Positions 1 through 64,000 of a DNA stretch of 64,000 bases are shown one piece after another. Every line of letters begins with the position of its first letter. Positions within the stretch are counted from its first letter, which is position 1. The DNA is taken from contig JAJGRE010000005.1 of NCBI GenBank assembly GCA_021083345.1, positions 1 to 64,000 of the forward strand, given 5' to 3'. Both the position numbers and the translations under genes were made by a program. Source of the DNA: Calditrichales bacterium MX18-03. GTDB lineage: Bacteria; Bacillota; Clostridia; Lutisporales; Lutisporaceae. The notes under the pieces are model-generated. The model was not told the origin of the DNA. It did no database searches and worked only from the letters and a program-made list of their open reading frames with translations.

Positions 1-139
1 TTAACCATTACCACTTTTTTTGAATCACGCTTTATAAGTTGTCTTGTCTTGCTGTCAGCCTCTCCGTGAAGCGTTCTTTCTGTTATGGCCGCATCCCTTC
101 GTCTGCTTTTTCTTCGCTTTCTTGGGGCGACAAGTATTG

Positions 140-168
140 ATTCTATCATCTTTTCGCTTCACCGTCAA
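140..168 (-). promoter_or_regulatory. downstream rRNA-type promoter (P2)
   Basis: The minus strand carries -35 TTGACG (163-168), a 17-base spacer and -10 TAGAAT (140-145), followed by CTTGTCGCC as in the upstream copy. The start point should be near 132. The remaining bases to position 1 look like an rRNA leader and hold no gene I can support. Transcription would run off the left edge of the window. Confidence 0.75.
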
Positions 169-220
169 CTGGAAGTTTCAGGTCCCTTGCCGCGCTCGTC
201 TCACGAGGCGACAAGAATAG

Positions 221-249
221 ATTCTATCACCTTTCGCAGTCCGGGTCAA
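221..249 (-). promoter_or_regulatory. upstream rRNA-type promoter (P1)
   Basis: Read on the minus strand, a -35 TTGACC (244-249) is followed by an exact 17-base spacer and a -10 TAGAAT (221-226). The bases just downstream end in CTTGTCGCC, and the same block recurs in the second promoter 81 bases further on. Duplicated strong promoters with a shared start-site block are typical of clostridial rRNA operons. No structural RNA is inside the window, so the rRNA assignment is inference. Confidence 0.75.
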
Positions 250-377
250 CTGTCAAATCCATCTAGCCGGATGCTTGAAGCTTCCTTATATATGCGATTT
301 GCTGCTGGATGACGTACTTAATCTGATTTGATTAACTTTCACATAAGTAATCTCACATATTTCTATTGTGTCGAATA

Positions 378-403
378 AAAAAGGCTTTTATACAAGCCTT
401 TTT
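378..403 (-). terminator. terminator after the HD-GYP gene
   Basis: A perfect 10-bp stem, AAAAAGGCTT / AAGCCTTTTT, with a six-base loop lies 60 bases downstream of the HD-GYP stop codon. On the minus strand it ends in a T-run. It separates the gyrase-side operon from the rRNA-type promoters. Confidence 0.8.
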
Positions 404-463
404 GCCTTATCGCCCTTTAAAATTTTTCCAATATAATTTTATGCGTGATTATTTCTCACTTTA

Positions 464-1531
464 TCAAATCGTTTGCTGTATGGATATGTTTATATTATCC
501 CTCAGTGATAGGTCTATCAACCTCGGTTCCTTCAGCTGTTTTCCTTCTTCATCAAAATACAGCATTACTTTAGGCTTAATATTGAAAGGCTGGACTTCTT
601 CTTCGATAACCACTCCAGTTTCGCCGGTGTTAAGCTCAACCCATTGGCCGTAACGGTATATGATGATGGTATTGATCAAAGCCTTGACAATCTCATGGTT
701 AAAATAGAAGTTGCCTGCACCCAGCAGATACTCTATGCTTTCCGTTCTCTTATGCTTGGTGCGGTGCGGTCTGTCGCTGGTTAAGGCATCATAGACATCA
801 CATACTGCAATGATCTTTGCCATTGTATGAATCTTTTCATTGGGCAGTGCATTTGGATAACCAGTTCCATCATACCTTTCATGGTGCTCCAGGATAACAT
901 TATAAATCTCTGCAGAAAATCCTTCCACGCCCTTTACAATCTCGAAGCCGTACCATGGATGTCTTTGAATGATCAGCTTTTCTTCCTCTGTCAGAGGACT
1001 GTTTTTCAGCAGAATGTCTTTGGGAACCTCCCGCATGCCTACATCATGCAATAATGCGGCCGTACCAAGAATGAAAAGTCGATGCTGGGGAAAAAACATT
1101 TCTTTTCCTACTGCTACTGCGTATATGCCAACACTCAGCGAATGCCGGAACAGATTCTCTCCCAAAGCACGCAGCGGCATCAACAAACTGATGACTCTGT
1201 CGCTCTTTAGTATTTCCAAAATCGTTGTCTTGATTTCTTTAATATTTTTATCCTTTTTTATATATTTCAGAATCTGGTTATCGATGATTTCTTCCGCTTC
1301 TTTCATCATAATTCCTTTTATGCTGACACTTAAGCTATGGTGCTCTTCACTAATATCCCTATAGATGAAGACGGAGTCAATATAGTTTTTCTTCAGGCCT
1401 ACAATCAGGTTATCCGATACGATTGTATTCTTTATAACCAGTATTTTACCTGCAGCATTAAAGACATCTGTTGCCAATACATCCCCAGGCAGCAGCTCAG
1501 CTACAGGCACCTCCAACATTTTCTCAGCCAT
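464..1531 (-). CDS. HD-GYP domain c-di-GMP phosphodiesterase
   Basis: This 355-residue protein probably hydrolyses cyclic di-GMP in the cytosol. The HD pair is at about residues 162-163 (LLHDVG), followed by the HPWYG helix, the EHHERYDGTGYP signature with GYP at about 224-226, and the DVYDAL metal-site segment. The N-terminal 110 residues (DUF3391-like) have no membrane segment or signal peptide, and there is no receiver domain. I use the ATG at 1531 because a GGGGGG Shine-Dalgarno precedes it; an ATG five codons upstream overlaps that site. It lies after gyrA with its own terminator on each side. The usual HDIGK lysine is methionine (HDVGM). Together with the GGDEF protein at 26 kb it implies active c-di-GMP turnover. 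Confidence 0.9.
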   Translation of the reverse strand: MAEKMLEVPVAELLPGDVLATDVFNAAGKILVIKNTIVSDNLIVGLKKNYIDSVFIYRDISEEHHSLSVSIKGIMMKEAEEIIDNQILKYIKKDKNIKEIKTTILEILKSDRVISLLMPLRALGENLFRHSLSVGIYAVAVGKEMFFPQHRLFILGTAALLHDVGMREVPKDILLKNSPLTEEEKLIIQRHPWYGFEIVKGVEGFSAEIYNVILEHHERYDGTGYPNALPNEKIHTMAKIIAVCDVYDALTSDRPHRTKHKRTESIEYLLGAGNFYFNHEIVKALINTIIIYRYGQWVELNTGETGVVIEEEVQPFNIKPKVMLYFDEEGKQLKEPRLIDLSLRDNINISIQQTI

Positions 1532-1640
1532 GTGCAATCCCCCCATTTCTGCTATATAATCTTATATCGTTCTTTTTTTAGGAAATTTTAGATAGGATTA
1601 TATGAAAAATCGCCTTTTTCTCGATTTTTCTAATGTTTAA

Positions 1641-1676
1641 AAAAGATAAAAACAGACTTCTCTGCTTTTATCTTTT
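1641..1676 (-). terminator. terminator after gyrA
   Basis: AAAAGATAAAA and TTTTATCTTTT form a long AT-rich stem with a GC-containing upper part, 16-51 bases past the gyrA stop codon. On the minus strand it is followed by T-rich sequence. It probably ends the gyrBA transcript before the HD-GYP gene's own expression is set. Confidence 0.7.
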
Positions 1677-1691
1677 CTATGGTTCAATCCT

Positions 1692-4133
1692 TTATTCTAC
1701 ATCCAGGTCAGGGCTTATTTTGGCTATGGATACCAAGCTGTCATCATCTTGTATCCGCATCAGCTTAACGCCTTGTGTGCTTCTTCCCATTTGGGACACT
1801 TCATTCACATTGATTCGGATGATGATACCCGACGTGTTGATCAGCATGATCTCATCATTATCCTTTACAACCTTCATGCCGACGATTTGTCCGGTCTTTC
1901 CGGTTATCTTGGAGGTCAGTATCCCTTTTCCGCCTCTTGTCTGAACCCTGTATTCTTCCAACAAAGTCCTTTTTCCAAAGCCTTTTTCGCTGATAACCAA
2001 CAAATCAGCGCCTTCCTCAACAATATCCATCCCTACAACAAAATCGCCGGGATTCAGGGTTATACCCTTGACACCCTGAGCTGACCTACCCATTGCCCTT
2101 ACATCGGACTCTGGGAAACGAATAGATAAACCATGTCTGGTCGCAGCAATAAGCTCTGTCGTCCCGCGGGTCAATTTCACGCCAATCAACTCATCTACAT
2201 CCAAAAGCGTAATAGCTGTTATTCCTGTACTACGAGAGCTTTCATACTCCTTCAGCTCCGTTTTCTTAATAACGCCGCGTCTTGTCATGAATATGAGGTA
2301 TTTGCCGTCTTCAAAATCTTTGATTTTGATAACCGCGTTAACCTTCTCATCAGGAGCCAGCTGCAGCAAATTGACCAAGGCCGTACCCTTTGCCTGCCTT
2401 CCGCCTTCCGGTATTTCATAAGTCTTCAGCTTATACATCTTTCCTTTATTGGTAAAGAAGAGAATGTAATTGTGGGTAGAGGTAATGAACAAATGCTCTA
2501 CAAAATCCTCTTCCCTTGTCTGAAGTCCGGTAATACCTCTTCCACCGCGTCTTTGGCTCTTATAAGTATCTGCCGGTAGTCTCTTGATATAGCCGAAATG
2601 CGTTATGGTTACTGCTACCTCATGTTCATCGATAAAATCCTCTTCGTTAAACTCCTCTACCGAAGCCATGATTCTGGTACGTCTCTTATCCGCAAAACGC
2701 TTCCTTATTTCCAGAAGCTCATCCTTGATGACCATAAGAATCTTATGCTCGCTGGCCAATAAGGATCTATAATACTCAATATCCTTTATCAAAGCCAGGT
2801 ATTCATCTTCTATTTTGTCTCTTTCCAGACCTGTCAAGCTGCGCAGTCTCATTTCGGCAATGGCTTCCGCTTGCATTTCGGAGAGGCCGAACCGTTCCAT
2901 CATCCTCTGTTTGGCAATGGCCACATTTTTTGAGCTTCTTAGTATATTGATGATCTCATCAATATTATCTAAGGCAATCCTCAAGCCTTCCAGAATATGT
3001 GCTCTTGCCTCTGCTTTTCTCAGGTCGAACTGTGTTCTTCTCGTAATGATCTCTTTCTGATGATCGATATAATGCTTGATGATGGCCTGCAGGGTCAAAA
3101 CTTTGGGCTGTCCCTGCACCAGTGCCAGCATGATAATGCTATAGGTTTCCTGCATTTGGGTGTGTTTATAGAGCTGATTCAACACCACATTGGCGTTAGC
3201 GTCCCGCTTAAGCTCAATGACTACCCGCATACCGCTGCGGTCGGACTCATCCCGGAGATCGGAAATTCCTTCAAGCTTTTTATCCTTTACGAGGTCTGCA
3301 ATCTTTTCGATCATTGCTGCTTTGTTTACCTGAAAAGGAATCTCGCTGACAACAATTCGCTGTCGGTTATTACCCATTTCTTCAATTTCTGCGATGGCCC
3401 TTACTGTGACCTTTCCTCTTCCGGTAGCGTAAGCCTTTTTGATGCCTTCTTTCCCCATGATCATGCCGCCGGTAGGAAAATCAGGGCCTTTCATGATTTT
3501 TAGTATATCATCCAGCTCAATATCCGGATTATCAATGTTTGCAATAACAGAATCGATAACCTCTCCCAGATTATGAGGGGGAATTGAGGTTGCCATACCC
3601 ACCGCTATACCGTTGCTACCGTTTACCAGTAAATTGGGATATCTGGCCGGTAAAACATCGGGCTCCTTTAAGCTCTCATCATAATTCGGAGAAAAATTGA
3701 CCGTTTCTTTTTCTATGTCCCTTAAAAGCTCAACTGCAATTTTTGACATCCTTGACTCGGTATAACGCATGGCCGCAGCACTATCGCCGTCAACTGAACC
3801 AAAGTTTCCATGGCCGTCAATCAGCATATAACGATATGAAAAATCCTGTGCCATTCTAACCATGGTATCGTACACGGAAGCATCGCCATGGGGATGATAT
3901 TTACCCAATACTTCCCCGACTGTGGTTGCTGATTTTCTATGCGGTTTGTCCGGCGTAAAGCCGAGGTTATTCATTGCAAATAAAATTCTCCGGTGTACCG
4001 GCTTCAGACCATCCCTTACATCCGGCAGTGCACGCTGTACAATAACACTCATTGCGTAGTCAATGAAGGATTTTTTCATCTCATCTTCTATATTGACCGG
4101 CAATATGCTTTGTCTTTCAATTTCCAAATCCAT
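1692..4133 (-). CDS. gyrA: DNA gyrase subunit A
   Basis: The 813-residue A subunit of DNA gyrase breaks and rejoins DNA during ATP-driven negative supercoiling. The catalytic tyrosine is in the [10 protein letters not shown] motif, the N-terminal winged-helix region begins with the usual [10 protein letters not shown], and the GyrA box QRRGGRG marks the C-terminal DNA-wrapping domain, so this is gyrase rather than topoisomerase IV. Length is normal. The ATG at 4133 sits only two bases after GGAGG; a TTG two codons later has better spacing and could be the real start. The gene follows gyrB by 39 bases in one transcription unit. Confidence 0.98.
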
Positions 4134-4172
4134 TACCTCCAGAAGTTCTTATATGACCCCAAAATCAATTCC

Positions 4173-6104
<1,932 letters not shown>

Positions 6105-6374
6105 CTACTTCAATGAAATATCGTCTATGAATCCGGCTCTTTTGTATAATGTTACAGAAGAAATGGGAGACATGTATATGATAGTCTTTTTTCCCTTTTC
6201 GGATAAGACGAAGGATTTGGGTTCATCATCGGAAATCCTGCGGATGAAACCTTCATCTTCTGCAGTTTTCAGAAACTCTTTGGTATGATTGGACATATTG
6301 CTTGATTCAATATCCATGATGGATATGACATCCTTCAAGGATATGACAACATCTCCTCCAAGGTGAATGAACAT
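6105..6374 (-). CDS. remB: RemB family regulator (DUF370)
   Basis: An 89-residue protein of the DUF370 family, named RemB (YaaB) in Bacillus, where the related RemA binds DNA and controls matrix and osmoprotection genes. The family start MFIHLGGDVVISLKDVISI is clear, as is the tail SVTLYKRAG. It occupies the conserved slot between recF and gyrB. The start follows an AAGGGAGG Shine-Dalgarno. Its targets in this organism are unknown. Confidence 0.9.
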   Translation of the reverse strand: MFIHLGGDVVISLKDVISIMDIESSNMSNHTKEFLKTAEDEGFIRRISDDEPKSFVLSEKGKKTIIYMSPISSVTLYKRAGFIDDISLK

Positions 6375-6433
6375 TAACTTGTCCTCCCTTATATTTCAAA
6401 TATTCAAATTATAAAAACAAGCCCATAAAAATA

Positions 6434-7570
6434 TTATAACCTTTTATCGTCTAAACTAAAAGATTCCTTTTCAATCTTTCCCTCAATTACATGAAAAACA
6501 GACATGTCCGTGATCTGAAATTTATTCAGATGCTCCACATCCGTGCAGGTAATGATGGTCTGAATACTGCTGATGAACTCTATCAGGAAGTATTGCCTCT
6601 GTGTGTCCAGTTCTGAAAAAACATCATCCAGAAGCAGCACCGGAACATCATTTGTCTCATTCTTGATATACTCCAATTCCGCCAGTTTCAGCGACAATAA
6701 GGCTGTTCTCTGCTGCCCCTGTGATGAAAAGGTTCTTGCCTCATTTCCGTCAATGTATATCAATACATCGTCACGGTGCGGACCCTTGTGGGTCAACCCC
6801 CTTCTGGCGTCGATCTCCCTGAAGTCATATAAGTTTTCCCTGAACCTTTTCTTTATTTCCGTTTCATTTTCTTCCCCATATGGAACTGAGCTTTTATACC
6901 TTATATCCAGCTTTTCTCTATCCCTTGTTATCCTGTAATGAATTTCTTCTGCATATTCATTTATCCGCCTGATGAAAAGCGCTCGGCTTTTAATGAGTCT
7001 GCTTCCAAACTCAGCTAACTGCTCATCCCATACATCAATGGTTTTCAACAGTTTTTCATTTTTCTTTCCCTCAAGCAGCAGATTATTCCTCTGCTCCAGT
7101 ACCTTTAGGTATTGTACAAGATGGTAATAATAGCCCGGCTTTGCCTGGGACATAATAATATCTACAAACCTTCTTCTTTCTGAGGGGCCTTCTTTTATGA
7201 TTTTCATGTGGTCGGGCGAAAAAATGACCGTGTGGAGATTCCCTATCAGTTCTCCTATTTTTGTTAATTTTACACCGTTCAGCTTTATCTGCTTTTTAGT
7301 ATTCCGGTGAAGATACATCTCAATAGATTGCTCTTCGTTTTCTTTCTCGTAGGCTATTTTTATCCGGGCGTCATCCTGATTCCATCTGATAAGCTCTGAA
7401 TCCTTCTGGCTCCGATGAGACTTTCCGGTTGAAAGTAGGTGTATGGACTCCAATATATTGGTCTTTCCTTGAGCATTTTGTCCGTATAGGATATTAATCC
7501 CCTTATTTAACCGGATATCGAGGTCTTCATAGTTTCTGTAATTTTTCAGCAAGATACTTTTTATATGCAA
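6434..7570 (-). CDS. recF: DNA repair and replication protein RecF
   Basis: A 378-residue SMC-like ATPase that helps load RecA at gapped or stalled forks together with RecO and RecR. The Walker A motif GQNAQGKTN is near residue 30, the ABC signature region reads TFSSQGQQRTALLSLKLAE, and Walker B is PVLLLDDVFSELD. I place the start at a TTG (7570), because the N-terminus then aligns with the usual M-x-I-K-x-L-x-L-K-N-F/Y-R-N-Y; a GTG three codons upstream overlaps the GGGGTG ribosome-binding site. It lies 20 bases after the S4 gene. Confidence 0.96.
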   Translation of the reverse strand: MHIKSILLKNYRNYEDLDIRLNKGINILYGQNAQGKTNILESIHLLSTGKSHRSQKDSELIRWNQDDARIKIAYEKENEEQSIEMYLHRNTKKQIKLNGVKLTKIGELIGNLHTVIFSPDHMKIIKEGPSERRRFVDIIMSQAKPGYYYHLVQYLKVLEQRNNLLLEGKKNEKLLKTIDVWDEQLAEFGSRLIKSRALFIRRINEYAEEIHYRITRDREKLDIRYKSSVPYGEENETEIKKRFRENLYDFREIDARRGLTHKGPHRDDVLIYIDGNEARTFSSQGQQRTALLSLKLAELEYIKNETNDVPVLLLDDVFSELDTQRQYFLIEFISSIQTIITCTDVEHLNKFQITDMSVFHVIEGKIEKESFSLDDKRL

Positions 7571-7590
7571 TTTAAGCACCCCAGCATCCT

Positions 7591-7797
7591 TTATACGATT
7601 TCATAAATCTTCCGCATGATCTCTACGGTATCGCCCTTCCGAAGCTTTTTTCCCCGGGCCAGTTCTGCCTGGCCGTTTACCTTGACCAAGCCGTCGGAGA
7701 TGATATTCTTGGATTCTCCCCCCGTAGACGTGATGCCTGCATATTTCAAGAATTGATCCAACTTGATGAAATCCGTATCAATCCTTACTTTTTCCAT
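7591..7797 (-). CDS. yaaA: S4 domain RNA-binding protein YaaA
   Basis: A 68-residue single S4-domain protein, found between dnaN and recF in most Firmicutes and sometimes called RlbA. The S4 signature is IKLDQFLKYAG...SKNIISDGLVKVNG. The ATG at 7797 is preceded by GGAAGGTGAG; an upstream ATG at 7818 would add seven residues but overlaps that site. It likely binds structured RNA, perhaps ribosomal, but its exact role is not known. Confidence 0.92.
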   Translation of the reverse strand: MEKVRIDTDFIKLDQFLKYAGITSTGGESKNIISDGLVKVNGQAELARGKKLRKGDTVEIMRKIYEIV

Positions 7798-7844
7798 TAT
7801 CTCACCTTCCTTTTTCATTTGGTTTTCCTCTTGTCCTTACTAAG

Positions 7845-7870
7845 AAAAGTACAACTGCCGTTGTACTTTT
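7845..7870 (-). terminator. hairpin between dnaN and yaaA
   Basis: A perfect 11-bp inverted repeat, AAAAGTACAAC / GTTGTACTTTT, with a four-base loop lies just after the dnaN stop codon. On the minus strand the T-run is followed by more T-rich sequence. It may end or attenuate the dnaA-dnaN transcript. Confidence 0.7.
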
Positions 7871-7880
7871 GACGATCCTC

Positions 7881-8987
7881 TTAGCTATTTTTTTTGAATC
7901 TGGCAGGAAGTACAAGATACAGATAGCCTGTTTCATCGCAGGGTCTTATGATGCTGGGGCTGACGTTGGATGTAAACTCAATGGTTATTTCTTCGCTTTC
8001 TATGACCTTCAGAACATCCATAAAGTATTTGGCGTTAAAAGCGATTTCAATATCGCTGCCTTCCTTCTTTATCTTCAGTTCTTCATGAACATCTCCGTTC
8101 TGCGAGTTGGACATGATGATCATCAACTCATCCAATATCTCGAATTTGATCATATTGTTGCTGGAATCCTTGGCAAACAGAGCTGCTCTATCGCATGAAT
8201 CCATCAATTTGTCCGCTGAAACGTTGACTTTTATTTTATAATCCGAGGGAATGATCTGCTTATAATTTATGAATTCCCCCTCCAAAAGTCTTGATACTAC
8301 TATTGTTTCCGCTATCTGAACCAATATGTGGTTTTTTGTAAAATAGATGCTGACAGGCTCTTCGTTATCATTCAATATTTTACCCACCTCAGACAGAGAC
8401 TTACCGGGTATGACTGCTTTAAAGCTGTTGTCATTCATGATACCTTTCCATCTGACAGCCATTCTGAAGCCGTCAAGGGCCACAAGGGTCATCTTTTCAC
8501 CTGTAATGTCAAAAAGAACTCCGGTCAGAATAGGACGTATTTCATCCGTAGATACCGCGAAGATCGTCTGCCTGATCATGTCCTTGAAAGTACCCTGTGC
8601 CAAGGTTATGCCATTTTCCTTTTTTACGCTGGTCAATTCCGGATACTCGTCATGAGGTAGGCTGATGATCTTGAAGCTTGAACTCTCACTTTTTATATAG
8701 ACAAGATTGTTTTCTACCGTTTCTATTTCCACATCGGCATCCGGCAGCTTCCTGACTATTTCTCCGACGATTTTTGATGACAATACGATCCTGCCAGGTT
8801 CAATCACATCGACGCTGGAAACAGTCTCTATACCCAGCTCCAAGTCGGTTGCCGTCAGCTTCAGCTTACCGTTTTTCGCATCAAAAAGAATGCCTTCCAG
8901 AATAGGAAGCGTGGTTTTTGAAGGGACGGCTTTTTGCACGGTGTTGATACCGTCCAAAAGGTTGGAACGTGTGGTGATAATCTTCAT
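7881..8987 (-). CDS. dnaN: DNA polymerase III beta sliding clamp
   Basis: The 368-residue beta clamp that tethers the replicative polymerase to DNA. The three-domain clamp fold is evident from segments such as TLPILEGILF, RPILTGVLFD and the C-terminal YLVLPAR. The length is typical. The start codon follows GGAGG by nine bases, and those nine bases are exactly TTATCCACA, a perfect DnaA box, so DnaA could interfere with dnaN expression. It is separated from dnaA by a 239-base stretch that carries part of the origin. Confidence 0.98.
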   Translation of the reverse strand: MKIITTRSNLLDGINTVQKAVPSKTTLPILEGILFDAKNGKLKLTATDLELGIETVSSVDVIEPGRIVLSSKIVGEIVRKLPDADVEIETVENNLVYIKSESSSFKIISLPHDEYPELTSVKKENGITLAQGTFKDMIRQTIFAVSTDEIRPILTGVLFDITGEKMTLVALDGFRMAVRWKGIMNDNSFKAVIPGKSLSEVGKILNDNEEPVSIYFTKNHILVQIAETIVVSRLLEGEFINYKQIIPSDYKIKVNVSADKLMDSCDRAALFAKDSSNNMIKFEILDELMIIMSNSQNGDVHEELKIKKEGSDIEIAFNAKYFMDVLKVIESEEITIEFTSNVSPSIIRPCDETGYLYLVLPARFKKNS

Positions 8988-9226
8988 TGTGGATAACCTC
9001 CGGCTTTTTTAGAATAGATATATAATAAAATATTTTAGTAGTAATAGTAATAGGGGCTGTTGAAAAGTGCAAAACCCTTTGAAAGGCTTGAAGAATAACA
9101 AAAGCAACTGTTTATAAAACAGAAGTTAAACTGGATAAGGTTGTGCATAATAAGGTCAGCTTAAAAAACTGAATTTTTTTATAAACAGGATATGCAATAC
9201 TTATCAACAGGTCTCTTTTAAAATAA
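8988..9226. other. oriC: oriC right-hand part (dnaA-dnaN spacer, probable unwinding element)
   Basis: A perfect DnaA box, TGTGGATAA, lies at 8988-8996. A run of six TAG/TAA triplets fills 9036-9053, matching the DnaA-trio element of Bacillus-type origins. It is followed by a short GC block (GGGGC) and a degenerate box TGTTGAAAA (9058-9066). TGTGCATAA is at 9142-9150 and TTATCAACA at 9201-9209. The order trio, GC block, box is what the family of basal unwinding systems predicts. The unwinding role is inferred from similarity. Confidence 0.8.
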
Positions 9227-10558
9227 CTACCCTTCCAGCTTGTTTTTCATCTCTTCTATAAGGCTTCTCAGATTCGAATCGACTTTTATATCGGTTGATA
9301 CTTTTTCATGAGCATGCATGATGGTGGTATGATCCCTTCCGAATTCTTCTCCGATCCGAGGCAGAGAAAGGTCTGTCATCTCCCTGCAAAGATACATTGC
9401 AATTTGCCTGGGCATGACCACGGTACGGTTTCTCTTTTTTGCGTTAAAATCTTCTATTTTAATATGAAAGTATTGGCTTACGATGTCTTTGATGGCATTT
9501 GGCGTCAAAAGCTTGGGTCTGGTGCTGGATATGATATCCTTCAGGGCCTCTGTAGCCAGGTCTTCATTTATTTCCCCATTGGTCAGGGAGGAGTAAGCGA
9601 CGATGCGGATCAGTGCGCCTTCAAGCTCCCGTATATTGGATTGGATTTTTTTTGCAATTAATAGCATGACATTATCCGATATATTAATATTCTCTACCTT
9701 TGCTTTCTTCTTAAGGATAGCGATCCTGGTTTCCAAATCCGGCGGTGCGATGTCGGCTATAAGACCCTGCTCGAACCTTGAACGGAGACGGTCCTCAAGG
9801 GTGGGTATTTCTTTTGGCGGCCGGTCACTGGATATGATGATTTGTTTGTTTGCTTCATATAGGGAATTAAAGGTATGGAAAAACTCCTCCTGTGTTCTTT
9901 CTTTGCCGGCAATAAACTGAATGTCGTCAATCAGCAAAACATCAACGCTTCTGTATTTGCTTCGGAATTCGTTGTTTCTGTCGTCACGGATGGAGTTAAT
10001 GAGTTCGTTGGTAAAGGTCTCTGAAGAGATATAGACAACCTTTGCTTTTTTATTCTGCTTGAGTATATAATGCCCGATAGCATGCATCAGGTGTGTTTTT
10101 CCCAGTCCGACACCTCCATAAATAAAAAGAGGGTTGTAAGCCTTTGCAGGTGATTCAGCTACGGCGACGGAAGCGGCATGTGCCAGCCTGTTGCTGTTGC
10201 CGATTACAAAAGTATCGAATACATATTTTGGATTCAATGATGAGTTAACAGTTTCTTCGGGAGGCTGCTTATTGGAATCCTCACGCATCAGTGTTGAAAG
10301 GTTGTCCTCGGTGGGAATCACGAATTTGATGTCAAAATACTTCGAGGTAACCTGTTTCAGTGCGTTTTTGATCAGTGCGACATATCTTGTTTCCAAAATA
10401 CCCTTTGTAAAATCATCGGGCACAGAAAAGATAAAAACGCTGTCGTTGGCTGAAATAGGCTGGATTGCCTTAAGCCATGTATTAAAACTGACTTCTGTCA
10501 ATTCGACCTTTATGATGTCGAGGGTTTTGTCCCAGGCTTCTGAAATCTGAGGGTTCAT
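9227..10558 (-). CDS. dnaA: chromosomal replication initiator DnaA
   Basis: The 443-residue initiator protein that binds DnaA boxes and unwinds oriC. Domain I is N-terminal ([11 protein letters not shown]). The AAA+ module has Walker [12 protein letters not shown] near residue 150 and Walker [14 protein letters not shown], and domain IV carries the box-recognition signature [14 protein letters not shown]. An AAGGAGG Shine-Dalgarno precedes the ATG. DnaA boxes flank the gene on both sides, consistent with autoregulation. It is transcribed leftward, and rpmH is divergent across the origin. Confidence 0.99.
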
Positions 10559-10960
10559 AAGCGTCCTCCTTAGTAAGAAATATAAACAAGGTTATACACA
10601 GTACTGCTGATTATGGGTGTTTTATTCTACATGCTTGTCATATGAATAAAACTGTTAATAAATTGTTAATATAAATATAAAAGGAAAACAAGTCAATCAG
10701 GTTGTCAACAGCATAAAAAATAATGATATCCACAGCAAGAAGTGAGATAATCATTATATTATTTCCAATTTATGAATAGTAAATACACAGAAATTATATG
10801 TTATACACACTTTATACACAGTTGTGCATAACTATTGTCAGCTTTAGAAGTTATACACAGTAATATTAATATAATAGCAAAAGAATGAAGGAAATACAAT
10901 AAATTTTAGAGACTTATCCACAAATAATCAAACTGTAGATATTAATATCCACAAGAAGAC
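10559..10960. other. oriC: oriC left-hand DnaA-box cluster upstream of dnaA
   Basis: This AT-rich stretch between dnaA and rpmH contains DnaA-box-like 9-mers: TTATACACA at 10592-10600, 10801-10809, 10812-10820 and 10851-10859; TGTGCATAA at 10823-10831; ATATCCACA at 10726-10734 and 10945-10953; and the perfect consensus TTATCCACA at 10914-10922. The recurring TTATACACA variant suggests a local preference. No gene is present here. The remaining bases to rpmH hold only its promoter and leader. Confidence 0.9.
10668..10696 (-). promoter_or_regulatory. probable dnaA promoter
   Basis: On the minus strand, TTGACT (10691-10696), a 17-base spacer and TATATT (10668-10673) form a sigma-A-type promoter about 110 bases upstream of the dnaA start. 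The TTATACACA box at 10592-10600 lies in the would-be leader, a position suited to DnaA autorepression. Confidence 0.6.
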
Positions 10961-11035
10961 GAAATGAAGATGTGGAATTTAATGGTCTTTGATGCCTATA
11001 TGAGTGATAAATACTGGTGTGCAGTAATATTTTTG

Positions 11036-11064
11036 TTGACATGCACTTTCATTCTCTTTATAAT
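11036..11064 (+). promoter_or_regulatory. rpmH promoter
   Basis: Perfect consensus TTGACA (11036-11041) and TATAAT (11059-11064) are separated by 17 bases. The promoter lies 64 bases upstream of the rpmH start and drives the rightward ribosomal-protein/RNase P block. Confidence 0.9.
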
Positions 11065-11127
11065 TTTAATAGTAAAGTGGTGTATTATGCTTTATGATAT
11101 AATGTTATGTGTTAGGGGGTGTAAGTG

Positions 11128-11262
11128 ATGTTGATGACATACCAGCCGAAGAAGAGACAGAGAAAGAAAGTGCATGGCTTCAGAGAAAGAATGAGCACTT
11201 CAACAGGCAGAGATGTTTTAAAGAGAAGAAGAAGAAAAGGTAGAAAAAGACTGACAGTATAA
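11128..11262 (+). CDS. rpmH: ribosomal protein bL34
   Basis: A 44-residue, very basic protein of the large ribosomal subunit. The sequence [20 protein letters not shown]...[18 protein letters not shown] is diagnostic. It starts at the ATG at 11128 after an AGGGGGTG ribosome-binding site; the ATG two codons later (11134) would give the usual 42-residue form. It is followed at once by a hairpin, which fits the much higher demand for L34 than for RNase P protein. Confidence 0.97.
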
Positions 11263-11284
11263 GGCCGCGGCGTGTGGCCTTTTT
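11261..11284 (+). terminator. partial terminator between rpmH and rnpA
   Basis: AAGGCC (11261-11266) pairs with GGCCTT (11276-11281), followed by TTTC. It overlaps the rpmH stop codon. A weak stem and a short T-run suggest attenuation rather than full termination before rnpA. Confidence 0.6.
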
Positions 11285-11309
11285 CTGTAGTTGAAAACCG
11301 GAGGAAAGA

Positions 11310-11654
11310 ATGGTAGTCCTACAAAAGCTGAAAAAGAATTATGAATTTAAAAAGGTATATGGAGAGGGCAGATATTATGCAGATAAATATCTGGTCATGT
11401 ACTTGATTAAAAATCATAGTAACCTTAATAAAGTAGGTTTTTCAGCCAGCAAGAAGGTAGGAAAGAGTGTAACAAGAAACAGATTGAAACGATTGATGAA
11501 AGAGTGCTACAGAGGTTTGAACGGGCGGATCAAGACAGGTTACGACATCGTATTTACTGCTAGAGCCGGCAGTGCGGATGCTACCTATAAGCATATAGAG
11601 AGCAATATGGCGGCTGTCGTAAAGAGAGCTAAATTGTTAAGAGAAGATGAGTAA
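11310..11654 (+). CDS. rnpA: ribonuclease P protein component
   Basis: The 114-residue protein cofactor of RNase P, which helps the catalytic RNA trim tRNA 5' ends. The RNR signature is in KKVGKSVTRNRLKRLMKE, preceded by the GFSASKK strand. The start follows CCGGAGG. Its stop codon is followed directly by the yidD start. The order rpmH-rnpA-yidD-yidC is conserved across bacteria. Confidence 0.97.
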   Translation: MVVLQKLKKNYEFKKVYGEGRYYADKYLVMYLIKNHSNLNKVGFSASKKVGKSVTRNRLKRLMKECYRGLNGRIKTGYDIVFTARAGSADATYKHIESNMAAVVKRAKLLREDE

Positions 11655-11882
11655 ATGAAACATCTTTTAATTTTGATTGTTAAAGCCTACCGTGTGTTCA
11701 TATCCCCTTTATCGCCGGGTAAATGTAGATTCATTCCAACCTGTTCGCAATATGCTCTGGAAGCGTTGAATACGCACGGCGCTTTATACGGAAGCTATTT
11801 AACCATCAGGCGAATTCTGAAATGCCATCCTTTGCATCCAGGAGGATATGATCCGGTACCTGAAATGGAAAAGAAACAATAG
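11655..11882 (+). CDS. yidD: membrane protein insertion efficiency factor YidD
   Basis: A 75-residue protein of the YidD family (haemolytic domain), thought to help insert membrane proteins via YidC. The family motif [21 protein letters not shown] carries the three conserved cysteines, and the tail [18 protein letters not shown] is typical. An amphipathic N-terminus suggests peripheral attachment to the inner leaflet. The start abuts the rnpA stop codon, so translation may be coupled. Confidence 0.96.
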
Positions 11883-11915
11883 TTTTATATATACCTACAT
11901 AAGGGGGAAAGAAGC

Positions 11916-12620
11916 TTGAATTTGGATTTTATCGCACAACCGCTAGGCGCATTATTGAAGATGATTTTTGATTTTATAGGAGATTACGGCTATTCAATCA
12001 TTATCTTTACAGTAATCGTTAAGGTACTTTTGCTTCCTTTTAATATCAAGCAAACGGAATCCAGTAAGAAAATGAATGAAATAAGCCCGAAGATGAAAGA
12101 GATACAGGAAAAATACAAGAATGACAAAGAAAAGCTGAATCAGAAGCTGATGGAATTATACAAAGAGCATAATTACAATCCCGCAGCCGGGTGTTTGCCG
12201 ATGCTCATTCAGATGCCCATATTGTTTGCATTATTCTATGTCATACAGGACCCGATCAAGTATGTATTTTTGGATGCAGCCACCTTCGACAGCATTACAA
12301 AAAGCTTCTGGTGGTTGACTGACATCGGCAAGACGGAGATGGCCTCTACTTTGATCCGGATAGGCGGCTTCGGCATACCGATCTTTGCAATCCTTTCAGG
12401 TGTTACGACTTACTATCAGATGAAGATGATTACGCCCAGCGGCAATAAAGTGGATGCCAGCCAGAAGATGATGACCAACATCATGCCTGTCATGTTCGCA
12501 TGGTTCACGCTGCAGGTACCCGCCGGCTTAGCAATATATTGGGTTGTAAGCAATATATTCTCCATCGTACAGCAGTATTTTATACTGAAACCTTTGAAAG
12601 CAGGCAAGGAGGTTAAATAA
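11916..12620 (+). CDS. yidC: membrane protein insertase YidC/Oxa1
   Basis: A 234-residue insertase that integrates proteins into the cytoplasmic membrane. The core region shows the first helix (SIIIFTVIVKVLLLPF), the cytosolic coiled hairpin (KKMNEISPKMKEIQEKYKND), the conserved NPAAGCLPMLIQMPILFALF helix and a C-terminal VPAGLAIYWVVSN helix. It starts at TTG (11916) after AAGGGGGAAAG. There is no lipoprotein signal, as in short clostridial YidC proteins. It sits directly before the jag gene, the usual partner. Confidence 0.96.
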   Translation: MNLDFIAQPLGALLKMIFDFIGDYGYSIIIFTVIVKVLLLPFNIKQTESSKKMNEISPKMKEIQEKYKNDKEKLNQKLMELYKEHNYNPAAGCLPMLIQMPILFALFYVIQDPIKYVFLDAATFDSITKSFWWLTDIGKTEMASTLIRIGGFGIPIFAILSGVTTYYQMKMITPSGNKVDASQKMMTNIMPVMFAWFTLQVPAGLAIYWVVSNIFSIVQQYFILKPLKAGKEVK

Positions 12621-12623
12621 GAA

Positions 12624-13373
12624 ATGAAGTTTGTTGAAAAATCAGCCAAAACGGTAGATGAAGCCATACAACTTGCACTGGACGAATTGAAGGCAAATCG
12701 GGAACAGGTTGAAGTTGAAATTACGGAGCAGCCTGCCAAAGGGATTTTCGGTATCATCGGAACGAGAATGGCTAAAGTCAAGGTCACACTGAAGGAAGTA
12801 ATAAAAGAAGTTAAAAACGAAAAGCCGGCATTTGAAAAAAGAGATATCAGGGATAAGAGAGAAGTAAGAGAGATAAGGCAGCCGAGGGATGCGAGGGAGT
12901 CTAGACCACCCGCAGATTTCACCAAAGATAAAGAGACAGCAAAGAAATTCCTCAGAGACGTATTGACCTCAATGGATGTTAGAGCAGAGATCAGAATCAA
13001 GGAGAACAGTGAGGGGCTTTATATTAATCTTTCGGGACCCAAGATGGGAATCATCATAGGCAGAAGAGGACAAACGCTGGATTCGCTGCAGTATCTGGTC
13101 AGTCTGGTTGTTAATAAGGATAAGGAAAAGGATACTTTTACAAAGGTTGTACTGGATACGGAAGACTACAGAAGGAAGAGGGAAGAGACCCTCAACAGAC
13201 TGGCTACCAGGCTTGCTGATAGAGTGATAAAGAGCGGCAAGAAGGTTGAGCTGGAGCCGATGAATCCGTACGAAAGAAGGATCATACACTCTGCGCTGCA
13301 GAACTATAGCGAAATCACAACCTACAGCGAAGGTGAAGAACCATTTAGGAAGGTTATTATTGCACATAAATAA
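12624..13373 (+). CDS. khpB: RNA-binding protein KhpB (Jag, SpoIIIJ-associated)
   Basis: A 249-residue RNA-binding protein. It has the Jag N-terminal domain (KSAKTVDEAIQLALDEL), a charged linker rich in R, E and D (about residues 70-100), a KH domain with IIIGRRGQTLDSLQYL, and an R3H domain ending MNPYERRIIHSALQNY. In other Firmicutes KhpB works with KhpA in cell elongation and division control. It starts three bases after yidC and is followed by a hairpin, ending this transcription block. Confidence 0.95.
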   Translation: MKFVEKSAKTVDEAIQLALDELKANREQVEVEITEQPAKGIFGIIGTRMAKVKVTLKEVIKEVKNEKPAFEKRDIRDKREVREIRQPRDARESRPPADFTKDKETAKKFLRDVLTSMDVRAEIRIKENSEGLYINLSGPKMGIIIGRRGQTLDSLQYLVSLVVNKDKEKDTFTKVVLDTEDYRRKREETLNRLATRLADRVIKSGKKVELEPMNPYERRIIHSALQNYSEITTYSEGEEPFRKVIIAHK

Positions 13374-13384
13374 CGGATGAATCT

Positions 13385-13408
13385 AACCCAGTATGCAAAT
13401 ACTGGGTT
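13385..13408 (+). terminator. hairpin after khpB
   Basis: A perfect 10-bp stem, AACCCAGTAT / ATACTGGGTT, with a GCAA tetraloop. Only a short T-run follows, so it may act as a weak terminator or mRNA 3'-end stabiliser. Confidence 0.55.
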
Positions 13409-13530
13409 TATCACATATTTAAGCTGAATTGAGAGTCAGGGAAAAGGCAGTATCAATACATAGAAGTAGGTTACAATAGAAACAGCCTGAGAATGGAATT
13501 GATGTATATTACAAAAGAGAAGGTGTGCGA

Positions 13531-14910
13531 ATGTTGGACAGTACGATAGCTGCGATTGCAACGGCTCCAGGAGAAGCGGGCATAGGAATTGTCAGAATGA
13601 GCGGAGACAAGGCCATCGGCATTCTCAGCGGGATATTTAAGCCCAAGCGGGGAAATAAGGTGGAAGAGCTGGAAAGCAAGACCGTTACTTACGGGCATAT
13701 CATTGAAGATACAGGCAGGATAATTGATGAAGCACTGGTTATCATCATGAGGAAACCTTTTTCCTATACAACGGAAGATGTAGTTGAAGTACACTGCCAC
13801 GGCGGGATTGTTCCCGTAAGGCGGATTATGGAGCTGGTGTTGTCCAAGGGTGCGTTGCTGGCTGAACCGGGAGAGTTTACAAAACGGGCTTTTATCAATG
13901 GACGAATAGATTTGGCTCAGGCGGAAGCAGTTATAGATATCATCACATCAAAAACAGAGACAGGGTTAAATGCGGCTGTCAATCAACTGGAGGGTCAGCT
14001 TTCAAAAGAGGTCGGGCGGATCATGAGTGAATTGGTTTCTATGATTGCACACATCGAAGCATCCATTGACTTTCCGGAGCACGATATTGAGGAACTGACA
14101 TTGGAACGTCTTCATACGGCTGCTTTAGAGGTTGAATCCTCCATTGAGTCATTGGTAGAGAGCTTTGAGGAGGGTAAGATCGTCAGGGATGGTCTGGGCA
14201 CTGCCATTGTAGGACGTCCGAATGTAGGAAAGTCCTCTCTGCTGAATGTACTTCTCCGGGAGAATCGCGCCATTGTAACCGATGTGCCCGGTACTACGCG
14301 GGATATTATTGAGGAATATCTCAATATTGCCGGTATTCTGATCCGGCTGGTTGATACTGCAGGCATCAGGGAGACGGATGACATCGTAGAGAAGATTGGG
14401 GTTGAAAGGACAAAGGCGGCTATAAACGAAGCAGATTTGGTCATCGTTGTTCTGGATAGTGCCAATTCACTTCAACCAGAAGATCGTAGCATATTGGAAA
14501 TGGTCAGCAATAAAAAAGTCATGATTGCAGCGAACAAAATTGATCTGGGAGTCCAGTTGGATATCGGAGAGCTCAGACAGCGCTTTGGTGAAGATGCTAT
14601 TGTGGAAATGTCTGTCAAGAAGGGTATAGGGACCGATACGCTGGAGAGCAAGATAAAAGAACTGGTTCTGCATGGACAGTTAAGCATCCATAATAATAGA
14701 ATGGTGACCAACATACGGCATAAGGATTTGCTGGTGAAAGCATATGAAAGCATCAATAGGGCTGCAGAATCTCTGGAACAGGGTGTTCCGGTGGATCTGG
14801 TGTCGGTGGATATTAGAGAGTGCTGGAGCAAACTGGGTTTGATTACGGGAGATACCATTGAGGAAGACATCATGAAAGAGATTTTCAGCAAATTCTGCAT
14901 TGGCAAGTAG
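13531..14910 (+). CDS. mnmE: tRNA modification GTPase MnmE
   Basis: A 459-residue GTPase that with MnmG forms the carboxymethylaminomethyl group on U34 of certain tRNAs. It has the N-terminal folate-binding domain (STIAAIATAPGEAGIGIVRMSG), the G domain with GRPNVGKSSLLN, DVPGTTRD and NKID, and the essential C-terminal FCIGK cysteine motif. I take the ATG at 13531, spaced correctly from AGAAGGTG; a GTG two codons upstream is too close. The partner gene mnmG follows by 11 bases. Confidence 0.97.
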   Translation: MLDSTIAAIATAPGEAGIGIVRMSGDKAIGILSGIFKPKRGNKVEELESKTVTYGHIIEDTGRIIDEALVIIMRKPFSYTTEDVVEVHCHGGIVPVRRIMELVLSKGALLAEPGEFTKRAFINGRIDLAQAEAVIDIITSKTETGLNAAVNQLEGQLSKEVGRIMSELVSMIAHIEASIDFPEHDIEELTLERLHTAALEVESSIESLVESFEEGKIVRDGLGTAIVGRPNVGKSSLLNVLLRENRAIVTDVPGTTRDIIEEYLNIAGILIRLVDTAGIRETDDIVEKIGVERTKAAINEADLVIVVLDSANSLQPEDRSILEMVSNKKVMIAANKIDLGVQLDIGELRQRFGEDAIVEMSVKKGIGTDTLESKIKELVLHGQLSIHNNRMVTNIRHKDLLVKAYESINRAAESLEQGVPVDLVSVDIRECWSKLGLITGDTIEEDIMKEIFSKFCIGK

Positions 14911-14921
14911 AGGTGATATGA

Positions 14922-16805
14922 ATGGAGTACTATGCAGGTGAATATGATGTCGTTGTAATCGGTGCAGGGCATGCAGGCTGCGAGTCGGCGCTGGCAAGTG
15001 CAAGGATGGGGCTCAGGACGCTGGTTACCGCCATGAACTTAGACAGCATTGCCATGATGGCATGCAATCCATCTATTGGAGGTCCGGCAAAGGGAAACCT
15101 GGTCAGAGAGCTGGATGCACTGGGCGGAGAGATGGGTGTCAATACCGATAAGACTTTGATTCAGATAAGGATGCTGAATACCAAGAAGGGACCGGCTGTC
15201 AGGTCGCTTAGGGCACAAGTGGACAAGAAGAAATACCAGGAGAGAATGAAAAAGGTTTTGGAGATTCAAGATAACCTACAGATCAAGCAGGCTGAAATTG
15301 TGAAGATCCTGGTAGAGAATCAGCGGGTTACCGGTGTCGTGACAAACCTGGGCGCGATTTTCAAGTGCCGCAGTGTGATCGTAGCAACCGGTGTTTATAT
15401 GAAAGGGAAAATCGTTATCGGTGAAGTCAGTTATGACGGGGGACCCAATGGGCTTTTTCCCGCTATGCAGCTATCAGGCAGCCTTGAGTCCTTGGGTGTA
15501 AAACTGATGCGCTTCAAGACCGGCACACCTGCAAGGATTGACAGCAGAACGATAGACATTGAGAAAATGACAGTACAGCCTGGTGATGAACATATCAATA
15601 CATTGTCATTTATGACAGGTGAATTGAGACTGGACCAATTACCATGCTATTTGACTTATACCAATAGCAATACCCATGAGATCATTCGCAGAAGCATTCA
15701 CCGCTCGCCGCTGTATACCGGAGATATAACCGGTGTTGGGCCGCGCTATTGTCCTTCCATCGAGACCAAGATCATAAATTTTCCCGATAAAAACGAACAT
15801 CAGATCTTTATAGAACCAGAAGGTACGGAAACAAGGGAAATGTATGTTCAGGGTATGTCCTCCAGCTTGCCGGAGGACGTTCAGCTGGACGTGCTTCACA
15901 GTGTTCCGGGGTTGGAGAATTGTCATATGATGAGAACAGCTTATGCCATAGAGTATGATTGCATCGATCCTCAGCAGCTGCAGCTTAGTTTGGAGCATAA
16001 AAGAGTGGAAGGGCTTTATTTTGCCGGACAGATCAATGGAACCTCCGGTTATGAAGAAGCAGCGGCCCAGGGCATCATGGCAGGCATCAACGCAGCGTTG
16101 AAGCTGAAAGGGAAAGCGCCATTGATACTGGATCGCTCAGAAGCTTATATAGGCGTTCTTATCGATGATTTGGTTACAAAAGGAACCAATGAGCCCTATC
16201 GCATCATGACGTCTCGTGCGGAATATAGGTTGATCCTGCGGCAAGATAACGCGGACCTGAGATTGACGCAAAAGGGTTATGAGGTAGGATTAGTTTCAGC
16301 AGACCGATATCAGCGGTTTATCGAGAAAAAGACGCAAATAGACAAGGAAATAGAGCGTCTGAAGAAAAAAACAATATCCATGAATGATCCGGTACGGGAA
16401 TACCTTGAGTCATACGGCAGCGCCCATATAAAGAGCGGGATAAGCCTTTATGAGCTCTTACGCCGGCCGGAAATATCGTATTTCACGTTAGACCAGATCG
16501 ATGAAGAAATGCCGCAGCTTGAAATGGAAGTGGCGGAGGAAATTGAGATACAGATCAAGTATGAAGGCTATATCAGGAAGCAGCTTTTGCAAGCTGAACA
16601 GTTCAAGAAGCTGGAAAGTAAAAGAATGCCTCAGGATATGGATTATTCCAGTATTAAGGGTCTATCCCTGGAGGCGCGGCAGAAGCTGAAGGAAGTCAAT
16701 CCTACCAACTTAGGCCAAGCTTCGAGGATTTCCGGGGTATCCCCGGCAGATATCTCCGTTTTGATGGTTTATATTGAGCAGATGAGAAGAGCAAAAAAGG
16801 AGTGA
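14922..16805 (+). CDS. mnmG: tRNA uridine-5-carboxymethylaminomethyl modification enzyme MnmG
   Basis: A 627-residue FAD enzyme, partner of MnmE in U34 tRNA modification. It has the N-terminal dinucleotide fold [17 protein letters not shown], the [19 protein letters not shown]-like family block, the catalytic-loop region [10 protein letters not shown], and the second FAD motif [21 protein letters not shown]. Length is standard. Its stop codon overlaps the GTG start of rsmG by four bases, so the two are translationally coupled. Confidence 0.97.
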
Positions 16806-17530
16806 TTCTTCTGGAAAACATAAAACTGTTGACTGACGGGCTCCGTGAAATAGGCATTGAAACGGGAGAGGAGCAAATTCATAAACTGACGGCCTTCAAG
16901 GATGTTTTGCTGGATTGGAATGAACGGATCAATCTGACAACGATCACAGAGGAGAAGGATGTTTACATAAAGCATTTCATCGACTCGGCAACCTGCCTGA
17001 AAACGGGATATATCAAAGCGGGTATGAGATTGATCGACGTTGGAACAGGTGCTGGTTTTCCTGGGATTCCATTAAAGATACTTTTTCAGGATACGCATAT
17101 GACGCTTTTGGACTCGCTGAATAAAAGAATAACCTATCTTCATGAGGTGGTTGAGAGGCTGAACCTGATTGATGTGACGCTTGTGCATGGAAGAGCTGAA
17201 GAGGCAGGCTCTGACACTAGGTACCGGGAAGCTTATGATATTGCGCTATCAAGAGCGGTCGCAGCAATGAACGTATTATGTGAGTATTGCCTTCCGTTTG
17301 TAAAGCCGGGCGGATATTTTATTTGCCAAAAAGGACCGGATTGTACGCAAGAGCTGAGTGAGGCGAAAAATGCAATCCGGCTGCTGGGCGGAGAGATTGC
17401 TGAGATATGCACTTTCACGCTGCCTTTTAGCGACATTACACATCAGATTATTGTTATTAAAAAAATTGCGGAAACTCCGACAAAATACCCCAGAAAACCG
17501 GGAAAACCGGCAGCAAGCCCCATTGTATAA
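16802..17530 (+). CDS. rsmG: 16S rRNA (guanine-527-N7)-methyltransferase RsmG
   Basis: A 242-residue SAM-dependent methyltransferase (GidB) that modifies G527 of 16S rRNA; loss gives low-level streptomycin resistance in other species. The SAM motif is [15 protein letters not shown], and the N-terminus has the usual [15 protein letters not shown]. It starts with GTG inside the mnmG stop (GTGA overlap), with AAGGAG just upstream. The C-terminal tail is proline- and lysine-rich and slightly longer than typical. Confidence 0.96.
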
Positions 17531-17705
17531 GAAGTATTCGAAAATTTTGTAGGAAAATAATCGGTGATTGGACAGTAAAATAAAGACTATAATTGAAGGA
17601 ACAAATGAGATTATGGCGAATAATATACTGGAAAGCCTTTGGACAGGCTGGTAAGAGCAGTGTCCTGACTGAAGGGATAGGGCTTAAACTCAATCTGGGA
17701 GAGGG

Positions 17706-18509
17706 ATGGTAATATTGAGCGAAAATATGTCAATTAAAAATATTCCTTTGGAGCAAATTGCCCCGAACCCGTACCAGCCGCGTAAGGAGTTTAGTGCTTC
17801 GGCGCTGGAAGAACTCTCGGCATCTATAAGAGAGTATGGGGTACTGCAGCCGATCAATGTGAGAAAAATAGGGGATAGCGGGTATGAACTGGTTTCAGGA
17901 GAACGTAGGCTTCGTGCTTCAAAGCTTGCAAATCTGGCATATATACCTGCTGTTGTCATAGAGGTTATTGAACAGGATTCCGCTGTTATTGCATTGATTG
18001 AGAACTTGCAGAGGGAAGATCTGAATTTCATGGAAGAGGCTGAAGGCTATTTCAACCTGATCAATGACCATGGCATGACGCAGGAAGAGCTGGCAAAGAA
18101 AGTTGGAAAGAAACAATCCACCATAGCCAATAAACTGAGGCTGCTGAAGCTCCCTACAGATGTAAAAAAGGGGATTTTGGATAACGGATTGACAGAGCGG
18201 CATGCAAGGGCTCTGCTGAAGCTTCCTGAGGATACGCTGCAAAAGAAGGCACTGCAGACCATCATCAAGAAATCGCTGAATGTAAAGAAAGCGGAAGAGA
18301 TGATAGAGAAGGTGCTGGATGAAGTGGCGATTACGGCAGAGGAACCGAGGAAGAACAGGATTAAGGGAAAGATCAGCTATAATATATTTATTAACACCAT
18401 TAAAAATGCCTGCAGGGAGATTGTCAAGGCTGGCTGCAAGGCAGAGTATGAGCAGACGGATACAGGAGAATATGTTGAGCTGAAAGTAAGGATACCAAAG
18501 AACCTTTAA
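17706..18509 (+). CDS. noc: nucleoid occlusion protein Noc (ParB-like)
   Basis: A 267-residue ParB-family protein. The ParB/Srx CTPase domain has GERRLRASKLAN and ENLQREDLNFMEEA, and the helix-turn-helix reads TQEELAKKVGKKQSTIANKLRLLKLP. Its place after rsmG and ahead of a separate parA-parB pair fits Noc, which binds its own sites and blocks Z-ring assembly over the nucleoid. The palindrome recognised by Bacillus Noc was not found in the window. The start is uncertain: ATG at 17706, TTG at 17715 and ATG at 17727 are all possible. Confidence 0.88.
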   Translation: MVILSENMSIKNIPLEQIAPNPYQPRKEFSASALEELSASIREYGVLQPINVRKIGDSGYELVSGERRLRASKLANLAYIPAVVIEVIEQDSAVIALIENLQREDLNFMEEAEGYFNLINDHGMTQEELAKKVGKKQSTIANKLRLLKLPTDVKKGILDNGLTERHARALLKLPEDTLQKKALQTIIKKSLNVKKAEEMIEKVLDEVAITAEEPRKNRIKGKISYNIFINTIKNACREIVKAGCKAEYEQTDTGEYVELKVRIPKNL

Positions 18510-18523
18510 ATCAAATGATTCAT

Positions 18524-18560
18524 GCAACTGTAGACAATACGGTTGCTTTTTATTTTGTAA
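18524..18560 (+). terminator. terminator after noc
   Basis: GCAACTGT (18524-18531) pairs with ACGGTTGC (18539-18546, one G-U pair), followed by TTTTTATTTT. It closes the rightward rsmG/noc block before the oppositely directed gene. Confidence 0.75.
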
Positions 18561-18649
18561 TCACTGCAAATTATGATAGAATGGGTAGTAGTGCTAAGAA
18601 TCACTAAATGTGTGCGATGTCTCTATATTCAAGCGCCTCTAAGAGCGTC

Positions 18650-18919
18650 TTATATTTTGCCGGACAGGATCAGAATGCCCATAAAGAGGAACAGTATGCC
18701 GGCAGAAGTTTGAATAAACTGTGGCGGCACGTATCTTGTAATGTAAATACCGGCAAAAACACCAATAAGAGATGAGCAGACCAGTGCAAGGCTGGAACCG
18801 ATGAATACAGCCACGGCAGAGTTTGATTTAGCGGATAGCAGCATGGTGGCAAGCTGCGTTTTGTCACCTAACTCAGCGATAAATACCAGGCAAAAGGTAT
18901 ATAGGATCGACTTCAGCAT
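18650..18919 (-). CDS. half-size GDT1/TMEM165 (UPF0016) family membrane protein
   Basis: An 89-residue membrane protein with one copy of the family motif E-L-G-D-K-T (FIAELGDKTQLATMLL) and about three transmembrane helices. GDT1 proteins are cation/proton exchangers, commonly for manganese or calcium, and usually carry two such repeats. One repeat here implies a homodimer or a distant partner gene; no second copy is adjacent. The ATG at 18919 follows AAGGAGGAC; an ATG six codons upstream does not. It is one of the few lagging-strand genes here. Substrate is inferred only from the family. Confidence 0.82.
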   Translation of the reverse strand: MLKSILYTFCLVFIAELGDKTQLATMLLSAKSNSAVAVFIGSSLALVCSSLIGVFAGIYITRYVPPQFIQTSAGILFLFMGILILSGKI

Positions 18920-19112
18920 GATGTCCTCCTTGAGCAATTGTTTTGCTGCCGCATTGTATATATGGGCAGTGGTTTTGTGCGCGGTGTCACAATATATTTA
19001 TTCAAAATTGCTTCATTATATTAATAGAATATTATATTATTAAAATAGAGACATTTTGGTTATGGGTATTTGGAACAAAGCGATAAAATGCGGACGCAGA
19101 GAGGTGTATGGA

Positions 19113-19886
19113 ATGTCAAAATCTATAGCGGTTTTTAATCAGAAGGGTGGTGTCGGTAAGACAACAACGGTTGTCAACTTGTCGGCATGTCTTGTCAGCA
19201 AAGGCAAGCGAGTACTGATGATCGATATTGATCCCCAAGGCAACACGACTAGTGGGATTGGGGTGGATAAAAGCATTCCGATGCTGACAATATATGACGT
19301 GCTGATCAATAGTATTGAGGCAGAAAAGTGCATCATGGAAACCGGTGTTGGAAACCTGCACATCATACCGGCCAGTGTTCAGCTGGCTGGTGCCGAGATA
19401 GAGCTGACATCGCAGAATCAGCGGGAGCTGAAGCTGCGGGAGGCAATTGAAAGGATTAAGGATCAATATGATGTCATCTTTGTGGATTGCCCGCCTTCCC
19501 TGGGGCTCTTGTCAATAAACGCTTTGTCGGCGGTCGACAGCGTTCTGATTCCCATTCAGTGCGAGTATTATGCCTTGGAAGGTGTAAGCCAACTGATGAA
19601 TACCATAAAGCTGGTGAAGAGAAGCCTTAATCCTGAATTGGAAGTTGAAGGCGTGGTCTTGAGCATGTTCGACGGACGGAACAACTTATCGATACAGGTG
19701 GTTGAAGAGGTCAAGAAATACTTCAAAGGTAAGGTTTATACGACGATGATACCCAGAAACGTCAGACTGGCTGAGGCGCCTAGCTATGGACTATCTATTT
19801 TGCATTATGATCAGAAGTCGAAGGGAGCAGAGGCTTATCTGGAGCTGGCGGAAGAATTCATAGAATGCAGTGAGGAAGTGATATAA
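19113..19886 (+). CDS. parA: chromosome partitioning ATPase ParA (Soj)
   Basis: A 257-residue deviant Walker ATPase that acts with ParB in origin segregation and, as Soj, modulates DnaA. The motif is FNQKGGVGKTTTVVNL, with VIFVDCPPSLGLLSINAL as Walker B. The ATG at 19113 is used because it follows AGAGAGGTG and gives the family-standard start MSKSIAVFNQ; a longer frame reaches 19056 without support. parB starts immediately after the stop codon. Confidence 0.97.
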   Translation: MSKSIAVFNQKGGVGKTTTVVNLSACLVSKGKRVLMIDIDPQGNTTSGIGVDKSIPMLTIYDVLINSIEAEKCIMETGVGNLHIIPASVQLAGAEIELTSQNQRELKLREAIERIKDQYDVIFVDCPPSLGLLSINALSAVDSVLIPIQCEYYALEGVSQLMNTIKLVKRSLNPELEVEGVVLSMFDGRNNLSIQVVEEVKKYFKGKVYTTMIPRNVRLAEAPSYGLSILHYDQKSKGAEAYLELAEEFIECSEEVI

Positions 19887-20726
19887 GTGAACAAAAGAGG
19901 CTTGGGAAAAGGGCTAGGTGCCCTTATACCGGAAACCGAGGAACGTGCGGAAAACAGCGTCATGCAGATAAAGGTGACGGAGGTCATACCCAATGAGAAG
20001 CAGCCGAGGAGACACTTCAGTGATGAGGCATTGAAGGAGCTATCGGAGTCAATAAAAGAGCATGGTGTCGTGCAACCTATCATTGTGCAGAAAGTTGACG
20101 GCGGTTATGGCATAATTGCCGGAGAGCGGCGATGGCGAGCTTCCAGGCTTGCCGGACTTAAGGCCATACCGGCCATAGTCAAGGACTGCAGCAACGTGGA
20201 GGTAATGGAGATAGCCCTCATCGAGAATCTTCAGAGGGAAGACCTGAATGCAATGGAAGAGGCATATGCATACAGGAGTCTGATGGAAGAGTATAAGATG
20301 ACACAGGAAGAGATTGCAAAGCGTATTGGAAAAAGCAGACCGGCAATAGCCAATTCATTAAGACTGGTCAATTTACCGGATCGTATTAAGACGTTTTTGA
20401 TGAATGGAAACCTATCGGCGGGTCATGCGAGAGCACTGCTGGCTATCGAGGGCGAAAAAAAGCAACTTGAAATTGCTGAGCGGATCATTGAGCAGCAGTT
20501 GAATGTCAGACAGGTCGAGAAACTGGCTCAGGAAAAAGAAAAGAGTACAGCAAAAGCATCTAAAAGTTCCAAAGTGGAAATTGAGATAAAAGAAATTGAA
20601 GAACGGCTCATGGCGGTATTGGGTACGAAAGTTATGATTCGTCATAAAAAGGGTAAAGGCACCATAGAAATTGAGTATTACAGCAATGAAGAATTGGACC
20701 GGATAATCGAATTTATGGAAAAATAA
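19887..20726 (+). CDS. parB: chromosome partitioning protein ParB (Spo0J)
   Basis: A 279-residue centromere-binding CTPase that loads at parS and spreads to recruit SMC. The N-terminal RGLGKGLGALIPE peptide is the ParA-activating segment, GERRWRASRLAG is the CTP motif, the HTH is TQEEIAKRIGKSRPAIANSLRLVNLP, and the C-terminal dimer domain ends ELDRIIEFMEK. It begins with GTG at 19887, directly after parA. Two perfect parS sites lie about 1 kb downstream. Confidence 0.97.
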   Translation: MNKRGLGKGLGALIPETEERAENSVMQIKVTEVIPNEKQPRRHFSDEALKELSESIKEHGVVQPIIVQKVDGGYGIIAGERRWRASRLAGLKAIPAIVKDCSNVEVMEIALIENLQREDLNAMEEAYAYRSLMEEYKMTQEEIAKRIGKSRPAIANSLRLVNLPDRIKTFLMNGNLSAGHARALLAIEGEKKQLEIAERIIEQQLNVRQVEKLAQEKEKSTAKASKSSKVEIEIKEIEERLMAVLGTKVMIRHKKGKGTIEIEYYSNEELDRIIEFMEK

Positions 20727-20837
20727 GGGCTTTTTAAAATTGGATTTAACGCTATAATTTTGACCAAGCAATACCTTTGCATTATGGAGACGAAAAATTG
20801 AATAGCGACGAAATATTCAGCTATGGGAGGCATAGAT

Positions 20838-21692
20838 GTGAAACAATATATTTTAAGTTCTTTTATATCAGGAAATGGCGGCGGTAATAAGGCAGGAGTT
20901 GTTTTTGACGATAGGGGACTGAGCGAAGCATCAATGAAAGCCATAGCCAGGAAGAATAATTATTCTGAGACTGCTTTTGTGGATTTGGTTAAGTGCAAGC
21001 CTGGTTATTTTTCTATCCGTTATTTTACACCGCAGGAGGAAGTCGACATCTGTGGTCACGCTGCTCTGGCTGCATTTTATGCTTTGAGAGAAGATGGGTT
21101 TACGCAATCCTACCCTGTATATCACCTGACAAAAGCAGGGAGCCTGGAAGTGCAGGCAAAAGGAGACATCATTCTTATCGAAATGAAATATCCGGAGCGG
21201 GTTGAGCAGATCCCCAAGGAAGATGTGTTGAAGATAACCAATCTCCGACCGGAAACCATAATGCCTAATCCTGATGGTGGCATTGATGTTGTATCTACCG
21301 GCTTGAGGGATATCATTGTTGAAGTAGATTCACTTCGGACATTGCGGGAGTTGAGTATAAAAAGATCAGAAATGGTAGACTACTGTTGTGAAAAGGACTT
21401 TGTCGGCATGCATGTTGTTTCACGTGAAACAATTGAGAGGGATTCTGATTTTTGCTGCAGAAATTTTGCCCCGGCTGTGGGCATAGATGAAGAAAGTGCG
21501 ACTGGCACATCCAATGCATCCATGTTATATTACATGCTGCAACATAAGGCTGGAATGGAAGTGGAAAAGCTTTATAAGGTTGAGCAGGGCTATTTCATGC
21601 AGAGTCCCAGCAACATTTTTGTTTCTATGAAGAGCGACGGCCGGGTTTTTGTTGGTGGGAGGGCTATAGTTGAGCGAATTGAAGAGATTTAA
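20838..21692 (+). CDS. PhzF family isomerase-like protein
   Basis: A 284-residue protein of the PhzF family, which has a diaminopimelate-epimerase-like fold. The catalytic glutamate lies in NNYSETAFVD, and the second family motif is EVDICGHAALAAFYAL; the C-terminal half carries SATGTSNASMLYYML. I use GTG at 20838 because GGGAGG lies six bases upstream. Members act on various small molecules and the substrate cannot be told from sequence. A perfect parS site lies inside the coding sequence. Confidence 0.88.
   Translation: MKQYILSSFISGNGGGNKAGVVFDDRGLSEASMKAIARKNNYSETAFVDLVKCKPGYFSIRYFTPQEEVDICGHAALAAFYALREDGFTQSYPVYHLTKAGSLEVQAKGDIILIEMKYPERVEQIPKEDVLKITNLRPETIMPNPDGGIDVVSTGLRDIIVEVDSLRTLRELSIKRSEMVDYCCEKDFVGMHVVSRETIERDSDFCCRNFAPAVGIDEESATGTSNASMLYYMLQHKAGMEVEKLYKVEQGYFMQSPSNIFVSMKSDGRVFVGGRAIVERIEEI
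21416..21431. promoter_or_regulatory. parS: parS site 1
   Basis: TGTTTCACGTGAAACA is the exact 16-base palindrome bound by ParB/Spo0J. It lies inside the PhzF-family gene, about 11 kb to the right of oriC. Confidence 0.97.
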
Positions 21693-21697
21693 TAAAA

Positions 21698-21713
21698 TGT
21701 TTCACGTGAAACA
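21698..21713. promoter_or_regulatory. parS: parS site 2
   Basis: A second perfect TGTTTCACGTGAAACA, 282 bases from the first, in the 33-base gap before the cysteine desulfurase gene. It touches that gene's Shine-Dalgarno sequence, so bound ParB could affect its expression. Confidence 0.97.
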
Positions 21714-21725
21714 AAGGAGTTCAAA

Positions 21726-22868
21726 ATGATATATTTGGATAATGCAGCAACGACTTTCCCAAAGCCGGATGTCGTGTATCAAGCAGTGGATGAATGTCTC
21801 AGAGGCTATTGCGCAAATCCGGGCAGAAGCGGACATAAGCTTTCCTTAAAGGCTGCGAGGACCATAATGGAGGCCAGGGAAGCTTTGGCAGAGCTGTTCC
21901 ATATCAAGCATAGTGAAAGAGTTATATTCACACATAATGCAACGGATTCACTAAACTTGGGCCTGAAAGGCTTTTTGAAAAGCGGAGATCACGTTGTGAC
22001 CACCAGCATGGAACACAACTCAGTGATGCGGCCGTTGAAAAGCCTGGAATCGGATGGCGTAGAGACGACAGTGGTCCAATGCAGTACGCGAGGCGAATTG
22101 GATCCTGTGCATATAGAAAAAGAAATTAAGTCCAATACAAAATTGATTGTTCTGACACACGCTTCCAATGTAACCGGCACGATCCTACCGGTAGAGGCGG
22201 TCGGGCAAATAGCTGCAAAACACAAAGTGCGATTCATGCTGGACGCAGCCCAAACGGCTGGCATCTACGATATAGATGTTCAAAAAATGCATATCGACTT
22301 GCTTGTATTTACGGGACACAAAAGTCTGTTCAGTCCTCAAGGGGTGGGTGGGCTATATATCAATAACGACATAGAATTGCTGCCGCTGAGGTTAGGCGGG
22401 ACAGGAAGCAGTTCAGAATCGCTGCTGCAACCGGAGATACTACCCGACCGGTATGAAAGTGGAACGCCTAACACGCCAGGAATCGCAGGACTGCTGGCTG
22501 GACTTGACTTCATTAAAGACACCGGAATGGAATTGATTAGGGAACACGAGGCAAAGTTGACCACCCGTCTGTTGGAAGGACTGCACAGCATACGGAGAAT
22601 CAACGTTTATGGGCCGGAGGACTTGAGCATGCAGGCGCCAGTGGTATCAATAAACGTTGAAAACAGAGGGTCTTCGGAAATAAGCTACTATTTGGATGAA
22701 GGCTTCGGAATAGCAACACGGCCGGGTCTTCATTGCTCGCCGATGGCACATATAACGACGCATACCCTGGAACAGGGAACGGTAAGATTTAGCCTCGGCT
22801 ACTTTAATACTGAAGAAGAGATAGATCAGGTACTGACGGCATTGCAAAAAATCGTAGAGGAAGTATAG
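21726..22868 (+). CDS. cysteine desulfurase family aminotransferase (class V)
   Basis: A 380-residue PLP enzyme of the cysteine desulfurase family. The N-terminus is MIYLDNAATTFPKP, the PLP lysine is in FTGHKSLFSPQG, the catalytic cysteine region is TRPGLHCSPMAH, and HNSVMRP contains the stacking histidine. It probably removes sulfur or selenium from cysteine or selenocysteine. There is no iscU or sufB neighbour, so it is not part of a standard Fe-S operon; this subclass often accompanies YedF-type selenium genes, and yedF lies 10 kb away. The exact donor and acceptor are not known. Confidence 0.9.
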   Translation: MIYLDNAATTFPKPDVVYQAVDECLRGYCANPGRSGHKLSLKAARTIMEAREALAELFHIKHSERVIFTHNATDSLNLGLKGFLKSGDHVVTTSMEHNSVMRPLKSLESDGVETTVVQCSTRGELDPVHIEKEIKSNTKLIVLTHASNVTGTILPVEAVGQIAAKHKVRFMLDAAQTAGIYDIDVQKMHIDLLVFTGHKSLFSPQGVGGLYINNDIELLPLRLGGTGSSSESLLQPEILPDRYESGTPNTPGIAGLLAGLDFIKDTGMELIREHEAKLTTRLLEGLHSIRRINVYGPEDLSMQAPVVSINVENRGSSEISYYLDEGFGIATRPGLHCSPMAHITTHTLEQGTVRFSLGYFNTEEEIDQVLTALQKIVEEV

Positions 22869-22903
22869 CCGGCAGCTTTATATTAGTATAAAAGGAGAAA
22901 GTC

Positions 22904-23410
22904 ATGGAATTCATAAACGCACTGATAAAGGATTATTCTGGCATGCTGTCAGCGGGATTGGCTGTGGCTGTTCTAGGGCTGCTGCTTTGGAATATAGTGA
23001 TCTCTGCAAAGCTGGTTAAGTTGAGCAAGCGATATAAAAAGTTCATGAGAGGATCATCTGGGAAAAACTTTGAGGGCCTTTTAGTAGAGTATATGGAAAA
23101 CATCCAATCTGCCGTAGACCGTGTCAACATGGTCAATGACGATGTGGTCCAGCTGAAGAACCAGATGGACCGCTGCATACAAAAATGCCACATTGTCCGG
23201 TATAACGCCTTTAATGATACCGGAAGTGACTTAAGTTTCTCTATTGCGCTGCTGGATCAGTTCAATGATGGCATCATACTGACGGGAATATACGGACGCA
23301 ATGAATCCTTTACATATGCCAAGCCAATTGTCAAAGGCAGCTCAAAGTATCCAATGTCTGTAGAGGAAGAGCTGGTGCTCAACCGCTGCCTGAAAAATAC
23401 AACAAACTAG
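22904..23410 (+). CDS. DUF4446 family membrane-anchored protein
   Basis: A 168-residue protein with one N-terminal transmembrane helix (about residues 14-36), a coiled region with LVKLSKRYKKFMRG, and a soluble C-terminal domain (RYNAFNDTGSDLSFSIALLDQFNDGIILTGIYGR) diagnostic of DUF4446. Such proteins commonly follow parAB in Clostridia. Function is unknown. GGAGAAAG precedes the ATG. A long hairpin follows the stop codon. Confidence 0.88.
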   Translation: MEFINALIKDYSGMLSAGLAVAVLGLLLWNIVISAKLVKLSKRYKKFMRGSSGKNFEGLLVEYMENIQSAVDRVNMVNDDVVQLKNQMDRCIQKCHIVRYNAFNDTGSDLSFSIALLDQFNDGIILTGIYGRNESFTYAKPIVKGSSKYPMSVEEELVLNRCLKNTTN

Positions 23411-23421
23411 AATAAAAAGCA

Positions 23422-23512
23422 GGCCTCCACTGAATACTAACGATAAGAAGCTCTAATCAGCATGATGACACTGTGGGTCAAGAGTTTCTAATGGTTAGCA
23501 TTCGGTGGAGGT
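23422..23512 (+). terminator. long hairpin that ends in the next gene's Shine-Dalgarno
   Basis: The left arm (about 23422-23454) and right arm (23481-23512) are inverted repeats of about 32 bases with few mismatches, several allowing G-U pairs; the core is CCTCCACTGAATACTAAC against GTTAGCATTCGGTGGAGG. A T-run follows and runs directly into the ATG at 23519. The GGAGG of the downstream gene is in the right arm, so folding would both terminate upstream transcripts and hide the ribosome-binding site. Confidence 0.8.
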
Positions 23513-23518
23513 GTTTTT

Positions 23519-23800
23519 ATGAATATTGCGATCCAGAAGGGTTTAGAGCAGCTAAAGGGACAACTGGAGAACAGGGGACACAAGGTATCATATATAGGAG
23601 ACAACAAAATGGTGGACGCCATCGTTTATAGAGAAACCAATTCCTATCCTTACTATGAGGTCAACAATGTGCCGTCTGCTTTTACCTCGGGCTTCGACAA
23701 TCATGCCGTCTATGGCGCACTGATTGTAAATGCGGCAAACAAATCCCTGGAAGAAATATTGGAGATACTTGACAAAAGAGTCTACAGCCCGCTTTTTTAG
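23519..23800 (+). CDS. YkuS-like (UPF0180) small protein
   Basis: A 93-residue protein resembling the UPF0180/YkuS family: an N-terminal helix, GLEQLKGQLENRGHKVSYIG, then a central ALIVNAANKSLEEILEIL segment corresponding to the ITASGLTADEI part of YkuS. The central insertion (NSYPYYEVNNVPSAF) is unusual. Function is unknown. Its ribosome-binding site is embedded in the 3' arm of the hairpin upstream. The gene 42 bases downstream is likely co-transcribed. Confidence 0.65.
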   Translation: MNIAIQKGLEQLKGQLENRGHKVSYIGDNKMVDAIVYRETNSYPYYEVNNVPSAFTSGFDNHAVYGALIVNAANKSLEEILEILDKRVYSPLF

Positions 23801-23842
23801 CATAGAATGATTGTTGTAATGGTATATCGAGGGAGGACTCTT

Positions 23843-24442
23843 ATGCAGGGCTATAATAATATGGAAAGCGTGATAAGGCGTCAGATGAACGAGCTGGCCT
23901 GCGATGATGTTGTATTGGTAGCGGTGTCAAGCTGTACCGTAGAATTGGTAAATGAAATTGCAGACGGGATCCACTGCAGTGCGGATTTTGTCATCACAGG
24001 TCAAATAGAAGCGCCCAGACAGGCGCATATCTGCATCGGTGCAGTTGCAGAAGACAAGGTTTTTGTACTGAACGAGGAAGCGGTTGCCTATCTTGATATT
24101 GACAATGCTTACATAAAAGCACAAATCTTCGAGCGTGCGGCGAAAATAACAAAAATCAGGGAGCGAATAGGTGCTGCCAAACTGCATAATCTAAGCGGAA
24201 AGCACGTCATTCTGGTAACGGAGGAGATGAAAACAGGAATCCGTGTTCTGGCTGCTTTGAAGTATTTGAATTACTTGAATGCAGCAGATATTCTCGTCAT
24301 AGCAGGAAGAGCTTCAAAAGAGGCTGTGTATTTTATTGAAAACCAGGGAGCCCGGGTTATATCTGTTGAAACAACAAGCAAATTTGATCTATTGTCGGAT
24401 CATGAAAACGATTTTGAGGATTATCAGCTCGTCTGCAAATAG
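23843..24442 (+). CDS. phosphoribosyltransferase-like protein with altered PRPP loop
   Basis: A 199-residue protein aligning along its length with predicted phosphoribosyltransferases of the COG1926 type: IEAPRQAHICIGAVAED, VLNEEAV and GKHVILVTEEMKTGIRVLAAL. In active enzymes the last segment has DD followed by a glycine and TG; here it reads TEEMKTG, so one acidic residue and the loop glycine are lost. It may bind a nucleotide without transferase activity. The ATG at 23843 follows GGGAGGAC; a longer frame begins at 23807. A bidirectional terminator follows. Confidence 0.72.
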   Translation: MQGYNNMESVIRRQMNELACDDVVLVAVSSCTVELVNEIADGIHCSADFVITGQIEAPRQAHICIGAVAEDKVFVLNEEAVAYLDIDNAYIKAQIFERAAKITKIRERIGAAKLHNLSGKHVILVTEEMKTGIRVLAALKYLNYLNAADILVIAGRASKEAVYFIENQGARVISVETTSKFDLLSDHENDFEDYQLVCK

Positions 24443-24480
24443 AAAGAGAGCTTCGGCACAAGGTCCGAGGCTCTCTTTCT
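24441..24480. terminator. bidirectional terminator between convergent genes
   Basis: AGAAAGAGAGC (24441-24451) pairs with GCTCTCTTTCT (24470-24480), with an additional five-pair inner stem TTCGG / CCGAG. T-rich flanks on both sides fit termination of the phosphoribosyltransferase-like gene and of hom. Confidence 0.85.
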
Positions 24481-24507
24481 ATTAAAATATCTCATTGCAA
24501 ATTAGTT

Positions 24508-25794
24508 TTATAGGTGATCGACACGTATGATATTGCCGATGGTATGAACCTCCGGGATATCGGTAATCTCATCAATTGCATTCTGAAGGTTGCCCTCCAG
24601 CGTTTCATGGGTGAGGAAAACAATGGGAACCTGATCCGAGCCAACATCTTTCTGAATAATGGATGCCAAGCTGACGCTGTGCTTCCCAAACACAGTGGCA
24701 ATCCTGCCCAGAACACCGGGAATGTCCTTCACAATAACACGGATATAATAAGTGGACTTGGTGTCTCGCATGTTCTTGAATGCTTTGATTGCCGCAGCAG
24801 GCCTATTGTAGATGTGGCAGCCATTACCGATTTCATGATTGACCAAATACATGATATCACCCACAACGGCACTGCCTGTTGGAAGGCTGCCGGCCCCTCT
24901 GCCATAGAACATCAGACTTCCGACAGCACTGCCCTTAACGTATACAGCGTTATATGCATCCCCGACACTTGCAAGTGGGTGCTCCTTAGGTATTAATGTA
25001 GGGTGCACTCGCAGCTCTATCTGTCCGTCAGACTCCTTGCCTATGGCAAGAAGCTTGATCTTATAGCCAAGCTCTTCAGCATATTGGATATCATTAATGG
25101 ATATATTGGTGATGCCTTCACGGTAAACCAGGCTATGCTCAGCCTGCGTGTTGAATGAGAACTTTGCAAGAATCAGCAGCTTGTACAGTGCATCAAAGGC
25201 TTCAACATCCGATGTAGGATCTGCCTCTGCGTATCCCTTTTGTTGGGCTTCCTCAAGCGCTTGTTTGAAGTCCACCTTCTCGTTGGACATTTTTGTCAGA
25301 ATGTAGTTGGTAGTACCGTTCACTATACCAAATACCTCTTGAATCCTATTGGCAGAAAGTGCTTCTTGAAGTGTGCTCAGAATAGGGATGCCACCGCATA
25401 CGCTGGCTTCATACCTGACCGTGACGCCGCAGGCTTGAGCTGCATCCTCAATTTCATCTCCGTGCTGCGATATTAGCGCTTTGTTGGCTGTAACCACATG
25501 CTTGCCGTTTTCGATTGCTTTCAGGATATGCGCTTTAGCAGGGTCTATTCCGCCTATCAGCTCCACGACAATATCAATGGTCTCATCCTCCAAGATCAGC
25601 TTGGGATCGGTCACCAGGATATCCTCTGGAACAGAGAAATCCCTAAACTTCTTCTTGTCCCTGACCAGTATCTTGGCAATCTCGACACGACAGCCCAACT
25701 TACTCTGTATTTGACTCTGGTCCTCAGTCAATATTTTATACACGCCGGATCCCACTGTCCCCAGGCCCAGCATGCCGACTCGGATCATCTTCAT
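24508..25794 (-). CDS. hom: homoserine dehydrogenase
   Basis: A 428-residue NAD(P)-dependent enzyme that reduces aspartate semialdehyde to homoserine, the branch to threonine and methionine. The Rossmann motif is VGMLGLGTVGSGVY, the catalytic domain shows GKHVVTANKALIS, FGIVNGTTNYIL and EADPTSDVEAFDALYKL, and the C-terminal ACT domain (YYIRVIVKDIPGVLGRIATVF) suggests feedback control by threonine. AAGGAGG precedes the ATG. thrB and thrC are not adjacent. It is transcribed against the replication direction. Confidence 0.96.
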   Translation of the reverse strand: MKMIRVGMLGLGTVGSGVYKILTEDQSQIQSKLGCRVEIAKILVRDKKKFRDFSVPEDILVTDPKLILEDETIDIVVELIGGIDPAKAHILKAIENGKHVVTANKALISQHGDEIEDAAQACGVTVRYEASVCGGIPILSTLQEALSANRIQEVFGIVNGTTNYILTKMSNEKVDFKQALEEAQQKGYAEADPTSDVEAFDALYKLLILAKFSFNTQAEHSLVYREGITNISINDIQYAEELGYKIKLLAIGKESDGQIELRVHPTLIPKEHPLASVGDAYNAVYVKGSAVGSLMFYGRGAGSLPTGSAVVGDIMYLVNHEIGNGCHIYNRPAAAIKAFKNMRDTKSTYYIRVIVKDIPGVLGRIATVFGKHSVSLASIIQKDVGSDQVPIVFLTHETLEGNLQNAIDEITDIPEVHTIGNIIRVDHL

Positions 25795-26068
25795 ATTCCA
25801 GCCTCCTTGTCAGCCGTAAAAGTTATTTCCTCTATTCTACACAAAATGGGGGTCAAAAGCTATTGTTTTTCAAAGATTGGCAACTTTTTGTGACGGTTAA
25901 AATAATTTCATACGGTACTGGCATGCGAAGGAATAGACATATTTGTTCATAAATCATCAAATTTTTATACAGAAGAGATTGATTTTTTCCGATATTTATA
26001 TAAATATAGTGTTATGACCAATTGTTTTGTACCAGACGCCTAAGAAATATGGATAAAGAGGTATTCAA

Positions 26069-27250
26069 ATGCTGATGAACGGTATAGATTCCCGCATTCT
26101 GATCCTGTCCACTATATGTTTATCCTTCCTGAACTACGCGTTTGTTTTTAGCATGCATAATAAATCAAACAAAATGAAGCTGATGGGAGTGGCTTTTTTT
26201 ATCCCGTTCTGCCTTTGCACCACTGCATTCTTATTCCCAATGCAAACGGCTGTCTTTTCTCTTATTCGCTTATGTGATGCCCTGCTGCTGGCAGCATTGC
26301 TTTTAGCTGTCGCCGATATCAAAAGAGACAGAAATCAAAGAATAAGAGAAGCCAGTTACTTTATACTTCCGGTTGTGATATCCTTCTATCTGATACAAGC
26401 AAAGAGCCAGTATACGGCATCACTGCTGGTTCAGGGAAAAGGCATCATAGAGATCCTACTAATCCTGTCATCCTTGCTGCTGCTGAAGCGGCAGAAAAAC
26501 AACGAGCCGCGCTTATATGGCGCATTTGCCTCCTTTTTATTTTCTATGGTTTTGAACTTGTTTTCCGAGCACCGTTATATGACAGAGGCATACATGCTTT
26601 TCAGAACGGCGGCATATTTTCTGTTTTTTGCCTATCTCAGTCATACGGTAAACCAGCGCTACGCCAGCAAGGTTGCAGAAACGGAAAACCTTAAAGATTC
26701 CCTGGAGCGGGCATTGAATGTGGAAGTCAAGAAGCGGACGTATGCAATCGAGCGGTCCAATGAAAAGCTGCTGGAGTTGTCCAAGACAGACCTTATGACA
26801 AAAGCCTACAATAAGATCACTATACTGAATCTGATAGAAAAGCTGATCAGCAAGAAGGATACGATCTTCTCTATTATGATGTTTGATATCGATCATTTCA
26901 AAACCATAAACGATACCTTGGGGCATGTTACCGGTGACATGTGCCTTAAGACACTAGCCAATATCGCAACCAACAATATCCGGGAGATGGATTACCTGGG
27001 CCGATATGGGGGAGATGAATTTATCATCGTGCTGCCCAATCTGTCAACAAGTGAGGCGAAGTTCGTGGCAGAACGTTTCCGGAGCAAAGTAAGCGAAACC
27101 AGCAACCCCCGGTTTACCGTATCCATCGGTATTTCCACCTTTCCACAGGACGGCGCAACGGTGAAGGAACTGATTTCCGCCGCAGACAGCGGGTTATACC
27201 GATCCAAGAGCAGAGGACGCAATGCAGTTTCGCACCAGAGGCTGTTTTAA
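26069..27250 (+). CDS. membrane-bound diguanylate cyclase (GGDEF)
   Basis: A 393-residue protein that probably makes c-di-GMP. The first 200 residues hold six or seven hydrophobic helices, an integral-membrane sensor of unknown ligand, followed by a short coiled linker (ETENLKDSLERALNVEVKKR). The GGDEF domain has an intact GGDEF at about residue 314 and a product-inhibition I-site, REMD, just upstream, so activity and feedback control are expected. The 274-base gap upstream contains no gene that I recognise. A perfect hairpin terminator follows. Confidence 0.93.
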   Translation: MLMNGIDSRILILSTICLSFLNYAFVFSMHNKSNKMKLMGVAFFIPFCLCTTAFLFPMQTAVFSLIRLCDALLLAALLLAVADIKRDRNQRIREASYFILPVVISFYLIQAKSQYTASLLVQGKGIIEILLILSSLLLLKRQKNNEPRLYGAFASFLFSMVLNLFSEHRYMTEAYMLFRTAAYFLFFAYLSHTVNQRYASKVAETENLKDSLERALNVEVKKRTYAIERSNEKLLELSKTDLMTKAYNKITILNLIEKLISKKDTIFSIMMFDIDHFKTINDTLGHVTGDMCLKTLANIATNNIREMDYLGRYGGDEFIIVLPNLSTSEAKFVAERFRSKVSETSNPRFTVSIGISTFPQDGATVKELISAADSGLYRSKSRGRNAVSHQRLF

Positions 27251-27264
27251 CTGAATCGATACAA

Positions 27265-27304
27265 ATATTAAGCTACATCACAAAGCTATGATGTAGCTTA
27301 ATAT
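27265..27304. terminator. bidirectional terminator (GGDEF gene / yyaC)
   Basis: A perfect 16-bp stem, ATATTAAGCTACATCA / TGATGTAGCTTAATAT, with an eight-base loop between two convergent genes. Confidence 0.85.
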
Positions 27305-27328
27305 ATATCTTAAGAGAAGGAAATCATT

Positions 27329-27967
27329 CTAAAGATCTTTGTTCATATATAGGTCACTGCCGGCTGCAGTGGCAATTTGATGATCCAGAATGGCCATTTG
27401 AGAGGCGGCTTTCTTGCGCATCAGCTTCCACATATTATATTTTATACCGTTGGCTATCAGGTTAGCCATGTTCATCACGACGCTAAGCCGTGTATTTTGA
27501 AGGATCATAATCTCCATAAAGCCGCCAACGTTCACAATGCCGGTTATACTGATATTTCCGACAGCCGGCAGTGTTTTATTGACGCCGGAACCAGGTGTCA
27601 GCGCACCTTCCTTGATGCTGACACAGCCGATCCGCTCCAGCCTGCCAAGGCAGGCGTCGATGGCAATAATAAAGGGATTGCGGTATTGCTCTATAAGTGT
27701 CATATACTCTTGCAGGTTTTTCGCATGCACCGGTTCCTCCAATGTACCGTATACATGCACGTTATCATACCGCATCTCCCTGATCTTATAGCCGACAAGG
27801 GGTCCTAGACAGTCTCCTGTAGCTCTGTCGGTTCCAATGCAAACAAATACGATATCGCTGTAATTGTTTCCGTAAAATGCATTGAGGCATTCTTCCAGAT
27901 GGTTGCAGAAATAGGAAAATGCATAGGGTTTGTTTATATCGATGGATTTTTCAAATTTTATATTCAA
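27329..27967 (-). CDS. yyaC: sporulation protein YyaC (DUF1256)
   Basis: A 212-residue protein of the YyaC family, relatives of the spore protease Gpr. Family segments are VFVCIGTDRATGDCLGPLVG, GTLEEPVHAKNL and IIAIDACLGR. I place the start at TTG (27967), nine bases after AAGGAG; the open frame extends 28 codons further upstream without a ribosome-binding site. In Bacillus the gene is expressed in the forespore. Its presence supports a spore-forming host. Confidence 0.9.
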   Translation of the reverse strand: MNIKFEKSIDINKPYAFSYFCNHLEECLNAFYGNNYSDIVFVCIGTDRATGDCLGPLVGYKIREMRYDNVHVYGTLEEPVHAKNLQEYMTLIEQYRNPFIIAIDACLGRLERIGCVSIKEGALTPGSGVNKTLPAVGNISITGIVNVGGFMEIMILQNTRLSVVMNMANLIANGIKYNMWKLMRKKAASQMAILDHQIATAAGSDLYMNKDL

Positions 27968-28063
27968 AATCGTTAACTCCTTTTGCAGTATAATATAGGC
28001 ATAGTATTGCCAACTGCGAATGTCTAAATACAAGGACGGAAAAAATAGCACGACAGGATCTGT

Positions 28064-28092
28064 TTGATTTTAGCGAGGTCTTAATCTATAAT
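28064..28092 (+). promoter_or_regulatory. promoter of the DUF5711-like operon
   Basis: TTGATT (28064-28069), a 17-base spacer and a perfect TATAAT (28087-28092), 114 bases upstream of the start codon at 28206 and divergent from yyaC. Confidence 0.75.
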
Positions 28093-28205
28093 AATCACTA
28101 GCAGTAACGATTAGAACCAAAAAAAAGGAATTGTCCCATATGAAAATAAAAGATTAGTGAGACTAATTGCCGCAGGCTGCGTATATGTTAATGAGAGGTG
28201 CAGAT

Positions 28206-29300
28206 ATGCAAAAGAAGAGGGTACATGGAAAAAACATTGCCATTCTGGGGGGAATCCTCCTGCTTACCTTGCTGGGACTGTATTTGGCTAACCGTATAGA
28301 AGGAAAACCTTCATTGTCTGTTGGGAAGGGCGGAAAGCAGCTGATGCTGGAGGAAGAACTCATGCCGGAGTCAATGAGCGGCAGCATGGTCTTCTGCGTT
28401 GATGGGCTACTTTTGGAGGTGCAGGGGCGGAACCTTAAGGCGAAGCCCGTGAAGGGAGGCAGCCCGTGGAATATCATGATGCCCTCCGTAATCAGCAGAG
28501 TTGTCGGCTACGGAAGCCATATAGGCGTTTTTGATGAGGGAGGAAACCTATGCTGTTATAACCTTCAGGGAAAGCAGGTATGGCGTACAGCACTTTCCAA
28601 CGAAGTGATCGATACCTATGGGGATGAGAACGGTTACATACTGGTGGAATACAAAGGGTTGAAAGGGAGCCTTGCAGAAGTGTTCAATCCAAACGGCAGT
28701 AAGGTTGGCGGAATTGCACTGGAAAATGCGCACATTCTGGGCTTTGCTGCAAATAGCAGTGCATTTTCTATCATCGTTCTGGATCTGTCTTCAGAGACCT
28801 TGAAAACAAAGATCTTGACGCATGACAGCAAGGGAGACGTTTTATGGGCCAATAATTACAACGATGAGATCCTCTCCAGCATCCAGTACCACAAAAACGG
28901 CAGTCTGACTGTCGTAAGCGAAACCAAACTGTATAAGTACAAGAGTGATGGAAAGCTCATGCAGGAGATGGTGCTAAGCGGTAAGCCAATCCACACAGCC
29001 ATGAGTGAACAGCTTATCGTAACGGTTACGCAGAAGCAAGGTAATACGGTCATCAGCTGCTTTGACGAAACGCTGAAGCAGAAGTGTCAGTTCAATACCG
29101 AATCAATGCCTCAGGGTATCCATGCCGGCAAAAACAGTTTCCTTGTATATACAAAGGATTCGCTTCAGCATATTTCCGACAAAGGGTCGCTAATCAGCAG
29201 CTACAAGGCCAACATGGATATCAGCAGGGCTTATATGACGGCCAATGATCAGATCTATATATCATCCAATAAGAAACTTCAGCTTCTGCAGTACAGATAA
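28206..29300 (+). CDS. membrane-anchored beta-propeller-like protein (DUF5711 type)
   Basis: A 364-residue protein with a single N-terminal transmembrane helix (IAILGGILLLTLLGLYLA) and a large extracytoplasmic part. The rest is repeated beta-rich segments of the PQQ or quinoprotein propeller kind (GVFDEGGNLCCYNLQGKQV, LYKYKSDGKLMQEM, LQHISDKGSLISSY). It resembles DUF5711 proteins of Clostridia, of unknown function. The ATG at 28206 follows GAGAGGTG; earlier in-frame ATGs lack a site. It is co-transcribed with cvpA, 10 bases downstream. Confidence 0.75.
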   Translation: MQKKRVHGKNIAILGGILLLTLLGLYLANRIEGKPSLSVGKGGKQLMLEEELMPESMSGSMVFCVDGLLLEVQGRNLKAKPVKGGSPWNIMMPSVISRVVGYGSHIGVFDEGGNLCCYNLQGKQVWRTALSNEVIDTYGDENGYILVEYKGLKGSLAEVFNPNGSKVGGIALENAHILGFAANSSAFSIIVLDLSSETLKTKILTHDSKGDVLWANNYNDEILSSIQYHKNGSLTVVSETKLYKYKSDGKLMQEMVLSGKPIHTAMSEQLIVTVTQKQGNTVISCFDETLKQKCQFNTESMPQGIHAGKNSFLVYTKDSLQHISDKGSLISSYKANMDISRAYMTANDQIYISSNKKLQLLQYR

Positions 29301-29310
29301 GGAGGCTTTT

Positions 29311-29937
29311 ATGAATTGGGTTGACTATGCCATCATCGGTTTCATCGCATTAAGCGTCATCTCAGGACTCCGAAAGGGCTTTATCCTGTCGGTGTCCAAT
29401 ATTGCATGCATCATAGCCGCGATATACATCGCAAAAAGCTATTATAAGGATGTTGCCCTTTTTCTGATCAGCAAAACGGCGCTGGAGGATAAAACGCTGA
29501 AATTTCTACAGGAGAAAAACCCGATGAGCGGGTTCCTGCATGGAATGACGAAGGGGAATCCCATTTTCTCCTATAGCGACAGCTTTGCCTCTGATTTCAA
29601 CTCCTTTGCCTCTGTTCTGATCATCAATGCAATAGCTGTTATATGCATTTTTTTGGCGGCGCGTATAACTTTAGCAGTTGCAGAGAGCTATCTTACAGGT
29701 CTCTCGGCATTGCCGGGCCTAAGGGATTTGAACCGCCTGGGTGGTGCGGCTCTAGGACTGGCGAAATCGGTTATTATACTGCTTCTGATTTTTGCCGTTA
29801 TAACACCCGTCTCAGCGCTGCAGGTGATGGAACCGGTAAGCAACGGTATAAAAGCCTCGATGCTGGCACAGTACTTTTACACCTATAATTTTATTTTGGG
29901 TTGGATCTGGGCAACGGCGCTGGATATTATAAAATGA
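29311..29937 (+). CDS. CvpA family membrane protein
   Basis: A 208-residue protein with four to five transmembrane segments. The N-terminal DYAIIGFIALSVISGLRKGFILSV and the helix-loop GLRDLNRLGGAALGLAKSVIIL are family hallmarks. CvpA proteins are linked to colicin V production in E. coli and to envelope integrity. AAGGAGG precedes the ATG at 29311. Second gene of a three-gene membrane operon. Confidence 0.85.
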   Translation: MNWVDYAIIGFIALSVISGLRKGFILSVSNIACIIAAIYIAKSYYKDVALFLISKTALEDKTLKFLQEKNPMSGFLHGMTKGNPIFSYSDSFASDFNSFASVLIINAIAVICIFLAARITLAVAESYLTGLSALPGLRDLNRLGGAALGLAKSVIILLLIFAVITPVSALQVMEPVSNGIKASMLAQYFYTYNFILGWIWATALDIIK

Positions 29938-29950
29938 AGGAGTGCTATAC

Positions 29951-30586
29951 ATGGAGCGTAAGAATGTGCTTATCGGTACCGCCTTTATACTTTTTGGCGT
30001 ATCGCTCTATCTGAAAAAATTTAATGTTTCTGCTTCGGATGTCTTTGTATTGTTTCTTGGATCATTTTTACTCTATCTATACCGGACAAAGAGGCAGCAG
30101 CCCTTTCTCATATTCGGCGGCATTTTCACTGTTATTGGAGCATTGTCCTTACTGGATGACCTAAGGCTATTCAGGAACGACTTTTACTTTGAGGTGTTTT
30201 TGATCCTTTCCGGGTTGGTCTTTCTGTACATTTACTATAGCAGGGGCTCAAGGGGCTTTGTTTATCCTGGATTCATACTGCCGGCATTGGGCACATATAT
30301 GATTCTGGAGCATGTCTTTGGGAAGAGCCGGGTGGAACCTGCTTTTTTTATCCTTCTAGGGATTGCCTTTTATCTCATTTATTTCGCAGCCTACTGGGGA
30401 CACAGCAGCCGGCCTCTTGCAGCCGGAACGCTGATGATTCTTATCGGGTTGCTTTTACTGGCGTCGCGCTTGAACCTTCTGGCTATTGATTTACACGTGT
30501 TTAGCGATTATTTGCTGCCGGCATTGCTGGTTCTGGCTGGCAGCGGCGTCCTGTACAAAAGTCTTGGAAACAGGCGAAAGACATGA
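29951..30586 (+). CDS. multi-pass membrane protein of unknown function
   Basis: A 211-residue protein with about seven hydrophobic helices arranged as short pairs, such as NVLIGTAFILFGVSLYL and AAGTLMILIGLLLLASRL. The helix pattern loosely resembles the membrane domains of LiaF/DUF5668-type envelope-stress proteins. It converges on a DUF4097 gene, another envelope-stress type. The ATG at 29951 is nine bases after AAGGAG, which overlaps the end of cvpA. No specific function can be given. Confidence 0.7.
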   Translation: MERKNVLIGTAFILFGVSLYLKKFNVSASDVFVLFLGSFLLYLYRTKRQQPFLIFGGIFTVIGALSLLDDLRLFRNDFYFEVFLILSGLVFLYIYYSRGSRGFVYPGFILPALGTYMILEHVFGKSRVEPAFFILLGIAFYLIYFAAYWGHSSRPLAAGTLMILIGLLLLASRLNLLAIDLHVFSDYLLPALLVLAGSGVLYKSLGNRRKT

Positions 30587-30613
30587 AAAAGGACGGTGTG
30601 AAACCGTCCTTTT
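30587..30613. terminator. bidirectional terminator
   Basis: AAAAGGACGGT pairs with ACCGTCCTTTT around a five-base loop, between the convergent membrane-protein and DUF4097 genes. Confidence 0.88.
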
Positions 30614-30629
30614 CTATGCATGGCTATTG

Positions 30630-31904
30630 TTACTCTTCAACAGAGACAGAAGCATTTGAGGTAGTCGCTTTAATGTAGAATTTGCTTTCATATGTGTCAT
30701 AATTGGTGCTGCTGACCTGTGCACTGTTCTGCATGCCTGAACTCTTCCTATCTATTGTGTATACCAGCTCGGGCAATACAATGGAAATATTGCCAAGGGA
30801 CGTATAAGCATCTACCATATAGCCACACTCTTCCTGCTTTGCCAGCCCCACCGAGATCTTGCTGTTGGAGGTTGATAAGTTGTACTTAGCCTCGACGACG
30901 CTTCGCTTCCCTATATTCCCAAGCTGAATAGCGCCGTTGCTGGTTTTGGCATCTACATTGTCCATCTTGCAGGACTCCAGTTCAATCTTGGCATTGGAGG
31001 TCCGGATATAGGCAAGTCCCGCCTCCACTTTATCCAGTGTTATCCTGCCGTTGTCAGTCAAGATATTGATATCGTCGCAGCTGCTTTCGGTAACAATCAC
31101 CTTTCCGTTGGAGGTATGGCACTTGAAGGAGCCGGCTTGAAGTCCGCTGATCTCACATTTGCCGTTATCGGTCTGTATGGCCAGACCGCGTATGTTTCTG
31201 GGTACCAGCATCTCAATGTGTCCCCAGGTCCTGCCGGGGAATTGGGTATTGAAGCTGAAGCTGTCTGAGTCGAGGATGGCATTAAAGTGCTCATCCAGAT
31301 TCAGCTGCGGTATATTGGAGTTTACGTGGATGTTCAGAACCACGTTGGGCGTATCAGAGGGCAGAGCCTTTACTTCGAAATTGCTGCATTGAATGGCAAT
31401 GCTGCAGCCATCGGCGGCTGGATAGGAGTACGTGCTGGCATACTTGTATTTCTCAAATCCGAAATCAAACAAGGAGCCGAACTGGTTGGCAAACTGTTCT
31501 GCAAATTTGGTTGCTGATTCGGCAATGTCGCTTCCGAGAGTTTCCATCTTTTTGGCCAGGTCCTCTGTAAATTCTTTGGTATTGCCGCCGATTCGCTCTG
31601 AATTGCTATTCAGATTTTCACCGATTTGTCCCGCTAGTTTTCCGGCTTTTTCGCCCAGTGTTTCAGCAATTTTTGTTGCCTTCTCACCGAGCTTGTTGAG
31701 CTTTTCATCCAGCTTCATATCGCTAAGCTTTGAAGTGATTTCTTCCCGCAGATCCTCTATCCGGCTGCCTGCTGTGCCAGTACCGGCGGTGCTGCCGGCT
31801 GCTTTTCCACCGACCTTATCCAGTGCCTCCAAAAGCTTATGGGCTTCCTCCGCGGTAATCTTCCCCTCCTGCAGCATCTTCAGGATCATCATTCTTTCTT
31901 CCAT
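30630..31904 (-). CDS. DUF4097 adhesin-like beta-strand repeat protein with SHOCT-like N-terminus
   Basis: A 424-residue protein with no signal peptide. The N-terminal helix pair MILKMLQEGKITAEEAHKLLEAL is SHOCT-like. It is followed by a Gly/Ala linker, an alanine- and glutamate-rich helical stretch (about residues 50-140), then a right-handed beta-solenoid of DUF4097 repeats (FKCHTSNGKVIVTES, LAYIRTSNAKIELES). Related YvlB and LiaX proteins belong to envelope-stress systems. The start follows AAGGAGG. It overlaps no gene and lies 13 bases after the DUF2089 gene. Confidence 0.85.
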   Translation of the reverse strand: MEERMMILKMLQEGKITAEEAHKLLEALDKVGGKAAGSTAGTGTAGSRIEDLREEITSKLSDMKLDEKLNKLGEKATKIAETLGEKAGKLAGQIGENLNSNSERIGGNTKEFTEDLAKKMETLGSDIAESATKFAEQFANQFGSLFDFGFEKYKYASTYSYPAADGCSIAIQCSNFEVKALPSDTPNVVLNIHVNSNIPQLNLDEHFNAILDSDSFSFNTQFPGRTWGHIEMLVPRNIRGLAIQTDNGKCEISGLQAGSFKCHTSNGKVIVTESSCDDINILTDNGRITLDKVEAGLAYIRTSNAKIELESCKMDNVDAKTSNGAIQLGNIGKRSVVEAKYNLSTSNSKISVGLAKQEECGYMVDAYTSLGNISIVLPELVYTIDRKSSGMQNSAQVSSTNYDTYESKFYIKATTSNASVSVEE

Positions 31905-31917
31905 ATTATTATCCTCC

Positions 31918-32280
31918 TTATTCATTCATCAGACGGATGGCTTCCTCTGAGCTGATTTCGCCTCTGTCCAGCCTTTCAAGAATTTCCTTTTTATACGCCG
32001 GCTCCGGTACCGTGTTTTTGTAACCCAGTGCCTCGATCAGAGAATCAAGCTTTCCTTTCACTGTGGGATAGGATATGCCCAACTCTTTCTCAATCTCCTT
32101 GATATTGCCCCGATTTTTGATAAAGACCTCAGCGAATTCCTTATGCTCCGATGCCAACCTGCAGAATCTGCATAGCTTGAAATGGCCTCTGACAGTAGTA
32201 TCACAAGATTTGCAGGATAACTCCGTTACCTCTACGGGTTTTTGACAAACAGGGCATTGACCTAAGGCTTCCTTTTTCAT
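31918..32280 (-). CDS. DUF2089 family zinc-ribbon DNA-binding protein
   Basis: A 120-residue protein: an N-terminal zinc ribbon (CPVCQKPVEVTELSCKSC), then CRFCRLASEHKEFAEVFIKNRG, and a helix-turn-helix (NIKEIEKELGISYPTVKGKLDSLIEAL). The C-terminal tail, LDRGEISSEEAIRLMNE, matches the SHOCT-like start of the neighbouring DUF4097 protein. It probably regulates this two-gene operon. The start at 32280 follows GGAGG; an ATG two codons earlier is too close. Confidence 0.87.
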   Translation of the reverse strand: MKKEALGQCPVCQKPVEVTELSCKSCDTTVRGHFKLCRFCRLASEHKEFAEVFIKNRGNIKEIEKELGISYPTVKGKLDSLIEALGYKNTVPEPAYKKEILERLDRGEISSEEAIRLMNE

Positions 32281-32342
32281 ACACATACCTCCAATGCAAT
32301 TCGTTTTTATTAAGTTGACCGGTTAAGATCAAATTAGTCAAC

Positions 32343-32369
32343 GTGTTGCTAAATATTCTTAAGCAACAC
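32343..32369. repeat. inverted repeat upstream of the DUF2089 operon
   Basis: GTGTTGCTTAAG on the minus strand and GTGTTGCTAAAT on the plus strand form an inverted repeat with nine paired bases per arm (GTGTTGCTT / AAGCAACAC) around a nine-base centre, 63 bases upstream of the DUF2089 start. It could be an operator for that protein or a leader hairpin. No convincing -35/-10 pair was seen next to it. Confidence 0.5.
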
Positions 32370-32635
32370 CCCCCTACATGCTTTATATTTTTAACAGTCT
32401 TATTAATTTATTTAAGCTTCAGATATATCTATCTTATAATACTCATTTTTTTCGGATTTGTTTTAAAATTTTTTAAAAAATATAAGCTCGATAGATATTT
32501 TTAATAGCCTGCAGGAAATCGATGAAAAATACAATTAAAGATGGAATATGACGGTCAAATGACTTATTATATAGCTAAGACACTGTATGCAGCCGAGGGC
32601 TGTCTGTAATCAGTAACACAAATGGAGGGAAAAAA
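32370..32635. other. gene-free AT-rich spacer upstream of yedF
   Basis: These 266 bases separate divergent operons. They are very AT-rich and hold no supported gene. A small stem (CAGCC / GGCTG) lies at about 32589-32601 in the presumed yedF leader; no known riboswitch was recognised. Confidence 0.5.
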
Positions 32636-33214
32636 ATGAAAGAAGTGGATGCAAGGGGGCTTACATGCCCGCAGCCTGTCATATTGACAAAGAAAGCACT
32701 GGAGGAGATCCAGGAAGGCGAAATAATCGCTATTGTGGATAATATAACTGCGAAGGAAAACGTGTCGAGACTGGCGGCAAACCTTAATTGCACCTTCGAA
32801 GTATCGGACAAGGAAGGGTGTCACTTCATACGGATTCGAAAGGTTGCAGGGAAAGAGGCAGTCAAGGATTCCGGCGGAGCTATTGTCATCATAGTGGGAA
32901 CCGATAAGCTGGGGCAGGGAGATGAAGCGCTTGGCAGCCTTTTGATGAAGAGCTATACATACGCATTGACTGAAATCGCACCGCTTCCCAAGACAATGCT
33001 ATTCCTGAACAGCGGCGTCAAGCTGACATCTGAGGGCTCTCCGGTGCTGGAGAATCTGGAAAAGCTGTCCGGAATGGGTGTGGAAATGATCAACTGTGGA
33101 ACCTGCTTGGATTTCTATCAGCTGAAGGATAAACTCAAGGTAGGATCCATCGGCAACATGTACAGCATTATTGAGAAAATGCATGCAGCCGCAAAAGTCA
33201 TCACTTTGGGATAG
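32636..33214 (+). CDS. yedF: sulfurtransferase-like selenium metabolism protein YedF
   Basis: A 192-residue fusion of an N-terminal TusA-type domain (MKEVDARGLTCPQPV, with the CP cysteine at residue 11) and a C-terminal DsrE-like domain (IIVGTDKLGQGDEALGSLLMKSY, INCGTCLDFYQL). This architecture is found in organisms that use selenium and is thought to carry selenium or sulfur. AGGGAGG-type sequence precedes the ATG. No selD or selenoprotein gene is visible in the window. A cysteine desulfurase at 21.7 kb could be the donor, which is inference. Confidence 0.9.
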   Translation: MKEVDARGLTCPQPVILTKKALEEIQEGEIIAIVDNITAKENVSRLAANLNCTFEVSDKEGCHFIRIRKVAGKEAVKDSGGAIVIIVGTDKLGQGDEALGSLLMKSYTYALTEIAPLPKTMLFLNSGVKLTSEGSPVLENLEKLSGMGVEMINCGTCLDFYQLKDKLKVGSIGNMYSIIEKMHAAAKVITLG

Positions 33215-33232
33215 CCAGGAGGAGCGCTTCAG

Positions 33233-34087
33233 ATGGAGAATACATATGAGAAGCTAATTGAATTTGCGTCTATACAGGGGTTTTATCTGGGTGATTATCT
33301 CGTCATGCTCTTTAAGATACTGATAATCGTCATCATGGCTAAAATATTCACGGGGATATTGAACCGCCTCATTGTCAATTTCTTCAGGGTTTACCCCAAG
33401 TTCAAAGCGGATGAGAAAAAGGTGAACACCTTAACGGGCATTCTAAAAAGTGTGATCAAATATACGGTATACACCGTCATGGGAATATCCATCCTGAACG
33501 TCATAGGTATTCCGACGCAAGCCGTCATTGCAACGGCAGGTCTTGGCGGCATTGCCATCGGCTTCGGTGCACAGAGCCTTGTGCGGGACGTGTTTTCGGG
33601 TTTTTTCATCCTGTTTGAAGACCAGTACGGCGTAGGCGATTATGTGACTATCGGTGCCATGACAGGAACAGTGGAAGACATGGGGCTGCGGATCACTAAA
33701 ATCCGCTCCTTTAACGGCGACCTGCACATCATACCCAACGGAGAGATCAAAACGGTAACCAACCACTCCCGTGGGAACTCACTTGCCATAATCGATGTAA
33801 AGACTGCATACGAAGCAGATCAGGAAAAAGCCGTCGATATTCTGAAGTCTGTCATACAGCAGTATTATGACAAGCACCGGGATATGATCGTGTCGGATCC
33901 GGAGGTGCTCGGCATCATCAGCCTGGCAGAGTCTGAGGTGGTCATCCGGTCCATCATAGCCGTTAAGCCGCTGCTGCATTGGAAAGTGGAAAGGGAAGTC
34001 AGAAAGCTTGTACTGGATGCATTTAAGCATAATGGCATCGAGATTCCTTATCCCAGAAGGATCTACGTCAACAAAGAGCAAACTTAA
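33233..34087 (+). CDS. mscS: small-conductance mechanosensitive channel MscS
   Basis: A 284-residue channel that releases solutes during hypo-osmotic shock. There are three transmembrane helices; the pore helix region is AGLGGIAIGFGAQSLVRDVFSGFFILFEDQYGVGDYV with the Gly/Ala packing of TM3. The cytosolic beta domain follows (GTVEDMGLRITKIRSFNGDLHIIPN). Typical clostridial MscS length. It starts 18 bases after yedF and is followed by the DUF951 gene, an arrangement conserved upstream of rpsF. Confidence 0.94.
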   Translation: MENTYEKLIEFASIQGFYLGDYLVMLFKILIIVIMAKIFTGILNRLIVNFFRVYPKFKADEKKVNTLTGILKSVIKYTVYTVMGISILNVIGIPTQAVIATAGLGGIAIGFGAQSLVRDVFSGFFILFEDQYGVGDYVTIGAMTGTVEDMGLRITKIRSFNGDLHIIPNGEIKTVTNHSRGNSLAIIDVKTAYEADQEKAVDILKSVIQQYYDKHRDMIVSDPEVLGIISLAESEVVIRSIIAVKPLLHWKVEREVRKLVLDAFKHNGIEIPYPRRIYVNKEQT

Positions 34088-34107
34088 GGAAGAGACAGGA
34101 GGCTGCC

Positions 34108-34332
34108 ATGTATTATCCGAAAAAATTCTATCTGGGTGATGTAATAGAGTCAAAAAAGCAACATCCCTGCGGAAGCAGTCAATGGGAAGTCGTCAGAGTA
34201 GGAGCGGATTTCAAGATCAAGTGCCTGGGCTGCGGCCGCATCATCATGCTACCCAGACCCAAATTTGAGAAATCTGTAAAAAAAGTAATAAAAAGCGCGG
34301 CACCTGAAGAAAATATTGGGGAGAACAGTTGA
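34108..34332 (+). CDS. DUF951 family protein
   Basis: A 74-residue protein with the DUF951 pattern: F-x-x-G-D-V-I-E-S-K-K-x-H-P-C-G, WEVVRVGADFKIKC and the CxxC-like CLGCGRIIMLPR. The cysteines may bind zinc. The tail is lysine-rich. Commonly found next to mscS and upstream of rpsF in Firmicutes. Role unknown. Confidence 0.9.
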   Translation: MYYPKKFYLGDVIESKKQHPCGSSQWEVVRVGADFKIKCLGCGRIIMLPRPKFEKSVKKVIKSAAPEENIGENS

Positions 34333-34357
34333 AATATCACTGATAGAGTGATATAAT
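34329..34357 (+). promoter_or_regulatory. rpsF operon promoter
   Basis: TTGAAA (34329-34334), a 17-base spacer and a perfect TATAAT (34352-34357). It overlaps the end of the DUF951 gene and starts a leader of about 115 bases before rpsF. Confidence 0.85.
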
Positions 34358-34364
34358 TTATATT

Positions 34365-34481
34365 TGCGTGAGAATACCGCATATGAGAACGTTTTTTACT
34401 TCATTCTCTATGTCGTATTATCAAATATCCTCGCTCTATCTCGCTGATAGGGCCGCTAGTCCGTGGGGAGGAGGTGAATTT
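34365..34481 (+). promoter_or_regulatory. rpsF mRNA leader, possible S6:S18 autoregulatory element
   Basis: The leader is about 117 bases long and contains a GGCCGCTAGTCCGTGGGG segment just before the GGAGGAGG Shine-Dalgarno. S6:S18 leader motifs use CCG trinucleotides within a stem close to the rpsF start, and two CCG triplets lie here. This is a tentative match made by eye. Confidence 0.4.
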
Positions 34482-34766
34482 ATGAATAAGTATGAAACGA
34501 TTTTTATCGTTAAGCCCAACGTGGAAGAAGAAGCTGTAAAGTCTTTGCAGGAAAAGTTCAAGGCCATCGTTGAAGCAAACGGTGAAATTGAGACATTGGA
34601 TGAGTGGGGCAAAAGAAAGCTCGCTTACCTGATCGACGATTACGCAGAAGGCTTCTACGTATATATGAAGTACAAGGCAGCACATGATGTGCCGAAGGAG
34701 CTGGACAGAGTATTCGGCATTACCGAAGACATTCTGAGACACATGATCATAAAAATTGAAGAATAG
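34482..34766 (+). CDS. rpsF: ribosomal protein bS6
   Basis: A 94-residue small-subunit protein. MNKYETIFIVKPNVEEE at the start and GKRKLAYLIDDYAEGFYVYMKY in the middle are diagnostic. It starts at the ATG at 34482, after GGAGGAGGTG. First gene of the conserved rpsF-ssb-rpsR operon. Confidence 0.98.
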   Translation: MNKYETIFIVKPNVEEEAVKSLQEKFKAIVEANGEIETLDEWGKRKLAYLIDDYAEGFYVYMKYKAAHDVPKELDRVFGITEDILRHMIIKIEE

Positions 34767-34790
34767 GATTCTTCATTAGGCGGTGTGAAT

Positions 34791-35201
34791 ATGTTAAATA
34801 GAGTCGCTCTAGTGGGCAGATTGACAAAAGATCCGGAAGTCAGATACACAGCTGATAACCAGACAGCCATCGCAAAGTTCTCTATAGCAGTGGACAGAAC
34901 ATTTAAGAGAGACGGACAGCAGTCGGCAGATTTTATTCCCATTGTGGTATTCGGCAAGTCAGCCGAAAACTGCGGGAAATATATCAAAAAGGGCAGATTG
35001 GTAGCCGTATCAGGCAGGCTTCAGACCCGAACCTGGGATGACCAGGAAGGGAAGAGGCATTATGCCACAGAGGTCATAGCCGATGAGGTGGACTTCCTGG
35101 ACAGAGGTTCTGATTCAAAAGGGCAAGGGGTTGGCGGAGATTCCGGTGATGACTTTGGCGATTTCCACCCTGCCGATGATGAAGACGATCTTCCATTTTA
35201 A
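34791..35201 (+). CDS. ssb: single-stranded DNA-binding protein
   Basis: A 136-residue SSB. The OB-fold domain begins MLNRVALVGRLTKDPEVRYT and the acidic, unstructured tail ends in DEDDLPF, the conserved tip that recruits replication and repair partners. I use the ATG at 34791 because AGGCGGTG lies at the right distance; a GTG two codons upstream overlaps it. Lies between the S6 and S18 genes, as in most Firmicutes. Confidence 0.98.
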   Translation: MLNRVALVGRLTKDPEVRYTADNQTAIAKFSIAVDRTFKRDGQQSADFIPIVVFGKSAENCGKYIKKGRLVAVSGRLQTRTWDDQEGKRHYATEVIADEVDFLDRGSDSKGQGVGGDSGDDFGDFHPADDEDDLPF

Positions 35202-35220
35202 CAGGATAGGAGGGAAATAG

Positions 35221-35481
35221 ATGAACAGACGTGGCGGAGAAAGATCCGAAAGACCGGGCGGCAAAATGAGAAAGCCCAAGAAGAAGGTTTGTAACTTTTG
35301 TATCGATAAAGTTGAATGCATAGATTATAAAGACGTCAACAAGCTGAGAAGATTCATCACGGAAAGAGGCAAGATCATTCCGAGAAGAATCTCCGGCAAC
35401 TGTGCAAAGCACCAGAGACAGTTGACAATCGCAATAAAGAGAGCAAGGAATATCGCATTCCTGCCGTACACAACAGATTAA
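35221..35481 (+). CDS. rpsR: ribosomal protein bS18
   Basis: An 86-residue small-subunit protein. The zinc-binding cysteine form is seen ([16 protein letters not shown] and GNCAKHQRQ), with the usual [18 protein letters not shown] core. A strong terminator follows the stop codon. Confidence 0.98.
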
Positions 35482-35514
35482 AAAGCGATAAACCGGCTAA
35501 CCGCCGGTAATAAG

Positions 35515-35541
35515 AGCCTCAGGACTTTTCCTGAGGCTTTT
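35515..35541 (+). terminator. terminator of the rpsF-ssb-rpsR operon
   Basis: A perfect nine-bp stem, AGCCTCAGG / CCTGAGGCT, six-base loop, followed by TTTTG. Confidence 0.9.
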
Positions 35542-35744
35542 GTATTTGGGAAGCTTTCTGCAGGCGATATCAAAAGTTGCCTGAAGCTAGCCGGTGTGTT
35601 AATATGATATAAATGGATAGAATTGTGCAATGCGCAAATCAGGGCGCGCTTTTTTTGTCTTCGGAAAAGAAGAAGGAAAAATCAATTTTTTGAAGAATTA
35701 AATAAGGTTGATAGCTTACTTTATCAGCAATTGGGGGGATTGGG

Positions 35745-36062
35745 ATGCAAAATCAGGATACGGACATAACCAGGAATATCAGGGTCATTGAGTTTCTGAA
35801 GAGTGAGCTCTTGACGACAGTCGCTGCCCTCTATCAGAATCTGCTGAAAGGGACCAAGGTCGGGCAGGATATGATATTGGATATACTGGCGAATTTGGTG
35901 CTGGTCACTTATTTGCTGGGAAAACGGCTTGGCATTGCATATTCGCTTATTGATTCGAAAATAATGGAAAAAATAAGAATAGGCATGATTGAAGAACATG
36001 AAACAGAAAAATGGTACGGCGATCTATCCGACTTGAATGAATACCTGAGAAAGCACAAATAG
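35745..36062 (+). CDS. MazG-like family protein
   Basis: A 105-residue all-alpha protein resembling the short MazG-like family of Clostridia: IRVIEFLKSELLTTVAALYQNLLKG, then ILDILANLVLVTYLLGKRLGI. The metal-binding ExxE...D residues of active MazG nucleotide pyrophosphatases are not clearly present, so catalysis is doubtful. A GGGGGG-type site precedes the ATG. It precedes gdpP in the same direction, as in related genomes. Confidence 0.75.
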   Translation: MQNQDTDITRNIRVIEFLKSELLTTVAALYQNLLKGTKVGQDMILDILANLVLVTYLLGKRLGIAYSLIDSKIMEKIRIGMIEEHETEKWYGDLSDLNEYLRKHK

Positions 36063-36107
36063 GACTTTGTCCTCTGCGGCAATCAGTACAGGTTCGGGAG
36101 GTGTAGG

Positions 36108-38105
36108 ATGAAAATCAAAAAATTTTCCAGCATATGGGGTCCGGATATCAATATATCACAATGGATTATTGCTGTTGCAGTGCTGATCATAGGGTATTAC
36201 AACATCGCTTTGGGTATAGCCGGTGCGCTGCTCTTGGGGTATCTGATCTATCATAATCTGCAGACAACCACCAGGAAAAGGGAAGAGTTGCGCCTGTATA
36301 TAGAGAATCTGTCCGAAAGTGTGGATACGGCAACCAAGAATGCAATCTTGAACCTGCCTTTTCCCCTGGTCATCATTGACGAGCATGGCATCATCAACTG
36401 GTACAACATGCTTTTTTCCAATATCTTTCAAGGGGAGTACATCCTGGACAAAAAGCTGTCCACCTACTTAAGCGGCGTGGATATCGGCAGGATCCTCAAG
36501 AACAAGATGGATGAGTTCAAAAACATCAACGTCAAGGAGCGCTATTACGATATATACTGCAACCTGATCAACCTGCAGGAAAACAGCGGCGGGCGCAACA
36601 TCATCATCATGTATCTGGTGGATAAAACGGACTTTATCGGCCTGAAGAACAGGTATAATGAAGAAAGACCGGTAATCGCCATGCTGCAGGTGGATAATTA
36701 TGACGAGGCTCTGAAGGAAGCGGAGGAATCCGTGAAGCCGGTGCTGATTGCAGAAGTGGACAGACGCATCAGTGCATGGGCATCCCTCAACAATGCATCT
36801 ATACAAAAGTATTCTAACGGGGAATACCTGCTGCATATGACACACAAGCAGCTTGTTGCCATTGAGGAAAAACGCTTTGATATTCTGGACAACATCCGTG
36901 AAATCAGTGCCGGTAACAGACTCCCCATCACATTGAGCATTGGTGTCGGGGTAAACGGTAAAAACTATGCGGATTTGCAGAAATTTACAAGAAGTGCGAT
37001 GGATATTGCTTTGGGCCGCGGTGGAGACCAAGCGGTGGTCAAGGATAATGAGAAGTTGTCCTTCTACGGTGGAAAGACCAAGGCGGTGGAAAAGCGCACC
37101 AAGGTCAAAGCAAGAGTCATCGCCTATGCATTGAAGCAGCTGATCGAACAATCCGAGGATGTGCTGATCATGGGCCATGAGATGCCCGACCTGGATTGCA
37201 TGGGTTCCGCCCTTGGCATATACCGCTGCTGCAAAAGCCTGAATAAAGACACACATATCGTACTGAACAGGGTCAATGCGGGGATCACCAATTTGTGGGC
37301 CGAGCTGCAGGAGGATGAGGAGTACGGCAATGTCTTCGTTAACTCCCAGGAAGCCGTTCAGCTGTGCAAGCGGAATACGCTGCTGGTGGTAGTCGACGTG
37401 CACCGGCCGGGCTTTACCGAGTCGCGCCAGCTGCTGGATAAAGCCGAGAAGATTGCGGTTATCGACCATCACCGGAGAGGAACCGAGTTTATTGAAGATG
37501 CCGTCATAACCTATATCGAGCCCTATGCTTCCTCCACCAGCGAGCTGGTAACCGAGATCCTCCAATACATGTTTGAAAAGCCCAAGGTAAAGCAGATTGA
37601 GGCAGAAGCACTGCTGGCAGGCATATTCATCGATACGAAAAACTTTTCCTTCCAGACGGGTGTCAGGACTTTTGAAGCGGCATCTTATCTGCGCAAGGTG
37701 GGTGCAGACACCACCCTGACCAGGCAGTTGTTCCAGGATGACATGAGTACTTTCCTGATGCGGGCTGAGGTGGTCAAGAACGCGCAGATGTTCAGGAACA
37801 ATATTGCCATATCGGTCATACCACAGCATGCGAAAAGCCCCGCACTTGTCGCGGCTCAAGCTGCAGATGAGTTGTTGAACATCAAGGGCATTACCGCTTC
37901 CTTTGTCCTGTCAAAAATAAATGACGACATATTCATAAGCGGCAGGTCCCTGGGAGATATTAATGTACAGGTTGTACTGGAAAAGCTGGGAGGCGGCGGT
38001 CATTTGACGGTGGCCGGTGCGCAGCTGTCCGGCATATCCATGGAGGATGCCATGGCAAAAGTCAAAAACGCAGTAGACGAATATCTTAAGGAAGGTGAAA
38101 GATAA
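36108..38105 (+). CDS. gdpP: c-di-AMP phosphodiesterase GdpP (DHH family)
   Basis: A 665-residue membrane protein that degrades cyclic di-AMP and so affects potassium balance and cell-wall stress. It has two N-terminal transmembrane helices, a PAS-like domain (LPFPLVIIDEHGIINWYN), a degenerate GGDEF domain (ITLSIGVGVNG), a DHH domain (GHEMPDLDCMGSALG and VIDHHRRG) and a DHHA1 domain with KLGGGGHLTVAGAQ. GGGAGGTG precedes the ATG. Its stop codon touches the rplI start. Confidence 0.96.
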   Translation: MKIKKFSSIWGPDINISQWIIAVAVLIIGYYNIALGIAGALLLGYLIYHNLQTTTRKREELRLYIENLSESVDTATKNAILNLPFPLVIIDEHGIINWYNMLFSNIFQGEYILDKKLSTYLSGVDIGRILKNKMDEFKNINVKERYYDIYCNLINLQENSGGRNIIIMYLVDKTDFIGLKNRYNEERPVIAMLQVDNYDEALKEAEESVKPVLIAEVDRRISAWASLNNASIQKYSNGEYLLHMTHKQLVAIEEKRFDILDNIREISAGNRLPITLSIGVGVNGKNYADLQKFTRSAMDIALGRGGDQAVVKDNEKLSFYGGKTKAVEKRTKVKARVIAYALKQLIEQSEDVLIMGHEMPDLDCMGSALGIYRCCKSLNKDTHIVLNRVNAGITNLWAELQEDEEYGNVFVNSQEAVQLCKRNTLLVVVDVHRPGFTESRQLLDKAEKIAVIDHHRRGTEFIEDAVITYIEPYASSTSELVTEILQYMFEKPKVKQIEAEALLAGIFIDTKNFSFQTGVRTFEAASYLRKVGADTTLTRQLFQDDMSTFLMRAEVVKNAQMFRNNIAISVIPQHAKSPALVAAQAADELLNIKGITASFVLSKINDDIFISGRSLGDINVQVVLEKLGGGGHLTVAGAQLSGISMEDAMAKVKNAVDEYLKEGER

Positions 38106-38552
38106 ATGAAAGTTGTATTATTACAGGACGTAAAGGATTTGGGCAAAAAGGAAGAAATCGTCAATGTCAGCGACGGTTATGCAAGGAATTTTCTATTTCC
38201 AAGGAAACTGGCGGTGGAGGCTTCTGACGGAAAGCTTAAGGAAATAGCAGACAAGAAAAACTCGGTAAAGAACAGGAAAGATAAGGAACTACAGGCGGCG
38301 AAGGATCTTGCCGATAAAATAAGCAAGGTCGAAGTTTACATAAAGACAAAAGCAGGGGAACATGGCAAGCTTTTCGGATCCATAACCGGAAAGGATATTG
38401 CGGATGCCATAAAAGCGCAGCACAAAATCGAGATTGACAAAAAGAAGATCGTTATGCATGATCCCATCAAATCCATCGGGAACTATCAGGTTGAAGTCAA
38501 GGTTTATCCCGAGGTAGCTGCTAAAGTCAATGTAAAAATATCAGAAGAATAA
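38106..38552 (+). CDS. rplI: ribosomal protein bL9
   Basis: A 148-residue large-subunit protein. The N-terminal domain [32 protein letters not shown] is diagnostic, followed by a long connecting helix and the C-terminal domain containing [16 protein letters not shown]. The start codon directly follows the gdpP stop codon, with GGAAGGTG inside the gdpP end, so translation is probably coupled. Confidence 0.98.
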
Positions 38553-38693
38553 GCCAGGAACAATGAAATACTAAAACCCGATTTTCAAGCGAGATAGTTT
38601 TCGTAAAGACACCCGTCAAACCAAGGCGGAAAATAGCCGCTTTAAAATTGGGAATTTATTATTTAGTTGTTTCGCACCGGAAGAGGGATTTTT

Positions 38694-40523
38694 GTGGGCT
38701 GTAATCACAGCAATATACAGAGCTCAGATGCAGAGCTGGACGTACTGGTCGACTATACGAAAAAGCTTTATGAGGATAAAAAGACAAAAAAACTTGACGA
38801 CATCCGTGACCATAAGGAAAAAATATGTGCCTTGCACGAAATCGTTTTCGGGAAAACACCGGAAAAAGAAGTGGAGAATGAAGAATTCACGCTTTGGATG
38901 GCGCAGATTCGGGACAAGCTGTCCGATACGGCTGCAAAGCGGTATATAGAGGAAGGCATAAAACGGGAAGTCATTAACCGGATTGAGACCCGAGAAAAAG
39001 AATACCTGAACGAAATGAAGCTTCAGGTCATAAAGAAACATACCGGCTTGGAAAACGCGGCCACATTGAAAAAATACGCACAGCTGGAGAAAATGAAGCG
39101 GGTAAAGCTGTCCAAATCCATTCTGGAAATTCTGCGGCCCGGCAAGGAGAGCGAGATCATAGGCCAGCAGAAAGCCGTATCCGCGCTGATTTCCAAAATA
39201 GCATCTCCCTTTCCTCAGCATGTCATCCTTTATGGCCCGCCCGGTGTGGGCAAGACCACCGCAGCCAGGATTGCCCTGGAGATTGCGAAAAAGAAGAAGT
39301 TCACGCCTTTTATGAAGGATGCCAAATTCGTTGAAGTGGATGCAACAACCCTGCGCTGGGATCCCAGGGAATCGGTCAACCCGCTGCTTGGCTCGGTTCA
39401 CGACCCTATATTCCAAGGTGCCAACAAGGAACTGGCGGAGATGGGCGTTCCGGAACCCAAGCCCGGGCTTGTAACAGAAGCCCATGGCGGGGTCCTTTTC
39501 ATTGATGAGATCGGTGAACTGGACATCATGTTCCAGAACAAGTTGTTAAAGGTTTTGGAGGACAAGAAGGTTCGTTTTGATTCCTCTTACTATGATATTA
39601 ATAATGAAAACATTCCGCAATACATCAAGCTGCTTTTCCAGGAAGGTGCACCGGCGGATTTCGTTTTGATCGGTGCCACAACCCGATCGCCAGAAGAAAT
39701 CAATCCGGCGCTGCGGTCCAGGTGTGCTGAGGTCTATTTTAACCCGCTGGAAAGCGAAGATATCGTCAATATTGTAAAGGGCGCAGCCGAGAAGCTGGAA
39801 ATCGGCATCAGCGAAGAGGGCGCACGTTTAATCAGCGGCTACACCTTCGAGGCCCGCAAAGCCGTCAATATTCTGGCAGACTGCTACAGCAGCATGCTGA
39901 GCCGATGCGGTAGCCTGAATGAAGCGGAGATGACAATGGAAGACATCCAATGCGTCATAAGCAAGGGCCGCTTTGTTCCTGTCAATCGGAAAAAAGGCCG
40001 GGAAGAGAAGGAAGCGGGAAAAATAAACGGGTTGGGTGTCAACGGCTTTCTGGGTCATGTCATAGAATTCGAGGCCGTAGGTTTCGAAGCAGAAGCAGGG
40101 ACAGGCAGTGTCCGCTTCAATGAAGCAGCCGGCAGCATGACAAAGGATTCGCTGTTCAATGCACTATCTGTCATTCGCAGTATTACCGGAAAGAACCCCA
40201 ACCAATATGACATTCACGTCAATTGCATCGGCGGCGGAAAAGTGGACGGTCCCTCGGCGGGAGCGGCCATAACCTGCCTGATCTATTCAGTATTGACGGG
40301 ACTGCCTGCCAGGCAGGATACCTGCATTACAGGGGAAATATCCCTCCGCGGAAAGGTCAAGGGCGTAGGCGGTACGGTCGAAAAGGTCCATGCTGCCAGA
40401 AGAGCAGGCTTCAAGCACGTGATCGTGCCGGAGGAGAACAAGGATGAGCTTCAGGAAATCAGCGGAATAAACATCATTTCCGCAGGCAATATTGAAGAAG
40501 TGATCCGGTTTATTTTTGAATAA
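38694..40523 (+). CDS. lonC: LonC-type ATP-dependent protease
   Basis: A 609-residue Lon-family protease lacking the classical Lon N-terminal domain. It has an N-terminal helical region, an AAA+ module with Walker A LYGPPGVGKTTAA and Walker B GGVLFIDEIGELD, and a protease domain whose Ser-Lys dyad is in DGPSAGAAITC and EKVHAARRAGF. An insertion of about 45 residues between Walker A and B (TLRWDPRESVNPLLGSVHD) is also typical of LonB/LonC. I use GTG at 38694, correctly spaced from AGAGGG. Substrates are unknown. Confidence 0.93.
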   Translation: MGCNHSNIQSSDAELDVLVDYTKKLYEDKKTKKLDDIRDHKEKICALHEIVFGKTPEKEVENEEFTLWMAQIRDKLSDTAAKRYIEEGIKREVINRIETREKEYLNEMKLQVIKKHTGLENAATLKKYAQLEKMKRVKLSKSILEILRPGKESEIIGQQKAVSALISKIASPFPQHVILYGPPGVGKTTAARIALEIAKKKKFTPFMKDAKFVEVDATTLRWDPRESVNPLLGSVHDPIFQGANKELAEMGVPEPKPGLVTEAHGGVLFIDEIGELDIMFQNKLLKVLEDKKVRFDSSYYDINNENIPQYIKLLFQEGAPADFVLIGATTRSPEEINPALRSRCAEVYFNPLESEDIVNIVKGAAEKLEIGISEEGARLISGYTFEARKAVNILADCYSSMLSRCGSLNEAEMTMEDIQCVISKGRFVPVNRKKGREEKEAGKINGLGVNGFLGHVIEFEAVGFEAEAGTGSVRFNEAAGSMTKDSLFNALSVIRSITGKNPNQYDIHVNCIGGGKVDGPSAGAAITCLIYSVLTGLPARQDTCITGEISLRGKVKGVGGTVEKVHAARRAGFKHVIVPEENKDELQEISGINIISAGNIEEVIRFIFE

Positions 40524-40591
40524 CACATGCGCTGTCTTAATCTGCGCGCTATCATCCGCTGTAGAAGTCAGCACTAAGGGAGTGAATCAGC

Positions 40592-41929
40592 TTGAACGAT
40601 GGGATTCAGAGAATACCGCCAAACAGCCTGGAGGCGGAGCAATCCGTTTTGGGAGCCATGCTTCTCGATAGAGAGGCTATTTCGTCTGCAACCGAGCTTA
40701 TAAACGGAGAGGATTTTTATAGGGAAGCCCACAAGGAAATCTTTGAGGCGGTTGTAGAGATCTATGACAAAGGCGAGCCGGTGGATCTCATCACCCTGAC
40801 AGAAAAGCTCAAAACCAGGAATACATTAGATGCAGTGGGCGGCATAACCTACCTGACCGGTTTGATGAATGCCGTACCCACCACCCATAATGTCAAATAC
40901 TATGCAAAAATTATTGAGGACAAGTCGCTGCTTCGCAGGCTGATCAAGTCCTCTAATGAGATTATTTCCAAAAGCTACAGCGGCACGGAGGAGGTTGGGA
41001 GCATCATAGACGATGCCGAGAAGGGCATTTTCAACATTTCTCTCAACCGCTCAACCCAGGGTTTTGTCCATGTCAAGGGCATCCTCAATGCCAACTTCGA
41101 CAAGATAGAAGAGTTATACCTGAACAAAGGTAAAATAACCGGTGTCCCCACCGGATTCACCGATCTGGATGATAAGCTTTCCGGCCTGCAGCGCTCCGAT
41201 CTCATATTGGTTGCTGCAAGACCGTCAATGGGGAAATCCTCATTGATGATGAATATTGTGCAATATGCGGGTGTACGTGACAAAGTGACGACAGCCATAT
41301 TCAGTCTTGAAATGTCAAAGGAACAGCTGACGCAAAGGCTTTTATGCGCAGAGGCATTGATAGATGCGCACAGGCTCCGGACCGGGGATATCAGCGAGGA
41401 TGAATGGGTCAAGCTGGCAAGGGCCATGGGACCGCTATCCGATGCCCCCATCTACATAGATGATACGCCGGCGATCTCCATTACCGAAATGCGCGCCAAA
41501 TGCAGGCGTTTGAAGCTGGAGCACAACCTGGGCCTCATTGTTATCGACTACCTGCAGCTTATGCAGGGCAAGGGCGGTTATGACAGCAGGCAGCAGGAGA
41601 TATCCGACATATCCAGATCCCTGAAGGCTTTAGCCAGAGAGATCAACGTACCGGTAGTGGCGCTGTCGCAGCTTTCCCGTGCCCCTGAAATGAGAGCGGA
41701 TCACCGCCCCATCCTTTCCGACCTTCGTGAATCGGGTGCCATAGAGCAGGATGCCGACGTGGTCATGTTCCTGTACAGGGACGAATACTATCATCCGGAC
41801 AGTGAAAAGAAGAACATCGGTGAAGTCATCATAGCCAAGCAGAGAAATGGTCCCACCGGAACCGTTGAGCTGGTATGGTTGGGTCAGTTCACAAAGTTTG
41901 TGAACAAGGAAAAATATATGTCTGCCTAA
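40592..41929 (+). CDS. dnaB: replicative DNA helicase
   Basis: The 445-residue hexameric fork helicase (called DnaC in Bacillus). The N-terminal domain begins IPPNSLEAEQSVLGAMLLD; the RecA-like domain has Walker A AARPSMGKSSLMM, Walker B LIVIDYLQLM and the sensor DLRESGAIEQDADVVMFLYR. No intein interrupts it. It starts at TTG (40592) after AAGGGAG. A terminator and a dense DnaA-box cluster lie immediately downstream. Confidence 0.98.
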   Translation: MNDGIQRIPPNSLEAEQSVLGAMLLDREAISSATELINGEDFYREAHKEIFEAVVEIYDKGEPVDLITLTEKLKTRNTLDAVGGITYLTGLMNAVPTTHNVKYYAKIIEDKSLLRRLIKSSNEIISKSYSGTEEVGSIIDDAEKGIFNISLNRSTQGFVHVKGILNANFDKIEELYLNKGKITGVPTGFTDLDDKLSGLQRSDLILVAARPSMGKSSLMMNIVQYAGVRDKVTTAIFSLEMSKEQLTQRLLCAEALIDAHRLRTGDISEDEWVKLARAMGPLSDAPIYIDDTPAISITEMRAKCRRLKLEHNLGLIVIDYLQLMQGKGGYDSRQQEISDISRSLKALAREINVPVVALSQLSRAPEMRADHRPILSDLRESGAIEQDADVVMFLYRDEYYHPDSEKKNIGEVIIAKQRNGPTGTVELVWLGQFTKFVNKEKYMSA

Positions 41930-41931
41930 AG

Positions 41932-42203
41932 TTATCAACAGCCTCTAGAAAAAAAATACAATAGGATTGTAGTACTATTTATAAAAAAATGTGTATAACT
42001 AATGCCTCATTCAGCAAAGAATGAGGCATTTTCGTTTATTGTGCACAACTTTCTGTGGATAACCTATGGATAATGTGGATAACACGGATAAGTCACTGAA
42101 AAGAATTAACATAATCTTAACAAGCCCTGAAAGAAGAATTGGTACAATTGAATCGGGGAAAACAGCGAACATATGTGCATATCTCTGTGGATAATGTGGA
42201 TAA
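41932..42203. other. secondary DnaA-box cluster downstream of dnaB
   Basis: The stretch holds four perfect TGTGGATAA boxes (42054-42062, 42074-42082, 42186-42194 and 42195-42203, the last two abutting), plus one-mismatch forms TGTGTATAA (41990-41998), TATGGATAA (42065-42073) and TTATCAACA (41932-41940). All the perfect boxes have the same orientation. This is denser in consensus boxes than the origin itself. It lies about 31 kb from oriC and contains no gene. Confidence 0.85.
42001..42030 (+). terminator. terminator after dnaB
   Basis: A perfect 12-bp stem, AATGCCTCATTC / GAATGAGGCATT, six-base loop, followed by TTTCGTTT. It lies inside the DnaA-box cluster. Confidence 0.88.
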
Positions 42204-42447
42204 TGTGAATCAGAATTTTCTGTAATTTCTAAATATAAGGATTATTAACGCTTTCAGGGCTCAGACTTTTACTTTTAAAACAGGTTTACATATTATTGGA
42301 AAAAATGACAACATGCTGTCAGATTCTGTAGTCTGCCAGTCACGGACGGCATGGCCAGTATGTCCACAATATTTTAATATAAATGTACATATACTACGAA
42401 TAAGATATAATAAACGGCTTTGCAGGCAAAGCAAAAAAATTGTTCTA
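42204..42447. other. gene-free spacer between the DnaA-box cluster and the FAD protein gene
   Basis: No coding sequence is supported here. An imperfect palindrome, TGACAACATGCTGTCA, lies at 42306-42321 and could be an operator. The rest is AT-rich. Confidence 0.5.
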
Positions 42448-42476
42448 TTGACTAAAAATTCTTATTCTGTTAGGAT
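42448..42476 (+). promoter_or_regulatory. promoter of the FAD-dependent oxidoreductase gene
   Basis: TTGACT (42448-42453), a 17-base spacer and TAGGAT (42471-42476), 46 bases upstream of the ATG at 42522. Confidence 0.65.
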
Positions 42477-42521
42477 GATTCTGGGGTAATTTGCCTTACT
42501 AATTCGAAACAGGTGATAAAA

Positions 42522-43949
42522 ATGAATCATGCAATCAAAAAAAGTTACGATGTCATCATTATTGGGGCCGGTCCGGCCGGTATTTTTACAGCTCTGGAGC
42601 TGACAAGACAGAATAAGGATCTGGAAATCCTTATCATAGACAGAGGGCGTTCCATCGCAAAGAGAAGTTGCCCGGCAAGGACACTGAACAAATGCGTCGG
42701 CTGCGATCCCTGCGGCATTACCTTCGGTTGGGCAGGTGCCGGTGCTTTCAGTGACGGAAAGCTGTCCCTCAGTCCTGAAGTGGGTGGCAACATTACGGAC
42801 TACATGACACAGGATAGGGCACTGGAGCTGATCGGCTATGCGGACTCCATTTATCTGAAGTTCGGCGCCCAGGAGGAAATTCACGGCTTGAACCACCGGG
42901 TGATCGACGACGTCAAATACGAGGCATCCAAGCACAATATCATGCTGATTCCTTGTCCGGTCAGGCACCTGGGAACAGAAAAGTCCTTTTTCGTTCTGGA
43001 GGGCATGTACAATTACCTGATTGAAAATACCAAGGCGGAATTCAGCGAACTGACGGATGCCGTGGATATCATTGTAGAAGAAGGAAGGGTTGTAGGCATT
43101 GACCTGCAGCGCAAGGGTGAAGCACCCATCAGGGTCGAGGCAGGCTATATCATAGCAGCGCCCGGCAGAGGCGGCGCAGAATGGCTGACAGGACAGATGC
43201 GGAAGCTGGATGTCCCAACCGTCAATAATGCGGTTGATATCGGTGTCAGAGTAGAGGTCCCCAACAGCATCATGGATCATCTGACCAAGGAGCTGTATGA
43301 AGCCAAGCTGGTCTACTACTCCGATACCTTTGACAATAAGGTCCGGACCTTCTGCATGAACCCGGGCGGCGTTGTGTCCCAGGAGAACTATGAGGGCGGC
43401 ATTGCTTTGGTCAACGGACACAGCTATGCGGATGACAAGCTTAAGACCGGGAATACCAACTTCGCGGTACTGGTTTCCACACGTTTTACCGAGCCGTTTA
43501 AAGAGCCTATCGAATACGGCAAATATATCGCGCGGCTGGCGAATATGCTGACCGGCGGGGGAATATTGGTTCAGCGCCTGGGAGACCTTCTGCAGGGAAG
43601 ACGGACGGACAAGGACAGACTGGGCAAGTCCACCACCATCCCTACAATGAAGAACGCCATACCGGGAGACTTGAGCTATGTACTGCCCAACCGGCATCTG
43701 ACTTCCATCATAGAGGCGCTTAGGGCATTTGATAAGGTTGCGCCGGGATTGTATTCAAAAAATACACTGCTTTATGGCGTGGAATGCAAATTCTACTCCA
43801 GTAAGGTGCAGGTTAATAATAACTTTGAGACCAAGGTAGAAAACTTATATGCCATAGGAGACGGGGCAGGAATCACAAGAGGTCTGATGCAGGCTTCGGT
43901 TACCGGTGTGGTCGTCGCCAGGGATATAGCGGGTAAAGCAGGTAAATAA
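42522..43949 (+). CDS. FAD-dependent oxidoreductase (COG2509 type)
   Basis: A 475-residue flavoprotein. The N-terminal dinucleotide fold is VIIIGAGPAGIFTALEL, followed by a cysteine motif, NKCVGCDPCGITFGWAGAGAFSDGKLSLS, typical of this uncharacterised family. A second FAD motif near the C-terminus reads LYAIGDGAGITRGLMQASVTGV. The enzyme's substrate is unknown. The ATG at 42522 follows AGGTG; a GTG three codons upstream overlaps it. It lies 19 bases before purA and may share its transcript. Confidence 0.88.
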   Translation: MNHAIKKSYDVIIIGAGPAGIFTALELTRQNKDLEILIIDRGRSIAKRSCPARTLNKCVGCDPCGITFGWAGAGAFSDGKLSLSPEVGGNITDYMTQDRALELIGYADSIYLKFGAQEEIHGLNHRVIDDVKYEASKHNIMLIPCPVRHLGTEKSFFVLEGMYNYLIENTKAEFSELTDAVDIIVEEGRVVGIDLQRKGEAPIRVEAGYIIAAPGRGGAEWLTGQMRKLDVPTVNNAVDIGVRVEVPNSIMDHLTKELYEAKLVYYSDTFDNKVRTFCMNPGGVVSQENYEGGIALVNGHSYADDKLKTGNTNFAVLVSTRFTEPFKEPIEYGKYIARLANMLTGGGILVQRLGDLLQGRRTDKDRLGKSTTIPTMKNAIPGDLSYVLPNRHLTSIIEALRAFDKVAPGLYSKNTLLYGVECKFYSSKVQVNNNFETKVENLYAIGDGAGITRGLMQASVTGVVVARDIAGKAGK

Positions 43950-43968
43950 TTTGAAAGAGGTGTTGTAA

Positions 43969-45246
43969 ATGTCGTCAATGGTAATCGTAGGCGCCCAGTG
44001 GGGAGATGAAGGAAAAGGGAAGATTACCGACTTTCTTGCCGAAAAGGCCGATGTCGTTGTAAGATATCAGGGTGGAAACAATGCAGGCCATACGGTTGAA
44101 GTAGGAAATGAACAGTATAAGCTGCAGCTGATTCCTTCTGGAATCTTGCATTCGGATAAGCTGTGCATCATCGGAAACGGTGTAGTGCTGGATCCTGAAG
44201 CCTTTCTGAACGAAGTCAGGAATCTGGAGAATAGAGGTGTTGCAACCGCTAATCTCAAAATCAGCGACAGAGCCCATGTCATATTCCCGTACCACAAGAA
44301 AATAGATGAGCTGTCGGAATTGAAGCGCGGCAGCAATGATTTGGGAACGACGAAAAAAGGGATCGGGCCTGCCTATATGGATAAGACCGAAAGAGTCGGT
44401 ATCCGGGTATGCGACCTGCTGAAGAAGGATGTTTTTGCTGCCAAGCTGAAGGAAAACTTGGAAGCAAAGAACAGCTATCTTAAGAAAATGTTTGAATTTG
44501 AAGGCTATTCCTATGAGGAAATGCTTGAAAAATACCTGGCCTATGCCGAACAGATCAGGCCTTATGTTGATGACACCTCCGTGCTTGTCTATAATGCCAT
44601 TAAGGCGGATAAGAACGTACTATTTGAGGGCGCACAGGGAACGCTGCTGGATTTGGATTTCGGTACTTATCCTTATGTTACATCCTCTCATCCGGTAGCG
44701 GGCGGTGTCTGCATCGGCGCAGGCGTCGGACCAGCTTTGATCGGCAAAGCAGTCGGTGTTGTAAAGGCGTATACCACAAGAGTTGGAAAGGGACCTTTCC
44801 CGACAGAGCTTTTTGATGAGACAGGCGAGTATATCCGCAAAAAAGGCTTTGAATTTGGAACGGTTACCGGAAGACCGAGACGCTGCGGTTGGTTCGATGC
44901 CGTTATCGTGCGGTATGCTGTGAGGATCAGCGGCCTCACCGGCATTGCTGTGACAAAGCTGGATACATTGGCTGATATTCCCAGGGTCAAGATTTGCGTT
45001 GGCTATAAGCTGAATGGAGAGATTATCAAGGATTTCCCTGCCAGCATCGAGGATCTGGCATTCTGTGAGCCTATCTATGAAGAATTCGAAGGCTGGGAGG
45101 ACGTCAGCCACATTAAGGAATACAACAAGCTGCCGACCAATATGCTTCGCTATCTGGAGCGGATCGAGGAGCTCTGCGGAACCAAGATTTCATTGGTTTC
45201 AGTAGGACCGAAGCGGGATGAGACCATCGTCATCGAGGAGTTCTAG
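43969..45246 (+). CDS. purA: adenylosuccinate synthetase
   Basis: A 425-residue enzyme that converts IMP and aspartate to adenylosuccinate using GTP, the first committed step to AMP. The P-loop [12 protein letters not shown], the NNAGHTV segment, the [14 protein letters not shown] block and [14 protein letters not shown] are diagnostic. AAAGAGGTG precedes the ATG. No other purine gene is adjacent. A modest hairpin follows the stop codon. Confidence 0.98.
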
Positions 45247-45272
45247 TTATAAGAACTGACTTATTCTTATAA
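45247..45272 (+). terminator. hairpin after purA
   Basis: A perfect nine-bp stem, TTATAAGAA / TTCTTATAA, eight-base loop, lacking a strong T-run. Probably a weak terminator. Confidence 0.5.
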
Positions 45273-45390
45273 AATTGGATGAATTATTGCACTGGAACTT
45301 CGGTGAACAACGTGCTATAATACCAATACGGCGGGAAGCTCAGGCAAGACATCAAGAGAAACGGTAAATTATGAAAATCAAAAAATACTG

Positions 45391-45419
45391 TTGACAAACA
45401 GTCCGTAAAGTTGTAGAAT
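45391..45419 (+). promoter_or_regulatory. tRNA cluster promoter
   Basis: Consensus TTGACA (45391-45396), a 17-base spacer and TAGAAT (45414-45419), about 90 bases upstream of the first tRNA. Confidence 0.85.
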
Positions 45420-45507
45420 GTATAAATGTGAGCCCCAAAAACGCTCACACAATAGATTACAGACTCTTAGCGAAAGTGCTTTGAGCTTTAGAGAATGTTG
45501 TCTATAT

Positions 45508-45583
45508 GACTCACTAGCTCAGTCGGTAGAGCACATGACTTTTAATCATGGTGTCCGGAGTTCGATTCTCCGGTGAGTCACCA
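45508..45583 (+). tRNA. tRNA-Lys (UUU)
   Basis: A 76-base cloverleaf with CCA encoded. The acceptor GACTCAC pairs with GTGAGTC, the D arm contains AGCTCAGTCGGTAGAGC, the anticodon loop is CTTTTAA (anticodon TTT), and the T arm is GGAGTTCGATTCTCC. Confidence 0.97.
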
Positions 45584-45587
45584 TCAT

Positions 45588-45662
45588 GGCCCATTGGTCA
45601 AGCGGTTAAGACACCGCCCTTTCACGGCGGTAACAGGGGTTCGAGTCCCCTATGGGTCACCA
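45588..45662 (+). tRNA. tRNA-Glu (UUC)
   Basis: A 75-base cloverleaf with CCA encoded. The acceptor GGCCCAT pairs with ATGGGTC (one G-U pair), the anticodon loop is CTTTCAC (anticodon TTC), and the T arm is GGGGTTCGAGTCCCC. Confidence 0.97.
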
Positions 45663-45667
45663 TTTAT

Positions 45668-45743
45668 GGGGGCATAGCTCAGCTGGGAGAGCATCTGCCT
45701 TACAAGCAGAGGGTCATAGGTTCGAGCCCTATTGTCCCCACCA
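45668..45743 (+). tRNA. tRNA-Val (UAC)
   Basis: A 76-base cloverleaf with CCA encoded. The acceptor GGGGGCA pairs with TGTCCCC (one G-U pair), the anticodon loop is CTTACAA (anticodon TAC). Confidence 0.97.
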
Positions 45744-45751
45744 TTTACCCT

Positions 45752-45780
45752 TTGACAGGACGTCAAAAATATAATAAAAT
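45752..45780 (+). promoter_or_regulatory. possible internal promoter before tRNA-Asp
   Basis: TTGACA (45752-45757), a 17-base spacer and TAAAAT (45775-45780) in the 83-base gap between tRNA-Val and tRNA-Asp. It would let the last two tRNAs be transcribed separately. Confidence 0.55.
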
Positions 45781-45826
45781 AAATCTTGCCGCACAATGAT
45801 GCGCGAGCAAGGAAACACTTAAACAT

Positions 45827-45903
45827 GGCCCAGTAGTTCAGTTGGTTAGAATGCCAGCCTGTCACGCTGGAGGTCGACGGTTCGAGCCCGTTCTGGGTCG
45901 CCA
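45827..45903 (+). tRNA. tRNA-Asp (GUC)
   Basis: A 77-base cloverleaf with CCA encoded. The acceptor GGCCCAG pairs with CTGGGTC (one G-U pair), the anticodon loop is CTGTCAC (anticodon GTC), the discriminator is G. Confidence 0.97.
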
Positions 45904-45910
45904 TATTTAA

Positions 45911-45986
45911 GCTGGTGTAGCTCAATTGGTAGAGCAGCTGACTTGTAATCAGCAGGTCGCGGGTTCGAGTCCCATCACCAGCTCCA
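45911..45986 (+). tRNA. tRNA-Thr (UGU)
   Basis: A 76-base cloverleaf with CCA encoded. The acceptor GCTGGTG pairs with CACCAGC, the anticodon loop is CTTGTAA (anticodon TGT). Confidence 0.97.
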
Positions 45987-45998
45987 TTTTGTAAACCG

Positions 45999-46027
45999 GC
46001 ACTGCAAGAGATTGCAGTGCTTTTTTT
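45999..46027 (+). terminator. terminator of the tRNA cluster
   Basis: A perfect eight-bp stem, GCACTGCA / TGCAGTGC, six-base loop, followed by seven T residues. Confidence 0.92.
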
Positions 46028-46093
46028 ATGCTTAGGAAGCCAATAAACGGATACAAAGGGGTCAATATGCGGCAGGGCATAAATAAAAATAGC

Positions 46094-46122
46094 TTGTGAA
46101 ATATAGAATCATTTGATATAAT
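46094..46122 (+). promoter_or_regulatory. promoter of the riboswitch-chemoreceptor unit
   Basis: TTGTGA (46094-46099), a 17-base spacer and a perfect TATAAT (46117-46122). Transcription should begin near 46129, just ahead of the riboswitch. Confidence 0.75.
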
Positions 46123-46163
46123 TTGTTATATTCAGTCAAAAATATGAATATTGATGCAATAAT

Positions 46164-46241
46164 AGTGTTGGATACTATGATGGATTTCTTTTATTTGGGC
46201 ACTTAGGGAAATTCGGAGTTAGCAGTGCAACCGGCCAATAT
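46164..46241 (+). ncRNA. c-di-GMP-II riboswitch aptamer
   Basis: The segment ATGATGGATTT (46178-46188) followed by TTTGGGCACTTAG (46194-46206), a variable hairpin, then GAGTTAGCAGTGCAACCGG (46216-46234) matches the conserved core of the c-di-GMP-II riboswitch as known from Clostridium. The closing P1 stem appears to be GTGTTGG (46165-46171) with CCAATA. The same CCAATA begins the terminator stem, so the two structures exclude each other. Ligand binding should therefore prevent termination and switch the chemoreceptor gene on. The family match is strong; the switch direction is inferred. Confidence 0.92.
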
Positions 46242-46291
46242 AAGATAAATAACGATTAAAGCGTTATTTATCTTATATTGGCTTTTTTATT
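46234..46291 (+). terminator. riboswitch expression-platform terminator
   Basis: A perfect 21-bp stem (46234-46254 with 46262-46282) with a seven-base loop, followed by TTTTTTATT. It begins inside the 3' strand of the riboswitch P1 stem and ends 64 bases before the chemoreceptor ATG. Confidence 0.93.
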
Positions 46292-46354
46292 AACACGATT
46301 CCTGTATATGCAGGTAAATGAATCTCAAATTTTGAACCGGCAAGGAGAGGGATT

Positions 46355-48049
46355 ATGAGCAAACTAGGAATGAAAATTTTAAGAATGATGGCGATTGTCT
46401 CAATTATATCTATGGCATTGCTAATGCTAATGAACCTGATCGTGTTCAGAATGCTTTACTCAGACCTGCAGATCGATGCAAAGAAAATAGCAGAGGAAGC
46501 CGTAAAGGTGGTTGACGGCGATAAACTGGAAAAGGTAATTGAAAGCAAGTCAATGGATATCAGCGAATATAATGAAATCGCAGAAGCCATGATCCGGTTC
46601 AAGGCGGACAGTAATATCAAATATTTCTATACATTAGCAAAGGATGAAGGTGATGGTGCCTATATTCTTGTGGATGCTGCAATGGAAGATAAGTCGGAAC
46701 TGGGAGAAGCGTATGACCTGGAAGACGGGATGAAAACAGCATTTGAGGGAACTTCGTCATTTGACAAGAATCCCACGATTGATGAATATGGTACTTTTAT
46801 ATCCGGTTATGCGCCGGTCAAGAATTCAAAAGGAGAAATTATAGCAATAGTAGGGGTCGACAAGGATGTTGCAAGCTTTATATATATAAAAAACTGGATT
46901 GTTAAGGATGGCATCATTGCTTCAATCGTCTGCATTTTGTTATCTGTGTTGTATTCGGCATATTTCTCCAAAAAAATGACTTCTAATGTAAATAGGATCA
47001 AGTATGTACTAAGTGCTATGAAGCAAGGGGATTTGACAGTTCCGCTGAAGGTTGATAGCAAGGATGAATTGGAGATCATTGCTGCAGAAATTAATGATTT
47101 TAGGGAAAAGACATCGGAAACATTAAAATTGGTCAAAGCTGTATCTGACGTCGTGATGCGGCATAGCGAGACGCTGTCGGCTGTATCGGAAGAGTTGACG
47201 GCATCCTCGCAGGTTGCAGCCAACTCAGTGGAAGAAGTGTCGATAGGGTCTAGCAACCAGGCTGGCGAGCTGGCGAGCATGAGTCATAAAATGAACGAAG
47301 TAGGGACTAAAATTGAGCGGGCGGCAGCCGCTGCAGAGAAAATAAATGCAAAGATGGGCCTGGTGGAGTCAAACGCAAAAGATAGCAGCATCAACCTGAA
47401 GGTACTTGAAGATTCGATACAAGCCATCAGCTTGTCCTTTGCAGACGTAAGGGAGAAAATACAAGGTTTGGGCGTGCAGTTGTCCAAAATAAACGACATT
47501 ACGGACGTAATCAAGGCCATATCCGACCAAACCAACCTGCTTGCCCTAAATGCTGCAATAGAAGCAGCAAGAGCAGGGGAGTCAGGCAGAGGCTTTTCAG
47601 TAGTGGCGGAAGAAATCAGGAAATTAGCAGAGCAGTCAAAGACATCTTCTTCAAGCATAAGCGACTTGATAACCAACATTACAAATGATAGTACAATGGT
47701 AGCAAAAACTTCAGAAGAGATGAACGGCAAATTTGAGAGTCAAGTAAAAGCGGTTAACACAGCCTTGCATTCTTTTAAAGCGATAATAGACAACATAGGT
47801 GAAATAATGCCGCAAATACTTGACGTAAATAGAAGTATAGCTGATATAGACAGCGACAAGCAAAGCATGATAAGGAGTGCTGAGTTTACCGCAGCTACAG
47901 CTGAGGAAATATCGGCATCGACGGAAGAAATCTCAGCGACTTCCCAAGAGCTTAATGCTGCATCGCAAGAGGTAGCTGCATCCTCAGCAGAAATGAACAG
48001 TAAGGCACAAGTGCTGCTGGAATCAATTAACAAATTCAAAATCATCTGA
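46355..48049 (+). CDS. methyl-accepting chemotaxis protein
   Basis: A 564-residue chemoreceptor. A cytoplasmic tip and transmembrane helix (about residues 10-35) lead to an extracellular single-Cache-like sensor (about 36-185, with [17 protein letters not shown] and [21 protein letters not shown]), a second helix, a HAMP domain ([16 protein letters not shown]) and a long coiled-coil signalling domain with the tip [27 protein letters not shown] precedes the ATG. It is controlled by the c-di-GMP-II riboswitch upstream, which ties chemosensing to c-di-GMP. The ligand is unknown. Confidence 0.96.
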
Positions 48050-48092
48050 TCAGTGCCGTATATAGGTATAGAAGTAAAGGGGATGATTTCTA

Positions 48093-48239
48093 GTGACTGA
48101 TATAAAAGATAAGGAAGAAGAACTGAAACGTAAGATTGAAGAAGTAAAAAAGCGGTTTCCCTATCACTCGGTCCAGCCGTACCTGATACATGAGCTGGAA
48201 GAACTGGAGGAAGCGCTACGGGAATTAAAGAAGCAGTGA
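48093..48239 (+). CDS. 48-residue charged coiled-coil protein
   Basis: A small ORF beginning with GTG after AAGGGGATG, encoding MTDIKDKEEELKRKIEEV then KKRFPYHSVQPYLIHELEEL and a short helical tail. Two amphipathic charged helices flank an RFPYHSVQP turn. Short proteins of this pattern occur in many clostridia as conserved hypotheticals, in my recollection. It lies 43 bases after the chemoreceptor gene and before a terminator, so it is probably the second gene of that unit. Confidence 0.7.
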   Translation: MTDIKDKEEELKRKIEEVKKRFPYHSVQPYLIHELEELEEALRELKKQ

Positions 48240-48250
48240 AATGTAAGAAT

Positions 48251-48304
48251 AAGCGATAGAGGATTACAGCAGTCTGAAGATTGTATGTAAGAACTCTATC
48301 GCTT
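48251..48304. terminator. bidirectional terminator
   Basis: A perfect 11-bp outer stem, AAGCGATAGAG / CTCTATCGCTT, around a 32-base loop, between the small ORF and the convergent oxidoreductase gene. Confidence 0.75.
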
Positions 48305-48330
48305 TTATCATTCTATAAAGCTTAGTCCAA

Positions 48331-49473
48331 CTATATCGAGAAATCCATCGGCAGCGGAGCCGGTCTGGAACAGGTACTGGAGAGGTGATAGTACTGCCTG
48401 TTTTTTGCTGATTCGAGCAGTGCATAACCGATTTCCAGGACATGATATGCCATTTCACCATTTGCCCGATGCGATCGTCCATCTCTTATGGCATAGGCCA
48501 TATCTGAAAGCCCAATACCACGGGAATTTACATTGAAGCCATGAACCGCAGGAAGCACATCCCAATTCTCAAGCTCTGTTTTTCTCGGCACACCGCGCCA
48601 ACGCGACGTTTCTTTTGTCTTAATAAGTAAAGGTCCGCCAAACAAGTTGGGACCGTCCAGCGGATCGATGTCCGGTATGCACAAAGTACCGGCAGTGCCA
48701 TAGATTTCAATTCTTGGTAATTGTGAATCCCAGATATCAAAGCTGGCTGTTATCGTACCTATTGCACCGCTGGAGAATGCCATTGTACCGGAAATGTGTG
48801 TCGGGACTTCCACCTTGATGGTATCACCACGCTTTGGACCAGTGGGGATTGTTCGCTCAGGAAATGTAATTTTGGAAAAGCCGCTACAGCTTTCTACAGG
48901 TCCCAATAAGGATACGAGTGCAGTCAGGTAATAGGGTCCGATATCCAGCAACGGTCCGCCTCCCGGCCTGTAAAAGAAGTCCGGATTAGGATGATGCCAT
49001 TCGTGACCGGGACTAACAACAAATGCAGCAGCAGCAGTAGGTTCACCGATCAAACCTTCATCAATAGCCCTCCGACAGGTCTGCAGCCTTCCGCCCAAGA
49101 AGGTATCTGGTGCACAGCCCACCTTAAGGTTCTTGGCATTGGCAAGCTCAATAATTCTCTGGCCATCTTCCATGGTTGCAGCCAAGGGCTTCTCTGAATA
49201 AACATGTTTTCCTGCTTCAAGCGCTGCCAGGTTATACTTTGCATGCACCTCCGGTACAGTCAGATTCAGAATGATATCCAGCGCTGGATCATGGATCAGC
49301 TCATCAATGCTGCAGGCTTTAGGAACACCGTACTCCTTTGCCTTCTTATGTGCCTTTTCCTCATGAAGGCTGGCACAAGCAGCCACATTGAGTATTTCGG
49401 AATCTCTGCAATTTTTGAAGTATATATCGCAAATATCGCCACAGCCTAATAGTCCTACATTGTACTTTCTCAT
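48331..49473 (-). CDS. Gfo/Idh/MocA family oxidoreductase
   Basis: A 380-residue NAD(P)-dependent dehydrogenase, probably of a sugar or inositol-type substrate. The Rossmann fold begins YNVGLLGCGDICDIYF, the EKP motif is GKHVYSEKPLAAT, and the catalytic region includes YRPGGGPLLDIGPYYLTAL. GGAGGTG precedes the ATG. No transporter or kinase neighbour indicates the substrate. It is a single-gene unit transcribed against replication. Confidence 0.92.
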   Translation of the reverse strand: MRKYNVGLLGCGDICDIYFKNCRDSEILNVAACASLHEEKAHKKAKEYGVPKACSIDELIHDPALDIILNLTVPEVHAKYNLAALEAGKHVYSEKPLAATMEDGQRIIELANAKNLKVGCAPDTFLGGRLQTCRRAIDEGLIGEPTAAAAFVVSPGHEWHHPNPDFFYRPGGGPLLDIGPYYLTALVSLLGPVESCSGFSKITFPERTIPTGPKRGDTIKVEVPTHISGTMAFSSGAIGTITASFDIWDSQLPRIEIYGTAGTLCIPDIDPLDGPNLFGGPLLIKTKETSRWRGVPRKTELENWDVLPAVHGFNVNSRGIGLSDMAYAIRDGRSHRANGEMAYHVLEIGYALLESAKNRQYYHLSSTCSRPAPLPMDFSI

Positions 49474-50180
49474 AAAGCACCTCCGCTTCTATTAAATATG
49501 ATGTTACTTCTTCCATTATATAACATATCAATAATAGTGCAAATCCCAGAGCCCATTTCTTAAGTCACTTTGATGCAGGAGAGCAATTGCATGCATTCTT
49601 ATTCGGTTTGAGATCTTCCGTTTAGTTCAGGATTTTACCGCCTTTTCAAAGGGCGGTATTTTTTCGCCATTACTTCATCAATAGGAAAATCATAAAAGCA
49701 AAGCCCGCAACATATACTTGGGAATGGGTACGTAACCTGGATGCGCGTCCATTTTGAGGCATCCAAAGCATCATTTACCATGAAAATAAAATTTTGTACA
49801 AGGTTGGTATTTTACTCGTGATATTTGAATATATTTGTGCAGAAGGGGAATATTACCAATAATGGGCTGGGTGTATTATCCAAGCAGTATAAATGCTGGC
49901 ACATCCCTCATCAATCATCCAATATGCTTCATCGATTCAATGCTTATCCAGCATAAAGGCGATGTCGGTAAATGAGATAAGCAGGGCTTGGCCTTAATGA
50001 CGGCAGCAGGATGAGATCCATTATTGGCTATTGCGGAATAGGGGCAATGGACCTTCCTTTTCCGGAAACCCCGCCAATCACACGATGAAAAAAAGAAGAA
50101 AGGATGGTTCAAATGAAGGTTTAAAGAACAGCGGTATCATGAGAAAAATACAAACTGTTGAGAAGGAGGGCTAAAAAGTA
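49474..50180. other. gene-free 0.7-kb region upstream of the surface-protein cluster
   Basis: No ORF here is convincing. A clear rightward terminator-like hairpin, TACCGCC / GGCGGTA with seven T residues (49636-49665), has no gene before it, which hints at a small transcript of unknown kind. Downstream sequence to 50160 shows stop codons in all frames. I saw no riboswitch family I recognise and no obvious consensus promoter for the SLH gene. Confidence 0.5.
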
Positions 50181-52367
50181 ATGACCAAGATTTTAAACAG
50201 ATCAAAACGCTTCGTATCCTTGCTGCTTTTGTCCATTATGATTATGAGTCTGGGCATTCCGGGCGTATTTGCACAGGCTGTCAGTGCACCTGACATTGAG
50301 AGTCATTGGGCAAAAGCGGAGATTTCATCATGGATGGGGCAGGGATTCATCACAGGCTATCCGGACGGCACATTTAAACCCAACAATACCATTACCAGGG
50401 CCGAGTTTATTTCAATCGTCAACAGGCTGTTTGCATTTTCTGAAAAGGCACCCGTTCCCTTTAGTGATGTAAAGGAAAGCGATTGGTTCCATGCAGAGTT
50501 TGCAAAGGCCGCGAAAGCCGGCTATTTAGGCGGATATACGGGAACAGTGGATCCCAATGGCTTTATCACAAGACAGGAAGTTGCTGCAATCGCTGCCAAA
50601 GTGAAGTCCCTGCCGGATAGCGCAGCGGAAGCAAATGGTTTTGCAGATGCAGCCATGATCTTGGATGCAAATAAAGGCGCCGTCGGTGCAGTGGTTAAAG
50701 CAAAAGTCATGAACGGATATCCCAGTGGGAAATTCGAACCCACAAACAGGATTACCAGAGCGGAAGCCGTGGTAACTTTGCATAGATTATTCAATCTCAA
50801 AACAGGAACTGTGAAGATAGAGGCAGTAACTGACAAGTCAGTTACGGTCGGATCAACATATCCTGTAACATTAAAAATGACACCGGCAGATGCCAAAGCT
50901 ACAGTCCAAAACAGCGATGACAAAGTTGTGGAAGCGACTTTGAATGGCGCCGAACTTAAACTGAAGGGCTTGAAAGTAGGGACAGCAACCATTACCGTAA
51001 CCGGTAAGAAGGATGGATTGGAAGACGGCGTAGTTGCTTTCAAGGTCGTTGTTAGTGCGGCATCATATGGCGGTGGTGGTGGCGGTGGAAGCAGCAGCGG
51101 TGGAAGCACAACACCGAAGCAGGACGAAGCAGCAGCGACAGTTGTTCAACCGGTCGTCGGTGCAACAGAAGTAACAGGCAGCTGCAAGAGCAATGTCGGC
51201 AGGGTAGAAGTCATCGTTGGCGGCCAAACATTGCAAGCTACACTGAGCAATGGTACATTCCGCTGCAGCTTGCCTGGCGGTCTTGCAGTCGGAACGACAA
51301 TACAAATCAAGGCATATGTCGGAAATACATTGGTAGATACGGATGATATGACAATTGCTGAAGATGATACGAAGTTAACGGATGTTAAGGCGATCTATGC
51401 GCCGCTGTCTACACAGATTTCAGGAAAATGTGCAGCAGTTGTTACAAAGGTAGTGCTCGTATATGGAAGCAAGACAGACGTGATAGAGCCAATTCTTAAC
51501 GGAGTGTTCTCTGCGAACCTGTTCCAGCTGCCCAGCGGTACAGAAGTAACCGTAAAAGCATATATCGGAAATGTAGTAGTGGACGCTGATAAAGTAAGGG
51601 CGGGAGAAATTACAGAAACAGATTTTATTACTGAGCTGAAAGCGGTCTATGCGCCCCTATCCACACAAATATCAGGGAAATGCGCTACAGCTGTTACAAA
51701 GATTGAGCTGACATATGGAAGCAGGACAGATACGTTAGAGCCGATTCTTAACGGAGCTTTCTCTGCGAACCTGTTCCAGCTGCCCAGCGGTACAGAAGTA
51801 ACTGTAAAAGCTTATGTGGGAACAGCACTTGTTGAAACTGAAAAAGTGACAGCAGGTGACCCTGTGGTAACAGATTACATCACGGAGGTAAAGGCAGTAT
51901 ATGCGCCTTTATCCACGCAAATATCAGCAAAATGCGCTGCAGCAGTAACGAAGGTAGAGCTGATATATGGAAGCAGGACAGATGTGATAGAGCCGATTCT
52001 TAACGGAGCTTTCTCTGCGAACCTGTTCCAGCTGCCCAGCGGTACAGAAGTAACTGTAAAAGCCTACGTGGGAACGGAACTTGTTGAAACTGAAAGAGTG
52101 ACAGCAGGCGGACCTGTGGTTACGGATTACATTACGGAGGTAAAAGCAGCCGGCACCACAGTTGCGACAGAAATAACAGGAAAATACACAAACGGTGTTA
52201 CAAAAGTGGAAGTCAGCTTTAGTGGTAAAACATACGAAGCTGAGAGGTATTCTGATGGGACATTCGCCTATGCTGAGTTTCCAGCACTTACAAGTGGAAC
52301 ATCAGTGACGGTTAAAGCATATGTTGGAACGGAGCTTAAGACTACGGTGAATGTAAATGTACAATAA
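50181..52367 (+). CDS. SLH-domain surface protein with tandem repeats
   Basis: A 728-residue exported protein. A signal peptide (about residues 1-32, ending VFAQA) precedes three SLH domains (ITGYPDGTFKPNNTITRAEF, LGGYTGTVDPNGFITRQEV, MNGYPSGKFEPTNRITRAEA) that bind pyruvylated cell-wall polymer. Next come a Big_2-like Ig domain (about 215-290), a Gly/Ser linker, and five beta-rich repeats of which three are 84 residues and nearly identical. Four repeats contain a conserved cysteine (GKCA). It is probably a cell-wall anchor or adhesin. The 1205-residue secreted protein gene follows in the same operon. Confidence 0.92.
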   Translation: MTKILNRSKRFVSLLLLSIMIMSLGIPGVFAQAVSAPDIESHWAKAEISSWMGQGFITGYPDGTFKPNNTITRAEFISIVNRLFAFSEKAPVPFSDVKESDWFHAEFAKAAKAGYLGGYTGTVDPNGFITRQEVAAIAAKVKSLPDSAAEANGFADAAMILDANKGAVGAVVKAKVMNGYPSGKFEPTNRITRAEAVVTLHRLFNLKTGTVKIEAVTDKSVTVGSTYPVTLKMTPADAKATVQNSDDKVVEATLNGAELKLKGLKVGTATITVTGKKDGLEDGVVAFKVVVSAASYGGGGGGGSSSGGSTTPKQDEAAATVVQPVVGATEVTGSCKSNVGRVEVIVGGQTLQATLSNGTFRCSLPGGLAVGTTIQIKAYVGNTLVDTDDMTIAEDDTKLTDVKAIYAPLSTQISGKCAAVVTKVVLVYGSKTDVIEPILNGVFSANLFQLPSGTEVTVKAYIGNVVVDADKVRAGEITETDFITELKAVYAPLSTQISGKCATAVTKIELTYGSRTDTLEPILNGAFSANLFQLPSGTEVTVKAYVGTALVETEKVTAGDPVVTDYITEVKAVYAPLSTQISAKCAAAVTKVELIYGSRTDVIEPILNGAFSANLFQLPSGTEVTVKAYVGTELVETERVTAGGPVVTDYITEVKAAGTTVATEITGKYTNGVTKVEVSFSGKTYEAERYSDGTFAYAEFPALTSGTSVTVKAYVGTELKTTVNVNVQ
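51384..52139 (+). repeat. three tandem 252-bp coding repeats
   Basis: Units at 51384-51635, 51636-51887 and 51888-52139 have exactly the same length. The segment encoding FSANLFQLPSGTEVTVKAY is nearly identical at the DNA level in all three, including silent positions. A fourth, diverged partial unit follows to 52364. Low divergence points to recent duplication or ongoing gene conversion, and copy number may vary between strains. Confidence 0.95.
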
Positions 52368-52395
52368 TCAATCGCAAGAAAGGGGTAAGAAAAGT

Positions 52396-55300
52396 ATGAA
52401 AAAAACCAAGAAAGTCCTGGCATTAGGCTTAGCATTGGTACTAATGTTTAGTTCAATGGGAAGTGTTTTTGCGTATCCACTGGATGGTAGAAACTACAAT
52501 GGTGTACATTTAGGCGATACCTTCTATTCATTGGGCTATATCAATGCTCCGGGATCAACCTTCGGCAGCGAATTTATTGACGCTGATCCTGATGAGGTAA
52601 TCCTGGACTTCAATCAAAAAACAGGAAAATTAAGCGACTATTATGAGTCAGCTGCAGCAGATCCACAAAGCGTAGCGAACTACAATGCATGGGCAGACTT
52701 GAATTCAGCAACAGCAAATCCCATGTTCTTTATGAAGGAAGATGGAACAAAAGTAACTATCGGCGTAGAGGAATTAACAGTTAAGAGTGCTGTAGCCAAT
52801 CAAGCAGGCACAAGCATATTCGTAACTTTTTCCGATGACTCAACTGCAAACATTCCCAAGCAATTGACAGCCGGAACTCACGACTATACATTTACTTACA
52901 ATGGAAAATCATATACCGCAGTTGGCGTTACCTGGAATCCGCAGCCTGCACAGGTAAAAGTTGACAGAGTGCTGTTTGACGACTATCGTCACTTCCAGGT
53001 ACTCTTCAACGGCAAAGTTGACCTAGAGTCAGCAGAAGATGCATCCAACTACTACTTCTTCATCAATGAAGGAACAGCTGACTACGGCGCAGTATTGCCG
53101 GCATCCAACCAGCTGGATACACTCGGTGCGGAATTAGTAGCTTCGAATGTAGGAAATAAAACAGTCGTAGATATCTATCTACCGGAAGACGGCAGATTCA
53201 CAAATGAAGCGGACTTCCTGCCGCAGTTCATATCCTGGGATGCGGCAAATGAATACATCCAGCAGATTCCTTGGTACTCGACCTGGACCGGTCCATTCGG
53301 CTTTGATGAGCAGGCATGGACAGATGACGAAGAGAGCATACTTGTAAACATGGCTAATGACGTACATGGTCCTCAGGCTAACTTCGATGTCCTGACAAAG
53401 GGCAAAGAAGTGGAAGTCGCAATCAGGAATATCCGTGACCTCAATGGCCAGAGAACCATTGACACTGCCGTAAAGGCCATGCTTATAAAAGACGAAGACA
53501 GACCCTCATGGACAGATGTTTACCAGGTAGATCGCGTAGAGCAAGGCTGTCATGGTGATCAGCTGACAAGTGCAGCAAGTGTTCCTGTACTTGATATTCT
53601 CACTGACTACTCACAGAACATCAGATTGGAATTTGACGAGCCAGTATTCAATACGCATGGTTTGGGCGTAGGAGATATCAATAACCATGGTCACTATAGC
53701 GTTGAAGTTTCAGTTGACGACCAGAAGGTTGCCTCCACAAACGACCAGAACCTGGGCGGCATACTTGAATTCTACATGGCTGCAGATGATAGTTATGAAC
53801 AGGCAAGCTTTGTTGACCTGGACATAAAAGCAGCAATTGAAAGATTATATACAGACGGTTATAGGGCAACGACCCATCCTTATACAATCAAGATTACTGG
53901 CATTACAGACCTGGCCGGTAACGAAACAGATCCACAGGTTCTGGAATTTGATGTAAATCTTATTGACGCGGGCGGAGATGAGCCGATAGTAATTGATCCC
54001 CCTGCAATACTCAACGTAAAACAGATTCATGACAATGTATTCAGAGTATACATGAACAGACCCGATGTAAGAGGCACCTTCGAAATCAGGAATGGCGACG
54101 GTGATGATGGCCTGATCGAAGTTGAATTAGGTTATATCATGCCAGTTAAGGTCAAGAATGAAATGAAGTGGTACAAAGACGTTTATGTACCCGCTGTTGA
54201 CCTTGAAAAGTCCATAGGTGTCAATGTAAAGAACGACCAGCTGCTTGCATATGATCTGCAGGATACATTGAAGCGTACATTAAGAGTCTTCGATGTTGAA
54301 GCAGGATTCGGCATTTGGCATATGGACGGAGAATCCTATGAGCGCATGTACGATGGTTCAGATCCTTACTTTATCAAGAAGGATATCCATGCTCCGGTTG
54401 TTGTAGAACCTGACATGATTGAATGGGAAAAGATCGATGATGCGGACGGCCAAATCGTCCTTGATGTCAAGGATGTAGTTCCCAGCACTTGGGAAGAGGC
54501 AGGGCAGCCCGTATACGGAATGCTTTACGATTGGAACTTCGAGCGGGAATTCAACAATCTCCCGTATGGCGTATTTGATTTCAACTCAATAGATGAAGCT
54601 GCTACAGAACTGTATAACATGGGTGATGAGACATTACTTGAACAGCTGGTTAATCTGCCGCTGGACTTCGACTTACTCCCGATAGTCGTATCATACAAGG
54701 TTGGAAATGTGAAGCGTACTGCAGTTGTATCCAACAGATGCCTGCTGAACGAGTTTGCCAACTTCCCCGGCGAATCCGGACGCCACTATGGATGCCCCGG
54801 TTCAATAGCGTATAACTTCAACGACCAGCAGCTGGTAATCGACCTTACTCCAAACGATGATGACCCGAATACCTGGTACAAGGACCTTGTCGATGAAAAC
54901 GGCGATCTCATTGACGGTGTTGAATACACTATTGAGATACCGGATGGATACTTCGCAGACCAGGCCAAATTCAATGCATACAACTTTGCCGACAGAAACA
55001 ATCACGACATTGAAGCTTACGACTTCTACGACGGTGAAGTGAAAGACGGACACGCGCTGTTCTTTGTTCCGGATGATCACATTCTGTATGTATCAGAAGG
55101 TCGTAACAATAACAGCTATGAAAGAAAAGAATCAATTATCCCCTCAGGTTGGTTCGAAGGAGACGGCCATGCAAGCTATATGGTTCACGGTTACAAATAT
55201 GTATCTGAAAAGGTAACTCTGGAAGTCGAAGAGATTCCAGCACCGGTAGTAGAACCGGACGATGCTGTGCCGCAGACAAGTAAGGAACTGATCAACTGGG

Positions 55301-56013
55301 TTGAGGACAGGAATGAAATCTGGGTAGAATTCACAGGCGGTGAAATTGACCTGGATACGTTAAAGGATCCCAGCAACTATGTCCTTGATGACAGAAGCCT
55401 CGACACTATGGGAATGACTTCAGATGACATTGAATATGTTGAAAGTGAAGAAAACGAATGGACTGAAAATGGCGATATCAGGAAATTCGCCGTAATCAAG
55501 CTTCCATACGACACAATCAGCGTAGACGGAGACTATCTGTTCGAGGTATCAGGAGTTAAGAATGTAGCAGGCGGCACCATGACGCCAGTTGAAGTACACC
55601 TGGATATCGACGAAAACTTCAGACCTGTTATCGAAAAAGCTATCGTTATCGGTGAACATGAAATAGAATTGACCTTCAATGAGCCGGTACGGTATACAGC
55701 AGACCCGGCAAGAAATCCGGAAAACCTGGGAGTTGCAGCTGCAGACAACTTCGTAGTCTATGTGGACGGAAATGAATATATGCCTACGACTGCTACTGTT
55801 GGGACAACACCATTACAGCCGAATCAGAATCCGAATCCGACTTATCCGTTGAACAAGGTCGTAAGACTGTATCTGCCCAGCCTTGATTTACTCGAAGACG
55901 GATTGGAAATCTACGTTGAAGTGGTTGAGAACGAACCTAACGGTGATATCCTCATGGAAGATGACAATTGCAACCCGTTGAACCATGAAGTTGATCCTTT
56001 CAAAGCACAGTAA
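52396..56013 (+). CDS. large secreted S-layer-like protein without SLH domains
   Basis: A 1205-residue exported protein with a clear signal peptide (MKKTKKVLALGLALVLMFSS... to VFAYP). The mature part is rich in Asp and Glu (for example NDDDPNTWYKDLVDENGD), low in Cys, and contains several SbsA-like Ig modules (VLFDDYRHFQVLFNGKVDL, LEFDEPVFNTHGLG, ELTFNEPVRYTADP). There is no SLH, LPXTG or other anchor. Composition, length and the very strong terminator suggest an abundant surface-array protein. It starts 28 bases after the SLH gene, whose product may anchor it. The S-layer role is inference. Confidence 0.8.
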   Translation: MKKTKKVLALGLALVLMFSSMGSVFAYPLDGRNYNGVHLGDTFYSLGYINAPGSTFGSEFIDADPDEVILDFNQKTGKLSDYYESAAADPQSVANYNAWADLNSATANPMFFMKEDGTKVTIGVEELTVKSAVANQAGTSIFVTFSDDSTANIPKQLTAGTHDYTFTYNGKSYTAVGVTWNPQPAQVKVDRVLFDDYRHFQVLFNGKVDLESAEDASNYYFFINEGTADYGAVLPASNQLDTLGAELVASNVGNKTVVDIYLPEDGRFTNEADFLPQFISWDAANEYIQQIPWYSTWTGPFGFDEQAWTDDEESILVNMANDVHGPQANFDVLTKGKEVEVAIRNIRDLNGQRTIDTAVKAMLIKDEDRPSWTDVYQVDRVEQGCHGDQLTSAASVPVLDILTDYSQNIRLEFDEPVFNTHGLGVGDINNHGHYSVEVSVDDQKVASTNDQNLGGILEFYMAADDSYEQASFVDLDIKAAIERLYTDGYRATTHPYTIKITGITDLAGNETDPQVLEFDVNLIDAGGDEPIVIDPPAILNVKQIHDNVFRVYMNRPDVRGTFEIRNGDGDDGLIEVELGYIMPVKVKNEMKWYKDVYVPAVDLEKSIGVNVKNDQLLAYDLQDTLKRTLRVFDVEAGFGIWHMDGESYERMYDGSDPYFIKKDIHAPVVVEPDMIEWEKIDDADGQIVLDVKDVVPSTWEEAGQPVYGMLYDWNFEREFNNLPYGVFDFNSIDEAATELYNMGDETLLEQLVNLPLDFDLLPIVVSYKVGNVKRTAVVSNRCLLNEFANFPGESGRHYGCPGSIAYNFNDQQLVIDLTPNDDDPNTWYKDLVDENGDLIDGVEYTIEIPDGYFADQAKFNAYNFADRNNHDIEAYDFYDGEVKDGHALFFVPDDHILYVSEGRNNNSYERKESIIPSGWFEGDGHASYMVHGYKYVSEKVTLEVEEIPAPVVEPDDAVPQTSKELINWVEDRNEIWVEFTGGEIDLDTLKDPSNYVLDDRSLDTMGMTSDDIEYVESEENEWTENGDIRKFAVIKLPYDTISVDGDYLFEVSGVKNVAGGTMTPVEVHLDIDENFRPVIEKAIVIGEHEIELTFNEPVRYTADPARNPENLGVAAADNFVVYVDGNEYMPTTATVGTTPLQPNQNPNPTYPLNKVVRLYLPSLDLLEDGLEIYVEVVENEPNGDILMEDDNCNPLNHEVDPFKAQ

Positions 56014-56043
56014 GAAATAGCTTAAAGTAAAGAATGCTGAATA

Positions 56044-56083
56044 AAAATTCAGGGTGGGTCTTGCACCCACCCTGAATTTTTAT
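56044..56083 (+). terminator. very strong terminator of the surface-protein operon
   Basis: A perfect 16-bp stem, AAAATTCAGGGTGGGT / ACCCACCCTGAATTTT, with a five-base loop and a trailing T-run. Confidence 0.95.
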
Positions 56084-56162
56084 CAAATACTTGTCCCAAA
56101 AACATCACAAGGAAGAGGAGCGTAGTACTCTTAATCATTAAGGATAAACGAGGAGGATGATT

Positions 56163-57773
56163 ATGCTATTTATAAGGAAAATAACCGCATACACGCTGAT
56201 TGCCATTATTTCTATCTTGTCAATAATCTGCGCTAATGAAATCCATGCGGATCAGATATATCCTTTAGAAGCTGGAGAAGTACTTGTTGAAGAAAGAATA
56301 ATAAATGAGAACCATACAGAAATATTCACCCAGTTGAACGAAGATTACTATTTGAAGAAGCTCGAAAGAAGCAATGGCAATTGGATTATCGAGAGCACCA
56401 GAACCATCTATCCCAGGTGGACAGGCTTGGAAACAAAGAAAACTGACATGGTGGGGGACAAAAAGCTTGCCGCCGCTCTTGACAAGGAGCTGATGAGCTA
56501 TGGTTTGGGAGAAGCTTCACTGCCACCGGTAGTAGATTATTCAAATTCAGTCTTTTTACCACCGGCAGGGGATCAAAGATATCAGAACAGCTGCGTCGGA
56601 TGGGCTACGGGATATTACCTGAGAACCTACCAGCAAGCCCAGGATATGGGCTGGAAGGTAAAGGAGGACGGAGTAAGAATTGACAGCCACATATTCAGTC
56701 CTTCCTTTATCTATAATCAAATTAATAACGGGGTGGATAAGGGCTCACAAATCACAAGCGCCTGCAGCCTCCTAATGAATATAGGTGCAGCCACCCTGGC
56801 AGATTTTCCATATTATGCATCAGATTTCCGTACCCAGCCAAGTCCGGCAGTTGTCCAAAGCGCCTATCCCCATAGGGTCCGGAAGTGGACGTCGCTGTAT
56901 ACCTACAATGATTCAGCCCAAGACATCATAGATAAAATCAGGCAATATTTAAACACCGGCGATCTGGTGGTTGCCGGCAACCTGATCGGTTTCGAGTTTA
57001 TGTATCCTGCCCAAGATATATATGGAAACAGTATTATCACCAGGGAGTATGATACACGCTACAAGCATGCCTTTGTCGTATTGGGCTATGACGATAACTT
57101 CATCAGCTCAGACGGCTCGGGTGCCTTCAAAGTAGTCAGTTCTTGGGGAGAGGGATGGGGAAATAACGGCTTCAGTTATATCAGTTACAGCGCATTTGCT
57201 GCGAATGCATTAGAGGGCTTTGTATTTACAGACATGATAAATGAGGAAACACTGGAACTCGCAGTTGACATCAATGACGCCGTTACTTTTGATGTAGACT
57301 TTGATGGTACGGGCAGATACGATTTTAATATCCAGGATGAAAACGGGCAGTTGGTCTATGAAGAAAACAACCTGCGAGGGCAGTCAGGATCCAGCCGAAT
57401 TATATGGAATGGCAAGGATATGACAGGTAAAAATACTGCAGATGGCCATTATGTCCTCAATATCATTCCGTATAAATACAACACCCCTAAGCCAGCTTAC
57501 AAAGTTGCCTTCAACAAACTTGGAATGGTTGATAGTGCAAGCGCAAGAGCTTATATTTTTGAGGATGTTATACAATATGTGGATATACCCATTACCTCTA
57601 AAGTCGACGGCGTAGTAAATATAAAGGTTGATTACAATGGCACGGTGTATGAACTGATCTCAGGCCAGACTGTAGTGGCGGGTGTATCAAAAGTATTTAA
57701 AATACAAAAAAGTGATTTTGATTTCAATAATATAAATACAGACGAAGTTAAGCTAATAATTAACATTTTGTAA
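56163..57773 (+). CDS. secreted papain-like (C1A) cysteine protease
   Basis: A 536-residue exported protein with a signal peptide (about residues 1-30). The papain fold spans about 120-360: the oxyanion Gln and catalytic Cys are in DQRYQNSCVGWATGY (Cys about 144), the His is in YKHAFVVLGYD (about 302), and the third motif reads SSWGEGWGNNG, where papain has NSWG, so the catalytic Asn is replaced by Ser. A FlgD-like Ig domain and another beta domain follow. GAGGAGG precedes the ATG at 56163. The neighbouring S-layer-like protein is a candidate substrate, by analogy with clostridial surface proteases of this class. Confidence 0.88.
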   Translation: MLFIRKITAYTLIAIISILSIICANEIHADQIYPLEAGEVLVEERIINENHTEIFTQLNEDYYLKKLERSNGNWIIESTRTIYPRWTGLETKKTDMVGDKKLAAALDKELMSYGLGEASLPPVVDYSNSVFLPPAGDQRYQNSCVGWATGYYLRTYQQAQDMGWKVKEDGVRIDSHIFSPSFIYNQINNGVDKGSQITSACSLLMNIGAATLADFPYYASDFRTQPSPAVVQSAYPHRVRKWTSLYTYNDSAQDIIDKIRQYLNTGDLVVAGNLIGFEFMYPAQDIYGNSIITREYDTRYKHAFVVLGYDDNFISSDGSGAFKVVSSWGEGWGNNGFSYISYSAFAANALEGFVFTDMINEETLELAVDINDAVTFDVDFDGTGRYDFNIQDENGQLVYEENNLRGQSGSSRIIWNGKDMTGKNTADGHYVLNIIPYKYNTPKPAYKVAFNKLGMVDSASARAYIFEDVIQYVDIPITSKVDGVVNIKVDYNGTVYELISGQTVVAGVSKVFKIQKSDFDFNNINTDEVKLIINIL

Positions 57774-57974
57774 AGCAGCTATCTATGTACCTGCACGCCT
57801 TGAAGGTCTGAAATCATGGACTCTGGTCATACAAGAAATTTCCCACAAATAGGAACTGGACGCCGTTGCGCCTAACCATCCCGTTATGCTGAAACGCTAA
57901 TGGTCATGCCCTATGGGTAGAATCCAATGCCTTGGCGCTTGGCGGAATCGACATTGAATGAAATAGTCCGCTAA

Positions 57975-58006
57975 GCACCGGTACCTGATGGTATTGGTGC
58001 TTTTTT
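57975..58006 (+). terminator. terminator upstream of the sigma-54 activator
   Basis: GCACCGGTACC pairs with GGTATTGGTGC (two G-U pairs) around a TGAT loop, followed by six T residues. It lies 200 bases past the protease stop codon. Between them is gene-free sequence with a further imperfect stem (CTTGGCGGA / TCCGCTAAG). Confidence 0.85.
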
Positions 58007-58062
58007 CCTTGCTTGGTGATATAATGATGCTAACAGATTATGGGAGTCGGGAGGTGCAGGGC

Positions 58063-59907
58063 GTGGACAGGCAGGCAGGACTTTACGGGAAGATTATAGA
58101 CTCGGTCAATGAAGGCATCATTGCCATTGATGGAAACGGCGAAATCAAGTGCTACAACCGGAAAGCACGGGAAATCTTCGGCATCAGCAGCATCCAAGGT
58201 GTGGGGCATGCCAGTGGCAAACTGGAGGAAGGTGATATTGTCGTCATTGCGGACAACAGTTTGGGGACGGATGACGGCGGGCTGACCGCTGAGGATCTGC
58301 GCTGCATCGGCATCAGCACTTCGATTCCCCGCGGGAGTGCTTTTGTTGCAGTGGGCATTCTGGGCGGGGAGATGCAAGGCAGGATCGCTTATCTTGAGAA
58401 CCCGGAAGGTGCCGACAAGCTGCAGGAGCAGTGTGAAATAAAAGGGCACAAGCTTCGGGTTTGGATCGATCTGATGCAGCAAACGGCAATGATTGTCATA
58501 GATGGGCAAAGCTTTGCCTATTCCTTTTTGAAGAGCATCGGGCATATGGCGGCGGTCTGCGCGGAAACGGGCCGGATCAAATTCTACCAGTCTGCCGGCT
58601 ATACGGCCAGAAGGGAAGATATAAAAAGCCTGCTTCAGGGAAAGGCCTATCAGGCCAAAGGCGAGGGGGCCCTTGAAATGGATGTGCTGGGCAGGAGTAT
58701 TTTTGATGTACACCCCAGGGAATTCAATATCAACATCATCGAATTCCTGGAAGCGGCAAAAGGGAAGGAAATTGCCTACAGCAAAGAGGTTAAGGAAATC
58801 AACGGCTATCTGACGCGGTGCTCTCTTATTCTTGTAAGGGAGGAAGGCGAGGCTGCCGGCGCCATATTGAAGGTTGAGGATATTACCGAGCTCAAAAATG
58901 TGATTGAGGAGCGGGATAACGCCATTGCCGCGCTGAACGCCGTCAGGAGCAGGATGAAGCATTCGGAGGAGGATGCCTTTAAGGAAATAACAGGACAAAG
59001 CGAAAGCATCAGGATGGTGAAGCGACTAGCCGCAAAGGCCGCGGAATCCGACTCCACGGTGCTTCTTCTTGGAGAAAGCGGCACAGGAAAAGGTCTGGTG
59101 GCGGAATGCATCCATAAGAATGGAAAAAGGAAAAAAGGCCCCTTTATCTATGTGAATTGCGCTGCCATACCGGAAAACCTTTTGGAAAGCGAGTTTTTTG
59201 GTTATGAGGGCGGGGCCTTCACAGGTGCAAGAAAGGACGGAAAGGCAGGGCTATTCGAAGCGGCAGACGACGGGACGATTTTTCTCGATGAGATAGGGGA
59301 TATGCCGCCGTTCTTTCAGGTGAAGCTGCTGCATGTGTTGCAAAGCAGGAACATACGCCGCGTGGGCGGTATCAGGGACATTCGAACGGATGTCAGGATC
59401 ATAGCGGCAACCAATCGGGATCTGGAGGCTGCTGTGGCGGATGGGAGCTTCCGCAAAGACCTGTTTTACCGAATCAGTGTGTTTCCCATCTACATACCAC
59501 CACTGCGGTTGAGGAGGGAAGACATTTTTCTCCTGATACACGACTTGTTACCGAAGATATGCATCAGGGTGGGCTGCAATGAAAAAAGGATATCAGGAGA
59601 GGCCATACGCCTCTTGACGGACAAGGCCTGGTCCGGCAATGTCCGGGAGCTGGAGAATGCATTGGAGCGAGCCGTCAATATGGCAGAAGGTGGCATTCTG
59701 CTGAAGGAGCATTTCAACCTGAAGCAGGAAAGAGGAGTAAATCCTTCGTACTGTGGCGTAACTTTATCTGCCGTATTGGAGCAGGCAGAACGGAATGCCA
59801 TTGCAGAGGCCTTGCGCATTTCGGAGGGTAACAAAGCGGAGGCGATGAAGCTGCTGGATATCGGCAAGACAGGTTTTTATGAAAAATTAAAGAAATATCG
59901 GTTATAA
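58063..59907 (+). CDS. sigma-54-dependent transcriptional activator with PAS sensor
   Basis: A 614-residue enhancer-binding protein. The N-terminal PAS domain (SVNEGIIAIDGNGEIKCYN) is followed by an unusual stretch of about 150 residues and then PAS-like sequence ending in ILKVEDITELK. The AAA+ module has Walker A GESGTGKG (about residue 337), the sigma-54 contact loop GAFTGA (about 384) and Walker B GTIFLDEIGDM. A Fis-type HTH closes the protein. I choose GTG at 58063, after GGGAGG; the frame is open to 57988, upstream of a TATAAT at 58020. A consensus sigma-54 promoter lies just after it. Confidence 0.93.
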   Translation: MDRQAGLYGKIIDSVNEGIIAIDGNGEIKCYNRKAREIFGISSIQGVGHASGKLEEGDIVVIADNSLGTDDGGLTAEDLRCIGISTSIPRGSAFVAVGILGGEMQGRIAYLENPEGADKLQEQCEIKGHKLRVWIDLMQQTAMIVIDGQSFAYSFLKSIGHMAAVCAETGRIKFYQSAGYTARREDIKSLLQGKAYQAKGEGALEMDVLGRSIFDVHPREFNINIIEFLEAAKGKEIAYSKEVKEINGYLTRCSLILVREEGEAAGAILKVEDITELKNVIEERDNAIAALNAVRSRMKHSEEDAFKEITGQSESIRMVKRLAAKAAESDSTVLLLGESGTGKGLVAECIHKNGKRKKGPFIYVNCAAIPENLLESEFFGYEGGAFTGARKDGKAGLFEAADDGTIFLDEIGDMPPFFQVKLLHVLQSRNIRRVGGIRDIRTDVRIIAATNRDLEAAVADGSFRKDLFYRISVFPIYIPPLRLRREDIFLLIHDLLPKICIRVGCNEKRISGEAIRLLTDKAWSGNVRELENALERAVNMAEGGILLKEHFNLKQERGVNPSYCGVTLSAVLEQAERNAIAEALRISEGNKAEAMKLLDIGKTGFYEKLKKYRL

Positions 59908-59925
59908 TGGCCGCTGTTAAGGACT

Positions 59926-59942
59926 TTGGCACAGCTCTTGCA
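59926..59942 (+). promoter_or_regulatory. sigma-54 (-24/-12) promoter of lysA
   Basis: TTGGCACAGCTCTTGCA matches the sigma-54 consensus TGGCAC-N5-TTGCA. The invariant GG (59928-59929) and GC (59940-59941) are separated by exactly ten bases. It lies between the activator's stop codon and lysA, 42 bases upstream of the lysA start codon. Confidence 0.92.
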
Positions 59943-59983
59943 CTCTATTTTTACAAAGAAGCAAAAATGGGAGGCAGAAGAAA

Positions 59984-61273
59984 ATGCGAAAGGAGCTAAC
60001 GATCAATGCCCTTGGACATCTTGTCCACGGCGGCTGTGATACGGTAGAGCTGGCTCAGGAATTTGGAACGCCGCTTTATGTGCTGGATGAGGGGGATATA
60101 AGGGCCCGCTGCAAGTATGTACGCAAGCATTTTATGGATAAATACCCTGATACCCTGGCTTTATATGCCAGCAAAGCTTTCAGCAGCATAGCCATGTACC
60201 GCATTATCAAAGAAGAGGGACTGGGCTTGGATGTGGTGTCGGGGGGAGAGCTTTATACAGCGATCAAAGCAGATTTTCCTATGGAAAAGGTGTATTTCCA
60301 CGGAAATAACAAAACCATGGAGGAGATTGCGCTTGCTATCGATAACAGCATAGGCTGCTTTGTCATTGATAATGTATACGAAATGCGCTGTATCCAGAAG
60401 CTGGCGCAGGAAAAGGGAAAAGTAGTGAAGGCGCTTCTCCGCATAACGCCGGGCGTCTCGGGAAATACGCACCGTTACATGTCTACAGGGCAGACGGATT
60501 CAAAATTCGGTTTTCACCTTAATGCAGGGATGGTTGAGCCTGCCGTAGAAGAAATCCTGCAGTGTGGCAACATTCATTTTGCAGGGATCCACTGCCATAT
60601 CGGTTCGCAAATGTACGACAGAGAAGTATACCGTGATACCGCCGGCCGGATGACGGGTCTCATGAGAACCATTAAGCGGGACTTTGGCATAGAGATTGAA
60701 GAGCTTAATATGGGAGGCGGCTTTGCGGTTTATGATATGAAGGAAGACAGACATATTGATATCGTGGCGTATATTGAGACAATCATGGAGGCTGTTTCTG
60801 AAAACTGCCGGGCGCTGGATCTGAAGCTTCCGAGGTTATTGATCGAGCCAGGCAGATGGCTTGCGGCAGAATCAGGGATAACGCTTTATACAATAGGCTC
60901 GGTAAAGTCCATCAACGGCGTCCGGAAGTATGTCAGTGTCGACGGAGGAATGACAGACAACCCGAGGCACGCCTTATATCAGGCGAATTATCAGGCTGTC
61001 ATTGCAAACAGGGCAAAGGAACCGGAGACGGAGACGGTGACAATAGCGGGCAGATGTTGTGAATCCGGGGATATTTTGATACCGGAGATACAACTGCCGG
61101 AAGCGCAGCCGGGCGATATACTGGCTGTGCTGACAACAGGCGCTTACAACTACTCAATGGCCAGCAACTACAACAGGCTCAGGAAGCCGGCGCTGGTCAT
61201 GATCAAGGACGGGGTGCCGCGGATAGCAATCAAGCGGGAGTCTTACGAAGACCTGGTACGGAACGAGCAATGA
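59984..61273 (+). CDS. lysA: diaminopimelate decarboxylase
   Basis: A 429-residue PLP enzyme that decarboxylates meso-diaminopimelate to lysine. The PLP lysine is in ALYASKAFSS, the HCHIGSQ and NMGGGFAVY motifs bind PLP, EPGRWLAAE follows, and GRCCESGDIL carries the active-site cysteine expected in true DapDC, with GAYNYSMASNYN near the end. GGGAGG precedes the ATG. It has its own sigma-54 promoter and no other lysine gene beside it, which is unusual. Related decarboxylases exist, but the motifs favour DapDC. Confidence 0.95.
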   Translation: MRKELTINALGHLVHGGCDTVELAQEFGTPLYVLDEGDIRARCKYVRKHFMDKYPDTLALYASKAFSSIAMYRIIKEEGLGLDVVSGGELYTAIKADFPMEKVYFHGNNKTMEEIALAIDNSIGCFVIDNVYEMRCIQKLAQEKGKVVKALLRITPGVSGNTHRYMSTGQTDSKFGFHLNAGMVEPAVEEILQCGNIHFAGIHCHIGSQMYDREVYRDTAGRMTGLMRTIKRDFGIEIEELNMGGGFAVYDMKEDRHIDIVAYIETIMEAVSENCRALDLKLPRLLIEPGRWLAAESGITLYTIGSVKSINGVRKYVSVDGGMTDNPRHALYQANYQAVIANRAKEPETETVTIAGRCCESGDILIPEIQLPEAQPGDILAVLTTGAYNYSMASNYNRLRKPALVMIKDGVPRIAIKRESYEDLVRNEQ

Positions 61274-61492
61274 TTCCAGATAACCGGAATCGGTTCGGAA
61301 AAGCGGACGAATACAAACGATAATGGATTACGAGCTTCGTAAATAGCGTTCGGTTTTGCGGAATAACTGCTTTACAGCTTGCATATCTATAATATATAAA
61401 TCAAAAATTTGAACACTTATGTTAGAGCGAGTTCTGGCATAATGATTTGAATTTGAAGATTTGCTGCGTCATTTATCTTTCGTAGATGAAAT

Positions 61493-61529
61493 TCGGCAGA
61501 AGGGCTTGCCCTTTTTTGCCGATTTTTTT
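61493..61529. terminator. terminator between lysA and the DUF3870 gene
   Basis: TCGGCA...AGGGC pairs with GCCCT...TGCCGA around a TT loop, followed by seven T residues. The 220 bases between lysA and this hairpin hold no supported gene. Confidence 0.82.
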
Positions 61530-61545
61530 ATTTGTGCTATGACGG

Positions 61546-61884
61546 CTACAGCTCGATAGGCTTACCGCTTTTAAAATCCAGGTATTTCTTTTGAGCGTCC
61601 TTAAATGCCACAAGAATGGCTTTTTGCGAAGATCCGAGATAGCACCCGATAATGTTGTTTCGTATGGATTCAAAGTCGGATACCATATTTTTCCCGATAA
61701 AAAAGTCTTCAATGAATTTATTGGTAAGTGCTAAGATTGCGTTACTTTCAACCTCAATAATATTACCGGTCTGACTGTCTACGAGGAAACCCATCATAAA
61801 CTGGCCGTAAAGCTGTGTGATAGGATTGTTCTGCTGTGATTTGGAGTTGCCAACGATATACAATGTACTTTCAGGATAATTCAT
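61546..61884 (-). CDS. DUF3870 domain protein
   Basis: A 112-residue protein matching DUF3870: TLYIVGNSKSQQNNPITQLYGQFMMGFLVDSQTGNIIEVE, then FIEDFFIGKNM and IRNNIIGCYLGSSQKAILVAF. The family is found near amino-acid and hydantoin metabolism genes in Clostridia, but its role is not known. GGGGG precedes the ATG. It is divergent from the hydrolase/epimerase pair. Confidence 0.87.
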   Translation of the reverse strand: MNYPESTLYIVGNSKSQQNNPITQLYGQFMMGFLVDSQTGNIIEVESNAILALTNKFIEDFFIGKNMVSDFESIRNNIIGCYLGSSQKAILVAFKDAQKKYLDFKSGKPIEL

Positions 61885-62009
61885 TGGAATTCCCCCTAAA
61901 GAGTGATATTTAAAAATAAAATATCATATGGCGGCTGAATTGTAAAATAGAATTTGCCTATATAGATACCTATACCATGTAGCATTTGGTTTTGAGAGGA
62001 GTAATGAAG

Positions 62010-62798
62010 ATGCTTGGTAAGCTAATCGACCAGGAATTGGAATTCATGGACGGCTGTTTTTCTATTATCCTAAAGGATTTGACAAAGAATGAAGTGCTTT
62101 ACGCCAGAGATCTGGATAGACAGCTGCCGTCAGCCAGTACCATCAAGGTTTTGATTATGGTGGAGGCCTTCAGGAGGATGCTCAAGGGATGCCTGGACAT
62201 GAAGGAAAAGCTTCGGGTAAAAAAGGAAGACAAGGTCTCATTCAGTCTGATTACTGAAATGAAAGAGGAAGAATACGCGATAGGGGACCTGATTACACTG
62301 ATGATGACCATAAGTGATAATACAGCTGCAAACCTTTTGATTGACAGGCTGGGTATGGATCCAATCAATGAGACTGCCTGGTCCATAGGGTTATCAAATA
62401 CCGCTTTGAGAAGAAAAATGATGGACTTGGATGCCGTGAAAGCGGGCAGGCAAAACATGACCTCACCTAAGGATATGCAGCTGATTTTTGAGAAGCTGTA
62501 TAGGAATGCGATCCTGACACCGGACGCATGCCGTGAAATGCTAGATATCATGAGTATTGTCATTCGGAAAGACGGTCTGATAAGGGACCTTCCTGTTGAG
62601 GTCAGGGTTGCCCGGAAAACGGGTGAATTGGACAATCTGAATCATGATATCGGAATCTTCTTTATGGGAAGCGTAGATTATCTGCTGGGGGTATTTGCAA
62701 CAGGCTTAAAAGATAATGTCGAAGGCAGTGAATACATAGCCCGGTTGTCAAAGATCATTTTCAGTCATCTGACTGAGGTCAAGGAGGAAACAGAATGA
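62010..62798 (+). CDS. class-A beta-lactamase-like serine hydrolase, apparently cytosolic
   Basis: A 262-residue protein of the serine beta-lactamase/DD-peptidase fold. The three active-site motifs are present: S-T-I-K within PSASTIKVLIMVEAF, S-D-N in MTISDNTAANLL, and K-T-G in VARKTGELDN. There is no signal peptide or membrane segment, so the enzyme should be cytosolic, unlike true beta-lactamases. Its gene overlaps the dipeptide epimerase start by four bases, which suggests a role in hydrolysing small peptides or amides from murein turnover. The ATG at 62010 follows GAGAGGAG at eight bases. Confidence 0.85.
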   Translation: MLGKLIDQELEFMDGCFSIILKDLTKNEVLYARDLDRQLPSASTIKVLIMVEAFRRMLKGCLDMKEKLRVKKEDKVSFSLITEMKEEEYAIGDLITLMMTISDNTAANLLIDRLGMDPINETAWSIGLSNTALRRKMMDLDAVKAGRQNMTSPKDMQLIFEKLYRNAILTPDACREMLDIMSIVIRKDGLIRDLPVEVRVARKTGELDNLNHDIGIFFMGSVDYLLGVFATGLKDNVEGSEYIARLSKIIFSHLTEVKEETE

Positions 62799-63871
62799 GA
62801 ATAACCCATATTGAGACAAGAATACTCAGTACACCCTTAAAAAAGCCGTTTAAGACCGCTTTAAGAGAATTGCGCATTGCAGAAAACCTAATCGTAATGC
62901 TTCATGGAGACGATGGTCAGATCGGTTATGGAGGTGCTCCGCCGACGGCAGTCATTACAGGCGATACACTGGAATCGGTCCAAGGGGCTATCGATAAGTC
63001 TATCGTACCTGCCATCCGGGGAATGGACATCGAAGAGCTGGAGGTCATTTTGAAATGCCTGGACACTGCCATTCATAAAAACACCAGCGCCAAGGCGGCA
63101 GTAGATATCGCACTTTATGACCTGTTCGGCAAGCATTTCAAATTGCCGCTGTATAAGCTGTTCGGGGGGGCAAGAAAACAGATTGAGTCTGATATTACAG
63201 TTAGCGTGAATCCCCCGGAGGAGATGGCAGCAGATGCATTATCTTACGTACAGGAAGGGTATACGACCTTGAAGACCAAGGTGGGACTGGATAGTGCATT
63301 GGATATTGTCAGGGTCAAGGCTATAAGGGAAGCGGTGGGTGGCAGGGTCAAAATCAGGCTGGATGCCAATCAGGGCTGGGGTGCAAAGGAGGCAGTAAGG
63401 ACCATAAGGAAGATTGAGGACATGGGGCTGGATATCGAGCTGATCGAGCAGCCGGTCAAAGCTTATGACATTGAAGGCCTGAAGTATGTAACAGAGCACG
63501 TGGATACACCGGTTATGGCAGACGAGTCCTTGTTCTCAACGGCGGATTGCTTTCAGATTCTAAAGCTGAGGGCAGCCGATATATTCAATATCAAGCTGAT
63601 GAAAAGCGGCGGACTGCACCATGCCTTGACAATCAACGCCATGGCTGAGAGCTGCGGCGTAGAGTGCATGATTGGCTCTATGATTGAAAGTAAAATTGGA
63701 ATCACGGCAGCTGCACATTTTGGATGTGGAAAGTTGAATATAACCAGAGCCGATCTGGATGCTGTATTCTTGATGGCGGAAGACCCGGTTGAAGGCGGCG
63801 TTCAGGTTAACGGCAGTTCGCTGGTTATGCCGGAAGGCTTTGGGCTCGGTATTATCGGACTGAAAGCATAG
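62795..63871 (+). CDS. dipeptide epimerase (enolase superfamily, L-Ala-D/L-Glu type)
   Basis: A 358-residue enzyme of the muconate-lactonizing subgroup. The KxK catalytic pair is in TTLKTKVGLD, the metal ligands are in IRLDANQGW, ELIEQPV and VMADESLFS, and the second lysine is in FNIKLMKSGG. Family members interconvert L-Ala-D-Glu and L-Ala-L-Glu from peptidoglycan recycling, though some act on other dipeptides. The start codon overlaps the hydrolase stop (ATGA). The next ORF follows by 12 bases. Confidence 0.92.
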   Translation: MRITHIETRILSTPLKKPFKTALRELRIAENLIVMLHGDDGQIGYGGAPPTAVITGDTLESVQGAIDKSIVPAIRGMDIEELEVILKCLDTAIHKNTSAKAAVDIALYDLFGKHFKLPLYKLFGGARKQIESDITVSVNPPEEMAADALSYVQEGYTTLKTKVGLDSALDIVRVKAIREAVGGRVKIRLDANQGWGAKEAVRTIRKIEDMGLDIELIEQPVKAYDIEGLKYVTEHVDTPVMADESLFSTADCFQILKLRAADIFNIKLMKSGGLHHALTINAMAESCGVECMIGSMIESKIGITAAAHFGCGKLNITRADLDAVFLMAEDPVEGGVQVNGSSLVMPEGFGLGIIGLKA

Positions 63872-63883
63872 GAGGTGGAAAGG

Positions 63884-64000
63884 ATGGAATCTGTTATGCC
63901 CGAAAAAGGGCTTGTCATTAAGAATGTGGGATCCATAAAGCTGAACCCATGTATGGAAAGCGAGGTTGCCGATGAGGTGCTTCACGGCATGGTGTTGGAG
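63884..64000 (+). CDS. truncated ORF at the window edge, function unknown
   Basis: The first 39 codons of an ORF that continues past the window, starting at ATG after GGAGGTGGAAAGG. It begins MESVMPEKGLVIKNVGSIKL and continues with an acidic stretch. I do not recognise it. The 12-base spacing suggests it belongs to the hydrolase/epimerase operon. Confidence 0.75.
   Translation, partial: MESVMPEKGLVIKNVGSIKLNPCMESEVADEVLHGMVLE

Follow-up and report, generated by a model that had tools for sequence, protein, structure and literature searches.

A probable sigma-54 regulon for muropeptide catabolism that includes a second diaminopimelate decarboxylase gene in a Lutisporaceae genome

Analysis of a 64,000-nucleotide stretch of clostridial DNA (hereafter the window) points, with good confidence, to a sigma-54 regulon that governs muropeptide catabolism. 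Within it, the product of the lysA2 gene would turn released diaminopimelate into lysine, which probably goes to fermentation. Because lysA2 is a second lysA copy that is placed under sigma-54 and its own activator and that lies among genes for the uptake and breakdown of cell-wall peptides, its probable use to these anaerobes is in feeding on bacterial cell walls and not in making lysine. The promoter and its conservation, the binding-site motif of the activator, the gene neighbourhood, the clade of LysA, rpoN and lysine 5,6-aminomutase were all computed directly. The features of the locus are listed in Table 1.

Judged by its conservation, the sigma-54 site before lysA2 is real and no accident, since it is kept in all direct pairs of an enhancer-binding protein (EBP) gene and lysA and is absent before lysA genes that have no EBP. 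The GG and GC dinucleotides of TGGCACAGCTCTTGCA stand at canonical spacing in the form TGGCAY-N5-TTGCW, and 42 bases separate the end of the site from the lysA ATG at 59984, which confirms what the initial annotation had described; the inferred transcription start lies near 59953. The pattern TGGCACN5TTGCW has a single exact match in the window, namely the lysA2 site, and a matrix scan of the window also places this site at the top with 15.8 bits versus 10.7 for the runner-up, using a matrix built from 27 sites that are mostly from relatives and that include the window site. A one-mismatch pattern search of the window is not significant alone (2 found versus 2.9 expected). Genome-wide, the exact pattern has 20 matches compared with 4 for a reversed control pattern, and rpoN, without which the sigma-54 reading would fall, is present in one copy. 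Across Clostridia, a -24/-12 site with intact GG/GC and at most two mismatches is found in 17/17 direct EBP-lysA pairs, window included, these pairs being related by descent and hence not to be counted as 17 independent events; the same holds for 0.46% of shuffled EBP-lysA gaps. Relatives with the pair do not show the loss of the -24/-12 elements that had been named as contrary evidence. The distance from the site to lysA is 36-76 bp in the direct pairs with the exception of one locus, where lysA was called with a start upstream of the sigma-54 site, probably in error. A sigma-54 site is absent in front of all 16 lysA genes that lack an EBP, while five of the nine lysA genes located elsewhere in EBP loci, outside a direct pair, have one. 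The consensus of the relatives' -24/-12 sites, AATTGGCATGATTATTGCTTTAT, agrees with the clostridial sigma-54 consensus TTGGCATNNNNNTTGCT that is published in PMC6615313. In Geosporobacter subterraneus the lysA behind the sigma-54 site is split in two frames (L094:12051-13429).

Table 1. Features of the lysA2 locus, with copies of the leader RNA in relatives
Feature	Position	Strand	Details
Sigma-54 activator (EBP)	58063..59907	+	AAA+ with GAFTGA, HTH_8, two PAS segments, beta-rich region between them
-24/-12 promoter TGGCACAGCTCTTGCA	59927..59942	+	Consensus match, matrix score, conservation in relatives
lysA2, diaminopimelate decarboxylase, EBP/muropeptide-linked clade	59984..61273	+	TIGR01048 448.8 bits, cut-off 297.9
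Putative activator-binding site 1, core TTCCAGATAACCGGAA	61272..61291	+	17.7 bits, best of window; overlaps lysA2 stop codon
Putative activator-binding site 2, core GTTCGGAAAAGCGGAC	61291..61310	+	15.9 bits; 19 bp from site 1
Putative activator-binding site 3, core GTTCGGTTTTGCGGAA	61346..61365	+	15.6 bits
Conserved structured leader RNA	61407..61533	+	Hairpin P1, then P2 (TGYYG...CGGCA) competing with terminator
Intrinsic terminator at leader RNA end	61493..61522	+	
DUF3870 gene	61546..61884	-	Adjoins leader and beta-lactamase-like gene, in relatives too
Class A beta-lactamase-like serine hydrolase (Beta-lactamase2)	61986..62798	+	
Enolase-superfamily epimerase	62795..63871	+	Best NCBIfam model L-Ala-D/L-Glu epimerase
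SH3-NlpC/P60 peptidase gene, start only	63875..64000	+	
Leader copies in relatives	L054:3960-4085; L055:15723-15848 and 9341-9500 (-); L058:226-351; L130-L134		

By its domain content, the protein encoded upstream of lysA2 is a true bacterial enhancer-binding protein. A sigma-54 AAA+ domain, Walker A, GAFTGA, HTH_8 and PAS segments were all detected, so that the intact GAFTGA activator noted just upstream of lysA is borne out by domain and motif searches. Its start codon is uncertain, with the frame open from an ATG at 57988. Its N-terminal 306 residues, modelled with AlphaFold (mean pLDDT 74), resemble PAS domains and find their best structural match in the cytoplasmic PAS domain of CitA; the fold search of this sensor returned the PAS match alone, pointing to no ligand. 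Assignment of the protein as PrdR was rejected, as it scores 398.8 bits against NCBIfam NF041552, for which the equivalog cut-off is 795. The EBP gene is preceded by about 220 gene-free bases (57780-58002) with a strong terminator at their end (57973-58002), and an Rfam search of 57770-58062 gave no RNA match. Synteny of the activator-lysA pair, a comparison that the initial annotation had called for, is conserved, with the 17 direct pairs spread across Clostridia. For example, seven of the eight EBP matches in the Lutispora family directly precede a lysA, and the remaining one follows a lysA-dapF-symporter group. A scan with the sensor region over 84,980 species (one genome each) yielded 40 EBP loci in Lutispora, Alkaliphilus, Natronincola, Anaerovirgula, Geosporobacter, Sedimentibacter, Tissierella, Anaerosalibacter and others; some of these loci repeat genomes already present in the family search. 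Four family members retain lysA2 in a muropeptide operon that has neither an EBP nor a sigma-54 site.

The genes that surround the activator are of types that represent the stages of muropeptide breakdown established for ykfABCD (PMC3305447). Beyond the window, the cluster continues with an M55 D-aminopeptidase, an amidohydrolase (D-aminoacylase-like), an Opp ABC transporter, DUF4438 and a second M55. The epimerase scores 259.5 bits against NF041118 (L-Ala-D/L-Glu epimerase, ykfB type), below the equivalog cut-off of 500, so its substrate is presumed. At least one cell-wall peptide gene occurs within 10 kb in 38 of the 40 EBP loci, where the genes counted were lysA itself, epimerase, S66 LD-carboxypeptidase, NlpC/P60, D-aminopeptidase, alanine racemase and Opp. 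Counts over the 40 loci are 23 for lysA, 20 for a peptide-binding protein, 19 for epimerase, 12 for S66 LD-carboxypeptidase, 10 and 8 for NlpC/P60 types and 5 for alanine racemase. The window cluster shares the epimerase, an NlpC/P60-type peptidase and peptide transport with the Bacillus subtilis ykfABCD operon, as well as the S66 carboxypeptidase in relatives, but it differs in its link to lysA, D-aminopeptidases and a sigma-54 activator, and no S66 carboxypeptidase was found in the cluster of this genome. In most of the family members seen, the DUF3870 gene stands beside the leader RNA and is encoded on the opposite strand; it is perhaps a cluster regulator.

The predicted binding site of the activator is likely TTCCG-N6-CGGAA. 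An expectation-maximisation search that was seeded with this motif and run on 26 EBP-linked promoter regions of relatives, with the window excluded from training, found it in 25/26 regions, whereas at 9 bits about 2% of the regions had a match once they were shuffled; the seed was drawn from k-mers enriched in those same 26 regions, so the motif is partly fitted to them. That fit does not affect two further tests. First, the three best matches in the 64 kb of the window all fall within 94 bp right after the lysA2 stop codon, where they form a 19-bp pair plus a third site, the same arrangement as in relatives. Second, the top matches in other loci are found some 80-170 bp upstream of the sigma-54 sites of lysA and of uptake or epimerase genes that do not adjoin the EBP. 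At loci without an EBP, motif scores peak at 9-14 bits. The genome-wide search for the motif used an IUPAC pattern rather than the matrix and, among the matches listed, a pair at C8:219789-219855 was set aside as it falls inside the coding sequence of a different activator. The nearest motif in most relatives is about 30-80 bp upstream of -24, whereas in the window the sites occur only about 1.3 kb downstream of the lysA2 promoter. The search for an upstream site of the activator, as had been suggested, gave putative sites before the promoters of relatives and, in the window, behind lysA2. This move is unusual and weighs against the regulon reading.

The cluster behind lysA2 is apparently a candidate downstream enhancer by analogy with B. 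subtilis rocG, which requires a RocR site 1.5 kb downstream (PMC4941409). Both the rocG-rocABC system (RocR, sigma-L) and the window pair a sigma-54 promoter with activator sites that follow the gene, at 1.5 kb and 1.3 kb respectively, but the activator, motif and pathway differ, and no second canonical -24/-12 follows the sites in the window. It is unlikely, in our estimate, that the cluster serves a promoter of the leader RNA and peptide operon and that lysA2 is regulated otherwise or not at all, even though this would agree with the place of the nearest site in most relatives and with the presence of a TGGCAT (61435) roughly 70 bp beyond the third site. That TGGCAT was rejected as a second or relic -24, as it has no GC at -12, scores 0.2 bits versus 15.8 for the lysA2 site and constitutes a base-paired arm of the leader RNA, namely the 3' arm of hairpin P1. 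The sites could also serve the next transcription unit, or both lysA2 and that unit, as in the rocG-rocABC region (PMC4941409).

The leader RNA lies between the putative activator sites and DUF3870, and its terminator, which separates lysA2 from the peptide genes, makes a single transcript doubtful. Ten leader copies point to a structure in which P1 covaries, with all 10 pairs changed on both sides, and the P2 helix TGYYG/CGGCA competes with the terminator stem. Structure measures of the leader beat shuffles (0/500 for four of five measures) as well as slid controls, although the alignment was fitted to the model and the values are consequently inflated. Relatives of the leader stand directly before the opp-lysA2 operon in three genomes, before beta-lactamase-like or NlpC genes in a further set (the second copy of G006, and G015, G016, G017, G019 and G021) and before a beta-lactamase-like gene in G020. 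Rfam gave no match for 61407-61533, and a strict-filter search of 391 genomes of the class found just two weak matches outside the family (L141 and L142). Both were discarded, each being at the start of a REP-type transposase-like ORF (by eye) with no muropeptide gene near, as were weak matches in L135 and L136, which have no muropeptide gene and match mostly the terminator. The leader is a possible attenuator or riboswitch; that it represents a new class of ligand-sensing riboswitch (or a protein-bound attenuator) for cell-wall peptide catabolism is a tentative and somewhat doubtful idea, under which the muropeptide genes would have two layers of control, the sigma-54 activator and an RNA. 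Elsewhere in the window, a cyclic di-GMP-II riboswitch occurs at 46161-46245, shortly after a tRNA cluster (45508-45983).

Based on model score and catalytic motifs (YASKA, HIGSQ, EPGR and CESGD are intact), the lysA2 product qualifies as the diaminopimelate decarboxylase LysA. A second lysA, of the housekeeping clade, is present on another contig and lacks a preceding sigma-54 site. A phylogeny of 41 LysA proteins separates nine housekeeping proteins, including the second LysA of this genome, from all EBP-linked and muropeptide-operon LysAs with split support of 100/99, and three unlinked family proteins group with the EBP/muropeptide side. No lysine riboswitch (RF00168) was found before lysA2, and the sole match in the genome precedes asd-dapA-dapB-dapD-lysC (gene names by eye from translations). 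The genome also encodes a full-length alpha subunit of D-lysine 5,6-aminomutase (917 bits), which makes lysine fermentation plausible. Given the housekeeping lysA, the riboswitch before the asd-dap operon and the aminomutase, LysA2 most likely serves catabolism, with diaminopimelate from cell-wall peptides being converted to lysine for fermentation.

The initial annotation had seen in this promoter a sigma-54 switch on either lysine formation or the use of diaminopimelate. The latter gains from the cell-wall peptide neighbours. Control of lysine biosynthesis by sigma-54, with lysA as the last step and an unknown signal, is now quite improbable. LysA does yield lysine from any source, and in some other Lutispora genomes, several of which are incomplete drafts, the EBP-linked sigma-54 lysA is the sole one found and dapB is present (L073, L075 and L076 have this combination), so that the gene may have a double role there. 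In the genome under study, however, lysine biosynthesis has a separate housekeeping lysA and a riboswitch-led operon elsewhere, and the lysA2 cluster contains no other biosynthetic gene and instead contains cell-wall peptide genes, as do 38/40 EBP loci. That lysA2 is transcribed mainly from a sigma-A-like promoter (ATGAAA-N18-TATAAT, 59879-59908, 10/12 matches), with the -24/-12 silent or fortuitous, is very unlikely, as these hexamers lie inside the coding end of the activator, such matches are common in the stretch (10 found versus 6.9 expected at >=9/12) and the sigma-54 site is retained in all direct pairs.

For the favoured regulon of muropeptide catabolism we infer the enzyme substrates, the flow from diaminopimelate to lysine and into fermentation, and the action of a downstream enhancer. 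The activator would bind paired TTCCG-N6-CGGAA sites and, upon a signal at its PAS-type sensor that is probably a muropeptide, diaminopimelate or a related metabolite, would drive sigma-54 RNA polymerase at the -24/-12 promoters of lysA and of operons for peptide transport and for peptidases. Within the window, the sites downstream of the lysA2 promoter would act by DNA looping, like the B. subtilis rocG enhancer. LysA2 would then decarboxylate meso-diaminopimelate from imported peptides to L-lysine, which would enter lysine fermentation. Counted against this regulon are the epimerase score under its cut-off, the four EBP-less lysA2 operons, the sigma-A-like promoter, the terminator and the Lutispora genomes with a single lysA.

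Comparable arrangements are described for the clostridial sigma-54/EBP regulons of PrdR, OrdR and XcyR (PMC6615313), in which the EBP likewise resides beside its target, UAS motifs are EBP-specific and targets are catabolic. The clostridial EBP regulons for amino-acid and peptide catabolism in that study also share with the window locus the -24/-12 consensus TTGGCATN5TTGCT. The main text of PMC6615313 does not mention lysA, murein, peptidoglycan, epimerase or diaminopimelate, and its table of 39 EBP groups contains no such target. Our literature search found nothing that pairs sigma-54 with muropeptide, or diaminopimelate decarboxylase with sigma-54.

If the proposed regulon is true, a textbook biosynthetic enzyme would be reassigned to a catabolic role in peptide-fermenting anaerobes, and bacteria that feed on dead cell walls would have a testable sigma-54 regulon. 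The binding motif would then allow this regulon to be mapped across many Clostridia. Furthermore, the leader is a candidate new regulatory RNA, and the sensor of the EBP may be a natural detector for muropeptides or for diaminopimelate.
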